Assembly (NCBI RefSeq): GCF_001190925.1 | Contig: NZ_CP011072.1 | Location: 2,666,001 to 2,730,000 of the forward strand | Direction: 5' to 3' | From: Azoarcus sp. CIB | GTDB taxonomy: Bacteria; Pseudomonadota; Gammaproteobacteria; Burkholderiales; Rhodocyclaceae | Length of the DNA: 64,000 bases | In this document: positions 1-64,000 of the stretch, piece by piece | Position numbering within the stretch: position 1 is the first letter of the stretch | How the letters are laid out: each line of letters begins with the position of its first letter | The notes under the pieces: generated by a model | Seen by the model: only the letters and a program-made list of their open reading frames with translations | What the model was told of the DNA's origin: nothing | Database searches by the model: none | Program-made: the position numbers and the translations under genes

Positions 1-1301
1 TTGCTCGGGGCGGCTGAAGGCGTAATGGACGGTTCAGTCGCGGCAGTCTCCTGCTGTACGCTGCCTTCGCCAAAAGGCAAATCTTTCTTGTGCGCGACCA
101 CGTCGCACAGCACCGCAAGATTTTCGACCAGATTTTGAAGCTCCCGGATGTTGCCAGGATAGTCGTGCCCCAGAATGTGCCTTCGGCACTCGGGGTCGAT
201 GCGCAAGGCCGGGCTGCGGCGCTGGTTGATGCGCTCGAGAAAATTGTCGAGTAGCGGGCCGATGATCTCCCGGCGCTCGCGCAGCGGCGCCAACTTCAGC
301 GGCACCACGCACAGACGGTAGTAGAGATCACGCCTGAAGGTACCGTCCTTGACCATCTCGGCAAGGTCCCGATTGGTGGCGGCGATCACTTGAATGCGCA
401 GCTTGCGCAACTGCGTCGCCCCCACCCGCTGCAGCCCGCCTCCTTCCAGCACCTGCAGGATCTTCGCCTGTGACTGTAGCGGGATTTCGCCCACCTCGTC
501 GAGGAACAGCGTACCTCCGTCGGCAACCTCGATCAGACCCTTCTTGCCCTTCGATGTTGCGCCGGTAAAGGCACCGCGTTCGTAGCCGAACATCTCGGAT
601 TCGAAGAGGCTTTCCGGGATGCTGCCGCAGTTAACATGCACGAAGGGACGACCTTCCAAGCCGGACTGACGATGCAGCATGCGTGCGAGTTCCGTCTTGC
701 CCACTCCCGACTCTCCCAGGATGAGCAATCGACTACCAAGTGCGATGGCACGCTTGCCACATTCGAGCAAGGACGTCAGGTGCGTTCCCAGGACCAGGTC
801 GCCGCTACCGCTCCCGGCGCCGCGTGACAGGTCTCCGCCGCCCCCCGTCTGTGTCAGAAACGACGCCGCTCGCCGCCCCTCGCCGTTCAGCACTTCAGCC
901 AACTGTTCCAGGCTGCGCAGAATGACGACGTAACAGTTCAGGTCGCCCTCCCAGGTATGCACGGGCCGCGTCTGTAGCAGATATTCCCTGCCATCTGCAT
1001 CCTCGACCACCTCCTGGAGCTTCTTCCCGCGATCGAATCCCTCGATGAGCCGGGTGCAGTCGATCCGCGATGCCTTCACGAAGTCGCGCAGCGGCCTGCC
1101 GACCATCGCGCCACGACTGATCTCGTTGAGGCTCTCGGCGGCCACATTCATGTGCTGCACCAGGCCGATCCGGTCTACGAGGGTAATCGCATCCGGCAGC
1201 AGATCGACTAACGGATGCCACCGGTCGTCGGCCAGCAGGCGCTCGACGTCAATATCCCCCGCCTGCTCCAACGGGCCGGCGGAGCTGTTCGCCCATTTCA
1301 T
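1..1301 (-). CDS. Sigma-54-dependent transcriptional activator (PAS + AAA+), truncated by window edge
   Basis: Enhancer-binding activator that would drive open-complex formation by sigma-54 RNA polymerase. An N-terminal PAS-like sensor covers about residues 25-140. The AAA+ domain has Walker A GESGVGKT (196-203), the sigma-54 contact loop GAFTGA (243-248) and Walker B GGTLFLDE (263-270). The C-terminal DNA-binding helix-turn-helix lies beyond the left edge. The ATG at 1301 overlaps the TGA of the upstream PAS gene in an ATGA junction, so the two are translationally coupled. The pair is divergent from the CaiB/etfBA operon, its likeliest target. The PAS input suggests sensing a small molecule or redox state; the ligand is unknown. 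Confidence 0.93.
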
Positions 1302-2506
1302 CCGTCGACCTTAGGCGGCCGCTTCCGTGGCCGTTTCTGTACTCCAGCCGGCGCCTGCATCGGCTCGCCCGCAAGCGCCTCGCGCAGCGACAGCACGAAG
1401 TACTTCGAATCGTCGGCCGCGATCGGAGCGAGGTGAATGTCGCAGACCACACCATCTCCGCTGCGCCGCTTGACCTTGGCACACCAACGCTGCACGTCGC
1501 GCCCGTACCAGCGGCGTCCATTTGGCAAAGGCTGGTCTAGATCGATCACTTCTCCCGCGTTCCGGCCCAGAATCATGTCTGCCGGCCAATCAAGCAAGGC
1601 TTCCAGTGCAGGATTGACCGCAAGCACCGTACGGTGATGATCGATCACCAGCACTGCATCAGGCAACGCAGCCAACACCTTGCTGACCTTGCGCTCCTGC
1701 GACTCCAGGTGCGACTTCGACACACGCTCGTCAGTTACATCACGCTGGATGCCCCACATCCGGTGGAGTCGCCCTTCCATGACATCGGCGCGCACGCTGG
1801 TTTCGGCGTACATCACGGAACCGTCATGGCGTAATTCCACTGTTGGCACTGCATCGATGTTGAAATTCGCCTCGATCAGCATGCTGACGAAGGCCTCGTT
1901 CGCGGTGCTGCGCCGAAAATACGCTGACACCGGCATCTGGGTCATATCGAGACCTGGAGGCAAGTTATACATGCGTGCCATTGCCTCATTGCAGATACCC
2001 CAGTGACATGGGTTCTCGAACACTTGGCGAACGATTTCGGCTTCATTCACGGTGAGGTCGACGGGTTCGTCAAAGACCATGCACCACATGGCCTCGGCAG
2101 AATCCCGCACGAAACGGCGCAGCAGCGCCAATTCGCTTTCGAGATCACCGACCAAGCCGCATTCTCCGTGCTTGCTCATACCCTCAAGTATCAATATCCG
2201 CCCCGTCGGGTCCAGTTCGGAAAGCTCCGGCACCATCGTGCACGACTTGTGCCTCTTCGCCTTTCGAACCGGAATGGGCGCGAACCGCATCGGCCCCCTC
2301 CGCCCGGTCCGGTCGCTCATGAAGTGCTCCAGCGTCGCGGCCGTGCCTGCATCGACCAGATCTCGCAGGCCCATCTGCTTCAGGACTGCAGTCGTGCAAC
2401 CCAGCGCCCTGCTCACTGCATCGTTCGCAATCAAAATCGAGCCATCCTCGCGAAATGCCAGGAACGGCGCGCCTCTCGCTTCGAGACGGCTTTCATCAAG
2501 ACTCAT
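1298..2506 (-). CDS. PAS-domain sensor protein coupled to the sigma-54 activator
   Basis: Soluble protein of 402 residues with no kinase, GGDEF or HTH domain visible. It reads as two or three PAS-type modules: an N-terminal one, a middle one followed by a PAC-like stretch (RMWGIQRDVTDE), and a C-terminal one (LPDAVLVIDHHRTVLAVNPA). The start at 2506 is chosen because GGAGGA lies about 9 bases upstream; an in-frame start at 2599 has no such site. It ends in an ATGA overlap with the sigma-54 activator. A role as a separate sensor subunit that gates the activator is inferred from the coupling. I do not recognise a named family. Confidence 0.8.
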   Translation of the reverse strand: MSLDESRLEARGAPFLAFREDGSILIANDAVSRALGCTTAVLKQMGLRDLVDAGTAATLEHFMSDRTGRRGPMRFAPIPVRKAKRHKSCTMVPELSELDPTGRILILEGMSKHGECGLVGDLESELALLRRFVRDSAEAMWCMVFDEPVDLTVNEAEIVRQVFENPCHWGICNEAMARMYNLPPGLDMTQMPVSAYFRRSTANEAFVSMLIEANFNIDAVPTVELRHDGSVMYAETSVRADVMEGRLHRMWGIQRDVTDERVSKSHLESQERKVSKVLAALPDAVLVIDHHRTVLAVNPALEALLDWPADMILGRNAGEVIDLDQPLPNGRRWYGRDVQRWCAKVKRRSGDGVVCDIHLAPIAADDSKYFVLSLREALAGEPMQAPAGVQKRPRKRPPKVDG

Positions 2507-3145
2507 CAGCTTCGGTCCTCCGTGCCAGATGCACGGCGCGCATTCCGCGCCACGTCCGAAGCGACAAGCAATTCCCTTACCAAGCCCAAACCGATTCAAT
2601 CAATGCGCATCAGTGACGCCATAAACCGGGGCTTTTACCATTTACGGCACACTCGGAACGACTTCGACGATGATGCAGAATTGCACATGCGATGCAAATC
2701 TGCAAGGCAGCCATCGAGGTCCCCTCCCGCCTCCCGTTATCGCTTCGCCGTCATCACTCTGAACGGACCGGCAACAACTGCGCCAGTCTTTCGGAAGGTC
2801 GGCACGACGATAAGGCCGTCGCGGAGAAAGTCGGGACTCGCCCCTCGGTTGTACAGGCTGCCGCCACCTGCTTGATCGCCTTCCACTTCACGAAGTGCTA
2901 AAAACGCACATATCACTTCGAATATTGCGTTTGCACCCCTTATTTTTGTTTCCTAGCATGCATTCGACTCACAACAAAGATCCGACGCACCAGCCTCGGA
3001 AAGGAATCACGATGAATTTGAATGAGACAAGATGCGGCGCTACTGATACGGCGCTTCTTCACTGGCACTTCGGCTGTACCAGTAAGAAACGCGCCTTCCG
3101 CACGACTGTGGACGTGCCCCATTTCAAGAACTGAGGGCGACTTCC
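2507..3145. promoter_or_regulatory. Divergent control region between PAS/sigma-54 pair and CaiB/etf operon
   Basis: About 640 bases without a convincing gene. It holds a perfect inverted repeat CACTTC-AC-GAAGTG at 2884-2897, a plausible operator. A weak sigma-54-like match, TGGCACTTCGGCTGTA, lies at 3063-3078, about 70 bases before the CoA-transferase; the -24 half is perfect but the -12 half has GT where GC is required. The position suits a divergently encoded sigma-54 activator, but the promoter assignment is weak. Confidence 0.35.
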
Positions 3146-4369
3146 ATGGCAAACGCTCTTTCGCACATCCGCGTCCTGGACCTGTCGCGCATACTCGCCG
3201 GCCCGTGGTGCAGTCAGATCCTCGCCGACCTCGGCGCCGACGTGATCAAGGTCGAGCGCCCCGGAGCAGGCGACGACACCCGTGGCTGGGGGCCGCCGTG
3301 GCTGAAGGACGAGCACGGCGCCGAGACAGACGTCGCCGCGTACTACCTGTGCGCCAACCGCAACAAGCGCTCGATCACGATCGACATCACGCGCCCTGAG
3401 GGCCAGGCGCTTGTGAGACAGCTCGCAGCCGAGTGCGACGTCGTGATCGAGAACTTCAAGGTCGGCGGACTCAAGCAGTACGAACTCGATTACGACGCGC
3501 TCAAAGCGGTCAATCCCCGCCTCGTATATTGCTCTGTGACGGGCTTCGGCCAGGACGGCCCCTACGCGCCCCGCGCGGGTTACGACTTCCTGATCCAGGG
3601 GCTGGGCGGCCTGATGAGCATCACCGGCCGCCCCGACGGCGAGGAAGGCGGCGGCCCGATGAAGGCCGGCGTGGCACTGACCGACATCCTTACCGGACTG
3701 TACGCGTCGAACGCAATCCTCGCCGCCTTGGCGTGGCGCGAGCGCAGCGGCGAAGGCCAGTACATCGACCTCGCGCTGCTCGACGTGCAGGTGGCCTGCC
3801 TCGCGAACCAGGCGGCGAACTACCTGGCGACCGGCCGCTCCCCGGGACGGCTCGGCAACGCGCACCCGAACATCGTGCCTTACCAGGACTTCCCCACGGC
3901 CGACGGATATATGATCCTGGCCATCGGCAATGACGGACAGTTCACCCGCTTCTGCACCGAAGCCGGCCGCGCGGAACTGGCAGCAGATTCGCGTTTTGCG
4001 ACCAACGCCGAACGGGTGCGCAACCGCGCCACCCTGATCCCGCAACTGAAGGAGCTCACGGTGCGGCGCACGACCGCCGAGTGGATCGCCGCACTGGAGT
4101 CCCTCGCCGTGCCCTGTGGCCCGATCAATACGCTCGCGGACGTCTTTGCCGATCCTCAGGTGCAGGCCCGCGGCCTGAAAGTGACGACTCCCCACCCTGT
4201 CGCCGGCACGGTGCCCCTCGTCGCGAACCCGATGAAGCTGTCGGCGACGCCGCCTGATTACCGCCTGCCACCGCCGATGCTGGGCGAGCATACAGACGAG
4301 GTTCTTGCGAAAACGCTGGGCTTAAAGGACGCCGAGATCGAACGGCTCCGGTCAAACGGCGTGGTCTGA
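3146..4369 (+). CDS. CaiB/BaiF family (class III) acyl-CoA transferase
   Basis: 407 residues, the usual length for family III CoA-transferases, which move CoA between carboxylic acids through an aspartyl-CoA intermediate. The N-terminal LDLSRILAGPW and LADLGADVIKVERP signatures are present, and the catalytic Asp is probably D180 (GVALTDILTG). It is followed 27 bases later by etfB and etfA, so it probably activates an acid that an ETF-linked acyl-CoA dehydrogenase then oxidises. No such dehydrogenase is in the window. Succinyl-CoA:glutarate-type transfer is one possibility, but the substrate cannot be read from sequence. Confidence 0.9.
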   Translation: MANALSHIRVLDLSRILAGPWCSQILADLGADVIKVERPGAGDDTRGWGPPWLKDEHGAETDVAAYYLCANRNKRSITIDITRPEGQALVRQLAAECDVVIENFKVGGLKQYELDYDALKAVNPRLVYCSVTGFGQDGPYAPRAGYDFLIQGLGGLMSITGRPDGEEGGGPMKAGVALTDILTGLYASNAILAALAWRERSGEGQYIDLALLDVQVACLANQAANYLATGRSPGRLGNAHPNIVPYQDFPTADGYMILAIGNDGQFTRFCTEAGRAELAADSRFATNAERVRNRATLIPQLKELTVRRTTAEWIAALESLAVPCGPINTLADVFADPQVQARGLKVTTPHPVAGTVPLVANPMKLSATPPDYRLPPPMLGEHTDEVLAKTLGLKDAEIERLRSNGVV

Positions 4370-4396
4370 TAGACGAGCATTTTTTGGAGACCTGAC

Positions 4397-5146
4397 TTGA
4401 AAGTTCTTGTACCCGTCAAACGCGTAGTCGATTACAACGTCAAGGTGCGAGTGAAGGCGGACGGCACGGGCGTTGATATCGCGAACGTAAAAATGTCCAT
4501 GAACCCCTTCGACGAAATCGCCGTCGAGGAAGCCGTGCGGCTGAAGGAAGCCGGCATCGCGACCGAGGTCGTGGCGGTGAGCTGCGGTGTCGCGGCCTGC
4601 CAGGAAACGATCCGCGCGGCGATGGCGATCGGCGCCGACCGCGGCGTCCTCGTCGAATCCGACGCCGAGCTGCAGCCGCTCGCCGTGGCGAAGCTGCTGA
4701 AGGCACTGTGCGACAAGGAGCAGCCGACGGTCGTGATCTGCGGCAAGCAGGCGATCGACGACGACTCGAACCAGACCGGCCAGATGCTGGCCGCGCTGAT
4801 GGGCTGGCCGCAGGCCACCTTCGCGTCGAAGGTCGCGCTCGGCGACGGTGCTGCCACCGTGACGCGCGAGATCGACGGCGGTCTCGAAACCCTCGAGATC
4901 AAGCTGCCGGCGGTCATCACCACCGACCTGCGCCTCAATGAGCCGCGTTACGCGACGCTGCCGAACATCATGAAGGCGAAGAAGAAGCCGCTGGACATCG
5001 TCAAGCCGGCCGATCTCGGTGTCGATGTCGCGCCGCGCCTGGCGACGCTGAAAGTGGCCGAGCCGCCCAAGCGCAGCGCCGGCGTGCGCGTTGCGGACGT
5101 CGCGCAACTCGTCGACAAGCTCAAGAACGAAGCGAAGGTGATCTGA
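4397..5146 (+). CDS. etfB: Electron transfer flavoprotein beta subunit
   Basis: 249 residues, full length for EtfB. The start is an unusual TTG at 4397, supported by GGAG seven bases upstream and by the family's conserved opening [19 protein letters not shown]. The DNPFDE-type motif ([12 protein letters not shown]) and the AMP-site stretch [15 protein letters not shown] are present. The soluble heterodimer with EtfA takes electrons from acyl-CoA dehydrogenases and passes them to ETF:quinone oxidoreductase. It lies two bases before etfA and shares an operon with the CoA-transferase. Confidence 0.97.
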
Positions 5147-5148
5147 AC

Positions 5149-6093
5149 ATGGCGATCCTGGTTATTGCAGAACACGACAACGCGAGCCTGAAGGCCGCGA
5201 CCCTCAACACCGTTTCGGCCGCGGCCAAGCTCGGTACTCAGTTGGCAACTGAGGTCCACGTGCTGATCGCCGGCGCCAACTGCGGCGCGGCGGCCGAGCA
5301 GGCGGCAAAGGTCGCGGGCGTCGCCAAGGTGCGCGTGGCCGATGCCGCCCACTACGACTCGCAGACCGCCGAGAACGTCGCCGCGCTGGTTGTCGCCAAT
5401 GCTGCAGGCTACACCCACATCCTCGCCCCCAGCACCGCCAACGGCAAGAACGTCGCCCCGCGCGTCGCCGCGCTGCTCGACGTCGCGCAGATCTCCGACA
5501 TCGTCGCCGTGGAATCGGCCGACACCTTCGTGCGCCCGATCTACGCGGGCAACGCGCTGGCCACCGTGAAGTCGGCCGACGCCGTGAAGGTGATGACCGT
5601 GCGTACGACCGCCTTCGAAGCCGCCGGCCAGGGTGGCTCCGCTGCCGTGGAAGCCGTCGCTGCCGGTGCCGATCTGGGTCTGACGACCGTCAAGGGCCGC
5701 GAACTGACCAAGAGCGCACGTCCCGAACTCGGTGCGGCGAAGATCATCGTTTCGGGTGGTCGCGGCCTCGGTAACAGCGAGAACTACCACAAGCTGCTCG
5801 AGCCGCTCGCCGACGCCCTCGGCGCGGCACTGGGTGCTTCGCGCGCCGCGGTCGACGCGGGCTACGTGCCCAACGACTACCAGGTCGGCCAGACCGGCAA
5901 GATCGTCGCGCCGCAGCTCTACATCGCGGTCGGCATCTCGGGCGCGATCCAGCACCTGGCCGGCATGAAGGATTCCAAGGTGATCGTCGCGATCAACAAG
6001 GATCCGGAAGCACCGATCTCCCAGGTGGCGGATTACGGCCTGGTGGGCGACCTGTTCGAGGTCGTTCCGCAACTGGTAGCCGCCGTTTCGTAA
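5149..6093 (+). CDS. etfA: Electron transfer flavoprotein alpha subunit
   Basis: 314 residues, full length. The C-terminal FAD-binding region is clear: SGGRGLG near 202, then [20 protein letters not shown] and the terminal [20 protein letters not shown]. It pairs with EtfB to hold FAD (and AMP in EtfB). It is the last gene before a strong terminator, so CaiB-etfB-etfA is a closed transcription unit. The missing partner dehydrogenase must be encoded elsewhere. Confidence 0.97.
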
Positions 6094-6163
6094 GCAACCA
6101 TCCAACGCCTCTCCCCTCCGACGAACCATTCTTCCAATACGAGTCAAGGGATCGTCGGATTTT

Positions 6164-6204
6164 TTCGGTTCGGAGAGAAATGCTCTCCGAACCGAACCCT
6201 TTTT
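6164..6204 (+). terminator. Rho-independent terminator of the etfBA operon
   Basis: A perfect 14-bp stem (TTCGGTTCGGAGAG with its complement at 6183-6196) encloses a five-base loop and is followed by CCCTTTTT. The T-run is on the plus strand only, so it serves etfBA rather than the converging gene. Confidence 0.92.
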
Positions 6205-6276
6205 GGCGAAATTGCCATAGCGGCACCCCACGCCAGGTGACGGGTGCCCGCGGAGATTCGAGCGAGTCGGGGAATC

Positions 6277-7146
6277 TCAGAACGGCATCCAGACTTGCGC
6301 AAGCAATGCCCGTGTTTCAGGCACATTGCGACCATCGACGGTCCGCGAGATTCCGAACGACCAAGTCGTTGCGTCCTTGTGCGTGACCATGATGCCGGCC
6401 CCGACGTTCCAGACGTGGGAGCTGTTGTCCTCGTTGCGCAGATAATCGGTGGACAGGTAGGGCGTCACGCGCATGTTCGACTGCGTGACGTTCTTGAAGT
6501 CGTAGCCGAGACGCCCGTTGAGGTGGTACTCGTCCTTCGGCTTCGAAATCGAGCTCCATTGCGGGTCGGCGGTGTGATAGCCGACGACGGCCTCGATGTT
6601 CCAGTTGTTGACGTTGAGGTCATAGAAGCCGCGCAAGTAGTAGTCCCACAGGTGGCTGTCGAGCTTCGAGCTGATCGAGAAGGGCGTGCCGATCAGGATA
6701 TCGAAGCCGATCGTGCTGTCCGGGGTCGGTTTGGTCCAGCCGGTGAAGGCCGGGATCACGCTACCGACGCCGGAGAGATCGAAGCCGTTCGAGTCCTTGA
6801 TCCTCAACTCGTAGGTGTTGAGCGAGAACGCGAAGGCCCAGCTCGAGGCCGGATCGAACTTGAAGAAGTGCGGCAGGATCGTGAAGCCGAAGATCGTGTC
6901 GGTGTCGACGCCGGTATCGACACGCTTGCCGCTGTCGTCGTAGGCCTTGCTCGTCGAGTTGTAGAGCAGCGTCTGGCCGGGGAAGTTGAAAGGTTGGTCG
7001 AACTGCGTCGGCAGGTCCCAGTAGTGAGGCCGGTAATGGTGGCCGAGGACGACCTGCGCCTGGGCCGCGCCAGCGGCGCTGATGGTCAGAGCGGCGACTG
7101 CCGCGACCTTCACCGCCGAGTGCTTCGAATGCTTGGTGTTCTTCAT
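6277..7146 (-). CDS. Outer-membrane protein of the phenol meta-pathway (MetA) type
   Basis: 289 residues. The start at 7146 is set by AAGGAGGAGAAC directly upstream. A cleavable signal peptide is evident (KVAAVAALTISAAGAAQAQ). The mature part has alternating amphipathic strands and ends in Phe (QVWMPF), typical of outer-membrane beta-barrels. It resembles the Phenol_MetA_deg family often found beside aromatic catabolic genes, where it is thought to aid entry of hydrophobic substrates. It precedes no obvious partner; the NCS1 permease lies upstream on the same strand after a structured gap. Confidence 0.75.
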   Translation of the reverse strand: MKNTKHSKHSAVKVAAVAALTISAAGAAQAQVVLGHHYRPHYWDLPTQFDQPFNFPGQTLLYNSTSKAYDDSGKRVDTGVDTDTIFGFTILPHFFKFDPASSWAFAFSLNTYELRIKDSNGFDLSGVGSVIPAFTGWTKPTPDSTIGFDILIGTPFSISSKLDSHLWDYYLRGFYDLNVNNWNIEAVVGYHTADPQWSSISKPKDEYHLNGRLGYDFKNVTQSNMRVTPYLSTDYLRNEDNSSHVWNVGAGIMVTHKDATTWSFGISRTVDGRNVPETRALLAQVWMPF

Positions 7147-7486
7147 GTTCTCCTCCTTGAGCGGATGTGATGCGGGCCTTTGCGGCCCTTTTTGGGAAAG
7201 AAAGGGGTCCTGTCCCACTGGCCGGAGCGAGTGGAGCGTGGAATGCGATGTTCGAAAGGGGGGACGGCGCTAGGCAGAGACCGCGCTCAGCGCCCGCCGG
7301 CGTTGCGAAGCCGGCCGGCGCTGAGCACGACGATTGGTCGACGGTGCAAGCCGATGGAATACGTCGATGCGCCCTCCAATGTCGTGGCCATACTGACGAG
7401 GGATCTTGCGAGCTCGCATGAAGGCGTGCGCGACCTGTTATGAGGACCGGTCGTCACACGCCGTGGCGCGATAACGGCTCGCCCTG
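7147..7486. other. Intergenic gap with long hairpin
   Basis: No gene seen. A strong hairpin lies at 7286-7325: a CTCAGCGCC arm, one C/C mismatch, then a GCCGGC arm around an eight-base loop. It is not followed by a T-run on either strand. It is downstream of the permease gene and may act as a factor-dependent terminator or mRNA end. Confidence 0.5.
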
Positions 7487-8845
7487 TCAGCTGGCTACCG
7501 AGTGTGCCAATCCACTTCTCGCACGGCTATTGAGCGCGTACAGCAAAGCGCCGACAGCTGCGGTTGCTGGCGCGGACCATGCCGCAACCGGCGCCGACGC
7601 TTGAAGCATGAGGATTCCGACCCCCGACGAAACCAGCCACGCTGCCAGGGCGAAGTTCACGGACAGGGGTGCCCGGCCGAGCTGATCGGCCAAGGTCGTC
7701 GGAGTATCGCGGGAGTCACGCATCGAGTAGATATGAACCAGCGCGATCGCCACCCAGGCGACGACAAAGGTTCCCTGGTACGCCAGCGCCTGCAGGATGA
7801 AGTGGAACACGTTCTGCAGCATCAGGAAGTAGACGATCACGCCCACGACGACCGCCCACACCATTCGGTGCAGATAGATGCCGAATGCCGACTGAAAGAA
7901 GGCCTCCATATTGACCGACGAAAGATAGAAGTTGGCCGTGTTGATGCGCGTCTGGCTGACCCACACGAAAGCGAGGCCGGCCAACCCCATCAGCTTCAGC
8001 AAGCCGAGCACGGCCGATACTTCGCTGATGCCTCCTTCGAGGGGAATCGTGCCGGCGATGAAGATGCCTACGACTGCGTTGAGCATGAACGTGAAGACAT
8101 AGAACACGATGCCGAAGTTGACCTTCGCGTGGTACTCCGTGTCCTCGCGACGTCCGAGACGTGAGAAGTCCCACGTGTACATCATCAGGATCCACACGCC
8201 CATGAAGTAGGTGAAGCACTGCCACCAGCCGTCCTCCGGCGCACCGGAGGCAGGCCCGAGCTTCAGCCAGGCATCGCTGTATCCGTATTCCGCCAATGTC
8301 ATCCCGACTGCCAGCACGATCCCGATCAGGTAGAACGGCAACAGGATTCCATTGAACTTGTCGATAAAGTGCTGCACGCTGCCGAACACCAGCGGCACGC
8401 TGTAGCAGACGACGATCAGGTACGCCCACTTCAGCTCCACGCCGGGCCAATAGGCATTGATGGCGACCGCGATCACCGAGCCCTCGAACACCGCGTAGTA
8501 GATTGCCGTCGCGCAGAAGATCAGCGTTGCCAGCCGCGCACCGACCTTGCCGAATACGAGCTGGGAGAATTGCGCGACCGAGAGGCCCGTACGAATGGAA
8601 AATCTCGTGATCGCGGCGTTGATGATCGCGAATACCACGGCCGACAGCGCGAGTCCGATTAGGACGTTCCTGGTTCCCAGCGTGAGGGCCAGCGTCGCGG
8701 GCACCATCAGCCAGAACATCGCGCTGCAGAGGGCCCACCAGGCCATCGTCAACCCGGCTTTGCCCATTCGCTCGTTGTACGGAACAGGTACCGCCGCAAA
8801 GTCTTCGTGGTCCTCGTTCGGACTCAATTCGATCTTGGTCGTCAC
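7487..8845 (-). CDS. NCS1-family nucleobase/hydantoin-type permease
   Basis: Inner-membrane cation symporter of about 452 residues with roughly 12 hydrophobic segments. It resembles the NCS1 (purine/cytosine/hydantoin permease) family in the segments around GLSVAQFSQLVFG and the WDFSRLGRR loop. The start is GTG at 8845, with AAAGGAG eight bases upstream; upstream in-frame starts lack a site. It is encoded downstream of hyuB-hyuA on the same strand, so it probably imports the substrate of the HyuA/HyuB enzyme. The substrate is not determinable; hydantoins, pyrimidines or related cyclic amides are candidates. Confidence 0.85.
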   Translation of the reverse strand: MTTKIELSPNEDHEDFAAVPVPYNERMGKAGLTMAWWALCSAMFWLMVPATLALTLGTRNVLIGLALSAVVFAIINAAITRFSIRTGLSVAQFSQLVFGKVGARLATLIFCATAIYYAVFEGSVIAVAINAYWPGVELKWAYLIVVCYSVPLVFGSVQHFIDKFNGILLPFYLIGIVLAVGMTLAEYGYSDAWLKLGPASGAPEDGWWQCFTYFMGVWILMMYTWDFSRLGRREDTEYHAKVNFGIVFYVFTFMLNAVVGIFIAGTIPLEGGISEVSAVLGLLKLMGLAGLAFVWVSQTRINTANFYLSSVNMEAFFQSAFGIYLHRMVWAVVVGVIVYFLMLQNVFHFILQALAYQGTFVVAWVAIALVHIYSMRDSRDTPTTLADQLGRAPLSVNFALAAWLVSSGVGILMLQASAPVAAWSAPATAAVGALLYALNSRARSGLAHSVAS

Positions 8846-9083
8846 AGTTGTCTCCTTTAGTGTGATTGGAACGACAGCCGGCATCTGGATGGCCGTCGTT
8901 CTTTCCCGCCGGACGTGCCGGGAATCGCGTGATGAACGCGGGCACGCCACCGGTTGTTTGCTTCGCCCCATCAAAATCGCGGGCAAAAGCGTCCCTGTGG
9001 CGGCCCGAGCCGCGCGTCCCAGCTACTTCGTGCGTGTCTCTTTAGGTGTTTTTGTCCGCGCTGCGCTATGGCACGCGGCTGGT

Positions 9084-11222
9084 TCAGGCGGCTACTGCTT
9101 CTTCCACCGCCGCAGGGCCTGAGCTCGCTTCGGCGATCTGCTTGTCCTCGAGCACGTACACCCCGCTCGCGTCGAGCGAAGCGACCCAACCGGGCTCGAT
9201 GACGATCGACGTGGTGACCTCCTCGATCACCCCCGGGCCCTGAATCCGCATCCCCGGCTCGATCCCTTCGCCGTCATACACGGGCGCGAGCATAGTGCGG
9301 ACGTCTGTGCCGTGGCCGAACACCATGTTCCGCTGCTCCTTCACCGGTGCAGCGGAGGGCGCCCGCTGCGGCACCGCGCTCGCCGTCTTCAGCGGCGGCA
9401 CCACCCCCGACACGGTCGTCTCGATGTTGACGATCTCGACGACGCCGTCGGGCTCGCAGTAGGTGAAAAGCTCCTGATGCCGCTGGTCGAAGCGGCGGCG
9501 GATGTCCTTGAAACTCTCGGCATTGACCGACATCGTGGCGATATCGACCGGGCACTCATGCACCTGGCCGAGATAGCGCATATCGATCGAACGCTCGATG
9601 CGGATATCCTTGGTCTCGAAGCCTTCGGCCTGCAGCGCGCCGATCGCCTCGCGTTCGAGGTCGTGGAAGCGCTGGTCGATGCGTTCCCAGTCCGCATGCG
9701 GCCCGACGCGCATCGGGCAAGCCGACATTTTTGTGTACTTCACGTTCGACAGGATCTGGCCGAAGGCGCACAGCCCGGACGCGAGCTTGGGCACCAGCAC
9801 CTTTTTGACGCCGATCTCGCGTGCGAGTGACGCGATGTGCAGCGCCGTCGCCCCACCTGCACCAACCAGCACGAAGTCGCGCGGATCGTAGCCCCGCTCC
9901 ACCGACACGCGGCGGATGCCATTTACCATGTTGTTATTGACGATGTTGAAAATGCCGTGCGCCGCGTGCTCGACCGATATGCCGAGCGGCTTGGCGATCT
10001 TCTCCTCAATCGCACGCCGCGCCGCCGCACCGTCGATCTTCACACGCCCGCCGAGCAGGTAGGACGGGTTGAGATACCCGAGCACGACGTTCGCGTCCGT
10101 CACCGTCGGCAACTCCCCGCCGCGCATGTAGCACACCGGCCCCGGATTCGCGCCCGCGCTCTGCGGCCCGACGTTGAGCAGCCCCATCGCGTCGATCCAC
10201 GCGATCGAACCGCCGCCCGCCCCCAGCGTTTCGACCTGGATCATCGGCGTGCCGATGCGGTAGCGCAGGAAGTCGATGTTCTTGCTGAGGTTGGTCTTGC
10301 CGTCCTTCGTCAGCGTAATGTCGAAGGAGGTGCCGCCCATGTCGACGGTGATGATGTTCTCGATGCCCAAGGGGCCCGCGACGTGCATCCCGGCCGTCGG
10401 CGCCGATGCGGGCCCGGAGTTGATCGCATTGACCGCCCTCGAGACCATCACGTCGCGCGCCGCCATGCCGCCGTTCGACTGGTAGTAGCGGATCGGCGCC
10501 GTCACGCCGAGGCCGACGAAGAAGTCGTCGATACGGCGCACGTAGCGTTCCAGCACCGGCCCGAGGTAGGCATTCACGACCGCCGTCGAAGTCCTCGTGT
10601 ACTCGCGCATTTGCGGGAACACCTCGACGCCGACCGACACATACACGTCCGGCAGCATCTCGCGCACGATCTCGGCTGCGCGGCGCTCATGCACATCGTT
10701 CGCGACCGACCATAGGAATGACAGTGCCACCGCCTCGACGCCCTCGGCACGGAAGCGCTCGCAGGCCGCGCGCACGTCGTCCTCGTTCAGAGTCGTCTGT
10801 ACCGTGCCATCCGACAGCACGCGCTCGCGCACCCCATGCCGCAGGCAACGCGGCACGAGCATCGTCGCCGGCGGGTACTTCGCGTCGTAGCGATAGCCCT
10901 CCTCCTTGTGGCCGAGGCGGATCTCGATCGAATCCTCGTGGCCCGCGGTGCAGATCAGGCCGGTCTTGACGCCCTTCAGCTGGATCAGCGCATTCAGCCC
11001 GACCGTCGTGCCGTTCACCAGCAGGTCGGCATTGTTGAGGATCTCGGCGACCGGCAGGCCCAAGGCCTCGGAAATCTGCTGCAACCCGTCGGCGATCGCC
11101 TTCGTGCCGTCGTCCGGTGTCGAAGTGGCCTTGAAGAGCCGCACCTGGCCCTGCTCATCGGCCAGCACGAAATCGGTAAAAGTGCCTCCGGCGTCGATGC
11201 CCAGGCGGAAACGCTTGCTCAT
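9084..11222 (-). CDS. Hydantoinase A / acetophenone carboxylase alpha-like subunit (copy 1)
   Basis: 712 residues. The actin-like ATPase signature LGIDAGGTFTDFVLAD is at the N-terminus and the second phosphate motif ITVDMGGTSFDITL near 293. Members of the HyuA/oxoprolinase/AcxA/ApcA family use ATP to open cyclic amides or activate ketones and bicarbonate. The sequence looks closer to the acetophenone-carboxylase type than to 5-oxoprolinase, but no small Apc subunits are present. It is 23 bases after hyuB, with its own GAGGAG site, so the two form one unit. A similar HyuA is encoded at 13861-15951. Confidence 0.88.
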   Translation of the reverse strand: MSKRFRLGIDAGGTFTDFVLADEQGQVRLFKATSTPDDGTKAIADGLQQISEALGLPVAEILNNADLLVNGTTVGLNALIQLKGVKTGLICTAGHEDSIEIRLGHKEEGYRYDAKYPPATMLVPRCLRHGVRERVLSDGTVQTTLNEDDVRAACERFRAEGVEAVALSFLWSVANDVHERRAAEIVREMLPDVYVSVGVEVFPQMREYTRTSTAVVNAYLGPVLERYVRRIDDFFVGLGVTAPIRYYQSNGGMAARDVMVSRAVNAINSGPASAPTAGMHVAGPLGIENIITVDMGGTSFDITLTKDGKTNLSKNIDFLRYRIGTPMIQVETLGAGGGSIAWIDAMGLLNVGPQSAGANPGPVCYMRGGELPTVTDANVVLGYLNPSYLLGGRVKIDGAAARRAIEEKIAKPLGISVEHAAHGIFNIVNNNMVNGIRRVSVERGYDPRDFVLVGAGGATALHIASLAREIGVKKVLVPKLASGLCAFGQILSNVKYTKMSACPMRVGPHADWERIDQRFHDLEREAIGALQAEGFETKDIRIERSIDMRYLGQVHECPVDIATMSVNAESFKDIRRRFDQRHQELFTYCEPDGVVEIVNIETTVSGVVPPLKTASAVPQRAPSAAPVKEQRNMVFGHGTDVRTMLAPVYDGEGIEPGMRIQGPGVIEEVTTSIVIEPGWVASLDASGVYVLEDKQIAEASSGPAAVEEAVAA

Positions 11223-11245
11223 TGCTGTTCTCCTCTTCGTTCTTG

Positions 11246-12997
11246 TCAGATCGCCGCCGCGCGCAAGCGCTTCGTCTCGTCAGCCATCACGCTGAAATCC
11301 TCCGGCGACACCGCCACGCCGTAGTCCTTGCGCGCCCCATCGAAGGACACGAAACCGTTGCGCACGTCGGATGCGACCTGCTCGGGGTCGCGCTCGAAGG
11401 CATTGCCCCAGCCGCCCCCGCCCGGATTGATCGCGGAGACGCGCTGGCCATCCTGTATCTTCAGCACGACGTTCTTGCGCAGCGTGTCGGTGACCTTCTC
11501 GCCGACCTTCAGGTCGATGCGTGCGAGCTTGCTGTCGAGCACACGGTTGTGCGCCCCGTTCGCCCCCAGCGACGCGTACTTGCGCCCCTCGCCGAAGCTC
11601 ACGACCGTCATCTCGTGGCCGATCGGTTCGACTTCCCACTCGGTCGCGCAGCCCCCCCGGTACTTGCCCGCGCCGCCGCTGTCCTGCACCAGCCCGTAGC
11701 GGTGGATCACGATCGGGTAGGAGTATTCGAGGATCTCGATGTCGCCCGAGGTCAGCGCCCCGAAGCAACACTGCGGACCGCAAGCGTGCCAGCCGTCCAT
11801 GTGCGCCGTCGCCCCCGCGCCGGAGATCAGCGACGCGAGCACCATCGTCACGTACTCCTCGTTGTTGCGCGCATCGAAGCCGGCGATGTTGATGCCACTG
11901 GCGTGGCCCCACGACCCCACTGCGCGCTCGGGCGCCGCCTTCTCCAGCGCGAGCCGCACCGCGTCGGAAAGCGTCTCCATCGGCGTCGTCGTGCTGTTCA
12001 CATGCGGCGCCGGCTCCACCGCATTGCACAGCGTCCCCTTCGGGCCCAGATCGACGGTAATGCAGCGATACAGGCCCTCGTTGTATGGCGGATCGACCTG
12101 CGTGAACATCATCAGGCCCAGATACACGCCCGAAATCGAGTTACCCTCGTAGGAGTTGATGAAGTACGGGATCTGCGGAGGGCTCGAAATCGCGATCGCG
12201 CACTCGTCACCCTTGATCGTCACCGCGGCCGAGATCGTGATGTCGCCGAAACCGTGGCCCGCATCCTCCAGCACCGCGCTCGCGGAGTAGGTACCGTCCG
12301 GAATCGCGCCGATGATCTCGCGCATGTGGCGGTCCGCCATGTCCATCAGCTCGTCGATGCAGTCGCGCACCGTCTGCACGCCGTACTTGTCGAGCAGCGC
12401 GATCAGGTTGCGCTCGCCGACCGTCACCGCGCCCAACTGCGCGCGCAGGTCGCCTTCCTGGTCGCGGCGGGAACGCACGTTGGCGAGATAGAAATTGACG
12501 ACGTCCTTGCGCTGGCGGCCTTTCTCCCAGAACTTCACCGGCGGGATGCGCAGTCCTTCGGCGTAGATCTCCTTCGCGTCCGGGTTGTAGCCGGCCGGCA
12601 CCGGGCCACCGATGTCGGTGACGTGGCCCTTGCACACCGTCCAGAACACCAGCTCGCCCCGGTAGAACACCGGCTTGTACATGCAGCAGTCGAGGATGTG
12701 GCTTCCCATGCTGCCCGGATCGTTGTGGTAGATGACATCGCCTTCGTGGATGTCATCCCCGAAGTAGGCGGCGACGAATTTCATCGCCGGGATCAGGCTG
12801 CCCAGGTGGATCGGGATGTCCTGCCCCTGCAGGATCATCTCCGGTCGGTGATTGAAGATCGCGTTACTGTAGTCGTGCGCCACGTTGAAGACGCTCGAAC
12901 GCGCCGTCTTCTCGAGCGTCAGCGTCATCTCGCGCTGCGTCGTCTCCAGCGCGCCGCGAACGACGGCCAGGGTGATCGGATTTACCTTTCTTGTCAT
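11246..12997 (-). CDS. Hydantoinase B / oxoprolinase-type catalytic subunit
   Basis: 583 residues. The HyuB signatures are a run near DYSNAIFNHRPEM, the GDVIYHNDPGSMGSH motif, and the glycine-rich end NPGGGGWGNAFERDPE. The start at 12997 is supported by GGAGAAGAGG. HyuB normally works in complex with HyuA; this is the only HyuB in the window, set against two HyuA genes. A candidate regulatory site lies about 120 bases upstream (13101-13147). Confidence 0.88.
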   Translation of the reverse strand: MTRKVNPITLAVVRGALETTQREMTLTLEKTARSSVFNVAHDYSNAIFNHRPEMILQGQDIPIHLGSLIPAMKFVAAYFGDDIHEGDVIYHNDPGSMGSHILDCCMYKPVFYRGELVFWTVCKGHVTDIGGPVPAGYNPDAKEIYAEGLRIPPVKFWEKGRQRKDVVNFYLANVRSRRDQEGDLRAQLGAVTVGERNLIALLDKYGVQTVRDCIDELMDMADRHMREIIGAIPDGTYSASAVLEDAGHGFGDITISAAVTIKGDECAIAISSPPQIPYFINSYEGNSISGVYLGLMMFTQVDPPYNEGLYRCITVDLGPKGTLCNAVEPAPHVNSTTTPMETLSDAVRLALEKAAPERAVGSWGHASGINIAGFDARNNEEYVTMVLASLISGAGATAHMDGWHACGPQCCFGALTSGDIEILEYSYPIVIHRYGLVQDSGGAGKYRGGCATEWEVEPIGHEMTVVSFGEGRKYASLGANGAHNRVLDSKLARIDLKVGEKVTDTLRKNVVLKIQDGQRVSAINPGGGGWGNAFERDPEQVASDVRNGFVSFDGARKDYGVAVSPEDFSVMADETKRLRAAAI

Positions 12998-13100
12998 TGC
13001 CTCTTCTCCATACCCTCTGACGGGATTGAGTTGTCGTGAGTGAAGAGTACGGCGAGGGCAAACCTGCTTACAGATACACCACAGCGTCCTCACCGCCGGG

Positions 13101-13147
13101 GTGTACTCCACGTACGGCCAGTACAGTCGCCGCACTGCAAGCAGTGC
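13101..13147. promoter_or_regulatory. Candidate operator upstream of hyuB
   Basis: Three GTAC tetramers sit at 13103, 13112 and 13121, exactly nine bases apart. CAGTACAGT is at 13119-13127 and a perfect dyad GCACTGC-AA-GCAGTGC at 13132-13147. CAGTACAGT also occurs in the long inverted repeat upstream of the MocR-type regulator gene, which suggests one regulator binds both. Inferred only. Confidence 0.4.
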
Positions 13148-13186
13148 ACCCGGTCCCTCTCTTGGACGCCGCAGTGGGCGGCCGGA

Positions 13187-13804
13187 TCAGGCGGCGAAAA
13201 CATAGGCCCGCACCCCCGCCGCCACGAACTCGACGGCAAGCGCCGCCAGCACGAGCCCCATTAGCCGCGTCATGATGTTGAGTCCGGTACGCCCCGCGAG
13301 CCGGCTGATCGGCGCGGCCAGGCCGAAGGCCACCCACACGCCGACCGCGATCAGGAGGCCGGCCATCAGCAACATCAGGATCCCACCGACGCTGTGCGCT
13401 TGGTCCGCATAGATGATCACCGTGCTGACCGTGCCGGGACCGGTCAGCAGCGGGATCGTCAGCGGCACGACGGCGATGTTTGCCCGCTCGCTCGCCTCGT
13501 CGCGTTCCTCGGGCGTCGCCCGGCTCGGTGCCGGCTGCGCGTTGAACATCGACACGGCGACGAGGAAGAGCAGCACGCCGCCACCGACCTGCAGCGATGG
13601 AATCGTGATGCCGAAACCGGCGAGCATGTACTGGCCGCCGAGGGCCGATATCGCGATCACGATGAAAGTCGCGAGCGCTGCGGTCCGGATGGTCTGGCGA
13701 CGCGCCGCCTCGGATTGATCCTCGGTCAGACTGATGAATGCCGGGATCGCGCCGAACGGGTTGATCAGTGCGGCAAGGGTGATGCAGATTTTTGCGAATT
13801 CCAT
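13187..13804 (-). CDS. MarC/UPF0056 family inner-membrane protein
   Basis: 205 residues, the usual MarC length, with about six hydrophobic segments. The family landmarks are INPFGAIPAFISLT near the start, PLTIPLLTGPGTVSTVI in the middle and the closing TRLMGLVLAALAVEF. The biochemical role of MarC proteins is unsettled; they are no longer thought to be antibiotic-efflux pumps. The start at 13804 has GAAGGAG upstream. It lies between hyuB and the second hyuA on the same strand. Confidence 0.9.
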   Translation of the reverse strand: MEFAKICITLAALINPFGAIPAFISLTEDQSEAARRQTIRTAALATFIVIAISALGGQYMLAGFGITIPSLQVGGGVLLFLVAVSMFNAQPAPSRATPEERDEASERANIAVVPLTIPLLTGPGTVSTVIIYADQAHSVGGILMLLMAGLLIAVGVWVAFGLAAPISRLAGRTGLNIMTRLMGLVLAALAVEFVAAGVRAYVFAA

Positions 13805-13860
13805 CGACGACTCTCCTTCACGAAGACGATGAACGAGTCGCGCCGACGCGGTTCCCTCGC

Positions 13861-15951
13861 CTACGTCGAGCGCTCATCCGTGAGCCGGTAAACCCCGCTG
13901 CGCTCGAGCACCGCCTGCCAGCCTGCTTCGAGCAGAATGGTCGTCGTGGGCTCCTCGATCAGCGCCGGACCCGCAATGACGACACCGCAGCGCATCCGCT
14001 CGCCGTCGTATATCGGCACCTCGCAGGGCACGATGTCGTCGCCCTGGCCGAGCCAGACCTGGCGCCACGTCTTTACCGGATCTGCCCCTCCGGCCGCATC
14101 GTCGTGCCTCCATACCGGGAGATCCGGAAAAACGCCATACACCGTGCTTTCGATATTCACGATCTCGACAGCACTATCGGGTTCGCAAAACGTGAACAGG
14201 CGTTGGTGAATCTCGTCGAATCGTTGCCGCAACAGCGCGGCCGACTCCGGGTGCAGACGACCACTGCCCGCCGCCACCGTGCATTCCTGGATCTGGCCGA
14301 CGTAGCGCATGTCGATCGAACGTTCGATGCGGATTGCGTCGTCCGCGAACCCCTCGCTGCGCAGCACTCGGACCCCTTCCGCCTCGATGTCCTGGAACAG
14401 CCACTCCAGCCTCAGAAAATCCGTGTGCTCGTCGAGGCGTCCCGGACACGCCGCCATATAGCTGTACTTGACGTCGGATAGCACCTGCCCGAATGCGCAC
14501 AACCCCGACGCGACCTTCGGCACCAGCACCTGGCGGATACCGATCTCGGACGCGAGTGCGGTGATGTGTGCGCCCGTCGCGCCGCCTGCGGCAACCAGCG
14601 AGAACTCCCGGGGATCGTAGCCACGCTCGACCGACACCCGCCGGATACCCGCGACCATGTTGGTATTGACGACCCGTACCACTCCGTACGCTGCCTTCTC
14701 GACCGACACGCCCAGCGGCTCGGCAATGTGGCGAGCGAGCGCCACCCTTGCGGCCCCGGCGTCTATCGGCAGCCGCCCGCCGAGCAGCGCCTCGGGATTC
14801 AGGTAACCGAGCACCACGTTCGCGTCGGTCACGGTCGGCCGCTCGCCTCCGCGCCGGTAGCAGGCGGGCCCGGGATTCACACCGGCACTCTGCGGACCGA
14901 CCGACAGCATCCCGTAGCGATCGACGGCCGCGATCGATCCGCCTCCCGCGCCGAGCATTTCCACCTGGACGACCGGGATCCCCAGCCGATAGCGCAGGAA
15001 ATCGACGTTCTTGGCGATGTTCGCCAGCCCCGCGCGACACAGCGTGACATCGAATGAAGTACCGCCCATGTCGACGGTGATGATGTCATCGACCCCGAGC
15101 GGACGCGCGACAAAGGTCCCGGCACGCGGCGCGGCGGCGGGCCCGGAGTTCACCGCATATACGGCCCGTCGTGTGAACTCCGTCGGCGAAGCCATGCCTC
15201 CGTTCGACTGGAAATAGCGCAGACGCGAGGCACCGTCATAGGCGCTGAAGAAATCCCCCACTTCGCGCACGTAATGCGCCACCGACGGTCCCAGATAGGC
15301 ATTCAGCACGGCCGTTGACGTGCGCGTGTATTCACGAATCTGCGGGAGGACGTCGGCGCCGGTCGTCACATACACATCGGGCAGCAGTTCACGAACGATC
15401 TCGGCGGCGCGCTGCTCGTGTGCCGCGTTCACACAGGACCACACGAAGGAGATGGCAACCGCCTCGACGCCGGCATCCCGGAAGAAGGCACAAGCCTCCG
15501 CCACGTCGTTCTCGTTCAGCGGCATCAGCACCGAGCCGTCAGACGTGATCCTCTCCCGCACCGGGCGGCGCAGATAGCGCTCGACCAGCATCCGTGGAGG
15601 GGGATAGTTCGGATTGTAGCGGTAGCCCTCCTCCTTCTGGCCGAGACGGATTTCCAGCGAATCCTCGTGGCCGGCCGTCGCCAGCAGGCCCACCTTCGCG
15701 CCCGAATGCTGGATCAGCGCGTTGAGTGCGATGGTCGTGCCGTTGACGCACAGCACCGTCGCGTCGATCAGCGCGTGCGCAGCAAGCCCGAGTTCCTGCT
15801 CGATCTCGCGGAATCCCGCGGCGAGCGCCCGCTTCGGGTCGTCGGGGGTCGATTCGACCTTGAACAACCACGTGCGCCCGCCATTGTCGGCGAGCACGAA
15901 GTCGGTGAACGTACCGCCGGTATCGATGCCCAGACGGTAGGTCTTAGCCAT
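13861..15951 (-). CDS. Hydantoinase A / acetophenone carboxylase alpha-like subunit (copy 2)
   Basis: 696 residues, clearly paralogous to the HyuA at 9084-11222 over its whole length. LGIDTGGTFTDFVLAD and ITVDMGGTSFDVTL are intact, so ATP binding is probably retained. The start at 15951 has GAGGAG upstream. It has no HyuB of its own and lies between marC and the MocR regulator. It may exchange with or join copy 1 around the single HyuB, or serve a different substrate. Confidence 0.87.
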   Translation of the reverse strand: MAKTYRLGIDTGGTFTDFVLADNGGRTWLFKVESTPDDPKRALAAGFREIEQELGLAAHALIDATVLCVNGTTIALNALIQHSGAKVGLLATAGHEDSLEIRLGQKEEGYRYNPNYPPPRMLVERYLRRPVRERITSDGSVLMPLNENDVAEACAFFRDAGVEAVAISFVWSCVNAAHEQRAAEIVRELLPDVYVTTGADVLPQIREYTRTSTAVLNAYLGPSVAHYVREVGDFFSAYDGASRLRYFQSNGGMASPTEFTRRAVYAVNSGPAAAPRAGTFVARPLGVDDIITVDMGGTSFDVTLCRAGLANIAKNVDFLRYRLGIPVVQVEMLGAGGGSIAAVDRYGMLSVGPQSAGVNPGPACYRRGGERPTVTDANVVLGYLNPEALLGGRLPIDAGAARVALARHIAEPLGVSVEKAAYGVVRVVNTNMVAGIRRVSVERGYDPREFSLVAAGGATGAHITALASEIGIRQVLVPKVASGLCAFGQVLSDVKYSYMAACPGRLDEHTDFLRLEWLFQDIEAEGVRVLRSEGFADDAIRIERSIDMRYVGQIQECTVAAGSGRLHPESAALLRQRFDEIHQRLFTFCEPDSAVEIVNIESTVYGVFPDLPVWRHDDAAGGADPVKTWRQVWLGQGDDIVPCEVPIYDGERMRCGVVIAGPALIEEPTTTILLEAGWQAVLERSGVYRLTDERST

Positions 15952-15993
15952 GTTGCAACTCCTCGATGGCGGATCGCACGAAGTCTCCCTCAC

Positions 15994-17394
15994 TCATTGC
16001 GCGCTCATCATCGACAGGTATTCGAAAAGCCGCTCGTTGTCACAGTACGCGACGTTGAAGCGGATCCATGGCGAGCCGTCTGCGCCAGTGCAGAAGCCGG
16101 CGAGCGGCGCCATCAGGATGCCGCGCAAGTTCGCCTCGTTGCACAGGGGCTCCGGGTCGTCGAGACCCGGAAAGCGCGCGAGCACGAACATGCCGGCACG
16201 CGGCCGATGGAAGAGCTCCAGCCCGGCCGCTTCGAGCCGCTCGCAGGTCTGCGCCTGCGCGATCGCCAGGCGCTCGCGCAGCGCGCGCAGGTGCTTGCGA
16301 TACCGACCATCGAGCAGCACCTCGTGCGCAAGTCGTTCCGAGAGTTCCGAGCTCGTCAGGCCTGCGGCGATCTTGTGCAGCGTCAAGTCCTCGATGATGT
16401 CGGGGTGGGCTGCGATGTAGCCGACACGCAGGCTCGGCGCGACGGTCTTCGAAAAACCGTTGACGTAGATCACGCGGTTCAACTGGTCCATTCCGGCAAG
16501 ACAGCGGCTGGAAAAAGGATCGAGCTCGGCGTAAATGTCGTCCTCCACGATTAGGAAGTCGTAGCGTTCCGCGAGCTGCAGCACGCGGTGCGAGGTCGGC
16601 ATGTCGTAAGACACCCCGGTCGGGTTCTGCAACCGCGGGTTGATGAAGAAGACGCGCGGCTTGTGCTCCGCCGCCAGCGCATCCAGCACCTCGATGTCCG
16701 GCCCGTGCGCTCCCATCGGCACACCGACCACCTTCGCTCCCTGCAACCGCAGCGTGACATTCAGTGTTCCGAAACCCGGCTCCTCGACGAACACCGTCTG
16801 CCCCTCTCCGATCAGATACTTTGCCAACAGCGACAACGCATGCATCGCGCCGGTTGTCATCAATATCTGCTCGGGGTTCGCATAGATCTCCTTCTCGCGC
16901 AACCAGTCGGCTATCTTCCAGCGCAAGCTCGGAAAACCCTTGGGATGCCCATAACCCACAATTTGTGCCGTTGGACGGCCCGCAACGGCACGCAAACTTT
17001 TCTTCAATGCCTCTTCGTCGAACCAATCCTCGGGGAGCCAGCCACTGCCTGCGTTGATCGATGCGTTGCCTGTGACCCAGCCCTTGTGCACCGACCACAA
17101 TGTCTCCATCCCGAGCGGCGGTCGCCCTCCATCAACGACTGCCGACAGGCGCCCGGATCCCACCTCGCGAATGAAGAAACCCATATTCTGGCGAGCCACC
17201 AGGCAGCCGTCCGCCACAAGGCGGTCGTAGGCTTCGACCACTGTCGACATGCTGACTCGATTGGTCTCGGCAAACTGCCGGATGGACGGAATCTTCATTC
17301 CGGAGCGCAACTTGCCTGCCTCGATCAGTGCGCGATAGCCCTCAACAATCTGAACCACCAAGGGTTTGGGGACTTTCGGATCGACAACGAACAT
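15994..17394 (-). CDS. MocR-type transcriptional regulator (GntR wHTH + aminotransferase domain)
   Basis: 466 residues. The N-terminal GntR winged helix (about 1-80; SGMKIPSIRQFAETNRVS) is joined to a fold-type I aminotransferase domain. The PLP Schiff-base lysine is K316 in NGFSKT, with supporting motifs NPTGVSYD and EDDIYAELD. MocR regulators sense PLP adducts or amino-group metabolites rather than acting as enzymes. The gene ends 42 bases before the second hyuA and probably controls the hyu/permease block. A perfect 16-bp inverted repeat lies about 100 bases upstream of its start. Confidence 0.92.
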   Translation of the reverse strand: MFVVDPKVPKPLVVQIVEGYRALIEAGKLRSGMKIPSIRQFAETNRVSMSTVVEAYDRLVADGCLVARQNMGFFIREVGSGRLSAVVDGGRPPLGMETLWSVHKGWVTGNASINAGSGWLPEDWFDEEALKKSLRAVAGRPTAQIVGYGHPKGFPSLRWKIADWLREKEIYANPEQILMTTGAMHALSLLAKYLIGEGQTVFVEEPGFGTLNVTLRLQGAKVVGVPMGAHGPDIEVLDALAAEHKPRVFFINPRLQNPTGVSYDMPTSHRVLQLAERYDFLIVEDDIYAELDPFSSRCLAGMDQLNRVIYVNGFSKTVAPSLRVGYIAAHPDIIEDLTLHKIAAGLTSSELSERLAHEVLLDGRYRKHLRALRERLAIAQAQTCERLEAAGLELFHRPRAGMFVLARFPGLDDPEPLCNEANLRGILMAPLAGFCTGADGSPWIRFNVAYCDNERLFEYLSMMSAQ

Positions 17395-17495
17395 GCGGGC
17401 TCTCAGATGAATTGCCGGAAGTTCGGCTACGCGGACTCAAGGTTAGCTTGGACCAAGGCAGCAGGTTGCACAACGAGCAAATTGAAGAACAGATC

Positions 17496-17533
17496 GCAGC
17501 ACTGTACTGCTACACGAAGCAGTACAGTGCTGC
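17496..17533. promoter_or_regulatory. Perfect 16-bp inverted repeat upstream of the MocR-type gene
   Basis: GCAGCACTGTACTGCT, six-base spacer, then its exact complement. It is centred about 120 bases upstream of the regulator's start and has no T-run after it, so an operator is likelier than a terminator. The right arm contains CAGTACAGT, shared with the region upstream of hyuB. Confidence 0.6.
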
Positions 17534-17865
17534 GGCGCCAGGCTGGCGCGCAGCACAACCGCCGCTGTCATGCTCGTGCTGAAGAAGCCCCTGCCGGCGA
17601 TCTGTGCCGGCATTGTTGCAGCTCCGCCTTCAAGCGAATCTGCACTTGCAATGGAGGACTGCGGAATTCGCGTTCGCAAACCAGGAATCCTGGCGCTCGG
17701 GTAGACACAGCGGTTGGGGACGACACGCTTTCCCCCCGAATGAGAGATCTTCTTTGCGGTCGCGGCGCTCGGTGAGAGGTTTTGTGGAGATTTCGCCACC
17801 TGGCGGGCGCGGTCGGCCGCGGTGATGTTTGCAGACCCACGAATCCAGTGCGGAACCCTTTAAAA

Positions 17866-17899
17866 ACAAGCGGGCCCGCTCATCGGCGGGCCCGGTTTT
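17866..17899 (-). terminator. Rho-independent terminator, strongest on the minus strand
   Basis: A perfect 9-bp GC stem CGGGCCCGC/GCGGGCCCG (17871-17894) has flanking A and T runs. On the minus strand it is followed by TTGTTTTTAAA, on the plus strand by GTTTTG. The minus orientation lies about 60 bases downstream of the tRNA-like element, so it may end that transcript. Confidence 0.75.
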
Positions 17900-17954
17900 G
17901 TAGATCGTTCTACAACCATTTTGGATACTGCGATTCGCTAACTGTTTGATTCGC

Positions 17955-18159
17955 TGGGGCGACATACCGGGATCGAACCGGTGACAACTGGAGCCACAAG
18001 ACCGGGGCCAAGCACGTAAAATCAAACACTTACATCACATTTTTTTCAAAACAACGTCTCCCCACACCCAGCAACGGCGCGGAACTACGGCGGACTTTTG
18101 AAAGTTCTTTGGGCGCAACTTGACTGATTCCAGCGGCCCAATCCAACGTCCGTCACCAC
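17955..18159 (-). repeat. ~205-bp dispersed repeat with tRNA-like 3' half, copy 1
   Basis: It matches the copy at 43219-43422 in the same orientation; the first 47 bases and an internal 42-base block are identical. Read on the minus strand, 18038-17955 resembles a tRNA of 84 bases: a 5-bp T-stem ACCGG/CCGGT around TTCGATC (17966-17982), a 7-base acceptor strand ATGTCGC, then CCCA. The facing 5' strand GTGATGT pairs at all seven positions if wobbles are allowed. No good D-arm or anticodon arm is seen, so it may be a tRNA relic, a small RNA or an attachment site. Confidence 0.6.
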
Positions 18160-18373
18160 CGGGCGTTACGCAGTGATCACCCCTCCTGCCGCTCACGGCT
18201 TCCCGCTGAATGCCTTCTCGTCGGCTGAGCGCGTCGAGTTGACGATCAACGATGGCCGGCCGATCTGGCAGCGTTAGCCGTGCGGACCAAGCCCGCGCAA
18301 CCGGACCGAAACCCGCAGGAACGGCTCTACGGCAGCCCAGGGTTTGGTGCCTCGCCTCGGGTGATCCGGCGGT

Positions 18374-19279
18374 TCACTCCTCGTCCCAATAGGGTTCTGA
18401 ACCGATATGCTCGAGCAGGAAGTCTATGAATGTACGGACCTTGGCCGGCAGGTGCCGGGTCGGCAAATAGAGGGCGTATACATGGCGTTCGACGGGGATG
18501 TACTCGGACAGCGCGGCACATAGGCGGCCGGCCTGCAGATCTCTTCCGATGATGAAGGTCGGCAGCAACGCAAGCCCGAGCCCCCCGAGTACGGCCTGGG
18601 ACAGCGCCTCGTCATCATTGATGCGCAGGCGGCCGGCCACGGGCACCGCGATCTCGCCCTCCGGTCCGGTGAAGCGCCAGAGGCCCTGCTCGCCGGAGTG
18701 CGTGTAGTCCAGACAGTTGTGGCGGGATAAATCCTGCGGGATGCGTGGCAGGCCGTGCCGCGCAAAGTACTCCGGCGTCGCACAGAGCTTGCGCCGTACC
18801 GGGGCGAGCTGACGTGCGACAACGGACAGCGGCAGTTCGCTCGCCACGCGCACGATGACGTCATATCCTTCTTCAGCGAGATCTATGCTGCGGTCGGATA
18901 TGGTCATATCGACGTCCAGATCAGGGTATCGACCGAGGAAGTCCGCAAGGGCTGGCGCAACATGCAGCGTCCCGAAGGCTACCGACGCGGCGACGCGAAG
19001 GGTGCCGCGCGGCTGTGCATGTAGGCTGCTCGCCACTTGCTCGGCCTGCACCATCTCCTCAACGATACGGTTGCAGTGCTCGACAAGGACGGCTCCGACC
19101 TCGGTGACGCTCAGATGACGAGTGCTGCGGTGGAGCAAACGCACGCCGAGCGAATGTTCGAGCTTCGCCACCGCCTTACTCACCGCCGAGCGTGACGTGC
19201 CGAGGCGGAGGGCCGCCGCGGAGAAGCTTCCGCTCGCCACTACGTGTGCGTAGATCGCCATCAAATTCAGATCTTGCAT
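18374..19279 (-). CDS. LysR-family transcriptional regulator
   Basis: 301 residues. The N-terminal winged HTH (about 1-60, FSAAALRLGTSRSAVSKAVA) and the type-2 periplasmic-binding-like effector domain are complete; the form TLRVAASVAFGTLHVAPAL is typical of the DsdC/AaeR-like group. No target gene is divergent next to it, since the neighbour is the hexapeptide-repeat gene on the same strand. An 8-bp inverted repeat (19264-19288) overlaps its start codon and may allow autoregulation. The inducer is unknown. Confidence 0.93.
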   Translation of the reverse strand: MQDLNLMAIYAHVVASGSFSAAALRLGTSRSAVSKAVAKLEHSLGVRLLHRSTRHLSVTEVGAVLVEHCNRIVEEMVQAEQVASSLHAQPRGTLRVAASVAFGTLHVAPALADFLGRYPDLDVDMTISDRSIDLAEEGYDVIVRVASELPLSVVARQLAPVRRKLCATPEYFARHGLPRIPQDLSRHNCLDYTHSGEQGLWRFTGPEGEIAVPVAGRLRINDDEALSQAVLGGLGLALLPTFIIGRDLQAGRLCAALSEYIPVERHVYALYLPTRHLPAKVRTFIDFLLEHIGSEPYWDEE

Positions 19280-19288
19280 GTCTGAATT
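19264..19288. promoter_or_regulatory. Inverted repeat over the LysR start codon
   Basis: AATTCAGA, nine-base spacer, TCTGAATT. It fits the T-N11-A style of LysR sites and straddles the gene's own ATG, which is unusual because most such sites lie further upstream. A candidate autoregulatory operator. Confidence 0.4.
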
Positions 19289-19318
19289 GTATCCGCCCAG
19301 TGCGGATTCCGACCCAAC

Positions 19319-19384
19319 GTGACCGCTGATTCCGAGAAGGGTGTGACCGGTGATTCCGAGATAGTGACCGCGGACTCCGATTTG
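19319..19384. repeat. Three imperfect short tandem repeats
   Basis: GTGACCG followed by a CTGATTCCGAGA-like unit recurs at 19319, 19343 and 19364, in the gap between the LysR gene and the end of the hexapeptide-repeat gene. No function is apparent. Confidence 0.5.
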
Positions 19385-19405
19385 ATCGGGCCTGCGGAAA
19401 GGGAA

Positions 19406-20284
19406 TCAGAGGGTCGCTCGAGCGGCGCCCTCCCACCAGCCGCTCATGAGACTTCGGGGCGGTATGCTCGCCTGCACCTTCGCGCAGCTTTCCCAGGCAT
19501 CCTTGGGAACGCTCAGGCCGGCGAAGATACCGTAACCGCTGCCGGCGCAGATTTCCCCGCCGGCAAGGATGCTTTCTCCTGCCTGGATCGCACCATCGGC
19601 GAGAATCGTCGCGCCCGCGCGGATTCCCCAGCCAGCCTCGAGATGTCGGCCGCAGCGAATGGAGGCTCCCGCTTCGATGCCGTGCCCTGCCCGGATGTGT
19701 TCATCTCCGGCAATGTCGCACCCAGCGCGCAGGTTCTTGGCGCACGATATCGTTCCGTGCACGACGAGGTCCCCGCCGGTGCCCGCATTCCCCGCAAGAT
19801 CGAGCGCGCCGCGGCAATACAGGTCCCGACCCACCCGAAGGTCGCCGCCGCAGGCGATGTCTCCGCCGGCATCGACACCCCAGCTTGCGCGCATGTCGCC
19901 GCCCACCCCGACACGGCCGTCGGCACGAAGATGTCCGGCGACACGAAGGTCGCCTCCGACATCAATTTCCCGCCCGACACGGATGCTCCCTCCCACCCGG
20001 AGCGAGTGCCCGACACGCAGTACGTCGCCCACGTCAATATTGCCGCGCACCTCTATCGTGCCTGGATACACCAGGGCGTTGGCATCGATGCTGTCGACGA
20101 CCAGCACCGCATCCGTCGGACCGAACTGGTCCATCAGCCAGCACGCGTCAGCCGCACGATTGTCGGCCACCAGCGCGTCGAGCAGTTCCTGGTAGTTTCC
20201 ACCGCCCCCATAGTGGCGCAGGAACCAACGGAAGCCATTGGCACAGGGGCTCTTGGCGCGAACGAAATCTCGGGTCAGATCCAT
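19406..20284 (-). CDS. Hexapeptide-repeat (beta-helix) protein, unknown function
   Basis: 292 residues. The first ~60 form a small domain (CANGFRWFLRHYG, ELLDALVADNRAADACW). From about 70 to 265 the chain is an almost unbroken run of some 27 or more six-residue units of the form x-x-[LIV]-x-[VAC]-G, such as HSLRVG, GSIRVG, REIDVG and GDLRVG. This is the hallmark of a parallel beta-helix. No acyltransferase active-site residues or signal peptide are visible. It could be a structural or polymer-forming protein (bactofilin-like), but family membership is uncertain. It sits alone between the LysR gene and a universal stress gene. Confidence 0.7.
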   Translation of the reverse strand: MDLTRDFVRAKSPCANGFRWFLRHYGGGGNYQELLDALVADNRAADACWLMDQFGPTDAVLVVDSIDANALVYPGTIEVRGNIDVGDVLRVGHSLRVGGSIRVGREIDVGGDLRVAGHLRADGRVGVGGDMRASWGVDAGGDIACGGDLRVGRDLYCRGALDLAGNAGTGGDLVVHGTISCAKNLRAGCDIAGDEHIRAGHGIEAGASIRCGRHLEAGWGIRAGATILADGAIQAGESILAGGEICAGSGYGIFAGLSVPKDAWESCAKVQASIPPRSLMSGWWEGAARATL

Positions 20285-20564
20285 GCATTAATTCCTTGTC
20301 CGCACGGCATCGGGTATGCCGGCAGGTTCCTCCGGTGGGGCTGGCGGTACGATGGGTTTCCGGCAGCGGCATGCGAGCACCTACTCCGCATGGCAGGCCA
20401 TCGTTTCGCGCGAATACTCCCGCAATGGCTTGCAGTGACTTAGCCTCAGGGTCGCACGCGCCGATCCACGTGAAAGGCGCCGAAGCGATTGCGGGTATCC
20501 GACATTCATTGCTCAGTCGTTCGAGACCATCGCAAACTGAGTTTATCGGGGCGGTCTCGCATCG

Positions 20565-21533
20565 CTACTTGACCAGCGTGATCGGGATGACCGTGCGGTA
20601 CAGCACGCTCCACGAAATCGAGCCGGCCGTGAGACCCGCGAACCAGCCGAGACCGTGCGAGGCCATGACAATGCGGTCGCAGTCGATGCTCGTTGCAAGC
20701 TCGAGAATCTTGTCCACGGGGTCTCCCTGTGCGACATGGACCTCATAGTTGGCTCGGGCTGCATCGAGTGTGCGCAGCGCGGCATCACTAGCCTGAAGCG
20801 CCCGCTCACGGTCGCCGGAGCGAATGTCCGCATCCCTTGCTGTCGGTCGGCCGAGGAACGGTCCGTCATCGGCCCTGTGCACATTGAGCAGATGAATTCG
20901 CGGCCCATCAGTCAGCTTGCCCGTATATTCGAGTGCGTGATGCAGCGCCCGCAGAGACCCAGCTGAACCGTCACAGACGACCAGCAGGTCACCCGTGCCC
21001 GCGGCGAATTGCCTCGCACGGTGTCGCGATTTGACCAAGGTCACCGCAATGTCCGTGTTCTCCAGCACGTCCAGCGCGACCGAACCGAGCAGTGCGCACG
21101 CCACGCTGCCGGCGCCATCCGCGCCCATGACGATTTCCGTGATGCGCTGCCGGCGGGCGTAGGCGAGGATCACCTCGGCGGGATTGCCCGCCGTGAGCTG
21201 CAGGTGATAGCGCCCGTCTGCCTCGCCGAGACTCCGGCGCGCATCCTCCGTTTCGGCGAGTCCGGCGTCCATCAGCGTATCGTCGTCACTCGTGTTGCCG
21301 ATAATGGTCTGCACATTCAACACGTGGAGGGCCGATCCAGCCGAGCGGCCGGCCATGCTGGCGGCGACGCGCAGGGCCGCCAACGAGGCGGGAGAACCGT
21401 CGACCGGAGCAAGGACGCGATAGACCGGAAGGCGGCGCGTCTTTCCCCCGACTTGCGCCGCAAGGCCAACCACGCGCCCGAACTGATCGCGTTCGACCAT
21501 TTCCCAGTTCATGAAATCGGTTGTCACTTCCAT
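20565..21533 (-). CDS. Universal stress protein, two Usp domains
   Basis: About 322 residues with tandem Usp (PF00582-type) domains. The first opens at YRVLAPVDGSPASLAAL and the second at DLLVVCDGSAGSLRAL. The typical ATP-binding G-x2-G-x9-G-[ST] pattern is poorly kept: the first has MGADGAGSVACALLGSVA and the second SHGLGWFAGLTAGSIS. The start at 21533 is preferred over an upstream one but has only a weak ribosome site. It is one of three double-Usp genes within 8 kb, a grouping seen in hypoxia or dormancy regulons. Confidence 0.82.
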   Translation of the reverse strand: MEVTTDFMNWEMVERDQFGRVVGLAAQVGGKTRRLPVYRVLAPVDGSPASLAALRVAASMAGRSAGSALHVLNVQTIIGNTSDDDTLMDAGLAETEDARRSLGEADGRYHLQLTAGNPAEVILAYARRQRITEIVMGADGAGSVACALLGSVALDVLENTDIAVTLVKSRHRARQFAAGTGDLLVVCDGSAGSLRALHHALEYTGKLTDGPRIHLLNVHRADDGPFLGRPTARDADIRSGDRERALQASDAALRTLDAARANYEVHVAQGDPVDKILELATSIDCDRIVMASHGLGWFAGLTAGSISWSVLYRTVIPITLVK

Positions 21534-21909
21534 ATCGCCGCCTATCGACTGAAACGGGGTTCCTTCACGCTGTTGCTCGATCGATTCCGGCAATACGACA
21601 GCCCTATGACCGGCCGAAGCGGCCCGATCGTCGGCAGGGCTGCGCATTCCATGCCTGAGGGAATCCTATGCCACTCGCAATGGGCCGATAAGCCACCGGC
21701 GAGGCATCAGCTTGTATCCCTACAAGACACAATTGCGGCACCCTGGCTCGCTGGATGAGCATTTGGAGCGCCTCATTGTAGAGCGGACGACAACAGCGAC
21801 GTTCCGCGGCGCCGGCTTATCCCGCTGGCTCCCAACGCCTACCATAGGAGTGGCCCGATGACGGGTTGCGGCCCCCCGCCGAAGACGACGCGAGGGCAAA
21901 GGAGGCGAC

Positions 21910-22152
21910 ATGACAACGAAATCGGCTGACATCGCGCGCGGGGCATCCATCGATACCGCACACGAGACAATGCAGCAACTTCGCGTCGAGCCTGATGCGG
22001 CAACCCGTCGCGGCGAGGCGCGCGGGTTACTCCTGGAAGGCCCACGCGGACCGGGTCCTGACCGGAACAGCGAGCCCGACTCCACGGACAAGCCGGCGGC
22101 GCTCCTGCGCCGGCCGCCCGGGGTGTGGGTAAAGCAGCCGATGACGGCCTGA
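21910..22152 (+). CDS. Possible small protein, 80 aa, unknown
   Basis: An open frame preceded by AAAGGAGGCGAC, a near-perfect ribosome-binding site six bases before the ATG. The product is hydrophilic and low in complexity, has no recognised domain, and may be a truncated remnant. The site is the main reason to list it. Confidence 0.3.
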   Translation: MTTKSADIARGASIDTAHETMQQLRVEPDAATRRGEARGLLLEGPRGPGPDRNSEPDSTDKPAALLRRPPGVWVKQPMTA

Positions 22153-22189
22153 TCCGATGACGACGGCTACGGACTGAAGGAGAACGTCG

Positions 22190-22396
22190 ATGAGAGAGCA
22201 GAATCGGGATTGCACCCCAGAGGACGACAGTCGCCTTGTGCTGGTCGCCGTGAGGCCGAGTGCGCGCTTTCACCGGCTCGGGGGCATTGGCAGCCTGATG
22301 GTGCTTTACCCGGGCCGCGATCCGCGCGCCCTCGTCCCAAGGCCGCCACCCGAAAGGAGCACGACACCGGAGGGCGTCCCGGCCGACGCGGCTTGA
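22190..22396 (+). CDS. Possible small protein, 68 aa, unknown
   Basis: Preceded by GAAGGAGAACGTCG with good spacing, 38 bases after the previous small frame. It is proline- and arginine-rich with no recognised domain. It could be the second gene of a tiny operon or a degraded remnant. Confidence 0.25.
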   Translation: MREQNRDCTPEDDSRLVLVAVRPSARFHRLGGIGSLMVLYPGRDPRALVPRPPPERSTTPEGVPADAA

Positions 22397-22439
22397 CGCG
22401 GTGGTGTCGGCACCATTGGGGTCGCTAGTCCTGGCTGAC

Positions 22440-22640
22440 GATCTCGTCGACGAGCCCTCATACGCCTCCCCTACCTCGGTCAGCATTTGGCGACGTGTGC
22501 GTCGTTGCGGCAGACGCACGCCCAGCCTGGCTTCGACACGACTGACCAATTTGCTCACCTGCGATTTCGAGCCTCAGGCGCTTCGCCGCGTCGGAAAAGC
22601 TTTTCGCCTTGTGCATCTGGACGAACACGACGTGTGTCAT
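22440..22640 (-). pseudogene. LysR-family regulator remnant, frameshifted and truncated
   Basis: The first frame reads FVQMHKAKSFSDAAKRLRLE, the opening of a LysR helix-turn-helix. At about 22560 the match moves to another frame that reads VSKLVSRVEARLGVRLPQR and LTEVGEAYEG, the rest of the LysR HTH. A single-base frameshift and loss of the whole effector domain make it non-functional. Confidence 0.75.
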
Positions 22641-22785
22641 TGACGTCGTACGCGCGGCCTCCTAACTGTTTCCGTATTGGAAACAATACTGTGCCCACCG
22701 AACGGCTAATCAAGCCTCGGCTCGGCCCATATCATGGTGTCACCATCGGCGGAAGGCGCCGCTACGTCCCCTGGAGTCAAGAGAA

Positions 22786-23181
22786 ATGATGCAAGAGACT
22801 AACATCATCGTTAGCGAGGTCGATTTTGTGCGCTTGATGGCGATTCAACCGTCACCACCCCTGCGTGCAGAACTCGAACGGGCAATTGTAATTCCCGTGG
22901 AATCAATCCAGACGAACGTCGTCACGATGAACGCGCGGGTTCACTATCGTGATGAGAGAACCGGCCTCGATCGTGAAGTGCAAATCGTGTTCCCGGACGA
23001 GGCCGACATTGCGCTGGGGAAGGTGTCCATCCTGGCGCCGGTCGGCGCAGCCCTGATCGGCCTGAGCGTGGGTCAGGCGATCGACTGGGACTTTCCCGAC
23101 GGCACCGAGCGCCGCCTGACGGTCATCGCCGTCGATCAGTCCGGCAACGCCAGCCCTGCGGGTGCAGATCACCGGCATTGA
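22786..23181 (+). CDS. rnk: Rnk / GreA-GreB C-terminal family protein
   Basis: 131 residues, the usual Rnk size (nucleoside diphosphate kinase regulator). An N-terminal coiled segment (EVDFVRLM, LRAELERA) precedes the FKBP-like GreA/GreB C-terminal fold with DIALGKVSILAPVGAALIGL and a closing WDFPDGTERRLTVIAV. Such proteins bind RNA polymerase and modulate nucleotide-linked stress physiology. Two adjacent ATGs (22786 and 22789) follow GGAGTCAAGAG. It is flanked by Usp genes. Confidence 0.85.
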   Translation: MMQETNIIVSEVDFVRLMAIQPSPPLRAELERAIVIPVESIQTNVVTMNARVHYRDERTGLDREVQIVFPDEADIALGKVSILAPVGAALIGLSVGQAIDWDFPDGTERRLTVIAVDQSGNASPAGADHRH

Positions 23182-23403
23182 AGGTCGCTCACGATGGTGC
23201 CCGGGTGCGGTCACGTACCGGCGGCGCCGGCCTGCCGTCATTAGCCGACAGGCGTTCCCACCAAACAGGATAGCGTCGCCGGGCACACTGGGCCTTCGCC
23301 GCGCGTCCTCCGGTTGATGGTATGCCTGGCCAGCCTGTGGCGACGCAGGCCAACCCGGCGCGCCCCGTTCCCGCACGTGCTTTGATCTGCGGGCGAGGAC
23401 TGC

Positions 23404-24288
23404 TCACACGGAGACGAGCACGTCGCACTGGGATTCGGCCAGGACATGCTTGGTGACGCTGCCGAGGAATAATTCGTCGAGCATGCTTTCGCCGTGTTTG
23501 CCCATCACGATCAAGTCGCAGTCCGCTTCCTGCTCCTGCTCGATGATGTGCGTTGACGGAAGGCCCTGCTGCACGACAAGCCGTGCCTCGTAGGGCGGCA
23601 ATCCGGCTTGCGCGCTCAAGGCATTCAGATTCTGAATCGCTTCCTGCCGGGCTAGCGTGCGATAGCCCCTGATCACTTCTTCCTCTACACCGGCGTAACG
23701 CAGATGGCCCTCGAACGGCACGTCGAATGCATGCAGCAAGACGATTTCTGCCCGTGGCGCGACAAGCCGCGCATTGCTGATTGCGCGCAGCGACGAAGGC
23801 GAGAAATCCACCGGCACGAGCACCGTTCGATACGGTTCATGCGCAGCCTGCTTGACCACCAGCATCGGACATTTCGCCCGACTGAGCATCCGTTCCGCAG
23901 TTGAGCCCAGCAGGATATGCCGCAGGAAGCTCTCGCCGCGAGCACCACAAACGATCAGGCCCGCTGCCGACACATCCACGGCCTTGTCCAGTTCTGCAAG
24001 CAAGGAGCCAAACGCAACATGAGCACCGGCGGACACGGCGTAGTGGTTTTGGAGAATGACGACAAGATCATGCAACTTTTCCCGTGCGCTCTTGAGCACC
24101 TGCTGTCTCAACTCGTCCGTCGAGTTGCCCATGAGGTGGCGAAGCTTGTCCAGCGGTGCAAGATCTGCCACATGCAACACGTCCAACGGAGCCCCCGTTT
24201 CCCGACTCACGAGGGCTGCACGCTCGACGGCATGGCGAGCCGGTGCGGAGAGGTCGGTAGCGGCAAGCAGGCGGTTCAGTTTCAACAT
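23404..24288 (-). CDS. Universal stress protein, two Usp domains
   Basis: About 294 residues. The first domain begins NRLLAATDLSAPARHAVERA and ends GARGESFLRHILLGSTAERML; the second begins RTVLVPVDFSPSSLRA and ends GKHGESMLDELFLGSVTKHVL. Both keep the ATP-binding G-x2-G-x9-G-[ST] signature. The start at 24288 is chosen because AGGA lies seven bases upstream; the ATG at 24294 sits too close to it. It is divergent from the P-type ATPase, so the shared 190-base gap probably controls both. Confidence 0.9.
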   Translation of the reverse strand: MLKLNRLLAATDLSAPARHAVERAALVSRETGAPLDVLHVADLAPLDKLRHLMGNSTDELRQQVLKSAREKLHDLVVILQNHYAVSAGAHVAFGSLLAELDKAVDVSAAGLIVCGARGESFLRHILLGSTAERMLSRAKCPMLVVKQAAHEPYRTVLVPVDFSPSSLRAISNARLVAPRAEIVLLHAFDVPFEGHLRYAGVEEEVIRGYRTLARQEAIQNLNALSAQAGLPPYEARLVVQQGLPSTHIIEQEQEADCDLIVMGKHGESMLDELFLGSVTKHVLAESQCDVLVSV

Positions 24289-24366
24289 GGTCATTTCCTA
24301 TCCATTCGAATGCTGTTCGCGTCAGCACGGCAGCATCGACCCGGGCCGGGCACCTATCCTGGGTGG

Positions 24367-24396
24367 TTGGGAGGTCTATGCATGCTTCGGTATAAT
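24367..24396 (+). promoter_or_regulatory. Sigma-70-type promoter of the P-type ATPase operon
   Basis: TTGGGA, an 18-base spacer and a perfect TATAAT, 80 bases before the ATPase start. It is one of the few clear consensus -10 boxes in this GC-rich window. Confidence 0.65.
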
Positions 24397-24476
24397 ATTG
24401 CTACAAAAGTTCTCAGCTTTCACGACTATCCCCGGCAAGCAGGCAGAGCGGGGGAATGCTTGGAGGCTACGCATCG

Positions 24477-27203
24477 ATGAGCGACCGCCACATGGATCAT
24501 GCCCGCCCCCCAAGCTGGCATGCGCTGTCCAAGGACGACGTGGGACAGGTCCTGCAAACCGGGCCGGAGGGCCTGACGGAGGATGAAGCACGCCGTCGAC
24601 TCGTGCAATACGGCTCGAATCTACTCGCTCCGCCGGCGCGGCGCGGCCCCCTCCTGCGGCTGGTCATGCAGTTTCACAACATCCTGCTGTACGTGATGCT
24701 CGGCGCAGCGGCCATCACGGCGGTGCTCGGTCATTGGGTCGATACCGGGGTGTTGCTCGCCGCGGTGGTGATCAACGCGATCATCGGCTTCATCCAGGAG
24801 GGCAAGGCAGAGGCCGCGCTCGACGCGATCCGCGCGATGTTGTCTCCGCATGCGACGGTGATACGTGGCGGCCATCGACGCGAACTCGACGCTGCCGATC
24901 TCGTCCCCGGCGACTGGGTGACACTGACCTCTGGCGACCGCATTCCGGCGGACCTGCGGCTGGTTTCCGCACGGGAATTGCGGATCGAGGAAGCCGCGCT
25001 GACGGGCGAATCCTTGCCTATCGAAAAGGGGACGGATGAAGTTAATGCCGACGCCCCGCTCGGCGATCGGTACGGCATGGCCTATTCGGGCACCTTTGTG
25101 GTCTACGGTCAGGCGACCGGCATCGTCGTGGCCACAGGCGGCGCGACGGAACTGGGCCGGATCAATCAGATGCTCGCCGACATCCAGAGGATGTCGACGC
25201 CGCTGCTGCGCCAGATCGACCATTTCGGCCGCGTGCTGGCATTGGCCATCATCGGCGTGTCGGCGGCGACCTTCGTGCTCGGCACGCTGTGGCGTGATCA
25301 CGCGCCTGCCGAAATGTTCATGATGGTCGTCGCGCTCGCGGCCTCGGCGATTCCTGAGGGCTTGCCGGCGATCATGACCGTGACCCTCGCGCTGGGGGTG
25401 CAGCGCATGGCCCGGCGCAACGCCATCATTCGCCGCCTTCCGGCAGTGGAAACGCTGGGCGCGGTGACGGTGATCTGCTCCGACAAGACCGGCACGCTGA
25501 CGCGCAACGAGATGACTGTGCAACGCTTGGTGTGTGCGGGCCACGTGTTTGACGTCGGCGGCGTCGGTTGCGCCCCGGTGGGGGATTTCAGCATCGACGG
25601 CCGCATCGTCGATGTCGCCCACTACCCCGCGCTGTCGATGGCGATCCGCGCAGGTGTGCTGTGCAACGACGCACGCCTGCGCGAAGACGATGACGTGTGG
25701 CGGGTGGAAGGCGATCCGACCGAAGGCGCACTGCTCGTGGCCGGACGCAAGGCGGGATTTTCGCAGCATGCCGGGGATACGGCTTGGCCGCGGATCGACT
25801 CCATCCCGTTCGAATCGCAGCATCGCTTCATGGCGACCTGGCATCGCGATCCGGACGGAGACTTCTGGCTCTTCGTCAAGGGGGCGCCCGAGCGCATTCT
25901 CGACATGTGCGAATGGCAGCTGAACCATGACGGCGAGCGGTCGCTGGATGTCGACTACTGGCGCCGGATGGCGACCGACACGGCAGCACAGGGTTTGCGG
26001 CTCCTCGCTGTCGCGTGCAAGCGCGGCGCACCGACCACCGGCAGCCTGGAACCTGCCGACGTAGAGCAGGGATTCATGCTGCTCGCATTGATCGGCATCA
26101 TCGACCCCCCTCGCGAGGAAGCCATCGAGGCGGTAAGCGAGTGCCACCACGCGGGCATCCGCGTCAAGATGATCACGGGCGATCACGGCGAGACGGCGCG
26201 TGCCATCGGCGCCCAACTGGCCATTGGCGTCGGAAAGCCGTTCGTCACCGGAGCGGAAGTTGCGATGATGGATGACGCCGCGTTACGTCGGGTGGCGATG
26301 GAGGTCGACGTGTTCGCGCGGGCCAACCCGGAACACAAACTGCGTCTGGTGCAAGCCTTGCAGGAAGACGGCCAGGTGGTCGCAATGACCGGCGACGGGG
26401 TGAATGATGCTCCGGCACTGAAACGGGCCGACGTCGGGGTGGCGATGGGCCTCAAAGGCACCGAGGCGGCCAAGGAGGCGTCCGACATGGTGCTCGCCGA
26501 TGACAACTTCGCCACGATCGCGACGGCGGTTCGGGAAGGCCGTGCGGTTTATGACAACTTGAAGAAATTCATCCTGTTCATGCTGCCCACCAACGGCGGC
26601 GAAGCGCTCGTCGTGATTGCGGCCATCCTGTTCGAGCTGGCGCTGCCGCTGACACCGGCACAGGTGTTGTGGATCAACATGGTCACCTCCTCGACGCTGG
26701 GGCTGGCGCTCGCCTTCGAGCCGGCCGAGGACGACATCATGAAACGCCGCCCGCGGCCACCGCGCCAGGCGCTGTTGTCCGGCTTCTTCATCTGGCGGGT
26801 GTTGATGGTCTCCGTGCTGATGATGACCGGCGCGCTGGGGCTTTTCCTGACGGAGCTGGCCGTCGGCACGAGTCTGGAAACAGCGCGCACGATGGCGGTT
26901 AACGCGGTCGTCATGGCCGAAATGTTCTACCTGATCAACAGCCGCTACATCTTCGCGCCCGTCACGAACCGGGGAGGACTGACCGGCAATCGTTACGTCA
27001 TCTTCGCCATCGCCGCATGCATTCCCTTGCAGATCGCCTATACGCATGCGGGATTCATGCATGGCATTTTCGATTCGACCGATCTCACGCTATTGGAATG
27101 GGGCAAGGTAACAGCGGCCGGCCTGCTGGTGTTTGCCGTCGCTGAACTGGAGAAATTCGTCATCCGCCGTACCGGTCTCGCCGCCCGTCTGAGTGACGCG
27201 TGA
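24477..27203 (+). CDS. P-type cation-transporting ATPase (P2-type, CtpF-like)
   Basis: 908 residues. Landmarks in order are the actuator loop LTGES (about 180), the M4 motif AIPEGLPAIMTV, the phosphorylated Asp D336 in SDKTGTLT, and GDGVNDAP (about 639). M6 reads LWINMVTSSTLGLALAFEP, where Ca2+ pumps have an Asp-Gly pair. It therefore belongs to the P2 group but probably differs in ion choice, like mycobacterial CtpF-type pumps. The start at 24477 has GGAGG ten bases upstream; a start at 24456 is possible. It is followed by a Usp gene and the Mrp operon. Confidence 0.92.
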   Translation: MSDRHMDHARPPSWHALSKDDVGQVLQTGPEGLTEDEARRRLVQYGSNLLAPPARRGPLLRLVMQFHNILLYVMLGAAAITAVLGHWVDTGVLLAAVVINAIIGFIQEGKAEAALDAIRAMLSPHATVIRGGHRRELDAADLVPGDWVTLTSGDRIPADLRLVSARELRIEEAALTGESLPIEKGTDEVNADAPLGDRYGMAYSGTFVVYGQATGIVVATGGATELGRINQMLADIQRMSTPLLRQIDHFGRVLALAIIGVSAATFVLGTLWRDHAPAEMFMMVVALAASAIPEGLPAIMTVTLALGVQRMARRNAIIRRLPAVETLGAVTVICSDKTGTLTRNEMTVQRLVCAGHVFDVGGVGCAPVGDFSIDGRIVDVAHYPALSMAIRAGVLCNDARLREDDDVWRVEGDPTEGALLVAGRKAGFSQHAGDTAWPRIDSIPFESQHRFMATWHRDPDGDFWLFVKGAPERILDMCEWQLNHDGERSLDVDYWRRMATDTAAQGLRLLAVACKRGAPTTGSLEPADVEQGFMLLALIGIIDPPREEAIEAVSECHHAGIRVKMITGDHGETARAIGAQLAIGVGKPFVTGAEVAMMDDAALRRVAMEVDVFARANPEHKLRLVQALQEDGQVVAMTGDGVNDAPALKRADVGVAMGLKGTEAAKEASDMVLADDNFATIATAVREGRAVYDNLKKFILFMLPTNGGEALVVIAAILFELALPLTPAQVLWINMVTSSTLGLALAFEPAEDDIMKRRPRPPRQALLSGFFIWRVLMVSVLMMTGALGLFLTELAVGTSLETARTMAVNAVVMAEMFYLINSRYIFAPVTNRGGLTGNRYVIFAIAACIPLQIAYTHAGFMHGIFDSTDLTLLEWGKVTAAGLLVFAVAELEKFVIRRTGLAARLSDA

Positions 27204-27230
27204 GCGGGCATCAACCCAAGGAGAACTGAA

Positions 27231-28127
27231 GTGACGCATGCAAGCGCGATTCATCCCCCGGACCGCCCGCCCGCGCGTCTGCTGCTGGCGACTGACCTCG
27301 GCGCACGCTGTGACCGTGCGCTGGATCGGACTGGCCAGCTGGCCAGCGAGTGGCAGGCCGAGGTCATTGCCTTGAACGTCCTCGATCCGTCGGTGTGTGC
27401 GGATCAGACGCTCGCGTGGATAAGCGGAGCCACTGACGAACAATTGATGAACGTTGCCCAACGGCAGCTTGTCCGCGACCTCACCGGGATGAAGATGCCG
27501 GTACAGGTCCGAATTGTGCGCGGACAGGAGCCCGAAACAGCTATCCGGGATGTAGTCAGCGCCACCAGCGTCGACCTCGTCGTCACCGCAGTCGCCCGTC
27601 AGGAGACCTTTGGGCGCGCCCTGCTGGGCTCGACCAACGAGCGCCTGGCCCGCTCTCTGGGGCAACCCTTGCTGGTCGTGCATGGTCGGACGCACGGCCC
27701 TTACCGGCGGATCGTGGTGGCAACGGACTTTTCCGAAGCGTCCCGCCACGCCCTGCTCACGGCGGTTGCGTTCTTTCCCGGTCGTGATTTGACGCTATAT
27801 CACGCTTACTCTCCTCCCATGTCCGGCCTGAACATGACTCTGTCGAATGCAGGAATTGCCCCGCAGATCGCGCACGCGGAGTGTGAGGCCTTCATTCACG
27901 GAACTCGCCTTCCCGCGGGCATCCTCATGCATCCTGTAGTCGAATGCGGCACGATCACGACGACGCTGGCGCCTTACGTACGCGAAAATGACGTCGATCT
28001 CGTGGTGTTGAGCGGTCATGGCCACACCGGCATCATGAGCTTGCTCCTGGGCAGCACAGCCGAGAGGTTGCTCGAGTGCCTGCCCTGCGACACGCTGCTG
28101 GTGCCGTCACATCGCTCCACCGTGTAG
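27231..28127 (+). CDS. Universal stress protein, two Usp domains
   Basis: 298 residues. The GTG start at 27231 is preceded by AAGGAGAACTGAA. Domain 1 (RLLLATDLGARCDRAL to ALLGSTNERLARSLG) and domain 2 (RRIVVATDFSEASRHALL to GHGHTGIMSLLLGSTAERLL) both look complete. It lies 27 bases after the ATPase, so the two are probably co-transcribed. Confidence 0.9.
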   Translation: MTHASAIHPPDRPPARLLLATDLGARCDRALDRTGQLASEWQAEVIALNVLDPSVCADQTLAWISGATDEQLMNVAQRQLVRDLTGMKMPVQVRIVRGQEPETAIRDVVSATSVDLVVTAVARQETFGRALLGSTNERLARSLGQPLLVVHGRTHGPYRRIVVATDFSEASRHALLTAVAFFPGRDLTLYHAYSPPMSGLNMTLSNAGIAPQIAHAECEAFIHGTRLPAGILMHPVVECGTITTTLAPYVRENDVDLVVLSGHGHTGIMSLLLGSTAERLLECLPCDTLLVPSHRSTV

Positions 28128-28226
28128 ATTGAGCCGGTCCTGCACACAATGCGGATGGAGGACCGGTAGCGCCCCCCCCCCGCCGCCCCGCGCAAACTGG
28201 CTGCCACGACGCCCTGACCATACCTG

Positions 28227-31130
28227 ATGCTGCTTGCTTCACTAATCCTTGTCCCGTTCGCCGGCAGTCTGCTGGCGGCACTGATGCCGGAGAATGCCCG
28301 TAACCGTGAGGCTTGGTTGGCGTTCGCCGTCACGGCCTGCGGGCTGCTCGTTGCCGGCCTGCTCTACCCGGCCGTTTCAGCCGGCAAGGTGCTGCGCGAG
28401 GAGTTCGCCTGGCTGCCCTCGCACGGGCTCAATCTCATGCTGCGCGTGGATGGTCTGGCCTGGGTATTCACCATGCTGGTCCTCAGCATTGGCCTGCTTG
28501 TGGTGTTGTACGCGCGCTACTACATGTCGCCGAAAGACCCGGTACCGCGCTTCTTCTCCTTTCTGCTGGCCTTCATGGGGTCGATGCTGGGCGTGGTTCT
28601 GTCGGGCAACCTGGTGCAACTGGTGGTGTTCTGGGAGCTCACCAGCCTGACCTCGTTCCTGCTGATTGGCTACTGGCATCACCGCGCCGACGCTAGGCGC
28701 GGCGCGCGGATGGCGTTGACGGTGACGGCCACAGGAGGACTGTGCCTGCTTGCCGGCGTGCTCGTGCTCGGTCACATCGTCGGCAGCTACGATCTGGACG
28801 AAGTGCTGGCTGCGGGGGAGCGCATTCGTGCGCACGAGCTATACCGGGTGGCGCTGGTGTTGATTGCGCTGGGGGCGCTGACCAAGAGCGCCCAGTTCCC
28901 GTTCCACTTCTGGTTGCCGCATGCGATGGCCGCCCCGACGCCCGTGTCGTCCTATCTTCACTCGGCGACGATGGTGAAGGCGGGCGTCTTCCTGCTCGTG
29001 CGGCTGTGGCCGGCGCTAGCCGGAACGGCGGAATGGAACTGGATCATCGGCGGCGCCGGGGTGTGCACGCTGCTGATCGGCGCTTTCATCGCGATTTTCC
29101 AGCACGATCTCAAGGGCCTGCTCGCCTATTCGACAATCAGCCACCTCGGGCTGATCACGGTGCTGATCGGCATTGGCACGCCCCTAGCGATCGTCGCGGC
29201 GATCTTCCACATCCTCAATCACGCCACCTTCAAGGCTTCGCTGTTCATGACGGCCGGCATCATCGACCACGAAACCGGGACCCGCGATCTGCGCGTCCTG
29301 CGCGGACTGCGTCATCAGCTGCCGGTCACCACGGCCTTGGCCATCGTCTCCAGCGCCGCCATGGCGGGGGTGCCCCTGCTGAACGGCTTCCTGTCCAAGG
29401 AGATGTTCTTCGCGGAAACGGCTCTGGTGGGCGGCGACGAGCACTGGTGGATGTCCATCGCTGCCGTGGGGATGGGCATGTTCAGCGTCGCCTATTCGCT
29501 GCGCTTCATCTCGATTTTCTTCGGCACGCCCACGGTCGCATTCCCGCGCGAACCACACGAGCCGCCGCGCTCGATGCGGTTCCCAGTGGAACTGCTGGTA
29601 GTCGTGTGCCTGATGGTCGGTATCATGCCAAACGTGAGTATCGGGCCCATCCTCCATCTGGCCGTCACCGCGACATTGGGTGCGAGTACGCCCGAATACG
29701 ACCTCGCCCCCTGGCACGGGCTCAACCTGCCTCTGCTGATGAGTGTGATTGCCCTTAGCGGCGGCGTAGTGCTCTACGTCGTGCTGCGCCGCTACTTCAA
29801 TCTGCGGCAGCGCGAACAGGTTCCGCTCATCTACCGCTTCAACGGGGCTCAAGCCTACGAAAGCTCGATGATGTTCCTGACACGCTCGGCACAATGGCTG
29901 CTGCACCACCTGGGCACCGCACGCCTGCAACCGCAATTGCTGATGATGATGTTGGCGATGCTGGTGATTCCCCCGCTGCTCGTCGGCACGCCGCGAGTGT
30001 GGACCGAGATTCCGCTGCACGAACCCGACCCGCTGTTCGCGGCCATCTGGGTCATCGGCTGCGCCTGTGCGCTGGCGGGGGCGTGGATGGCGAAATATCA
30101 CCGGCTGGCAGCCCTGATCCTCATCGGCGGAACGGGCATCGTGACTGCGGCCACGTTCTTGTGGCTCTCAGCGCCCGATCTGGCGCTGACGCAACTGATG
30201 GTGGAGACGGTCACGACCGTGCTGATCCTGCTCGGGCTGCGCTGGCTGCCGCCGCGCATCGAACCCAAAGTGCTCCATCTCACGATTCCGCGCAGCGTCT
30301 GGATGCGGCGCTCGCGCGACATGGTCGTAGCGGTCGTGGGCGGCCTCGTCATGGCGCTGCTGACTTACGCGGTACTGGTGCATCCCGCCCCCGCGACGAT
30401 TGCCGATTTCTTCCTCTTGCGCGCTTTGAGCGAAGGCGGCGGGAGCAACGTCGTGAACGTGCTGCTGGTTGATTTCCGCAGTTTCGATACGTTGGGCGAA
30501 ATCACGGTGCTATCGGTCGTCGCGCTCACGGTGTACGCGCTGCTGCGACGCTTCCGCCCCGCAGCGGACAGCGCCAGCGTGCCCGCGCAGCAAAGGAACA
30601 CGGCCGATCCAGCAAGCAGGCAGGCTCCAGCCGAACAGGCCAACCGCGGATACCTCCTGGTAGCTGGAATCTACTTGCGCATGCTGTTGCCGTTCATCGG
30701 GGTGATCGCGGCCTACTTCTTTATGCGCGGACACAACCTGCCGGGTGGCGGCTTCGTTGCGGGCCTGATCTTCGCAGTGGCCATTCTCGTGCAATACATG
30801 CTGGCCGGTACGGTGTGGGTGGAGAGCCACCTTCAATTGCGGCCGCACCGCTGGCTGGGGTTCGGTCTGCTGCTGGCGTGTGCAACGGGCCTGGGCGCAT
30901 GGGCGTTCGGCCATCCATTCCTCACGACCCATACGGCGCATGTCGATTGGCCGCTGCTGGGCGAACTGCACCTACCCAGCGCCTTCGTGTTCGATCTAGG
31001 CGTGTTCGCCGTCGTGGTCGGCACGACGATGCTGATGCTGGTCGCGCTGGCTCACCAGTCGTTGCGCGCGCGCCGTTTGCCGGGCGATGGTGCGCAGGAC
31101 GACGGGATCGCGGACGGGAGGGACATCTGA
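28227..31130 (+). CDS. mrpA: Na+/H+ antiporter Mrp subunit A with fused subunit B
   Basis: 967 residues, the length of the fused MrpA-MrpB (PhaAB) form. The proton-channel part related to NuoL (about 1-500) has KSAQFPFHFWLPHAMAAPTPVS and the STISHLGLI segment. The C-terminal ~160 residues form the MrpB-type domain (LPFIGVIAAYFFMRGHNLPGGG). It opens a six-gene operon in which every junction overlaps. The complex exports Na+ (and K+ in some) against protons and supports pH and salt tolerance. Confidence 0.95.
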   Translation: MLLASLILVPFAGSLLAALMPENARNREAWLAFAVTACGLLVAGLLYPAVSAGKVLREEFAWLPSHGLNLMLRVDGLAWVFTMLVLSIGLLVVLYARYYMSPKDPVPRFFSFLLAFMGSMLGVVLSGNLVQLVVFWELTSLTSFLLIGYWHHRADARRGARMALTVTATGGLCLLAGVLVLGHIVGSYDLDEVLAAGERIRAHELYRVALVLIALGALTKSAQFPFHFWLPHAMAAPTPVSSYLHSATMVKAGVFLLVRLWPALAGTAEWNWIIGGAGVCTLLIGAFIAIFQHDLKGLLAYSTISHLGLITVLIGIGTPLAIVAAIFHILNHATFKASLFMTAGIIDHETGTRDLRVLRGLRHQLPVTTALAIVSSAAMAGVPLLNGFLSKEMFFAETALVGGDEHWWMSIAAVGMGMFSVAYSLRFISIFFGTPTVAFPREPHEPPRSMRFPVELLVVVCLMVGIMPNVSIGPILHLAVTATLGASTPEYDLAPWHGLNLPLLMSVIALSGGVVLYVVLRRYFNLRQREQVPLIYRFNGAQAYESSMMFLTRSAQWLLHHLGTARLQPQLLMMMLAMLVIPPLLVGTPRVWTEIPLHEPDPLFAAIWVIGCACALAGAWMAKYHRLAALILIGGTGIVTAATFLWLSAPDLALTQLMVETVTTVLILLGLRWLPPRIEPKVLHLTIPRSVWMRRSRDMVVAVVGGLVMALLTYAVLVHPAPATIADFFLLRALSEGGGSNVVNVLLVDFRSFDTLGEITVLSVVALTVYALLRRFRPAADSASVPAQQRNTADPASRQAPAEQANRGYLLVAGIYLRMLLPFIGVIAAYFFMRGHNLPGGGFVAGLIFAVAILVQYMLAGTVWVESHLQLRPHRWLGFGLLLACATGLGAWAFGHPFLTTHTAHVDWPLLGELHLPSAFVFDLGVFAVVVGTTMLMLVALAHQSLRARRLPGDGAQDDGIADGRDI

Positions 31131-31471
31131 TGGAAATCGTGTTCGCCATCGCCGTGGGCGTGACCTTCGGTTCCGGCATCTGGCTGATCCTGCGCCCGCG
31201 GACGTTCCAGCTCATCACCGGTCTGCTGCTGATGTCCTATGCGGTCAATCTGTTCATTTTCGGCATGGGTCGCCTGTGGGTGGATCGGCCGCCGATCACG
31301 CCAAACGCTTCTATCGACCCCTTGCAGTATGCCGACCCGCTGCCGCAAGGGCTGGTGCTGACGGCGATCGTGATCGGCTTTGCGACCACCGCACTGTACC
31401 TGGTGATGATGATCGGGGCACGCGGCCTCACCGGCAGTGACCACGTCGATGGCGAGGAACCCCGCGAATGA
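31130..31471 (+). CDS. mrpC: Na+/H+ antiporter Mrp subunit C
   Basis: 113 residues, NuoK-like, with three membrane segments; the motif GLLLMSYAVNLFIFGMG is typical of MrpC. The ATG at 31130 overlaps the last base of the mrpA stop (TGATG). It ends in an ATGA overlap with mrpD. Confidence 0.94.
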   Translation: MEIVFAIAVGVTFGSGIWLILRPRTFQLITGLLLMSYAVNLFIFGMGRLWVDRPPITPNASIDPLQYADPLPQGLVLTAIVIGFATTALYLVMMIGARGLTGSDHVDGEEPRE

Positions 31472-33102
31472 GCCCGATGTCGTGGTGGGACCATCTGATC
31501 GTGTTACCCGTCCTGCTGCCCTTGGTCGCAGGGGCGCTGCTGATCCCGGTCAATCAGAAGCATCATCAGCTCAAGTTCGGCTGCACCGCCGTGGTCAGCA
31601 TACTGTTGTGGGTGATGGCGGTGGCGCTGTTGCTGCTGGTCGATGGCGAGCACTGGCCGAAGGGGATTGGCGTCTATCTGGCCGCCAACTGGGCAGCCCC
31701 GTTCGGGATCGCGCTGATGGTCGACCGACTCGCCGCGCTGATGCTGGTGCTGACGGCGACCATCGCCCTCGCCGTGCTGGTCTTCTCCGCCCAGCGTTGG
31801 GGCCGGGTCGGCGTGCATTTCCACTCTTTGTTCCTCTTCCTGCTGATGGGGCTCAACGGCGCCTTCCTGACCAACGACCTGTTTAACCTGTTCGTTTTCT
31901 TCGAGGTCATGCTCGCCGCCTCGTACGGACTGGTGCTGCACGGCTACAACCTGAACCGCATCCGGGCCGGCATGCAATACATCGCCGTCAACCTGATCGC
32001 TTCCTTCATGTTCCTGATCGGTGTGGCGCTGATCTACGCTGCAACGGGCACGCTCAACATCGCCGACCTCGCCACCCGGGTAACGATGCTCCGGCCGGAG
32101 GATTCCTATCTGCTGGGCATCGGCGCGAGCGTGCTGGCCCTGGCCTTCCTGACCAAGGGGGCGATGTGGCCGCTCGGCTTCTGGCTACCAAGCACCTACG
32201 CGTCGGCGTGTCCGCCGGTTGCGGCGATACTGGTGGTGATGACCAAGGTCGGCGTGTATGCGGTGCTGCGGGTGTGGCTGGCCGTGTTTGGCGATTCGGC
32301 CGGCGCGCTCGCCGGTTTCGGCTTGATAGCGCTCACCGTCGGCGGCATGGCCACACTCGTGTTCGGCACCATCGGCATGCTCGCCAGTCAGGACGGCGCG
32401 CGCATGGCCGGGTACGGCGCGATCATCTCCTCGGGCACGCTGTTGGCCGTGATCGGGCAGGCCGGCGGCGCCGTGCTCGCGGCGGGGCTGTATTACCTGG
32501 TGGGTGCGACGCTGGCGATGTCCGCCTTCATGCTCCTGCTCGAACTCACCGAGCGCATACGCCCGCCGGGCGCCTCCCTGCTGGCCGTGACGATGGAGGC
32601 GTTTGCGATCGACGACAAACCGGAGGATCCGGTGGGCGTCGTCATTCCCGGCACCCTTGCAATCCTAGGCCTGAGCTTCGTGGGATGTGCGCTGGTCATC
32701 AGCGGCATGCCGCCGCTCTCGGGCTTCGTTGCCAAGTTCAGCCTGTTTCATGCACTGCTCGACTCCTCACCGCCCGGATCAGGCGGCGTGACGCCAACGA
32801 CCTGGCTGCTGATCGCGCTGATCGTGCTCGCAGGCCTGGCGTCGATCATCGCGCTGATGCGGCTCGGTGTGCGGACGTTCTGGGCCTCGGCGGCCGTAAC
32901 TCCGCCCAGTCTGCTCGCGTCCGAGGTGGCGCCCGTGACGACCCTGGTCGTGCTGTGTGTGGTTCTCACGATTCATGCCGACACGGCGTTCGACTATCTG
33001 AACCGGACCGTGGATGGCCTCAAGCGCGTCGGCGATTACAGCGAACGCGTGCTGGGCCAGTCTCCGGTCACTCGCGCGGCGGCCGCGGGGGGATCACGAT
33101 GA
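31468..33102 (+). CDS. mrpD: Na+/H+ antiporter Mrp subunit D
   Basis: 544 residues, NuoM/N-like proton channel with about 14 membrane segments. Conserved stretches include FNLFVFFEVMLAASYGL, TKGAMWPLGFWLPSTYASA and ISGMPPLSGFVAKFSLF. It is coupled at both ends by ATGA overlaps. Confidence 0.95.
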   Translation: MSPMSWWDHLIVLPVLLPLVAGALLIPVNQKHHQLKFGCTAVVSILLWVMAVALLLLVDGEHWPKGIGVYLAANWAAPFGIALMVDRLAALMLVLTATIALAVLVFSAQRWGRVGVHFHSLFLFLLMGLNGAFLTNDLFNLFVFFEVMLAASYGLVLHGYNLNRIRAGMQYIAVNLIASFMFLIGVALIYAATGTLNIADLATRVTMLRPEDSYLLGIGASVLALAFLTKGAMWPLGFWLPSTYASACPPVAAILVVMTKVGVYAVLRVWLAVFGDSAGALAGFGLIALTVGGMATLVFGTIGMLASQDGARMAGYGAIISSGTLLAVIGQAGGAVLAAGLYYLVGATLAMSAFMLLLELTERIRPPGASLLAVTMEAFAIDDKPEDPVGVVIPGTLAILGLSFVGCALVISGMPPLSGFVAKFSLFHALLDSSPPGSGGVTPTTWLLIALIVLAGLASIIALMRLGVRTFWASAAVTPPSLLASEVAPVTTLVVLCVVLTIHADTAFDYLNRTVDGLKRVGDYSERVLGQSPVTRAAAAGGSR

Positions 33103-33623
33103 GACGCTGGTTCCCGTCGCCGATGCTGTCGATCGGACTGCTGCTGATGTGGCTGATGCTGAACCAGAGCCTCGCACTGGCGCACTGGCTGCTGGGCGGG
33201 GTGCTGGCGATCGTGGCCCCCGTTCTGGCGCGCCCCCTGCAGCCGCACGGCTATGCGCGCATCGCGCGGCCGCTGGCCCTGTTCCGCCTACTGTGGATGT
33301 CGGCGATCGAGATCGTGCGCTCGTGCTTCAACGTCAGCCAGATCATCCTCTTCCGCAGGGCGGACGGCGTAAATTCGCAGTTCATCCGGATACCGCTCGA
33401 CCTGCACAGCCCACACGGTCTGGCCCTGTTGTCCTGCCTGATCAACATGACGCCGGGCACGGTGTGGGTCGATCTGCTGCCCGACCGTCACGAACTGCTG
33501 TTGCACGTCTTCGACCTGCACGACGAGCGCTGGTGGGTCGAGACCATCAAGACGCGCTACGAGCGGCCGATCATCGAAGTGTTCGAAGCGCCCGCAGCCC
33601 CCGGCCAAGGAGGAAAAGCGTGA
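33099..33623 (+). CDS. mrpE: Na+/H+ antiporter Mrp subunit E
   Basis: 174 residues. An N-terminal pair of membrane helices is followed by the MrpE signature SLINMTPGTVWVDL-like run (LSCLINMTPGTVWVDLLP) and a soluble tail. The start is inside the mrpD stop overlap; it ends in a GTGA overlap with mrpF. Confidence 0.93.
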   Translation: MRRWFPSPMLSIGLLLMWLMLNQSLALAHWLLGGVLAIVAPVLARPLQPHGYARIARPLALFRLLWMSAIEIVRSCFNVSQIILFRRADGVNSQFIRIPLDLHSPHGLALLSCLINMTPGTVWVDLLPDRHELLLHVFDLHDERWWVETIKTRYERPIIEVFEAPAAPGQGGKA

Positions 33624-33904
33624 CCGTTGGCACCCTGCTGTCCCTGGCAATCGGCTTTGCGCTCGTCTGCGTCGTGCTGGCCATGATGTCGTGCACCCTG
33701 CGTCTGATCATCGGGCCGTCGGCGCAGGATCGCGTGCTCGCACTCGATACGCTGTGGATGTGCACGATGCTGCTCGCACTGATGCTCGGCATCCGCTACG
33801 GCAGCCAGATCTATTTCGAGGCCGCCCTGGTGATCGCCCTGCTCGGCTTCGTCTCGACCATCGCGCTGGCCAAGTTCCTGATGCGCGGCGAGGTGATCGA
33901 ATGA
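33620..33904 (+). CDS. mrpF: Na+/H+ antiporter Mrp subunit F
   Basis: 94 residues with three membrane segments and the family motif IGPSAQDRVLALDTLW. It starts with GTG at 33620, with GGAGGAAAA just upstream, overlapping the mrpE stop, and overlaps mrpG by ATGA. Confidence 0.92.
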   Translation: MTVGTLLSLAIGFALVCVVLAMMSCTLRLIIGPSAQDRVLALDTLWMCTMLLALMLGIRYGSQIYFEAALVIALLGFVSTIALAKFLMRGEVIE

Positions 33905-34284
33905 ACGCCATCGATACACTGCCGTGGTGGGCTGCCGTGACGGTCGCGTTCCTGCTCGTACTCGGCGGCCTGATCACCCTCCTCGGCACCGTGGGATTGC
34001 TCCGGCTCCAGACTTTTTACCAACGCATTCACGGGCCCGCGATCACGATCACGCTGGGGACCGGCTGCATCCTGATCGCATCGATGGTGTATTTCACCGT
34101 AATCCAATCCCGACCGGTGATCCACGAGATCCTGATCGGCGCATTCGTACTGATGACCGCGCCGGTCGTCTCCATGCTGATCATGCGCGCTGCGATATAC
34201 CGTGCCCCGCGCACCGGCGGTGCCGCGCTGGCGGTGCGCGACACCACCGTGGCGCAAGGAGCTGGCGACGATCAGGATGGGTGA
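33901..34284 (+). CDS. mrpG: Na+/H+ antiporter Mrp subunit G
   Basis: 127 residues with three membrane segments; the motifs LLGTVGLLRLQTFYQRIHGP and LTAPVVSMLIMRAA-type (MTAPVVSMLIMRAAIY) identify MrpG. It is the last gene of the operon. About 250 bases with no evident gene or terminator follow. Confidence 0.92.
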   Translation: MNAIDTLPWWAAVTVAFLLVLGGLITLLGTVGLLRLQTFYQRIHGPAITITLGTGCILIASMVYFTVIQSRPVIHEILIGAFVLMTAPVVSMLIMRAAIYRAPRTGGAALAVRDTTVAQGAGDDQDG

Positions 34285-34535
34285 GAGCCGGACCACCACT
34301 GCCTTCAAGCCCATTAGGCTTTTGCACACTTTTCAGCACACTACCTTGGCCCGATAGAGTCCCCAGCCACAAAAGTTGTCGTTCGAGCAGCGAGCAGCCA
34401 AGACGACTGTCGTGCCCCGCCGCGCATTCACGCCGCCCTTCCGACGGGCTGTCCAGTCAAGCCAGACCTGGTTTCTCACCGACTGTAACCTTTCCCCCGC
34501 GGTTCCCATCCAATGGGCAACAACAGGAGACAGTC

Positions 34536-35270
34536 ATGAGCATATCCGGCGAAGCAGCAGAAGACCGCGTGCCGGTTTCAGACGCTGCGCTTGCACACAG
34601 CATCGTGATCGGCGAGGCGGGGGCCTTCGAACGGTTGATGCGCCAACACAATCGTCGCCTGTTCAGGGTTGCACGGAGCATCCTGCGAGACGATGCCGAG
34701 GCCGAGGATGCCCTGCAGGAAGGCTACATCAAGGCCCATCGCGCGATGGCCGGCTTCCGCGGCGATGCGCGTCTATCGACCTGGTTGACGAGGATCATCG
34801 TCAACCAGGCCCTCGAGCGCAGGCAGCGGTTCCACAACGCGTCCGACGCGCAAGCCGAGGGCGAAGCTGTCATCGAAATCGGCGTTGAGGGCGTACCGGA
34901 AACGCCCGAGACCCTGGCGATGCGCAATGACCTGCGGCGCCTTATCGAGCACTCGATCGACGATTTGCCCGAGGCATACCGCAGCGTCTTCATCCTGCGT
35001 GCCGTGGAGGGCTTGAGCGTCGAAGAGACCGCCGCCTCGCTGGGAATATCCGAAGCGAATACCAAGGTCCGCCTGTTGCGCGCCAGGGCCAGCCTGCGCG
35101 AGTCCCTGGGGCTGCGCCTCGGTCCGCTGCTGGAGAACGTCTTCGCGTTCGACGGCCAGCGCTGCGACCGCATCGTGTCGCAAGTTTGCGCCCGCCTTGG
35201 GCTTCCGCCTGCAGCCGCTTCTGGTCCCGGCGCGCTGCTTTCACCCACCACCCCGAGGAGTTCATCATGA
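34536..35270 (+). CDS. ECF-type RNA polymerase sigma factor
   Basis: 244 residues. Region 2 (FERLMRQHNRRLFRVARSIL, then DAEDALQEG-type, here EAEDALQEGYIKAH) and region 4 (RSVFILRAVEGLSVEETA, ISEANTKVRLLRARASL) are complete. A C-terminal extension of about 50 residues carries two cysteines. The start at 34536 follows AACAGGAGACAGTC. No anti-sigma gene follows. Instead an ATGA overlap leads to an exported ferritin-like protein, so it probably serves oxidative or metal stress; that role is inferred. Confidence 0.93.
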   Translation: MSISGEAAEDRVPVSDAALAHSIVIGEAGAFERLMRQHNRRLFRVARSILRDDAEAEDALQEGYIKAHRAMAGFRGDARLSTWLTRIIVNQALERRQRFHNASDAQAEGEAVIEIGVEGVPETPETLAMRNDLRRLIEHSIDDLPEAYRSVFILRAVEGLSVEETAASLGISEANTKVRLLRARASLRESLGLRLGPLLENVFAFDGQRCDRIVSQVCARLGLPPAAASGPGALLSPTTPRSSS

Positions 35271-35854
35271 TTGTCCGCATCAATCCCTTTTCCGCACTCC
35301 AAGACCTAGGCCGGCGCCGCTTCCTGGCCGGCACGGGCGCGACGCTGTCCGCCGCGGCGGTCGCCCTAATGGCAGGACGTCCGGCGCTGGCCGCCGGTCA
35401 GGGCAGCAAGCATGACGATCTGGAGACCGACGTGCGCATTCTCAACACCGCGCTCGGCGCCGAACTGGAGGCCATCGCTGCCTATGCAGTGGGCGCCGGC
35501 AGCGGCCTGCTGCAGAAACCCGTGCTGGATCTGGCGGTGCAGTTCCAGGGGCACCACAAGGAGCATGCCGCGGTGCTCGCGAAGACGATCCGCAAACTGG
35601 GCGGCACGCCGGTTGAAGCGCGCGAGCATTACCAGTTTCCCACCGACGGGCTCAAGACCCAGAATGATGTGCTGGGCTTCGCGGCCGGGCTCGAGCGCGG
35701 CGCGGTGAGCGCCTACCTGGGCGCAGTACCGCTGTTCCGCGGACGCGAGCTGGCGAGCGCTGCGGCCAGCATCCTGGGCGACGAGGCCATGCACTGGGCC
35801 ATCCTGCGCCAAGCGCTGGGCCAGGACCCGGTGCCCACGGCCTTTATGTCATGA
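35267..35854 (+). CDS. Tat-exported ferritin-like domain protein
   Basis: 195 residues. A twin-arginine signal (GRRRFLAGTGATLSAAAVALMAG) sends it folded to the periplasm. The mature part is a helical bundle with carboxylate/His pairs suited to a di-iron site: GAELEAIAAYA, HHKEHAAVLA, LERGAVSAYLG and GDEAMHWAILR. It is coupled by ATGA to the sigma factor and to the cytochrome c gene. A role in metal or peroxide handling is inferred. Confidence 0.88.
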   Translation: MIVRINPFSALQDLGRRRFLAGTGATLSAAAVALMAGRPALAAGQGSKHDDLETDVRILNTALGAELEAIAAYAVGAGSGLLQKPVLDLAVQFQGHHKEHAAVLAKTIRKLGGTPVEAREHYQFPTDGLKTQNDVLGFAAGLERGAVSAYLGAVPLFRGRELASAAASILGDEAMHWAILRQALGQDPVPTAFMS

Positions 35855-36246
35855 AACATCGCGCCGCCACCGCCGTGCTGGTGCTGGCGGCATTGGTCTC
35901 GCTGCCCGCCGGCGCCATCGTGCCGGGCGATCCGGTCCGCGGCGAGGCCATCTACGCCCGCTGCCAGGCCTGCCACGCACTCGGCTACGACCGTACCGGG
36001 CCGAAACATTGCGGCCTGTTCGGACGCCGTGCCGGCGGCGTGCCGGGCTTCCGCTATTCGCCGGCCATGGCACAAGCCGATGTCGTCTGGGACGCGAATA
36101 CGCTGGACCGTTTTCTCGCCAACCCGACCGGCATGATACCGGGCACGGCCATGGGCTATGCAGGCATTGCCGATCGGCAGGAACGGGCGGACCTGATCGC
36201 GTGGCTGCGACAGGCAAGCGCGTCGCCCATCGAATGTCCGCCGTGA
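35851..36246 (+). CDS. Class I c-type cytochrome, periplasmic
   Basis: 131 residues. A signal peptide (ATAVLVLAALVSLPAGA) is followed by a single heme site CQACH and a distal Met ligand near GTAMGYAG. The loop GPKHCGLFGRRAGGVPGF is typical of cytochrome c2/c550. It overlaps the ferritin-like gene by ATGA and may be its electron partner. Confidence 0.92.
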   Translation: MKHRAATAVLVLAALVSLPAGAIVPGDPVRGEAIYARCQACHALGYDRTGPKHCGLFGRRAGGVPGFRYSPAMAQADVVWDANTLDRFLANPTGMIPGTAMGYAGIADRQERADLIAWLRQASASPIECPP

Positions 36247-36253
36247 GGCATAT

Positions 36254-37018
36254 ATGAAACTCCAGATCGTCTCGGACCTTCACCTCGGGCTAGCACCCTG
36301 TGAGCTTCCTGACACCGGCGCGGAGTTGTTGATCCTGGCGGGAGATATCCACCGTCCGCGAGAAGCGCTCCAGTGGGCCAGGGCGCTGGGGAGACCGGCT
36401 ATCTATGTGCCGGGCAACCACGAGTATTACGGCTCAAGCATCGCCGCGACGAACCGACTGCTACGCGAACTCAGTCGCGACAGCATGGTGACGGTGCTCG
36501 ACTGTGCCGAAAAGCGCATCGGCAATGTGCGCATTCTCGGCGCAGCACTGTGGACGGATTTCCGTATTGCAGGAGACGAGGCGGCCCGCGAGCAGGCGAT
36601 GAACGACGCTACTCGCTTCAGCCGCGATTTCAGCCGTATCACCATAGACGAAGGCCAGAAAGAGCTCTTCACGCCGCATCACTGCGCGGCCCTTTTCGAA
36701 CGGCACGCACGTTGGCTCGAAGCGCGGCTCGCGCAACCGTTCGAAGGTATCACCGTGGTGGTGACCCATTTTGCTCCGTCGCCTGAGAGCATCGCGCCGC
36801 GCTTCGCCGGGTCGCCGCTCAATGCGTGCTTCGTCTCCGACCTCGAAGCGCTGGTCGCGGGCAGCGGCGCGGTGCTGTGGATACACGGCCACACCCACGA
36901 CAGCTTCGACTACCGGCTTGGCGGCACGCGCGTTCTGGCCAATCCACGCGGCTATGTGCTCGATGGCACGCCTGAAAACCGGGATTTCGAGCCCGCTTTG
37001 ACGGTACAGGTGGGCTGA
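36254..37018 (+). CDS. Calcineurin-like metallophosphoesterase
   Basis: 254 residues with the full set of dimetal motifs: SDLHLG, AGDIH, PGNHEYYG, VTHFAPS and HGHTHD. No signal peptide, so cytoplasmic. It starts seven bases after the cytochrome c stop, so it may be read with that operon. The substrate is unknown. Confidence 0.9.
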   Translation: MKLQIVSDLHLGLAPCELPDTGAELLILAGDIHRPREALQWARALGRPAIYVPGNHEYYGSSIAATNRLLRELSRDSMVTVLDCAEKRIGNVRILGAALWTDFRIAGDEAAREQAMNDATRFSRDFSRITIDEGQKELFTPHHCAALFERHARWLEARLAQPFEGITVVVTHFAPSPESIAPRFAGSPLNACFVSDLEALVAGSGAVLWIHGHTHDSFDYRLGGTRVLANPRGYVLDGTPENRDFEPALTVQVG

Positions 37019-37065
37019 ACTCCAAGGGCGACGAAGTCGTCCGAAACTTCTACCGGAGAACGATC

Positions 37066-38268
37066 ATGCTGCAACGCATCGCACACATCCGCATCAAAAA
37101 GCCTCTCACGCTTTTCGCCGCCCTCTCGGTTGTCATGATTGCAGTGGCTCTATCCAGCCTCCCGGCGGTTTCGGCCGGACAGCCGGGGGGAAACAAGCAC
37201 TCCGGACAGTTCATCTTCCGTTTCGACACCTTTGGCGACGAGGCCCTATGGACCGACACGCTGCGCCTCCACGAGATCATCCAGTCGTCCGTCAGCCCGC
37301 GAACCGCTCTTTCGGTTGGTCTGAAGGTGGATGCGACGGCCCTTCCGCCGAATTTCCTGACCAAGAACAACCTCGACGATCCGGCAACCACCGTCGAGTT
37401 GATCCGGCGCAACGCCGTGGTCGGTCTCGTGGGAAAGGTCGAGGATGGGCGACTCACGTCGCTCGGCACCACCTGCGCAATCTGCCACTCGACGGTAAAC
37501 AATTCGGTCGCCCCGGGTATCGGGGAGCGGCTCGACGGCTGGCCGAATCTCGACCTCAATCCAGGGGCGATCATCGCACTTTCGCCCGCACTCACCGAGT
37601 CGCAGAAAGCGGCATACAACTCGTGGGGGCCCGGCCGCTACGACCCGCGCTTCAATATCGACGGCATCAACCGCCCGGTCGTCATTCCGCCGGTATATGG
37701 GCTGCGGGACGTGCCTTTTGAGACCTTCACCGGCGACGGGAAGATTTCCTATTGGAACAATTATGTCGCGGTCACGCAGATGGGTGGGCACGGAAGTTTT
37801 TCCGACCCCCGTCTGGGCATCAACATCGTTCAGACCCCGGACCTCGTAGCGCCGAAACTGCCAGCTCTCCGCGCCTACCAGCTGAGTCTTCCGGTCCCGC
37901 CGCCGCCGGCGGACGCGGTGAACCAGACGGCGGCCCAACGAGGTCAGGCCCTATTCGACGGGGCCGCCCGCTGCGGCACGTGCCACATCTCGCCCACCTA
38001 CACTGATGTGCAAAACGGCCCGAACGCCGACACCCCCTTACTGCATGAGCCGGCGGCGACGGGAATGGAGCCTGTCTACGCGCAGCGCAGCGCCACGCAG
38101 AAGTACCGGACGACCCCCTTGCGAGGCCTTTGGCAGCATCCGCCGTATTTTCACGACGGTAGCGCGGCGACCCTGCTAGACGTCGTCAATCACTACGATG
38201 CCCACTTCGCCCTGGGTTTGAGCCCCGCGGAAAAATTCGATCTCGTGGAATTCCTCAAGTCGCTATAA
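37066..38268 (+). CDS. Exported diheme cytochrome c, CcP/MauG-related
   Basis: 400 residues with an N-terminal membrane signal (LFAALSVVMIAVALSSLPAVSAG) and two heme sites, CAICH (about 143) and CGTCH (about 305). The C-terminal TTPLRGLWQHPPYFHDGSA resembles the cytochrome c peroxidase/MauG group. The N-terminal half is unlike classical peroxidases, so the activity is uncertain. CGGAGAACGATC precedes the ATG. Confidence 0.82.
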   Translation: MLQRIAHIRIKKPLTLFAALSVVMIAVALSSLPAVSAGQPGGNKHSGQFIFRFDTFGDEALWTDTLRLHEIIQSSVSPRTALSVGLKVDATALPPNFLTKNNLDDPATTVELIRRNAVVGLVGKVEDGRLTSLGTTCAICHSTVNNSVAPGIGERLDGWPNLDLNPGAIIALSPALTESQKAAYNSWGPGRYDPRFNIDGINRPVVIPPVYGLRDVPFETFTGDGKISYWNNYVAVTQMGGHGSFSDPRLGINIVQTPDLVAPKLPALRAYQLSLPVPPPPADAVNQTAAQRGQALFDGAARCGTCHISPTYTDVQNGPNADTPLLHEPAATGMEPVYAQRSATQKYRTTPLRGLWQHPPYFHDGSAATLLDVVNHYDAHFALGLSPAEKFDLVEFLKSL

Positions 38269-38386
38269 GCCGCGAATGCCGGCCGGAGGCCTCCGATGAT
38301 ATGACATGAGAGTTCTTGGGGCACCGAGTTGCGCCCCTACTTGACCATGAGCCCGGGCGGGGACGTCTGGGCCGACGGACGCAGCC

Positions 38387-38977
38387 TCATTCCAGGCAGC
38401 ACACCCGCTCGGCCGGTTCCTTGCAACCGCAACCGGCCTGGTTCGCGATCTGGCGGTGGATCGTCCTGAAGCGCTCCTGGACGCTGTCGCCGAAGATCGG
38501 ATCGGCGGCGAAGTGGATTGCGGAATTGACGAGGAACCAGTCAGTCTCCGCCAACAACTCGGCGAGGCGCGGGAATATCTCGCGCTCCTCGATGTTCATG
38601 TGATCTTTCAGGAAGGCAACGTATTTTCGGACATCGGCTTCGAGCGTCGCACGCGACATCATCGCTCCGGCGGCGGCTGCGTTGAGGTCCGCAGCAAGGA
38701 TTACGCCGCTCTCCGAAATCTGCCGATGCTGGCCAGCGAGTTCCGAGACAACGCTTTCCATCGTCGGATCGCGGGCAAGCAATTGCCGGAATGCGACGTC
38801 CTCGCGCGGATGATGGAAGCGGTCGGGATACTGCGTCATGTAGTACACGATGTCCGACATGAGCTCGTAATCCGGCTGCTCGCCGTGGACGAAGAGTTCC
38901 GTCTGGGATTGGAGCAGATCGAGCAGCTTGTGGTAATTGGCGTGCTCGGCTTGCCATTTCTGCGTGTGTCCGGACAT
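38387..38977 (-). CDS. Hemerythrin-like (HHE) protein with cysteine-rich tail
   Basis: 196 residues. His/Glu positions of a hemerythrin bundle are present: HANYHKLL, FHHPREDVAF, GQHRQISE and DHMNIEEREIFPRL. The end GCGCKEPAERVCCLE has five cysteines, an unusual tail that could bind metal or sense redox state. Roles in oxygen, NO or iron sensing are known for the family. It is divergent from the ferredoxin gene across a dyad at 39087-39102. Confidence 0.85.
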   Translation of the reverse strand: MSGHTQKWQAEHANYHKLLDLLQSQTELFVHGEQPDYELMSDIVYYMTQYPDRFHHPREDVAFRQLLARDPTMESVVSELAGQHRQISESGVILAADLNAAAAGAMMSRATLEADVRKYVAFLKDHMNIEEREIFPRLAELLAETDWFLVNSAIHFAADPIFGDSVQERFRTIHRQIANQAGCGCKEPAERVCCLE

Positions 38978-39086
38978 GACGATCTCCAGCGTTCGTTAGG
39001 GGCGATACCGACATCCCGCATGCCGCGGCTGCCGGCACCGGTCTGTTCTGCGCGACTTCATCCTAGGGAGTCCCCCAGGCGCCGGA

Positions 39087-39129
39087 AATGACTTTTGTCA
39101 TTCAGGGGCCGGCGCGCGTGGCCTAAATT
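39087..39129 (+). promoter_or_regulatory. Crp/Fnr-type dyad with -10 box before the ferredoxin gene
   Basis: AATGAC-TTTT-GTCATT (39087-39102), nested in a larger GCGCCGG/CCGGCGC repeat. TAAATT at 39124-39129 would be the -10 of a promoter on which the dyad is centred near -41.5, the class II activator position. It lies between the hemerythrin and ferredoxin genes. Confidence 0.45.
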
Positions 39130-39175
39130 TCTCTCGCACTGCGGACCGAACCGCACACCCGAAGAGAGATGAGCC

Positions 39176-39499
39176 ATGACATACGTAGTCACCGAAGCCT
39201 GCATCAAGTGCAAACACACCGATTGCGTCGATGTCTGTCCCGTCGACGCCTTCCGCGAAGGCCCCAATTTCCTCGTGATCGACCCACGGGAATGCATCGA
39301 CTGCACGCTTTGCGTGGCCGAGTGCCCCGTCGACGCGATCTTCTCCGAGGACGACGTGCCGGCTGACCAACGACAATTCATCCCGCTCAACGAGGAACTG
39401 GCAAAGGTGTGGATACCTATCGTCGAGGTCAAGCCGGCTCCATCGGATGCCGGGCTGTGGTCGACGGTGAAGAACAAGCTCAAGCTGCTCGAACGCTGA
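39176..39499 (+). CDS. fdxA: 7Fe ferredoxin ([3Fe-4S][4Fe-4S]), FdxA type
   Basis: 107 residues. Cluster-binding runs [18 protein letters not shown] and [16 protein letters not shown] fit the FdxA family, and the C-terminal extension is of normal length. It is a soluble low-potential electron carrier. It is preceded by a Crp/Fnr-type dyad and followed by a converging Crp/Fnr gene. Confidence 0.94.
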
Positions 39500-39528
39500 C
39501 CGCGACCGTCGTCGCGCAGCCACCCGGC

Positions 39529-40293
39529 TCAGGTGTCGACGATCCGCTGCAGCATGTCCGCGCGCACAATCTCGATCCCGCCGGGCCGTGCAGCAAGCCA
39601 GCCGGCCTTCTGCCACCGGCTCAGGATGCGGATCACGGTCTCGACCCGCGCGCTCACGAGCTGGCTGATTTCATCGCGGCCGAGGTGCACGTCGACGACG
39701 ACCGTACCCGCATCGGTCGGCCGGCCAAATCGCTCGATCAGGTAACGCATCAGCGCTGCGAGCCGGCGCGGCACCGAACCGGCGCTGACGATGTCGATCT
39801 TCGCGCGCAGCGCGGCGGTGTGTCGCAGCAAGGCGCGGTTCACCGCCAGCGCGACGGCGACGGAGTTTTTCAGGGATTCACACAGCGCGTCTGCGCGGAT
39901 GGACAGGACGTCGGCCATTCCACCGATCGCGATGGCATCCGCCGGGAAGACCTCATGTTCGAGCGCTGCGGCAAGCCCGATCGCCTCGCCCGGCCGGAAC
40001 AGGCCGACGACAATGCCTTCGCCGGTCGGCGTCATCTGCCGGATCTGGACGATGCCCGATTCGATCACCGCAAAGTGACTTGCGCGCTCGCCGGCAAACC
40101 ACAGCGCTTCCCCGGGATCCAGGCGGCGAAGTCGCGCGCCCCGAGTCAGGCGGGCGAGATCGCCGGAGTCCAGTCTCGAGAACAGTTCGTGCGCGCCGAG
40201 CCGCCTGGCCGGCGCGTCGGCAACAACGCTCCACCGCCCTTCGACCGAAGGGCTGGCCGGATGCAACATCGACAATGGAGGCGAATGACCCAT
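39529..40293 (-). CDS. Crp/Fnr-family regulator without Fe-S cysteines
   Basis: About 254 residues. The cyclic-nucleotide-binding-like barrel (about 40-150), dimer helix and C-terminal HTH (LGRDEISQLVSARVETVIR) are complete. Only one cysteine is present, so it cannot hold Fnr's [4Fe-4S] cluster; the signal must be something else. In the recognition helix the Fnr E-x-x-S-R reads E-T-V-I-R, keeping E and R but not S. Start at 40293 assumed; an upstream GTG at 40323 is possible. It ends 30 bases from the convergent fdxA. Confidence 0.88.
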   Translation of the reverse strand: MGHSPPLSMLHPASPSVEGRWSVVADAPARRLGAHELFSRLDSGDLARLTRGARLRRLDPGEALWFAGERASHFAVIESGIVQIRQMTPTGEGIVVGLFRPGEAIGLAAALEHEVFPADAIAIGGMADVLSIRADALCESLKNSVAVALAVNRALLRHTAALRAKIDIVSAGSVPRRLAALMRYLIERFGRPTDAGTVVVDVHLGRDEISQLVSARVETVIRILSRWQKAGWLAARPGGIEIVRADMLQRIVDT

Positions 40294-40326
40294 GATGTTC
40301 CCGTGGCGACTTGGCAGGCGCACCCG

Positions 40327-41022
40327 CTACGAAGACTCACGCACGAGCGCGAGCCGGATGCGTTCGATCGCATGCGACGGACTCAGCCCCTTGGGGCAGA
40401 CTTCAGTGCAGTTCATGATCGAACGGCAGCGGTACAGGCGATATACGTCGTCCAGGTAGGCGAGCCGCTCCGCAGTCGCCGTGTCGCGGGAGTCGGAGAT
40501 GAAGCGGTACGCCTGCAGCAGGCCCGCCGGACCGATGAACTTGTCGGGATTCCACCAGAAGGACGGACAGAAAGCACTGCAGCACGCGCACAGGATGCAT
40601 TCGTACAGCCCGTTCAACTTTTCGCGCTCCGCGGGCGACTGCAGGCGTTCGCGCTCGGGAGGGACCTCGTTATTGATGAGGTAGGGCTTGATCGAGTGGT
40701 AATGCGCGAAGAACTGCGTCATGTCGACGATGAGGTCGCGGATCACGGGAAAACCCGGCAACGGCCGCAGCACGACCGGCTCCTTCAGGCCCGGCAGCGA
40801 CGTGAGGCACGCCAGTCCGTTACGACCGTTGATGTTCATCGCATCCGATCCGCACACGCCTTCACGACAGGAACGGCGGAATGAGAGGCTGTCGTCCATC
40901 GTCTTGAGCCGCATCAGCACGTCGAGCAGCTTCTTGTCGCCCGCCTCGGGCGCGACGTCGTAATCCTGCATACGCGGCTTCGCGTCGGTTTCGGGGTTGA
41001 AGCGGTAGATGCTGACTCGCAA
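40327..41022 (-). CDS. sdhB: Succinate dehydrogenase iron-sulfur subunit
   Basis: 231 residues from a TTG at 41022, chosen because GGAGGAG is six bases upstream and the reading then begins RVSIYRFNPETD as in known SdhB; GTG at 41040 is the alternative. All three clusters are bound: CREGVCGSD with a later C for [2Fe-2S], CILCACCSAFCP for [4Fe-4S], and CRSIMNCTEVCPKG for [3Fe-4S]. It follows sdhD at once. The flavoprotein gene sdhA, normally between them, is absent. Confidence 0.95.
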   Translation of the reverse strand: MRVSIYRFNPETDAKPRMQDYDVAPEAGDKKLLDVLMRLKTMDDSLSFRRSCREGVCGSDAMNINGRNGLACLTSLPGLKEPVVLRPLPGFPVIRDLIVDMTQFFAHYHSIKPYLINNEVPPERERLQSPAEREKLNGLYECILCACCSAFCPSFWWNPDKFIGPAGLLQAYRFISDSRDTATAERLAYLDDVYRLYRCRSIMNCTEVCPKGLSPSHAIERIRLALVRESS

Positions 41023-41042
41023 TGTTCTCTCCTCCGCCACTC

Positions 41043-41387
41043 TTAAGCACCGCGGGCAAAGTGCGCCGCCATCGTCAGCACGACGCGAATGAAGATCGCA
41101 AACAGGATCACCGCGATCAGCGCAAGCAAGGGCAGCCGCAGCGTCGGCGCGTGGATGTAGTCGAGGACGATGTCACGCACGCCGATCCATCCGTGCAGGC
41201 ACAGCGCGGCGAAGAACACGACGATCAGCACTGCGCCATGCGTGCTCGTCGCCAGCGCGTGCCAGCTTTCATAGCTGCGCGACGGCCCCGTCAGCAGCGT
41301 CGCAGCCCCCAGCGCAAGCAGGATCAGCAGCATCAGCGCCGTCACGCGCTGCAGTACCCAGGCCCGTTGCCCGAGAAAGAGCCTCAC
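41043..41387 (-). CDS. sdhD: Succinate dehydrogenase membrane anchor subunit D
   Basis: 114 residues with three membrane helices. The segment LCLHGWIGVRDIVLDYIH carries the heme-ligand His and quinone-site residues of SdhD. The GTG start at 41387 overlaps the sdhC stop (GTGA). Its stop at 41043 is only 20 bases before the sdhB TTG. Confidence 0.92.
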   Translation of the reverse strand: MRLFLGQRAWVLQRVTALMLLILLALGAATLLTGPSRSYESWHALATSTHGAVLIVVFFAALCLHGWIGVRDIVLDYIHAPTLRLPLLALIAVILFAIFIRVVLTMAAHFARGA

Positions 41388-41770
41388 GACAACCACCTCA
41401 CCGCGGCCGCAAATGCAATGATCCCCGCCGCGAGGATCGCAGCCCAGGCGCTGGTGCGTGCCTGTGAGAGACGGCTCCCGACACCGATATCCATCAACAG
41501 GTGGCGCACACCGGCGAGTACGTGATGTGCGGCGGCCCAAACGAGAATGACAAGGAGCAGTGCCCGCCAGGGCTCAGATACCAGGTCGCGCAGAGCGTCG
41601 AACTCCGACTCGCTGCGAAGCGAGCGGTCGAGCGCGAACGCGAGAAGCGGCAGGCTCACCACGAGCAGTACGCCCGCAACCCGGTGTCCGATCGACGCGA
41701 TCGCACCGATTGGAAAGCGGATCTGCGACAGATTCAGAAATTTCGGCGCACTAGCCGAGCGTGCTCGCAT
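41384..41770 (-). CDS. sdhC: Succinate dehydrogenase cytochrome b556 subunit
   Basis: 128 residues. The motifs LSQIRFPIGAIASIGHRVAG and AHHVLAGVRHLLMD are the SdhC quinone-site and heme-His signatures. Three membrane helices are present. It is first of the sdhC-sdhD-sdhB run. Confidence 0.94.
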   Translation of the reverse strand: MRARSASAPKFLNLSQIRFPIGAIASIGHRVAGVLLVVSLPLLAFALDRSLRSESEFDALRDLVSEPWRALLLVILVWAAAHHVLAGVRHLLMDIGVGSRLSQARTSAWAAILAAGIIAFAAAVRWLS

Positions 41771-42373
41771 GCTGGCCTCCCAAGCCGATTCAATGCCCCG
41801 ACGACAAGTATCTCCGTGGCGATCCGGATCACCTCATAGACCCTACCCCGTCGCGGTGCGCCTCGATGCCGCCGCGCCGGCTCGCAGGACACGGCAGACC
41901 TGCGCAGGGATGAACGCCATCCGCTTCAATATAGCGGGAGCCGCAAAAGAATCAACTCCAATGCATCTTTAATTCCAACCCCGGAATCGCCGGGCGCTTC
42001 GCAGCGGGCGATGGCTTCGAACTAGGATGCATTCATCGATTTCGGTTCATGGAGACCCGACTCAAGGACGGGCAGTCGCCGGCCAATGACACTCGTACCG
42101 CTGAGTGCATAGTTTCAGAATCTTCACCACACATACGAGATAGGAGTTTGACATTGCCGCCCTAATCCACCGATCCTCGATGATCGTCATCGATCTCCGA
42201 TAATCGCCGCCGCCATGAGTCCCAGCGCCACCAGGGAAACGCCCCTTCGTTGTCGAACTACCAGATGGTTTACCTCCCTGCGTGAGAAGTGCTATATCAG
42301 CCCGAGTTCGCGGCAGTGGTACTTTAGGCGACAACCGCCCAGCCGCCGCGATCAGGCTCAGGGATAAGAGAAC
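41771..42373. other. Divergent gap between sdhC and the IHF-alpha-like gene
   Basis: About 600 bases. No convincing gene or RNA; local sequence is somewhat less GC-rich near 42070-42200, as expected of a control region serving both flanking genes. No sdhA fragment is seen. Confidence 0.5.
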
Positions 42374-42745
42374 ATGACGCTAACAAAAGCAGAAATCGTG
42401 CAAGTCGTCGTCGACAACGTCGGACTGAACAAGCGGGAAGCGTCGGAGATGGTCGAGGCTTTTTTCGAAGAAATCAGCACTTCGCTCGAAGCTGGTGAGG
42501 ACGTCAAGCTGTCGGGCTTCGGCGGATTTCAACTGCGCGAGAAACCCGAGCGTCCGGGCCGCAACCCGAAGACCGGTGAGACGGCGCGGGTAACCGCGCG
42601 CCGCGTCGTGACTTTTCACCCGAGCCAGAAACTCAAACTGAAGGTCAGTGAATTTGCAGGCAAGCGTCAGGAGCCGCGCCAGGCCGACAAATCAGTCGGG
42701 GGGTCTTACGAAGTTCAGCGCTGGCGAATAACAGAGCCGGTCTGA
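42374..42745 (+). CDS. Integration host factor alpha-like DNA-bending protein with C-terminal extension
   Basis: 123 residues. The first ~97 match IHF-alpha: [39 protein letters not shown], and the [18 protein letters not shown]-clamp arm with its Pro. The last ~26 residues (from [10 protein letters not shown]) have no counterpart in IHF or HU. The main ihfA normally follows pheT; this isolated copy lies near the second repeat and may be a paralogue. Confidence 0.9.
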
Positions 42746-43142
42746 GCGGCCGGATCGGGCGGTGGCAGGCCGGCCAACCCGGGGCTTCGTCGCACGCCCC
42801 ATTCGGCCACCTTCGGTCAGATGACTACGCGTCCTCTACCCTGTCGTGATTCCAGCGCCGCTGAGTCTCTGCGTCGGCATATGCGCTTTGCGAATTCAGA
42901 CCGACCATTAGCAACACCGCTCAGTCGGTCCGGTGATCTTACAAAGTTTGCAGGATTTGAACGTTGGCCACCGGGTGATGCCTCGTATGCTTCCGAGCTA
43001 CCCTAAGAAACAAACTGCGCCAAACAGGTGGCGCCTGCCTCCCCAACCACTCTGAGCTTTCCTGCAGCGCTGCGGGACTGGAATTCCACCGGTGCATGCC
43101 CATATCCAGGCAGTTACAGCCCAGTGCTCAACACAGCTAAAA

Positions 43143-43212
43143 CAAGCACTTACGAGGCATTTCGTAAATTTCGTAATATGCTCAACGCATTGCCACAACT
43201 CGTAAGTGCTTG
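43143..43212. repeat. 14-bp perfect inverted repeat abutting repeat copy 2
   Basis: CAAGCACTTACGAG and its exact complement, 42 bases apart. The right arm also pairs imperfectly with AATCAAACACTTGCG inside the repeat (about 43285-43298), so two alternative hairpins compete. Confidence 0.65.
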
Positions 43213-43218
43213 AATTTA

Positions 43219-43422
43219 TGGGGCGACATACCGGGATCGAACCGGTGACAACTGGAGCCACAAGACTGGTTACTAATACGTAAAATCAAACACTTGCGTC
43301 ACTTTATTTTCAAAACAACGTCTTCCCACTCCCCGCAACGGCGCGGAACTACGGCGGACTTTTGAAAGTTCTTTGGGTGCAATCCGACCTTTCCAGCGTC
43401 CTAATCAAACGCCCGTCACCAC
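43219..43422 (-). repeat. ~205-bp dispersed repeat with tRNA-like 3' half, copy 2
   Basis: Direct repeat of 17955-18159, about 25.3 kb away. The T-arm is at 43230-43246 and the possible 5' acceptor strand GTGACGC at 43302-43296 pairs at six of seven positions. The tRNA-like part is 84 bases in both copies. Unlike copy 1, no T-rich terminator is seen below it. Confidence 0.6.
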
Positions 43423-43513
43423 GGTCACGGCGGCTGGATCACTGCCACGCACCGGGGGAGCAATGACAGGTCGAGCAACGGCGGTGCGAGTATGACCCGT
43501 GATTCCGCACGAA

Positions 43514-43924
43514 TCAGATCGGCCTTCTCCGGAGAGCCCAATCATCGGGAGCGCTCTCGGCCGGGTCGAAGTCGAGTTCGACTTCGACCCCGTTCGGATC
43601 CGTGAAGAAGACCTGCCACGTGCGCAGTTCGCCCGGCGCGCGAATGATGCGGTAGCTGACGCCGGCCGCATCCAGGCGATTCAGCGTGCGCACTAGTCCC
43701 TCAGCGCGAAATGCCATGTGGTCGAGAACGCCCCGACGCGGCTCGGGCATTTCTTTGACACTGATGACGTGCAGCACGGCTTGCTGCGATATGTAGAGCC
43801 AGCAGCCGGAGACGGGAAAAGGCGGACGCGGCCCTTCCTCCATCTCGAGCAGTTCCGTGTAGAAGCGACGCGTCACATCGAGGCGATCGGTAACGATCGT
43901 GAAGTGGTCCATTCGCGTGATCAT
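43514..43924 (-). CDS. VOC (glyoxalase/bleomycin-resistance/dioxygenase) family protein
   Basis: 136 residues, one full VOC module. It opens MDHFTIVTDRLDVTRRFYTEL with a metal-ligand His and closes FFTDPNGVEVELDF with the conserved Glu. GGAGCAATTC precedes the ATG. Together with the SDR upstream on the same strand it forms a small unit beside the oxygenase cluster. The reaction is unknown. Confidence 0.85.
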   Translation of the reverse strand: MITRMDHFTIVTDRLDVTRRFYTELLEMEEGPRPPFPVSGCWLYISQQAVLHVISVKEMPEPRRGVLDHMAFRAEGLVRTLNRLDAAGVSYRIIRAPGELRTWQVFFTDPNGVEVELDFDPAESAPDDWALRRRPI

Positions 43925-43993
43925 GAATTGCTCCGACGGAGGTTGAATTCTGTAAGGCGGCAGGACGCCGTGGTTTGCAGCGGGTGAGCGCTC

Positions 43994-44773
43994 TTACATG
44001 AGCCCGCTGTAGCTTCCACCGTCCACCTGCAAGTTCTGTCCCGATATGTAGGAAGCCTGCATTGAACACAGAAACGCACATGCGGCGGCGAACTCCTCGG
44101 GGCGGCCGAATCTGCCTGCAGCGACGGGCTTGAGCATGTCATGCCGGGCCTCCTCGAAGCTGCACCCGGCTCTCGTCGCCTGCTGTTCGATCAAGTAGCG
44201 CAGCCGGTCGGTTTCGATCCGCTCCGGCAGCAGGTTATTGATCGTGACGTTGTCGCGCGCGACGGCTCGCGATAGTGCCTTGGAGAAGGCCGTCAATCCT
44301 GCGCGCGCGGCAGTCGAGAGCCCGAGCGGGAGCTGCGGCGATTTCACCATCGCGGAGGTGATATTGACGATGCGCCCGAACTTGCGCTTCCGCATTCCCC
44401 CCACGACGGCCTGGATGAGGAGTATCCCGGACAGCATGTTGGCTTCGATGGCGCCCAGCCACGCTGCGTGATCCCAATCCTCGATCCTGCCGGGTGCGGG
44501 CCCGCCGTTGTTGGTGACGAGGATGTCCGGTTCATCGCATGCGGCGAGCAGAAGCTGCCGCCCTCGCTCGGTATCGAGGTCCGCAGCAACGGTGACGGGC
44601 CTCACTCCGGTCTCCCGCGCGATCTCGTCTGCCGCCAAGGTCAGGCGCCCCTCGTCACGTCCGTTGAGGAAGACCGTACAGCCTTCCCGCGCCAACTCCA
44701 AGGCACAGGCTCTTCCAAGGCCGCGTGAGGACGCGCACACGATCGCCCGACGTCCATTGATTCCGAAATCCAT
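43994..44773 (-). CDS. Short-chain dehydrogenase/reductase with altered active site
   Basis: 259 residues. The Rossmann motif ASSRGLGRA (14-22) and NNGGPAPG are present. The catalytic Ser is S140 (NITSAM), but where the usual Y-x3-K should lie the chain reads S153-TAA-R157, so both catalytic residues are replaced. Related SDRs with an S-x3-R site exist. It may act by a different mechanism or be non-enzymatic. The C-terminus (ISGQNLQVDGG) is normal. It is divergent from the Rieske oxygenase operon. Confidence 0.88.
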   Translation of the reverse strand: MDFGINGRRAIVCASSRGLGRACALELAREGCTVFLNGRDEGRLTLAADEIARETGVRPVTVAADLDTERGRQLLLAACDEPDILVTNNGGPAPGRIEDWDHAAWLGAIEANMLSGILLIQAVVGGMRKRKFGRIVNITSAMVKSPQLPLGLSTAARAGLTAFSKALSRAVARDNVTINNLLPERIETDRLRYLIEQQATRAGCSFEEARHDMLKPVAAGRFGRPEEFAAACAFLCSMQASYISGQNLQVDGGSYSGLM

Positions 44774-44910
44774 TCAGCTCTCCTGCCACGTCTTGAATTT
44801 GCCTCACAGGGACGGCCTTGATCCACTTTTTTGCAAAAGTGTTCAACTTCACCAAAGCCGCGCAAGCCTGCGGATGTCGCGCGTAGGCGAGGCACCATCG
44901 GCCATTTTTG

Positions 44911-44952
44911 TTGACATAGATCAAATCGCACCATGAACAACGGTAGGATACT
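44911..44952 (+). promoter_or_regulatory. Crp/Fnr-type box and -10 before the Rieske oxygenase operon
   Basis: TTGAC-ATAG-ATCAA (44911-44924) is one base from the Fnr consensus TTGAT-N4-ATCAA. GATACT at 44947-44952 is placed so that the box would be centred near -41.5. The gap is shared with the divergent SDR gene, which could also be controlled. Confidence 0.5.
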
Positions 44953-45033
44953 GCGCTTAAATTATACATCTTTTGTGTTTATGTTCAGTTTTTAAGCGCA
45001 GACGAACGGACGACCTTCAAGGAGGAGGAACAC

Positions 45034-46428
45034 ATGGACAGAAAATCAAACCCGAAACTCTCGGACGGCACACTGCTTTCCGACCTGATCAACCTCGAAA
45101 CCCGCGAAGTCAAGATGCGGGCGCTTTCCGATCCCGAACTGTTCGAGCTCGAGATGGAGCGCATCTTCGCCAAGACCTGGGTATTCCTGGGGCACGAAAC
45201 CGAAATCCCGAACAAGGGCGATTTCGTCGTCCGCGACATGGGATCGGATTCCGTGCTGATGGCACGCGGGGCGGACGGCGAGGTGTACGTCTCCCTCAAC
45301 GTCTGCCCCCATCGGGGCATGAAGATCTCGACCCATGACGTGGGTAACACGATGACTCACGTCTGTATCTACCACGGCTGGGCATTCAAGCCGAACGGCG
45401 ACTTTATCGGCGCGCCGGTCGAGAAGGAATGTATGCACGGGAAGATGATGACCAAGCAGGAACTCGGCCTGAAGAAGGCGCGCGTCGCGATCTATGGCGG
45501 CTTGGTCTTCGCGACGTGGAACGTCGAGGGCCCTAGCTTCGAGGACTTCCTCGGCGACGCGAAATGGTATTTCGACACGCTCTGGTGCCGCACAGACAAG
45601 GGCATGGAAGTGCTGGGTCCCCCGCAGCGTTTCACGATCCGTGCGAACTGGAAGACTGCCTGCGAGCAGTCGGCGTCGGACGGATTCCATGTTCTGACCC
45701 TGCACCGCTGGCTATCGGAAGTCGGCCCCTATCGCAAGCCGGGCAGCGAAGGTGGCGGCGGCGACCTGACACCGGAGATGTACGGCACCGAGGTCTACAC
45801 CGCGCACGCACATACCATGCGATGCATCGAGCTGGACCGCAAGATCCGACGCCTGACGGGGAAGGACCCGAGCGAGTTGTCGATCAAGGAGAAACTCGAG
45901 GCGCTGCCCCCGCCGGGCATCACGCCCGAGATGCTGCCGGAAGTGCTCCGTCGCTTCAGCGATGACCAGCTGCGCGTCATGGCCTGGCGTCCGCCCCAGG
46001 TGGGCAACTTCTTTCCCAACGGGCTGTTCGAGTTCGTCTACATCCCCTCGCCCGATGGCGTGATCGGGGTCATGGCGCTGCACGCCTATGTCCCGAAGGG
46101 GCCGGACAAGCTGGAATTCGTGAACTGGATCCTGGCCGAGAAGGACACTCCGCCGGAACTCAAGGCCAAGATGCTGCGCCTCGGCGTCCAACTCCTGGGC
46201 ACCTCGGGGATGGTCGAGCAGGACGATTCGGACACCTGGCCGCACCAGACGCTCGCGGCGAAGGGTGCCGTGAGCAAGCACATCACGATGAAGTATCAGT
46301 CGATGTACGAGAACAACAGGCTCGAAGGCTGGCCGGGCCCTGGCGATGTCGGTGACGGCTTCACGAAGGACGACACCCAGTGGCGCTGGTGGGAATACTG
46401 GTACGAACTGATGACTGCCGAGAACTGA
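45034..46428 (+). CDS. Aromatic-ring-hydroxylating Rieske oxygenase, large (alpha) subunit
   Basis: 464 residues. The Rieske [2Fe-2S] ligands are in CPHRGMK and CIYHGWAF; the mononuclear iron site is in ASDGFHVLTLH (bridging Asp plus two His). The N-terminal length and pairing with a beta subunit 40 bases later make it a classical alpha-beta oxygenase that inserts O2 into an aromatic or alicyclic ring. No dedicated ferredoxin or reductase gene adjoins; fdxA is 6 kb away. Ribosome site AAGGAGGAGG. Confidence 0.94.
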   Translation: MDRKSNPKLSDGTLLSDLINLETREVKMRALSDPELFELEMERIFAKTWVFLGHETEIPNKGDFVVRDMGSDSVLMARGADGEVYVSLNVCPHRGMKISTHDVGNTMTHVCIYHGWAFKPNGDFIGAPVEKECMHGKMMTKQELGLKKARVAIYGGLVFATWNVEGPSFEDFLGDAKWYFDTLWCRTDKGMEVLGPPQRFTIRANWKTACEQSASDGFHVLTLHRWLSEVGPYRKPGSEGGGGDLTPEMYGTEVYTAHAHTMRCIELDRKIRRLTGKDPSELSIKEKLEALPPPGITPEMLPEVLRRFSDDQLRVMAWRPPQVGNFFPNGLFEFVYIPSPDGVIGVMALHAYVPKGPDKLEFVNWILAEKDTPPELKAKMLRLGVQLLGTSGMVEQDDSDTWPHQTLAAKGAVSKHITMKYQSMYENNRLEGWPGPGDVGDGFTKDDTQWRWWEYWYELMTAEN

Positions 46429-46467
46429 TCACAGCGCGACTACTTACCCCTATTTCAGGAGACCTCC

Positions 46468-47037
46468 ATGCTTCAGCAACTGCTCGAACCGACTCCGCTG
46501 CCGCCCTCGATCAAGGCGAACCGTATTCCCTCCGGCAGCGATACCTACAACGAGGTGCTCGACTTCCTTTATGACGAAGCCGAAATGCTCGACAACCTGC
46601 GCCTCGGCGAATGGGCGGAGCTGCTCACCAAGGACCTCGAATACAACGCGCCCCTGCGCCATACCCGTTCGACGTCCCAGTTCGACCAGACCTATTCGCG
46701 CAACGTCCAGCACCTACACGAGAATTACGGCTCGATGCTCATGCGGGTCAAGCGCATTACCGACACCAAGAGCGCCTGGGGCGAGGATCCTCCATCGCGC
46801 ATCAAGCGTCTGGTCACGAACGTACGCGTCTACCGAATCGACGACAGCGATGACCTGAAGGTCGAGAGCTATCTGCTCCTTACACGCAGCCGTTTCGATT
46901 TCGACTACTTCGACCTGATCCCCTGCGTCCGCCACGACGTTCTGCGCCGCGAGGATGGCGCGCTGAAACTCGCTCGCCGCGAGATCCTGCTCGACCAGGT
47001 CGTCATCGGCACCCCCAACCTGGGCGTGATCCTTTAG
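46468..47037 (+). CDS. Aromatic-ring-hydroxylating oxygenase, small (beta) subunit
   Basis: 189 residues of the SnoaL/NTF2-like beta-subunit fold: EVLDFLYDEAEMLDNLRLGEW at the start, RLVTNVRVYRIDDSDDL in the middle, and LKLARREILLDQVVIGTPN at the end. It has a structural role in an alpha3beta3 oxygenase. AGGAGACCTCC precedes the ATG. Confidence 0.93.
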   Translation: MLQQLLEPTPLPPSIKANRIPSGSDTYNEVLDFLYDEAEMLDNLRLGEWAELLTKDLEYNAPLRHTRSTSQFDQTYSRNVQHLHENYGSMLMRVKRITDTKSAWGEDPPSRIKRLVTNVRVYRIDDSDDLKVESYLLLTRSRFDFDYFDLIPCVRHDVLRREDGALKLARREILLDQVVIGTPNLGVIL

Positions 47038-47130
47038 ACGCGTAACGGCGACCACTACCACAAACATACCGTCTGCATGCCGCTCGGCCACGTGCGCGGC
47101 ATGCGAAGGCGGAATCGGAGACAACACGCG

Positions 47131-48447
47131 ATGAAACTTGAAGATCTCATCCTCGTCAGCATCGACGACCACGCCATCGAACCCCCGAACGCCTTCGCGC
47201 GACACATGCCGGCCCGCTTCAAGGGGCGCGAGCCTCACATCGAGAAGCATAAGGGTCGTGACGTGTGGGTTTTCGAAGGACGGGCAACGGGCTACATGGG
47301 CCTCAACTCGGTCGTCGGTCGCCCCAAGGAAGAGTACGGCATGGAGCCGCTCGGTTACGAACACATGAGGCGCGGCACTTGGGACGTCCAGGCGCGCGTC
47401 GACGACATGAACGCCAATGGCGTGCTCGGCTCGCTGTGTTTCCCGACCTTCCCCGGCTTCGCGGGGCAGCGCTTCCAGCAGTACGACGACGCGCGCGACG
47501 TATCGCTCGCCGCCATCCAGGCCTACAACGACTGGCACCTGCACGACTGGTGCAACGCCGCCCCGGGTCGCTTCATCCCGATGGCGCTGATTCCCTGGTG
47601 GGATCCGCAGGCGGCCGCCGCCGAAATCAAGCGCATGGCGAAGGACGGGGTGCATGCGATCTCCTTCTCCGACAACCCCGCCCTACATGGCTTCCCGTCG
47701 ATCCACGATTCGTACTGGGACCCGGTGTGGAAGGCCTGCGCGGACAACGCGGTGGTCATCAACTGCCACATCGGCACCGGCGTCAAGGCCGAGCACGCCT
47801 CCGACCTGTCGCCGATCGACGCGTGGATCACTTCGATGCCGATCTCGATCGCGAACTCGGCGGCCGACTGGATCTGGGCTCCGATGTGGAGGAAGTTCCC
47901 GAAGCTGAAGATGGCGCTTTCCGAGGGCGGCATCGGTTGGATTCCCTACCTCCTCGAGCGCGCGGATTTCACCCACCGGCATCACAAGGCCTGGACGAAT
48001 GCCAGCTTCGGCGGCAAGAAGCCGAGCGACATCTTCAAGGAGCACATCATCACGTGTTTCATCGAGGACGACTTCGGGCTGCAGAACCTGAAGCACATCG
48101 GTGAAGACATGGTTGGCTGGGAATGCGACTACCCGCATTCCGATTGCACCTGGCCGAATTCTCCGGAAGTGGTGTGGGAGAGCTTCAGGCACCTCCCCGA
48201 CGAGACCATCGCCAAGGTCACTCACCGGAACGTGATGCGCGAATACAGCTACGACCCGTTCGCGATCCTCGGCCGCGAGAACTGCACCGTCGGCGCGCTG
48301 CGCGCGCAGGCTCGCGCCAAGGGCATCGACACCTCGCCCACGCAAGGCATGGGGGGCGCGGCACCGAAGCGGGAAGCCGGCAAACCGGTCACTTCGGGCG
48401 ACATCAACGCCATGTTCAAACAGGCGGACGCCGAAACCGCACTCTGA
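47131..48447 (+). CDS. Amidohydrolase_2 (ACMSD-like) metal-dependent hydrolase/decarboxylase
   Basis: 438 residues. The start at 47131 follows CGGAGACAACACGCG. Metal-site elements are SIDDHAIEPP near the N-terminus, VINCHIGTG, and WECDYPHSDCTWP. The family contains decarboxylases and C-C or C-O hydrolases of aromatic breakdown. Placed after the oxygenase, it probably acts on the hydroxylated product or a later intermediate. Confidence 0.88.
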   Translation: MKLEDLILVSIDDHAIEPPNAFARHMPARFKGREPHIEKHKGRDVWVFEGRATGYMGLNSVVGRPKEEYGMEPLGYEHMRRGTWDVQARVDDMNANGVLGSLCFPTFPGFAGQRFQQYDDARDVSLAAIQAYNDWHLHDWCNAAPGRFIPMALIPWWDPQAAAAEIKRMAKDGVHAISFSDNPALHGFPSIHDSYWDPVWKACADNAVVINCHIGTGVKAEHASDLSPIDAWITSMPISIANSAADWIWAPMWRKFPKLKMALSEGGIGWIPYLLERADFTHRHHKAWTNASFGGKKPSDIFKEHIITCFIEDDFGLQNLKHIGEDMVGWECDYPHSDCTWPNSPEVVWESFRHLPDETIAKVTHRNVMREYSYDPFAILGRENCTVGALRAQARAKGIDTSPTQGMGGAAPKREAGKPVTSGDINAMFKQADAETAL

Positions 48448-48491
48448 TCCGGGGGTGCTTCACGGCGCCCGCAGCACGAGAGGAAGACATC

Positions 48492-48514
48492 CCGCGCTAT
48501 CCCCGATAGCGCGG
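48492..48514 (+). other. Intercistronic hairpin
   Basis: CCGCGCTATC-CCC-GATAGCGCGG, nested within a GGCGCCCGC/GCGGGCGCC outer pair, between the amidohydrolase and FAD-oxidoreductase genes. It has no T-run, so mRNA processing or attenuation is likelier than termination. Confidence 0.5.
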
Positions 48515-48560
48515 CGGGCGCCCTCACGCCCGACGATGGAACCGATAACGGGAGATATCC

Positions 48561-50144
48561 ATGAGCGAACAATACGACATCGTGGTCGCCGGTGGCGGTC
48601 ACAACGGTCTGGTGGCCGCGTGCTACCTGGCGAAGGCGGGACTGAAGGTATGCGTCGTCGAGAAAAACGACAAGGTCGGCGGGGGCGTCATGACGCGCGA
48701 GCTGACGGCGCCGGGCTTCAAGCATGACGTCTGCTCGGTCGCACATACCCTGCTGCAGGCCAACCCATTGCTGCGCAACGACGAACTGCAGCTGAAATCG
48801 AAGTTCGGGCTGAAGTACATCAACCCCGACAAGATGACTGCGATCTTCTACGACGACGGGACCACGCTCGAGTTCTACACCGATCTCGAACAGACTGCCC
48901 AAGCGATCGCAAAATTCTCGCAGAAGGATGCGGAAGCCTACCGGCGCTTCAACAAGGAGGTGTTCCAGAACCTCGACATGATGGTGATGGGCATGTTCCA
49001 TGCGCCCCCGAACGCGGGCGCCCAAGCCGTGATGATGGAGCAGAGCGTGGTCGGGCAATCGCTGATGCGAACCCAGTCGATGAGCGCATGGGACTTCATC
49101 TGCGAATGGTTCGAGCACCCCAAGGTGCGCATCGCGTTGGCCCGCTATGCCTCGGAAGCCATGATGAACCCGTTCAACAACGGCACGGGATTCGGCTTCT
49201 ACATCATTCTGCCCTTCATGCACCGCTACGGTGTCGGCATTCCAGTCGGCGGCTCGGGTGCCTTCGCGGACAAGCTGCGGGAGTGCTTCGAATCGCATGG
49301 CGGCGCGGTACGCGTCAATGCGCCCGTCAAGCAGATGCGCATGGATGGCAGCAAGGTGACGGGCGTCGTGCTCGAATCGGGCGAGGAGATCGTCGCGAAG
49401 AAAGGCGTCATTTCGACGATGCACGTGCAACAGGTGTTCCCGCACATGGTGCCGGGCGCGAATCTGCCGGAAGGATTCGAGCCGCGGATTCGGGGGCTGA
49501 AACGCAACAGCTTCCAGCCCTTCAACCTGCACCTCGCGCTGCACGAGGCGCCGCAGTACAAGGTCGGTCCGGCGGTGGACGATTTCTTCTGGGTCGAGCG
49601 TTCGCACTCCGACTGGGAGGAGTTCGCACGCGCCTTCTCCGATCTCGAATACGGCATCCCGCGCCGCGACTTCGTCGCCCACGTGATGCAGGACGTCTAT
49701 GACAAGACGCGGGCACCCGAGGGCAAGCGCGTGCTCAACATGTACGCTTTCTGCCCCTACAACGTGAAGGGCGGCCCGCAGCGTTGGGACGAGATCGGCA
49801 AGGAGATCGCTTACGGATTCCTCGACGACCTGCGCAAGCTCACGACCAATATGAGCGACGACAACATCATCGGTTTCTCGTGGTTCACCCCGCTCGATAT
49901 CGAGCGCCACAACAACGCGATGATCGGTGCGGACATCCTGCACTTCGGCTCGTACAACTGGCAGATCGCGGGCAACCGCCCTGCCCCGGGCTACGGGCAG
50001 TACAAGTCGCCGGTGGCGGGTCTGTACATGGCGGGCGCCTCCACCCATCCGGGGGGCGGGGTCACCGCAGCGTCCGGACGCAATGCGGCGCAGGTGGTGC
50101 TGGAAGACTTGGGCATGGATTTCGACGACCTCATCGAAAACTGA
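48561..50144 (+). CDS. FAD-dependent oxidoreductase, phytoene-desaturase-like
   Basis: 527 residues. The N-terminal FAD site is VVAGGGHNGLVAACYLAKAG with VVEKNDKVGGG, and the C-terminal closing motif is YMAGASTHPGGGVTAASGRN. CrtI-like proteins of this type desaturate, isomerise or oxidise hydrophobic substrates, and are often found in catabolic clusters without a known reaction. GATAACGGGAGATATCC precedes the ATG. Confidence 0.88.
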   Translation: MSEQYDIVVAGGGHNGLVAACYLAKAGLKVCVVEKNDKVGGGVMTRELTAPGFKHDVCSVAHTLLQANPLLRNDELQLKSKFGLKYINPDKMTAIFYDDGTTLEFYTDLEQTAQAIAKFSQKDAEAYRRFNKEVFQNLDMMVMGMFHAPPNAGAQAVMMEQSVVGQSLMRTQSMSAWDFICEWFEHPKVRIALARYASEAMMNPFNNGTGFGFYIILPFMHRYGVGIPVGGSGAFADKLRECFESHGGAVRVNAPVKQMRMDGSKVTGVVLESGEEIVAKKGVISTMHVQQVFPHMVPGANLPEGFEPRIRGLKRNSFQPFNLHLALHEAPQYKVGPAVDDFFWVERSHSDWEEFARAFSDLEYGIPRRDFVAHVMQDVYDKTRAPEGKRVLNMYAFCPYNVKGGPQRWDEIGKEIAYGFLDDLRKLTTNMSDDNIIGFSWFTPLDIERHNNAMIGADILHFGSYNWQIAGNRPAPGYGQYKSPVAGLYMAGASTHPGGGVTAASGRNAAQVVLEDLGMDFDDLIEN

Positions 50145-50210
50145 CCCGTGGAACGCCGCGACCGCGTCGCGCGGTTGCGGTCACATCCAACGTGATGGAG
50201 AGCGGCAGCC

Positions 50211-50438
50211 GTGAAGATGTTCAGCAAGGAAGGCGTGGAGATGGTCGAAGTGAAGTCCATCCAGCGAAAGGACGACACGCTGGTCATGAAGGGCAAGGTC
50301 ATGGGCTCGATGGCCACCACCATCCTGATCCGCCCCGAAGACTGCTGGCAGGCGCTCCAGCTGCTCGGGTGGCGGACGCTACTGCGGATGCCGCTGATCC
50401 TGTTCAGGGGTTACCGCCAGGCCGCAAGATCAAGCTGA
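50211..50438 (+). CDS. Small conserved-looking protein, 75 aa, unknown
   Basis: Begins with GTG (or ATG at 50217) after GGAGAGCGGCAGCC. It has an N-terminal mixed strand region (EMVEVKSIQRKDDTLVMKG), a central ILIRPEDCW and a basic end. No membrane segment. It is the last gene of the plus-strand oxygenase block and meets the MFS gene head-on. Function unknown. Confidence 0.65.
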   Translation: MKMFSKEGVEMVEVKSIQRKDDTLVMKGKVMGSMATTILIRPEDCWQALQLLGWRTLLRMPLILFRGYRQAARSS

Positions 50439-50483
50439 TTCGCCGTCGCGCGCAGATAGCGCAGCCGGTGAAGGAGTAGCCCC

Positions 50484-51656
50484 TCATTGATGGGCCTCGG
50501 AGAAGCTGGACAGGCGGCCCGCCACGACCACCCCGAGGACGCCGCACAGGGCAAGAGCAGCGGCTCCCAGCGCGAGAGACAACAGCGAATGCCACATCAG
50601 TGGCGCCAGCACCGCGGCAATCCAGGCGTTGAATCCCGTCTGGATGAACAGCTGAACCGATGAGCCGGTGCCGCGGCGCTCCGGTACACAATCCAGGCCG
50701 CGCACCGTGATCGTTGGAATCATCACCGACATGCCCAGATTGAAGAACAGGAGATACGCCACATACCACGCCGTGCCGCCGGGTTCGACGAGGCACACGG
50801 CGAGATTCCAGAGCGTGGCGGCAGCCATGATCGCGAAGCCGGCCTTTAGCGTGGCGGCCGTGGACCAGCGCTGCGCAAGGCGGCCCGCAAGCGCGGAGCC
50901 CAACATCAGACCCACCGTCGCGGGTCCGAACATCCACAGGAAATCGGTCTCGCCCAGGCCAAGGTGCTCCATCAGGAACACCGGCGTAGACAGGACGTAA
51001 AGGAAGAAGCCGCCAAACATGCAGGCATACGCCAGTGCCCAGCTCATGAAGCGCGCGTTTCCGAGCACGGACGCGTAACCGCGAAGCACACCCGCCGGAT
51101 TGAAGGGGTGACGCTGCGAGGCGGGCAGGGTCTCCGGTAATCCGAAAAACACGGCCACGAGCAGGCTGGTGGCAAGCAGGCACAGGAACACGAAAACGGA
51201 CCGCCAGCCCATCGCGACCTGCAACCAGCCGCCCACCAAAGGAGCGACGGCGGGTGCGATCGAGAACATCAACACCACCTGCGACATCATGCGCTGCGCA
51301 CGCGGCCCTTCATGCAGATCCCGGACGACGGCGCGACCGATCACGATCCCGGCACCCGCCGAGAAGCCCTGGAGTGCCCGCAGAACCCACAACTGCTCCA
51401 CTTGCGTCGCAAGCGCGCATCCGAGCGACGCCAATGCATAGACGACCAGACCGGCCAGCACCACGCGGCGGCGCCCGAAGGAATCCGAGATCGTGCCATG
51501 CCACAGGGCCATGAAGGCAAAGGCGGCGAAGTAGATCGCCACTGTCTGCTGCAACGCGACTCGATCCGTGCCGAGCACCACCGCCATTTCCCCGAAGGAT
51601 GGCAGGTAGGTGTTGATCGAAAACGGGCCGAGCATCGCCAAGCCCGCGAGGATCAC
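50484..51656 (-). CDS. MFS drug/small-molecule exporter, Bcr/CflA type
   Basis: About 390 residues and 12 membrane segments. Bcr/CflA landmarks include MLGPFSINTYLPSF at the start, SDSFGRRRVVLAG between TM2 and TM3, and LRALQGFSAGAGIVIGRAVVRD. The GTG at 51656 has only a weak ribosome site; the frame stays open back to the stop of the upstream oxygenase gene, so a non-standard start or re-initiation is possible. It is the last gene of the minus-strand block and perhaps exports toxic intermediates. Confidence 0.85.
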   Translation of the reverse strand: MILAGLAMLGPFSINTYLPSFGEMAVVLGTDRVALQQTVAIYFAAFAFMALWHGTISDSFGRRRVVLAGLVVYALASLGCALATQVEQLWVLRALQGFSAGAGIVIGRAVVRDLHEGPRAQRMMSQVVLMFSIAPAVAPLVGGWLQVAMGWRSVFVFLCLLATSLLVAVFFGLPETLPASQRHPFNPAGVLRGYASVLGNARFMSWALAYACMFGGFFLYVLSTPVFLMEHLGLGETDFLWMFGPATVGLMLGSALAGRLAQRWSTAATLKAGFAIMAAATLWNLAVCLVEPGGTAWYVAYLLFFNLGMSVMIPTITVRGLDCVPERRGTGSSVQLFIQTGFNAWIAAVLAPLMWHSLLSLALGAAALALCGVLGVVVAGRLSSFSEAHQ

Positions 51657-51704
51657 GGTCGTGCCGAGTTGCCCTGTACCGGGACGGGGTCCGGATTGCA
51701 GAAA

Positions 51705-52748
51705 TCAGCCCCGCATGCCGAGCACTGCCGAAATGTCGGCACTCGGGTCGGCATCGGCGCCGTAGCCGAAGTCCCCGCGCTGCTGCCTCTCGGCGAGACG
51801 CATCATCAGCAATCGGTAGCGATTGCCGGGGCCGTCGAAACGCGAGCTTAGGTCGCGGCGCTCGGTGGACTCGAAATAGCGCGCGTTCTGAGGGCGCAGC
51901 ACCGAGTTGTCCTGTGGCTGGATCACGTAGGAGATGCGCGGCATCAGCCAGCGAAACGGTGCCGGCGCGTGGACAGTGTAGTTCGTCTGGTCAACACGAG
52001 AACGGTGCTTGCCGACAGGCACAAAGGGCTGCACGTTCGGAATCGGATAGCCCGGGGTAAAGTTCGGGTAAGAGATGCACACGTTGTTGCGCAGATGGAC
52101 ATGCAGAACTGCGCGCAGATCCTGGTACTGGGCGCGTACGCCTCCGATCCAGCGCATCACCGGTGCCACCGACTTGCGGGTGACGTTGCGGATGCGAGTC
52201 ACCGTCTCGGAGGTCGAATGGACCTCGACGACATCGTTCTCGGACTGGCCGTCACCGATCGCATTGGCATGCAGAAAGTCGGCATGTGTCAGATCGATGA
52301 GGTTCTCGACGGACAGCGGCGAGGCCGCATCGAAGCGCACCGCGCGCTGCGTGTAGCGGGGGATCCCCTGACCATCGGGGGGCAGGAAGGGGATGCTCGG
52401 GATCAGTTCCTCGTGCGCGTTATCGGGGTTTCCGTACCACGCCCAGATATACCCGTAGCGCTCGACAGCCGGATAGAAACCGGAGCCGTTCGTGAAGGCA
52501 CTTGCGCCGGCGCGCATCGCGTCAAGGCGGTCGGGGCGAAACTCGGCCGCATATAACCTCACGCCGTCGCGCCATAGATATACGTCCTGCGCATGGACGA
52601 TACGGCGTACCGCCCGCTCACCGATGTCCGCACTGTAGGCGACGGGAAACCAGGTGTCGCGCAGATCGAGATTGATCGGTACCCAGTCGCGCTTGGAGGT
52701 CGCCTCCGCTTCGCGCCCTGCCGCATCCATCATCGGGACTTCGCTCAT
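51705..52748 (-). CDS. Rieske-oxygenase-like protein with iron site but no Rieske cluster ligands
   Basis: 347 residues. The start at 52748 follows GGAGAGG. The catalytic iron site is intact: D152-L-T-H155-A-D-F-L-H160 within the VENLIDLTH motif. The N-terminal part keeps Rieske-domain framing (TWFPVAYSADIG, VYLWRDGVRLYAAEF, ERYGYIWAWYG), but the two C-x-H and C-x2-H ligand loops are gone, replaced by a short linker at about 70-92. It overlaps by ATGA the gene for a protein with the opposite loss. On its own it has no route for electrons; it is probably active only as a hetero-oligomer. Confidence 0.88.
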   Translation of the reverse strand: MSEVPMMDAAGREAEATSKRDWVPINLDLRDTWFPVAYSADIGERAVRRIVHAQDVYLWRDGVRLYAAEFRPDRLDAMRAGASAFTNGSGFYPAVERYGYIWAWYGNPDNAHEELIPSIPFLPPDGQGIPRYTQRAVRFDAASPLSVENLIDLTHADFLHANAIGDGQSENDVVEVHSTSETVTRIRNVTRKSVAPVMRWIGGVRAQYQDLRAVLHVHLRNNVCISYPNFTPGYPIPNVQPFVPVGKHRSRVDQTNYTVHAPAPFRWLMPRISYVIQPQDNSVLRPQNARYFESTERRDLSSRFDGPGNRYRLLMMRLAERQQRGDFGYGADADPSADISAVLGMRG

Positions 52749-53701
52749 ACTGCGCACCTCTCCTGCACGGTCACCACGCGCCCGGCCGGCGTCCTCGTAT
52801 CGGTCTTCGCCAATCTGCGATCTCGTGACGGTGCGACTTCGAGTGCCGCCACGGCTGCGCCGTCGATTTGGGGGAAGATTGCGAACGGAGCACGTCCGAT
52901 CGCCCGCGCGATTCGCCACCGCCACGACAGCGGCGCTGGCGTGGCATGAAGAAAACCGCGCCAGACCAGACTGGTGGTACCCCGCCTGTTCTCGCTGGCA
53001 GCGATGAAGATCGTGACGAGCGGATCTTCTTCGGCGCTGAGGAGTTCCACGCGAATGTCGCCGCCCCTTACCGGTACGCGAGTACGTACCCACAGCGAAT
53101 GGTCTCGCACGAAGGCCGGCCCATTTCCCTTGCCCTTCCACACCGCGCCTCGATCGAGGACAAGATGCTCGCCGTCGCGGCGCGGATCGCCGAGGAAGAA
53201 ATCGGTGATGTGCACGCCGGGGAAGGAAAGCAGGCATTCCGGGCCGTCGAGCATCACGTCGAGATATTGCTCGAACGCGATATTGGCCACTGTTGAACCG
53301 GTCTGTTCGCGACCTGCCGCGCGATACGACGCGCCCGGCAATACGGCGGCGGGAGTTCCCGCCCCCCGCCAGACGTGGATGAAGCCGTTCGCCTCGGCCG
53401 CCGGAAAGGCGCGCGCCGCATAACGCGCCGGCACCCGCTCATCGCGACGCAGGTTGGGAATGTCATTGCACAGGCCCGTCGCGCCGTCGAAGGTCCAGCC
53501 GTGGTAGGGGCACTGCAGACCACCAGGTTTCACGGGTCCGGGCGACAGCGGCACACGCCGGTGCGGACACCGGTCCTCCAGCGCGAACACTACGCCCCTC
53601 CCGTCGCGAAACACGGCGAGTTGCTCGCCTTCGCAGGTCACCGCGAGCGCCTTGTCACCTTGCACCGCCTCGGACAGCGCGACCGCCCACCATCGTCCCA
53701 T
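52745..53701 (-). CDS. Rieske-oxygenase-like protein with Rieske cluster but no mononuclear iron site
   Basis: 318 residues. The start at 53701 follows GGGGAGG. The Rieske ligands are complete: C45-P-H47-R and C64-P-Y-H67-G-W. At the place of the iron-binding D-x2-H-x4-H it reads D148-V-M-L151-D-G-P-E-C156, so both histidines are lost (Leu and Cys). It cannot activate O2 alone but could feed electrons to the neighbouring subunit. It is coupled by ATGA to the iron-only partner and lies 26 bases after the MDR gene. Confidence 0.88.
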   Translation of the reverse strand: MGRWWAVALSEAVQGDKALAVTCEGEQLAVFRDGRGVVFALEDRCPHRRVPLSPGPVKPGGLQCPYHGWTFDGATGLCNDIPNLRRDERVPARYAARAFPAAEANGFIHVWRGAGTPAAVLPGASYRAAGREQTGSTVANIAFEQYLDVMLDGPECLLSFPGVHITDFFLGDPRRDGEHLVLDRGAVWKGKGNGPAFVRDHSLWVRTRVPVRGGDIRVELLSAEEDPLVTIFIAASENRRGTTSLVWRGFLHATPAPLSWRWRIARAIGRAPFAIFPQIDGAAVAALEVAPSRDRRLAKTDTRTPAGRVVTVQERCAV

Positions 53702-53727
53702 GCCCAGCCTCCCCTGCCCCTTGCCGG

Positions 53728-54654
53728 TCAGCCCCTGATCCGCGCGGTGATCTTCGCGTGCGGTCCGGCAATCTGCGACGCCCAGGCTTCGGCAGCCTGA
53801 TCCAGCGTATAGTCGGCGTAGTCGACCTGGATATTCTCTGTGCGTGCGATGCGCAACAGGCGCTCCCAGATCGCGCGGCGATCGGCCGGCGGGCGCTGCC
53901 CCGTACCCACGCATGACAGCGTGCGGAAAAGCAGATCGGCGATATCGAGATTGATCTGACGCCCTGCACCCGTGCCGATCGTCACGATGCGTGCGCCCCA
54001 GCGGGTCGCCTTGAGGGCGTTGAGCATCGGTTGCCCGCACACCAGATCGAGCACGACGTCGAAACCGTCGCCCGCCGCGTCCTTCAACGCCGCGACATCG
54101 TTCTCGCTACCGAGGGCTACGACTTCGTCGGCAATCCCGCGCGTCTTCAGGCGCTGCAGGGTCTCGGCGGAGCGTGCGGCCGCGACGACCCTGCCCGCGC
54201 CGAGATAGCGGGCGAGTTGCAGCGCCACCTGCCCGAGCGTGCCGGTCGCACCGAGGACCAGAACCTGCTCACCCCGCTGGATGTTGGCCTGCTCGAGCGG
54301 CACCAGTGCGCCGGTGGCAGCGATGCCCATCGTGATCGCGGTCTTGTCGTCGACCTCGTCGGGCACGTCCCAGACCTCATCGGTCGGCACCAGCGTACGC
54401 TCGGCCCACGCCCCGAAGGGCATCACCGAGCGCTCGCCGAAATACACGCGGCGGCCGTCCGGTGCCCTGCCCACGCCTTCGCCGCGGATCACGCACGGGT
54501 ATTGCACGCCCAGCCGGTACGCGCCGAGTACGTCCCAGCCCCCGAGCCCTGCCGTGTCCATGTCGATGAGGACGGCGCCTTCCTGTGGCGCCGGTTCCGG
54601 AAACTCCTGCACGACCGGAGCGGCACCCCGCTCGCTGATGACAGCTGCTTTCAT
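53728..54654 (-). CDS. Zinc-free alcohol dehydrogenase / quinone oxidoreductase (MDR) family
   Basis: 308 residues. The GroES-like half lacks zinc ligands; the NAD(P) motif is VLGATGTLGQVALQLARYLGAG. MDR proteins of this kind reduce enoyl groups or quinones with NADPH. It lies just before the split oxygenase pair on the same strand. It has no flavin or Fe-S site, so it is not the oxygenase reductase. Confidence 0.88.
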   Translation of the reverse strand: MKAAVISERGAAPVVQEFPEPAPQEGAVLIDMDTAGLGGWDVLGAYRLGVQYPCVIRGEGVGRAPDGRRVYFGERSVMPFGAWAERTLVPTDEVWDVPDEVDDKTAITMGIAATGALVPLEQANIQRGEQVLVLGATGTLGQVALQLARYLGAGRVVAAARSAETLQRLKTRGIADEVVALGSENDVAALKDAAGDGFDVVLDLVCGQPMLNALKATRWGARIVTIGTGAGRQINLDIADLLFRTLSCVGTGQRPPADRRAIWERLLRIARTENIQVDYADYTLDQAAEAWASQIAGPHAKITARIRG

Positions 54655-54664
54655 GGACGACCCC

Positions 54665-55495
54665 TTACATACTCTTCGCGCCGGTCTGCGCGAAGAGAGC
54701 CTTCATCGCGACAAGCGAGGGCGTGTGGCATGAGAAACCGCCATCGGCGACCAGCGTCGTGCCGGTTACGAAGGACGACTCGTCGGACGCGAGGAAGGCC
54801 ACCACGTCGGCGATCTGACGCGGGGTGCCGACATCGGGCGTGAGGTGGTTGTCGCGGATGATCTGGATCACGGCCGGCGGCATGCTCCCATGGGCATTCT
54901 CTGCTGGCGCGAGTCCGATCTGCAGCGCGTTGGAGCGGATGCCCTCCTTGCCGTACTGGGTCGCAATCGACTTGCTGAGCATCATCAGCGCCGCCTTCGA
55001 GGCGGCGTAGGCCGACAGCGACAGGTCGCCTTGGGCGCCGAGTCCGGAGGTCGCGAAGATCAGGGAGCCTTTCTTCTGCTTGAGCATCTCGCGAATCGCA
55101 TACTTGGCACACAGCATCGCACCGCGCAGATTCACCGCCATCGCGCAATCCCACGCCTCGACGTCCATGTTGGCAACGTCGCGGTCGCGCTGGCGTTGCT
55201 CGACGCTTAGGATCGCCGCATTGCTGTACAGGACGTCCACTCGCCCGAAGCGGTTCACCACCGCCGCGACCATCGCCGCGACGTCCGCCTCGGACGAGAC
55301 GTCTGCCCGCACTGCAATCGCGTGCCCACCGCCCGACTCGATCTCGGCGGCAACCTTGCGTGCGCCGTCGAGGTCGATGTCCGTGATTGCCACACTCGCA
55401 CCGTGCATCGCCAGCACGCGGGCCGATTCGGCGCCGAGGCCGCCGGCCGCACCGGTCACGATCGCGACACGGCCATCCAGTTTTCGCTCGCTCAT
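54665..55495 (-). CDS. Short-chain dehydrogenase/reductase
   Basis: 276 residues from the ATG at 55495 (AGGAGACAGACAG upstream). Cofactor motif TGAAGGLGAESARVL; catalytic S in ATSGLGAQG and intact Y-x3-K in SAYAASKAAL. An acidic D after beta-2 (ITDIDLDG) favours NAD+. It probably oxidises a hydroxyl of a ring or acyl intermediate in the pathway. The next gene is 10 bases on. Confidence 0.92.
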   Translation of the reverse strand: MSERKLDGRVAIVTGAAGGLGAESARVLAMHGASVAITDIDLDGARKVAAEIESGGGHAIAVRADVSSEADVAAMVAAVVNRFGRVDVLYSNAAILSVEQRQRDRDVANMDVEAWDCAMAVNLRGAMLCAKYAIREMLKQKKGSLIFATSGLGAQGDLSLSAYAASKAALMMLSKSIATQYGKEGIRSNALQIGLAPAENAHGSMPPAVIQIIRDNHLTPDVGTPRQIADVVAFLASDESSFVTGTTLVADGGFSCHTPSLVAMKALFAQTGAKSM

Positions 55496-55535
55496 CTGTC
55501 TGTCTCCTGATTCTTGTCTGCGCGGAGCGCGTCGC

Positions 55536-56372
55536 TTAGCGACCGGTGAAGCGCGGTTCGCGCTTTTCGCGAAAGGCGGTCGCCGCCTCCCTCGCGTCGT
55601 CGCTGGGTTTGAGCAGTGCAAAAAGATCCAGCTCGAGGTCCAGGCCCTTCTTGAGGTCGACGTCCAGTGCGGCACGCGCAGCGCGCTTCACGCACAGCGT
55701 CGCCGCCGGCGCGCGCGAGGCGATGCGCATCGCGAACGCGCGCACCTCTTCCACCAGCTTGTCCGGCGCGCTCGCCACCCGGGTGACCAGGCCGATCGCC
55801 TTCGCTTCATCGGCGCTCAGGCGGTCACCGGTGAGCAGCAGGTCCATCGCCCGGCCCGGACCGACCACGCGCGGCAACCGCTGGGTCCCTCCCCCGCCGG
55901 GAATCAGGCCCAGGGCAGTCTCAGGCAGACTGAAAACCGCATCGGGCGTGGCAAAGCGGATGTCGCAAGCGAGCGCGAGCTCCATGCCCCCTCCCATGCA
56001 ATAGCCATGAATGGCCGCAATCGTGGGTTTCTCCGCGGCATCGAACGCCTCGACCCAGCGCGCGCCCTGCATGCGCCGGCGCACTTCGATCGAGGTCTCC
56101 GGGCCACGCAGTTCCTTGATGTCGGCGCCCGCGCAGAAACCCCGCGGGCCATCCCCGCGAATGACGATCACGTGGATCGCCGGGTCTGCCTCGAGATCCT
56201 GCAGAGCCTGCGGAACGCCGGTGCGAATGTCGTCGTTGATCGCATTGATCTGGGCCGGGCGGGTCAGCACGACCCAGCCGATACTGCCCTGACGCTCCAC
56301 GGCCACGGCGTCGTTGAGCGGGACCGCCATCGACTCGGCGCCCGCATTCTTGACCGCAAGGTCGGATGCCAT
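55536..56372 (-). CDS. Enoyl-CoA hydratase/isomerase family protein
   Basis: 278 residues. The oxyanion-hole segments GFCAGADIKEL and IAAIHGYCMGGGMELAL and the two catalytic Glu positions (GGGMEL, LPETALGLIPGGGGTQRLPR) are intact, as in crotonases. This points to CoA-thioester intermediates in the pathway. GAGGAGGTCTGAC is upstream; the preceding VOC gene ends one base before its ATG. Confidence 0.93.
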   Translation of the reverse strand: MASDLAVKNAGAESMAVPLNDAVAVERQGSIGWVVLTRPAQINAINDDIRTGVPQALQDLEADPAIHVIVIRGDGPRGFCAGADIKELRGPETSIEVRRRMQGARWVEAFDAAEKPTIAAIHGYCMGGGMELALACDIRFATPDAVFSLPETALGLIPGGGGTQRLPRVVGPGRAMDLLLTGDRLSADEAKAIGLVTRVASAPDKLVEEVRAFAMRIASRAPAATLCVKRAARAALDVDLKKGLDLELDLFALLKPSDDAREAATAFREKREPRFTGR

Positions 56373-56373
56373 G

Positions 56374-57339
56374 TCAGACCTCCTCGAACTCGATGAGCTG
56401 CCCGCGCATCTCGCTCGGATCGATCCGGATCATCGCGCCGCCGCCGACGGCTTCGGACTCCTCGATCCATTGGAAACGGGTCCCGCGCGCGCGCAAGTCC
56501 TCGGCCTTGGCCTTGAGGCCGCTCACCGCGATGCGAATGTAGTAAAGCCCCGGCCCCCAGTTGTTCAGGTACAGGCCCGCGTCGCTGTTCCAGCGGCTGG
56601 GCTGGATCACGTCAAGGCTGGCGCTGTTGGCCACGGTAAAGGGCATCGTCGCGCGGCGGTATCCCTCGCGATGCAGCGCTTCGACTTCGCCGCTCGGCTC
56701 CCAGTCGAGATTCGTCGAACAGCAGCGCAGCGTCTCGTCCAGATCGCGGACAAGGAATCCGCGCGCACTGACGCGCACCATGTCGCCCGGCTTCGGGTCG
56801 CGCGGCTGCATGGGTTCCGCGGCGAATGTCTCGGACGGCATCTGCAGCGGTTCGGTCGGCATCACCTCGATGCACAGGCCGCCATCCACCACCGGGGTGT
56901 AACGCGGCCGCTCTGGCGTCGCGCCGAGCCACAACCGGTCGAACGGCATGTCCGGCGTGCGCTGGGCCATCCGGAACGGCAACCCACGCCGCATCAGCTT
57001 GTCGACAAAGGCGTCGAATTTCGGCCCTTGCAGCGCGAGCACGACCGAGTGCGTGAGCATCGGACGATGGCGTCCCTGGTAGTCCTTCAGGCTTTCGAGG
57101 AACTCGTGGAACATCGGGTCGCCGGGGTTCTCGCGATCCAGATGCCATTGCGGCTCGAGCCGGGTCGGAGACACCGCCAGCGACTTGTGCACGCGCAGGA
57201 AATGCGCGACGTAGGGATGATCGTCGAACGCCTGACGCCAGTTTGGATGGCCATGCACGCCGAGCTTGTTCACCAGCCGCGCAGCCATGTCGTCGGGATC
57301 AGGCAGCATCATGTCGGCACTCAGCAAGAGGTCGAACAT
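56374..57339 (-). CDS. Large VOC-fold protein, possible dioxygenase or hydratase-like enzyme
   Basis: 321 residues, twice a single VOC module. The C-terminal half reads like a VOC domain (NWGPGLYYIRIAV, RGTRFQWIEESEAVGGGAMIRIDP, IEFEE). The N-terminal half has VHGHPNWRQAF and HRPMLTHSVVLALQGP. Typical extradiol ligands cannot be placed with confidence. It is co-directional with the hydratase gene, which begins two bases after its stop. Function unknown. Confidence 0.7.
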   Translation of the reverse strand: MFDLLLSADMMLPDPDDMAARLVNKLGVHGHPNWRQAFDDHPYVAHFLRVHKSLAVSPTRLEPQWHLDRENPGDPMFHEFLESLKDYQGRHRPMLTHSVVLALQGPKFDAFVDKLMRRGLPFRMAQRTPDMPFDRLWLGATPERPRYTPVVDGGLCIEVMPTEPLQMPSETFAAEPMQPRDPKPGDMVRVSARGFLVRDLDETLRCCSTNLDWEPSGEVEALHREGYRRATMPFTVANSASLDVIQPSRWNSDAGLYLNNWGPGLYYIRIAVSGLKAKAEDLRARGTRFQWIEESEAVGGGAMIRIDPSEMRGQLIEFEEV

Positions 57340-57420
57340 CGTCTTGTCTCCAGTTGTGGTCTGTCTTGTCCGACAGTCGCCCGCCCGGGCGATGTCGGCT
57401 TTCTTGAATTTCTTGAGGAA

Positions 57421-59868
57421 TCAGGCCGCCGCGCGCAAAAGGGTTCCGCGTGCGCCGCTCGGTTCGCGCGGGTTGAGCATGAAATGCGACAGCGCCGGGA
57501 TCAGGATCAGGGCACCGAGCATGTTCCACAGGAACATGAACGTCAGCAGGATCCCCATGTCGGCCTGGAACTTGATCGGCGACCATGCCCAGGTGATCAC
57601 GCCGGCAGCCATCGTGAGTCCCACCAACGCGACCACCTTGCCGGTGAAATCGAGCGACTTGCGATAGGCATCGCGCAAGCTTCCCCCGCGGCGCTGGACG
57701 GCAATCTGCACGCTCAGCAGATAAAGCGCGTAGTCGACACCGACACCGACGCCGACCGCGATGACCGGCAGGGTCGCGACCTTGAGTCCGATACCGAGCC
57801 AGACCATCAGCGCCTTGCAGAGGATCGTGGTGATGACGAGCGGGATCAGTGCGACGATCGTCGCGCGAACGCTGCGGAACGTGATCAGGCACAGCAGCGC
57901 CGTTGCACCATAGACCGCGAGATACATTGTGACGATGCTCTTCTGTACCTCGATGTTGGTCGCCGCCTCGATACCAGCGCTGCCCGCAGCCAGCAGGAAC
58001 TGCACCGGCTCCTTTGCATCGGGCGCGGTATTGTTGGCAGCCGCGTACGCTTCCGCAGTCTGCAGGATGCGTCCCACGGTATCCGCCTTGTGGTCCTTCA
58101 GGTAGGCGACCAGGGGCGACACGGAGCAACTCTGGTTCGTGATGTCCGGCGTCGCGATCACGGCTGCCGACACGGAGCCGTCGGTGATCGACTGGTTACG
58201 GCTGATCGTGAGCCACTTGCCACTGCCCTCGAACATCGCCGAGGTCACGAAACGCACCGTTTCGGCCAGTGAGGTCGTCGTCTGGACCGCCGGATCCTGC
58301 CGCAGCAGTTGTGCCAGCCCGTCCATCTTCTGCAGGCTCGAATACAGACGACAGCCCTCGTCGCCGGTCTTCATGATGACCACGAACTGGTCGCTGGAGA
58401 GCCCGTAGTGTTCCGTGATGTATGCGTTGTCGCGGTTGTAGCGCGACTCGGGCCGAAGTTCGGGCGCCCCGGCATCCAGATCTCCGATGCGAAGGTCCTG
58501 CATGACGATTGCAGAGACGACGGTCACGACCGCGGCAATGGCGATGACCGGAATCGCCCACCTCCGCTCGGTGAGTTGGTCCAAACCGTGCCAGATCCGC
58601 CCCGGCAACGAACGCCGCCCGCCCGCCTTCATGTCGTCCGCCGTGGCATGCCGGATGGCCGATTCGCTCACGCCGAGATAGGAGAGTGCGACCGGGATGA
58701 GGAAAAGCTTCGTGAAGATCAGGACCGAAACGCCGACGCTGGTTGTCAGGGCCAGATCGCGGATAACCGGGATGTCGATGATGATCAGTACAGCAAAGCC
58801 GACGATGTTCGCCAGCAGTGCCGTGAGACCGGCCATGAACAGGCGCCGGAAGGTGTAGCGTGACGCGACGTACTTGTGGGTGCCGCGGCCAATATCCTGG
58901 ATGATGCCGTTCATCTTCTGCGCGCCGTGCGACAGCCCGATGGCGAAGATCAGGAAAGGCACCAGGATCGAATACGGATCGAGCTCATACCCGAGCAACT
59001 GCATCAGCCCGAGCAGCCACACCACGCCGATCACGGCGACCGTCACAAGAAGCATCGTGCTGCGCACGCAGCGGGTGTAGAGATAGACGAAGAACGCGGC
59101 AATGACGACTGACACCGCGAAGAACATCATCACCTCGCGCAGGCCCGCGATCAGATCGCCGACGATCTTCGCGAAACCGACGATGTGGATGCCGACCTTG
59201 TCACTCTCGTAGGTGCGGATCTTCGCTTCGAGGGCGTCCGCAAACTCGCCGTAATTCAGCGCTTCACCGGTTTTCGGATGGATCTCCAGCAGCGGCGCCA
59301 CGATCATGCTCGACTTCATATCGTTCGCGACGAGTCTGCCGACGATGCCCGCCTTGCCGATGTTCTCGCGCAGTTTCGCGATCTCGTTTGCGCTACCGTC
59401 GAAGCTCGCGGGCATGACCGCACCGCCGGTGATGCCGTCTTCGGTCACCTCCCGCCAGCGGACGATCGGCATCCAGATCGACTTCATCCACGAACGATCG
59501 ACGCCGGGAATCAGGTAAAGGTCATCATTGACTTTCTTCAGCACGTCGAGGTACCCGGGGTCGAAGACGTCCCCCGACTTGTTCTCCACGACGACCCTGA
59601 TCGTGTTGCCCAGGCCCGGCAACTCGCTTTTGTTATCCAGGTAATTCTTGATGTACGGGCTGCCGAGCGGAATCATCCGCTCGAAATTCGCATTGACCTC
59701 GATGCGCGTCGCGGCGAAGCCGAGTACGAGAGTCGCCACAAGGCATGCCAGGAGCACGACGATGCGATTGTTGAAGATGATGCGCTCGAGCACGCTACCG
59801 GAACCGAGATCGAAGTCCTTCAGGTCCCGAATCACCGGCATCACTCTTTGTTCGCTGTGGCCTGCCAT
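57421..59868 (-). CDS. RND/MMPL-family transporter
   Basis: 815 residues. Two repeats each have one TM, a large periplasmic loop and about five TMs (FFAVSVVIAAFFVYLYTR; TLPVIAVGVGVGVDYALYLLSV). It is the HpnN/MmpL-like single-component class rather than tripartite AcrB. Such genes travel with YCF48, DUF1329 and DUF1302 proteins in Beta- and Gammaproteobacteria that use hydrophobic carbon sources, probably moving lipids or substrate across the envelope. Confidence 0.9.
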   Translation of the reverse strand: MAGHSEQRVMPVIRDLKDFDLGSGSVLERIIFNNRIVVLLACLVATLVLGFAATRIEVNANFERMIPLGSPYIKNYLDNKSELPGLGNTIRVVVENKSGDVFDPGYLDVLKKVNDDLYLIPGVDRSWMKSIWMPIVRWREVTEDGITGGAVMPASFDGSANEIAKLRENIGKAGIVGRLVANDMKSSMIVAPLLEIHPKTGEALNYGEFADALEAKIRTYESDKVGIHIVGFAKIVGDLIAGLREVMMFFAVSVVIAAFFVYLYTRCVRSTMLLVTVAVIGVVWLLGLMQLLGYELDPYSILVPFLIFAIGLSHGAQKMNGIIQDIGRGTHKYVASRYTFRRLFMAGLTALLANIVGFAVLIIIDIPVIRDLALTTSVGVSVLIFTKLFLIPVALSYLGVSESAIRHATADDMKAGGRRSLPGRIWHGLDQLTERRWAIPVIAIAAVVTVVSAIVMQDLRIGDLDAGAPELRPESRYNRDNAYITEHYGLSSDQFVVIMKTGDEGCRLYSSLQKMDGLAQLLRQDPAVQTTTSLAETVRFVTSAMFEGSGKWLTISRNQSITDGSVSAAVIATPDITNQSCSVSPLVAYLKDHKADTVGRILQTAEAYAAANNTAPDAKEPVQFLLAAGSAGIEAATNIEVQKSIVTMYLAVYGATALLCLITFRSVRATIVALIPLVITTILCKALMVWLGIGLKVATLPVIAVGVGVGVDYALYLLSVQIAVQRRGGSLRDAYRKSLDFTGKVVALVGLTMAAGVITWAWSPIKFQADMGILLTFMFLWNMLGALILIPALSHFMLNPREPSGARGTLLRAAA

Positions 59869-59904
59869 GCTGTGTCTCGCAAATTTCAGTATCGGAAGAG
59901 GCCG

Positions 59905-61032
59905 TTACCGGAGGGGCAAACGGATCAGATCAACGCCATTGACCCGGGCGAGCAGGAGCTCTTCCGGGCCGGCCATCGCGGCGGCGAATACCTCGCCGCC
60001 GCGTGGCACCTCGAGCGCCGTCACGCTCGCCCCATCGTCATTACTCAGCAGGACCTGACCGGTTTGGGTCACGAACACCAGCCGTCCCGCGCCGCGGTCC
60101 AATGCGGCAACAAGGCTCGCATCGCTGCCCATGGCGAGAGACGACCAGCTCGCCGCCCCATCGCGGCTGATATAGGCATTGCCGCGCAACCCGTAGGCGA
60201 TCAGCTTCGCGTGCCCTGCCGTGATGCCGAAATACGTACCCTTGTAGGGCGTTTCGACGGTCTCGAACCGGCCCGCGTCCCGATCCAGGCGACGCACCAG
60301 ACCTTGCTCTCCGGCAAGAAACACCCCACCGTCGGGCGTCGGCTCGATCGCATACAGGTGCATGCGACGCCCGTTGTCCGCGCGTTCGATCCAGGGCTCC
60401 CATGTGGCGCCGCCATCCGTCGTATGCAGCAGCAGACCGAAAGCGCCGGCCAGAAAACCCTCGCCACGCTCATTTACGTTGATGTCAAAAAACGGATAGG
60501 CCAGCACGCCCGGCGTCGCGGACTGCTCGGCCGCCATCTCGACGTCCCGCAACACGCGTCCCGCCTCTTCATTGCCCGCATTGGCCAAAGCGCCGTAGTG
60601 TTTGGAGAGCAGCTCGAAGAGCGCATGACCGTCCATCACCCGGGACCAGGTTTCCCCGCCGTTATCCGAACGCAGGACGACTGCATCGTGTCCGAGTGCC
60701 CATGTGGTGCTGCCCGCCCCGAAACGCACCGTCGTCAAGTCTGCGCTCACCGGCACGACGAGCTGGGACCAGTTCCGACCGGCATCGCGTGACAGCAGAA
60801 TGATCCCGCGCGGCCCGACGGCCAGGGCGCGTCCATCCTTGCTTGCGATACCTGACATGGCACCCCGCAAGGACTGGGGAGAGATCACCGCCGGGACGGC
60901 CAATACGTCGCGCACGGCGGAACCTGTGGCGAGCGCCACGCCTGCCGCGCCGAGAACCGCTGCCGCAAGGGTCAGACGCAGACGCCGGCCCGGGACCACG
61001 GAACGGGAGATCGAACGGGTAACGCGATTCAA
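59905..61032 (-). CDS. YCF48/BNR-repeat exported protein
   Basis: 375 residues. The TTG start at 61032 has AAGGAG seven bases upstream. An N-terminal membrane signal (RLRLTLAAAVLGAAGVALA) is followed by beta-propeller repeats with S-x-D-x-G-x-x-W Asp boxes (SRDAGRNW, SDNGGETW, TTDGGATW, SRDGAASW). YCF48-type proteins help assemble envelope complexes. It sits between DUF1329 and the RND transporter and is probably the latter's periplasmic partner. Confidence 0.88.
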   Translation of the reverse strand: MNRVTRSISRSVVPGRRLRLTLAAAVLGAAGVALATGSAVRDVLAVPAVISPQSLRGAMSGIASKDGRALAVGPRGIILLSRDAGRNWSQLVVPVSADLTTVRFGAGSTTWALGHDAVVLRSDNGGETWSRVMDGHALFELLSKHYGALANAGNEEAGRVLRDVEMAAEQSATPGVLAYPFFDINVNERGEGFLAGAFGLLLHTTDGGATWEPWIERADNGRRMHLYAIEPTPDGGVFLAGEQGLVRRLDRDAGRFETVETPYKGTYFGITAGHAKLIAYGLRGNAYISRDGAASWSSLAMGSDASLVAALDRGAGRLVFVTQTGQVLLSNDDGASVTALEVPRGGEVFAAAMAGPEELLLARVNGVDLIRLPLR

Positions 61033-61165
61033 GAGACAACTCCTTGTCGATGCGATCTCCCCGCCCACAACAAGCACCGGGCGGGGGGATCTATCTGGAG
61101 TGAGCCGGAACCGGAAGGGGCAACACGGCAAGCCGCACTGCCCGCTTCCACATGAGGGCTGACGA

Positions 61166-62521
61166 TCAGCGCGCGGTTTCCTGCGCGACGATTGCCTCGG
61201 GGTTGAGTTCGCGGTTGGCCATCGGCGCCTTCAGGACGCCATAACCGCCCACCAGGCCGTCGTTCACCAGCGCGTACATGCCCTTGTTGAAGTCATACAC
61301 CACGTTCTTCACGGTGTAGGGCGCCTGGACGTCGTACAGCTGAACCATCGAGTTGAAGATCGAGCGATACAACTGGCCGCTCTGGTCGAACGCGTCGTAC
61401 AGGCCTGCGCCGTAAGTGTCCTCGTCCAAGTAGTACATGCGCTTGGCGTACACATGGCGGACGCCCGGCTTCAGCGTCGCTTCCACGACCCAGACGCGGT
61501 GAAGCTCCCAACGCCAGCAGGCCGGATTCGGGTGCTTGTCCATGAACTGCTCTTCGACGCCGCAACCGAAATAAAGCTTGTAGGCGTTATAGGGGATGTA
61601 CATCTCCTTCTTGCCGACCAGCTTGAATTCGAAACGGTCCATCTGTCCCGAGAATACGAAGAGCTCGTCGAACAGCGTGACGCCGCCCATGCTCGCGACC
61701 GGTGTGTCGTAGGCGAACTCCGGGGCAAGCTTGATGCGGCGCTGACCCGGCGTGTAGCTCCACGCGCGGCGTGGCTTCTCGGTCGGATCGAGGAAGTCCG
61801 AGAGGCCGGTCGCCTCGCCGGCCTTCCGGATCGGCGCCTGCGTTACCGAGTAGGTGCGCCAGTAGAGCTTTGCGTCGCGGCCGTCCAGGTCGTCATGGTA
61901 GTAGGGCGTCTCTTCCATCGTTTTCTGCTGCGCCGCCATGACCACCTTGCCGTTGGAGTCCACGACCCACGAGCGCGACGACTTGGTGGTCGTATCGGCC
62001 TTGTAGCGAAGCTGCTGATTCCACATCACCTCGTAGCCGGTCTTGGGAATCGGGAACGGCAGACCACCCCGACATGCATCCTCGACGGAGAGCCCGTTCT
62101 TGGCGGTATTGCACGTCGTCGCATTGCGCACCGTGTTGTTCAGGATCTTGGCGGGATAAGACGCCGTACGGTGCGACGGATAGATATCCATATAGAAGCT
62201 CGGGTACTTCTTCAAGAGCTCCTTCTGCCCTTCCGACAGCTTGTCTGCGTGCTGCTGATAGTTCTTGCCGTCAATCCGGAGCAAGGGCTTCTCGTCCTTG
62301 AACGGATCGGCCCAGAAACCGCTGTCGGGCTTGAAGTCGGCCGGAGCCTTGGTCAGCCCCCCGGTGTATTCCGGGATCGTCCCTTCCTTGTTGCCCGCCT
62401 GGATCGCGCCGTACTTGGTTAGCGTCGCACCGAGCTGTTTCGCGTCTTCTGCTGTAACCGCCGCCATCGCTTGGCTCGAGAGGACCGCCGCGGCGGCCCA
62501 TACGAAATTGCGCATCTTCAT
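61166..62521 (-). CDS. DUF1329 exported protein
   Basis: 451 residues with a cleavable signal (FVWAAAAVLSSQAMA). It matches the DUF1329 pattern: TIPEYTGGL near the start, YKLYFGCGVEEQFMDK, and the late EATLKPGVRHVYAKRMYYLDE run. DUF1329 is a LolA/LolB-like outer-membrane lipoprotein-sorting fold of unknown ligand, almost always next to DUF1302. Four cysteines are present. Confidence 0.9.
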   Translation of the reverse strand: MKMRNFVWAAAAVLSSQAMAAVTAEDAKQLGATLTKYGAIQAGNKEGTIPEYTGGLTKAPADFKPDSGFWADPFKDEKPLLRIDGKNYQQHADKLSEGQKELLKKYPSFYMDIYPSHRTASYPAKILNNTVRNATTCNTAKNGLSVEDACRGGLPFPIPKTGYEVMWNQQLRYKADTTTKSSRSWVVDSNGKVVMAAQQKTMEETPYYHDDLDGRDAKLYWRTYSVTQAPIRKAGEATGLSDFLDPTEKPRRAWSYTPGQRRIKLAPEFAYDTPVASMGGVTLFDELFVFSGQMDRFEFKLVGKKEMYIPYNAYKLYFGCGVEEQFMDKHPNPACWRWELHRVWVVEATLKPGVRHVYAKRMYYLDEDTYGAGLYDAFDQSGQLYRSIFNSMVQLYDVQAPYTVKNVVYDFNKGMYALVNDGLVGGYGVLKAPMANRELNPEAIVAQETAR

Positions 62522-62547
62522 GTCTCTCGTCTCCTGTTTGCGGCCTG

Positions 62548-64000
62548 TCAGAAAGCCGTCTTGAACGTGAAGGACAGCCAGCCACGGTCGATCACACCAA
62601 CCGAGGAGTTGCTGTGGGCCGCACCGCCGGTAATTCGTTCCTCACCGCGAACGACGCCCTTGCGCACTGGCAGGGTGCGGTCGGAGTAGTTGAGGGCGAA
62701 TTCGTACTTGGACGCATAGGTCCAGGTAGTACCGATCGACCAACGCAGCTCACCCTCTGTGCCGCCACCTGAAGAGGGTGCGTTTCCGGAAAGCCCGTAG
62801 TTGATGCTGACCGGCACCGCCAGGTCCCATGACGGAAAGATGTTGAGATATTGCGGCGAGAACCTGAAGGCGAGCTGCAGGGCATCGACGGTCGAACAGC
62901 CGTCGCGCTTGGTGCCGGTCCCCGGGCGTCCGATTGCCGAATTGACGCAACTTGCCGCACCGACCTTGCGATACAGCTGCTCGTTCTCGGTCACGCGATC
63001 GAGTCGGTTGTATGCGATCTCGGCGATCAATGTCCCGGTATCCCACATCGGCGTCTGCGGTAACAGATAAACGCCATTCACCACCGCATGCCAGGTGTCG
63101 CCGCGCGCGCCCGAGTCGAGCGTATGCGACGCCGGCGTATTCAAAGGCCCGTTCTTGCGGTACGACAACTCGGTACCCACGCTTACGCCACCGATCACAC
63201 GCGAGAAGCTCACACTGTATTGCTCGATATCCTCGGGATACAGGAAGCGTGCCTTGCGGGGCAATACGGCGGGACCGAGGCGAACGAAGTCCGAGAGCTG
63301 CACACCGAGTTCCGGCGCGTAGTCGTCGAACTTGCGGTAGTAGGCACCGAAGGTCGACTCGATCGCCTCGGCATTCCAGCGCGCACCGACGCCCCAATTG
63401 CCGCGCTTGCTCGGTTCCTTCGCGTCGATGATCGAGGCCTTGAGCTGGCCGATCCCGAAGGAAAGGTTATCGGACGACGGCGCGGTGTCAGCACCCATCA
63501 GGTAAGTGCCGGCGTGCGGTACGCGGGTCGGTTCCCAGTCGTAGAAATACTGCCCGACGACGGTCACGCTGTCCGTGAGCTGGGCACTTGCATGCACCTG
63601 CCCGATCGGGAGGAAAACTTCCTTGGTCTCGATGCCGGGGTTGGTTACGGCCTTCACGCCGTCGACCGGGGACTGTCCGTAAGAGATTGCATGCGCACCG
63701 ATCAGCAGGCCTTCACCCCACACGTTGGTCTGGCGACCGACCTTCAGGTTGAGCGGCACCTTGCCGAGATCGAGGTTGGTCCAGACGAAGGCGTCGAGGA
63801 TTTCGCCCGAGGGACCATTCACGTAGCGCTTGACCGTGCCGTTGTACTTGTCATTGCGATAGGCGGTGGCAGTGCCGGTCGGCGCAGTCACCGAATGATC
63901 GTCGTAGGCATGGTCGTACCACGCCGCACCGGTCACACGAGCGCCGAATTTGCCGCGATAGCTCACGTCGAATTCGGAGAGCAGGTCGAGACGGTTGGTC
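62548..64000 (-). CDS. DUF1302 outer-membrane protein, N-terminus beyond window
   Basis: At least 484 residues; the frame stays open to the right edge, so the true start is outside. It is a beta-barrel with alternating strands and a terminal Phe (LSFTFKTAF). The run LDLGKVPLNLKVGRQTNVWGE is a DUF1302 hallmark. Probably the outer-membrane channel of the DUF1302-DUF1329-YCF48-RND module. Confidence 0.9.
   Translation of the reverse strand, partial: TNRLDLLSEFDVSYRGKFGARVTGAAWYDHAYDDHSVTAPTGTATAYRNDKYNGTVKRYVNGPSGEILDAFVWTNLDLGKVPLNLKVGRQTNVWGEGLLIGAHAISYGQSPVDGVKAVTNPGIETKEVFLPIGQVHASAQLTDSVTVVGQYFYDWEPTRVPHAGTYLMGADTAPSSDNLSFGIGQLKASIIDAKEPSKRGNWGVGARWNAEAIESTFGAYYRKFDDYAPELGVQLSDFVRLGPAVLPRKARFLYPEDIEQYSVSFSRVIGGVSVGTELSYRKNGPLNTPASHTLDSGARGDTWHAVVNGVYLLPQTPMWDTGTLIAEIAYNRLDRVTENEQLYRKVGAASCVNSAIGRPGTGTKRDGCSTVDALQLAFRFSPQYLNIFPSWDLAVPVSINYGLSGNAPSSGGGTEGELRWSIGTTWTYASKYEFALNYSDRTLPVRKGVVRGEERITGGAAHSNSSVGVIDRGWLSFTFKTAF

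Follow-up and report, generated by a model that had tools for sequence, protein, structure and literature searches.

Can two oxygenase subunits, each lacking one of the two metal centres of its family, together make up a single enzyme? In Rieske oxygenases electrons are known to pass between identical subunits, and a pair of overlapping genes in Azoarcus sp. CIB raises the question for subunits that differ. Both genes lie on the minus strand of the 64,000-nucleotide stretch analysed here (the window), and all coordinates are positions in this stretch. Gene A (52745..53701) encodes an alpha-type subunit of a Rieske oxygenase, 318 amino acids long, in which the Rieske site is intact and the iron-binding histidines are absent. 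Gene B (51705..52748) encodes a 347 amino acid subunit of the same type with an intact mononuclear iron site, in a VanA_C domain, and without the Rieske ligands. Gene A starts with the ATG at 53701, downstream of a GGGGAGG, and gene B runs from the ATG at 52748 to its end at 51705. The stop of A and the start of B share the four bases ATGA (52745..52748, minus strand), an overlap that suggests coupled translation. The Pfam models divide in the same way: only A matches Rieske (PF00355; 77.9 bits), and only B matches VanA_C (PF19112; 94.1 bits). A first-pass annotation of this DNA had described an overlapping gene pair with mirror-image losses, and the place of both genes, their overlap and the division of the ligands between them are confirmed. 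In Massilia the pair is annotated as “Rieske 2Fe-2S domain-containing protein” and “oxygenase.” Either protein, if expressed singly, would probably appear dead.

Metal ligands of the two proteins

We scanned genome contigs with a profile of six B proteins and kept the best 80 of 96 relatives. Together with five earlier loci this gives 85 loci and, with the window, 85 A and 86 B proteins. The loci are partly redundant (L022 and L036 are one contig, judged by length); the set made non-redundant at 90% identity holds 48 pairs, with identity down to 28% for A and 39% for B. One of the two scan patterns was ENLIDLTH, which is present in 86/86 B proteins; because loci were selected with this pattern its conservation is partly built in, while H160, D280 and the features of A are unaffected.

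In A, the loops that carry the Rieske ligands, C45-P-H47 and C64-x-x-H67 (53501..53569, minus strand), are invariant in all 85 proteins. The former iron helix of A runs from D152 to F160 (53222..53248, minus strand); the aspartate is kept and the histidine positions are replaced. When D152 of A is set against D152 of B, the iron histidine positions correspond to E155 and F160, a register that is our own reading, as a joint alignment put the helix of A in a different one. Position 155 is a histidine in six of the 85 A proteins and position 160 in none. Outside the Rieske loops no histidine occurs in 75% or more of the 48 non-redundant A proteins, so that there is no conserved histidine in this part of the molecule, whatever the register. 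The first-pass annotation had placed the replaced histidines at L151 and C156; the loss itself stands, while these two residues look mis-registered. The aspartate D152 of A (53246-53248, minus strand), which corresponds to the bridging carboxylate, is retained in 85/85 proteins. It is invariant even though A has no iron site for it to bridge.

Protein B shows the opposite pattern. Its iron helix, N149-L-I-D152-L-T-H155-A-D-F-L-H160 (52269..52304, minus strand), has N149, D152, H155 and H160 in 86/86 proteins. A variant of the motif, ENLMDLTHTDFVH, is found in the B protein of L130, a locus reached from A. D280 (51909..51911, minus strand) is the third, carboxylate ligand of the iron by motif; it is an aspartate in all 86 proteins and aligns with the aspartate of canonical oxygenases. 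Q287 is likewise present in 86/86. The Rieske-like domain of B (residues 20-115; 52404..52691, minus strand) lacks both ligand loops, and the CxH..CxxH pattern occurs in none of the 86 B proteins, which bears out the earlier claim that these loops are gone. The ligands given at the outset are likewise correct: C45/H47/C64/H67 for A and D152/H155/H160 for B.

The only cysteines and histidines common to all 48 non-redundant A proteins are the four Rieske ligands, and the only ones common to all 48 B proteins are H155 and H160. This restriction indicates that the losses are not due to chance. Held against the features of a complete oxygenase, the Rieske ligands (CxH...CxxH) are found in 85/85 A and 0/86 B proteins, the mononuclear 2-His-1-carboxylate iron site is absent from A and present in B (86/86), and only the pair has both. 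The bridging carboxylate, whose role is assigned by homology, is present on both sides (D152 in 86/86 B and 85/85 A).

Distribution, selection and ancestry of the pair

How widely does this arrangement occur? Searching with B found one match among 300 genomes of the order, in its own genome only (E-value up to 1E-20), and B is present in three of 199 genomes of the family. The B protein of the window shares 98-99% identity with B in Aromatoleum and Thauera records. Among plasmid records B has matches in 20, and in four of these the match covers 80% or more of the query; A is found in exactly these four (E-value up to 1E-15). The contig scan adds many more taxa: Betaproteobacteria (Aromatoleum, Thauera, Massilia and others), Pseudomonas, Stutzerimonas, Halopseudomonas, many Sphingomonadales and a few others, e.g., Acetobacteraceae. 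This is a broad proteobacterial family with members in many alpha-, beta- and gammaproteobacterial genera.

Gene A lies directly upstream of gene B in 84 of the 85 loci, and the remaining one (L068) is a contig that starts within B. The co-occurrence in other genomes that the first-pass annotation had called for is thus found, and all 48 non-redundant pairs share these losses. No natural fusion of A and B occurs in the 84 loci that hold both, as the best open frames of the two genes differ. Some genomes carry two pairs each, with both genes in each pair: Pseudomonas fluorescens PS662 (L062 and L063), G911 (L128 and L130) and G1099 (L125 and L129).

We also searched from the side of A. Among 369 genomes from the class this gave a single A-family place, that of the window, and among 298 genomes of a Novosphingobium's family (sphingomonads) it gave eight places in six genomes; in both searches only the best six or seven candidates per genome were scored, so that absence there is to be read as incomplete. 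A further eight genomes, reached via known loci, gave eight A-family places, one or more in each of the eight. Pooled, these searches yield 16 distinct places, and a B gene with an intact iron motif adjoins A in 16/16. Nine of the 16 were known before and seven (L124-L130) had no prior route through B, although the scores of L127 and L128 equal those of L090 and L077, with which these two are probably identical. In the eight genomes the A profile scores at least 251.9 bits for the A family and at most 112.8 bits for nine other oxygenase places, so that by profile score the A family is set apart from the other Rieske oxygenases of the same genomes. Neither A alone nor B alone was found within the B-led scan (85 loci) and the 16 A-led places, and the idea of a pair withstands the search for homologues that occur singly. 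The adjacency of A and B in many different bacteria makes it very probable that they function only as a pair. The split state is old and fixed.

We calculated dN/dS for 29 close pairs. The median is 0.087 for the Rieske domain of A, 0.18 for its iron-less domain, 0.09 for the cluster-less domain of B (from 28 of the pairs) and 0.035 for the catalytic domain of B (29 pairs). The iron-less domain of A is the least constrained of the four, with a maximum of 0.53. All four domains are under purifying selection, including both that have no cofactor.

A mirror-tree comparison of A and B gives r = 0.97, a value as high being reached in 0 of 2,000 permutations; any two co-inherited genes would be expected to show such a correlation. 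In a tree whose outgroups were hits of A and the oxygenases of its own genome, A and B each form one group with full SH-aLRT support. A topology that unites A with B, as common descent by one duplication would have it, also passes the AU test (p-AU 0.365), so such a duplication may or may not lie at the origin of the pair. A comparison of the A and B profiles aligned just 80 columns, in the N-terminal part.

A probable two-chain oxygenase, alternatives and similar systems

The AlphaFold2 model of B alone has a pLDDT of 84.5 and a pTM of 0.86. In Foldseek it matches the guaiacol O-demethylase 7qwt and the dicamba monooxygenase DdmC over about 360 columns, with TM scores of 0.66-0.67. These are whole one-chain oxygenases, so the cluster-less N-terminal part of B seems to be placed as in their fold; the model thus predicts both a Rieske-like and a catalytic fold in B. 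For the two proteins together we used an artificial chain in which the L072 stop between A and B was read as tryptophan (alignment of 61 rows, 13 of them paired; best of five models). It has a pLDDT of 85.6 and a pTM of 0.81, a score that is silent on which faces meet, and the matches listed by Foldseek are again Rieske oxygenases. Two domains of the same size without a fixed arrangement would be expected to give a pTM of about 0.5 by our estimate, and a defined arrangement of A and B in the fused chain is therefore likely. For A, the same model provides indirect support for a Rieske-like and a catalytic fold.

Fixed co-occurrence, complementary invariant ligands, purifying selection and the high pTM of the A-B model together lend strong support to the earlier claim that each partner supplies one metal centre. 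We consider it highly probable that A and B form an obligate hetero-oligomeric Rieske non-heme iron oxygenase in which the cluster of A feeds the iron of B across the subunit interface. The physical complex, its geometry and stoichiometry, the electron path and catalysis are the parts of this proposal that we infer. The Rieske cluster of A would receive its electrons from a reductase or from a plant-type [2Fe-2S] ferredoxin, neither of which is linked to the pair in this organism. The electron would then pass the A-B interface via the bridging D152 of B to the mononuclear iron, held by H155, H160 and D280 of B, where O2 would be activated and a substrate seated in the pocket of B oxidized. The iron-less fold of A and the cluster-less Rieske fold of B may have been retained as an assembly scaffold, perhaps also as docking or regulatory surfaces. 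The assembly would probably be a ring resembling the head-to-tail alpha3 trimer. In CntA, where the bridging carboxylate is essential, the distance between the two centres is 44 Å inside one subunit and 12.2 Å from one subunit to the next over the interface (PMC7948474).

Since the cluster comes from A and both iron and bridge come from B, only transfer from A to B could function. A and B cannot be placed alternately around a three-membered ring; A2B or AB2 would contain one productive interface and two that miss a centre. The suggestion in the first-pass annotation that a hetero-oligomer would rebuild exactly the functional interface and nothing else thus does not carry over to such a ring.

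Could A instead be a free electron carrier? As a Rieske ferredoxin of unusual size it would then dock anew on a homo-oligomer of B with every electron, and there would be no stable mixed ring. Small Rieske ferredoxins do serve other oxygenases, and they are among the PDB matches of A; moreover, 21 of the 27 invariant residues of A fall in the Rieske domain, the only domain of A that Pfam detects. However, a simple ferredoxin would need neither the full-length iron-less domain that is under purifying selection in A, nor the bridging aspartate kept in 85/85 proteins, nor the arrangement suggested by the pTM of 0.81 for the fused model, and we regard this explanation as improbable. Still less probable is that A and B are two separate enzymes or regulators of one pathway, B an iron enzyme with another reductant and A a redox sensor. 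Iron centres in other families do function without a Rieske cluster, but the ligand sets of A and B are exactly complementary, in 84 loci the gap between their matched stretches is no more than 81 bases where there is no overlap, and A stays next to B while the context shifts between clades. Decay of two paralogues or sequencing error, which would account for each protein lacking essential ligands of a normal oxygenase, is to our minds ruled out almost completely by ligand conservation (identical losses in 48 non-redundant pairs) and by median dN/dS below 0.2 in every domain of 29 close pairs.

The proposed two-chain oxygenase has counterparts among known systems. The closest in design is the chlorophyllide a oxygenase (MpCAO) of the alga Micromonas pusilla, a single Rieske oxygenase split over two polypeptides, as we propose for A and B. 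Kunugi et al. in 2013 reportedly found the Rieske motif on one chain and the mononuclear iron motif on the other, with both chains required. The same division of motifs is present in A and B, which we set beside MpCAO by description only. MpCAO is active in vitro with VanB; a heterodimer has been suggested for it, and a trimer of dimers is regarded as likely (PMC9615114). In contrast to A and B, which are bacterial, have a B of the VanA_C type and occur in apparently catabolic contexts, MpCAO is eukaryotic and belongs to pigment biosynthesis.

The caffeine N7-demethylase NdmC, cited as a partial precedent in the first-pass annotation, is an apt comparison: like B, it has no cluster of its own, and it is served by the cluster of another protein, the reductase NdmD (PMC4408171). 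In NdmCDE, however, the cluster is fused to that reductase and a GST-like protein, NdmE, is also needed, while A is a second alpha-type subunit with an iron-less catalytic-like domain. A has no reductase domain by Pfam or NCBIfam, and no GST family member is found among the 30 neighbour proteins run through Pfam, which represent part of the neighbour clusters. DdmC and 7qwt, which among solved structures are closest to the pair both in sequence and in the models, differ from A and B in having both centres on a single chain. The best NCBIfam match for both A and B is the 4beta-methylsterol monooxygenase SdmA (NF052579); the scores of 64.1 and 23.7 bits, where the cut-off is 600, make SdmA distant kin.

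Is the pair then new? It had been called unusual and perhaps undescribed. The split design as such already has a precedent in the two-chain MpCAO. No bacterial complementary Rieske pair is described among the literature matches listed, which lie mostly outside subscription journals, and the available portions of PMC13363849 and PMC6157903 contain nothing on split oxygenases. From these comparisons a bacterial, widespread and so far strictly paired version appears to be new. We lean slightly towards the view that A and B represent a large bacterial family of obligate heteromeric Rieske oxygenases that evolved independently, each subunit being powerless alone. If so, a ring of A2B or AB2 would be a natural single-site enzyme, the productive interfaces of an A3B3 assembly would differ from those of the canonical ring, and D152 of A would serve in assembly or gating, not electron transfer. 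With one centre per chain, cluster and iron can be mutated, labelled and mixed separately, which homotrimers do not permit. Stoichiometry and half-site behaviour become directly testable in such a natural pair, as do the way in which electrons flow and the part played by the bridging aspartate.

Genomic context, electron donor and substrate

By Pfam, the neighbours of the pair in the window include a zinc-type dehydrogenase, short-chain dehydrogenases (SDRs), an enoyl-CoA hydratase, YCF48-like and DUF1329 proteins; the protein at 56374-57339 has no Pfam hit. An MFS gene, named via the Massilia annotation of the same cluster, is also nearby. An MMPL transporter and YCF48-like and DUF1329 proteins stand in a row at 57421-62521 (minus strand). 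MMPL and YCF48 clusters adjoin the pair in loci of Massilia, Aromatoleum and Zoogloea too. About 5 kb from the pair, on the opposite strand, is a separate alpha/beta Rieske dioxygenase (45034-47037, plus strand), whose alpha subunit has a distant likeness to HcaE (236.8 bits against a cut-off of 830).

Are certain neighbours shared across loci? No neighbour other than A is constant: the SDR superfamily is the commonest neighbour cluster besides A, in 62 of the 86 loci; all others occur in 28 at most. The gene caller used for neighbours missed A or B in some loci, and the count of their co-occurrence was therefore drawn from a separate locus check. No Fer2 ferredoxin or reductase domain is encoded in the window, and the genome has 16 Fer2 places. 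A neighbour cluster represented by a plant-type Fer2 ferredoxin from L088, the member tested, is present in 28/86 loci, of alpha-, beta- and gammaproteobacteria, and is a candidate electron donor.

A neighbouring dehydrogenase resembles the models for 3-ketosteroid 1-dehydrogenase and 4-oxocyclohexenecarboxylate dehydrogenase, with scores under the cut-off in every case. Other neighbours identified by Pfam and NCBIfam are F420-type LLM oxidoreductases, an acyl-CoA dehydrogenase, a CoA transferase, and MMPL, YCF48 and DUF1329 proteins; a PHROGs search gave no match. The contexts perhaps point to the catabolism of hydrophobic cyclic compounds, with no substrate that we can name. The neighbour set differs on sphingomonad plasmids, where it includes F420 genes, and is different again in Pseudomonas. 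That the pair remains constant while its context changes speaks for an enzyme complete in itself, put to use in more than one pathway.

The presence of genes with F420 biosynthesis annotations in a plasmid-borne cluster seems unusual. On a Croceicoccus marinus plasmid (L024:23568-28797), cofC, cofH, npdG, cofD and cofE lie with LLM oxidoreductases beside the pair, and on a Novosphingobium resinovorum plasmid (L025:20308-24015) the pair is accompanied by cofC, cofH, npdG and LLM oxidoreductases.
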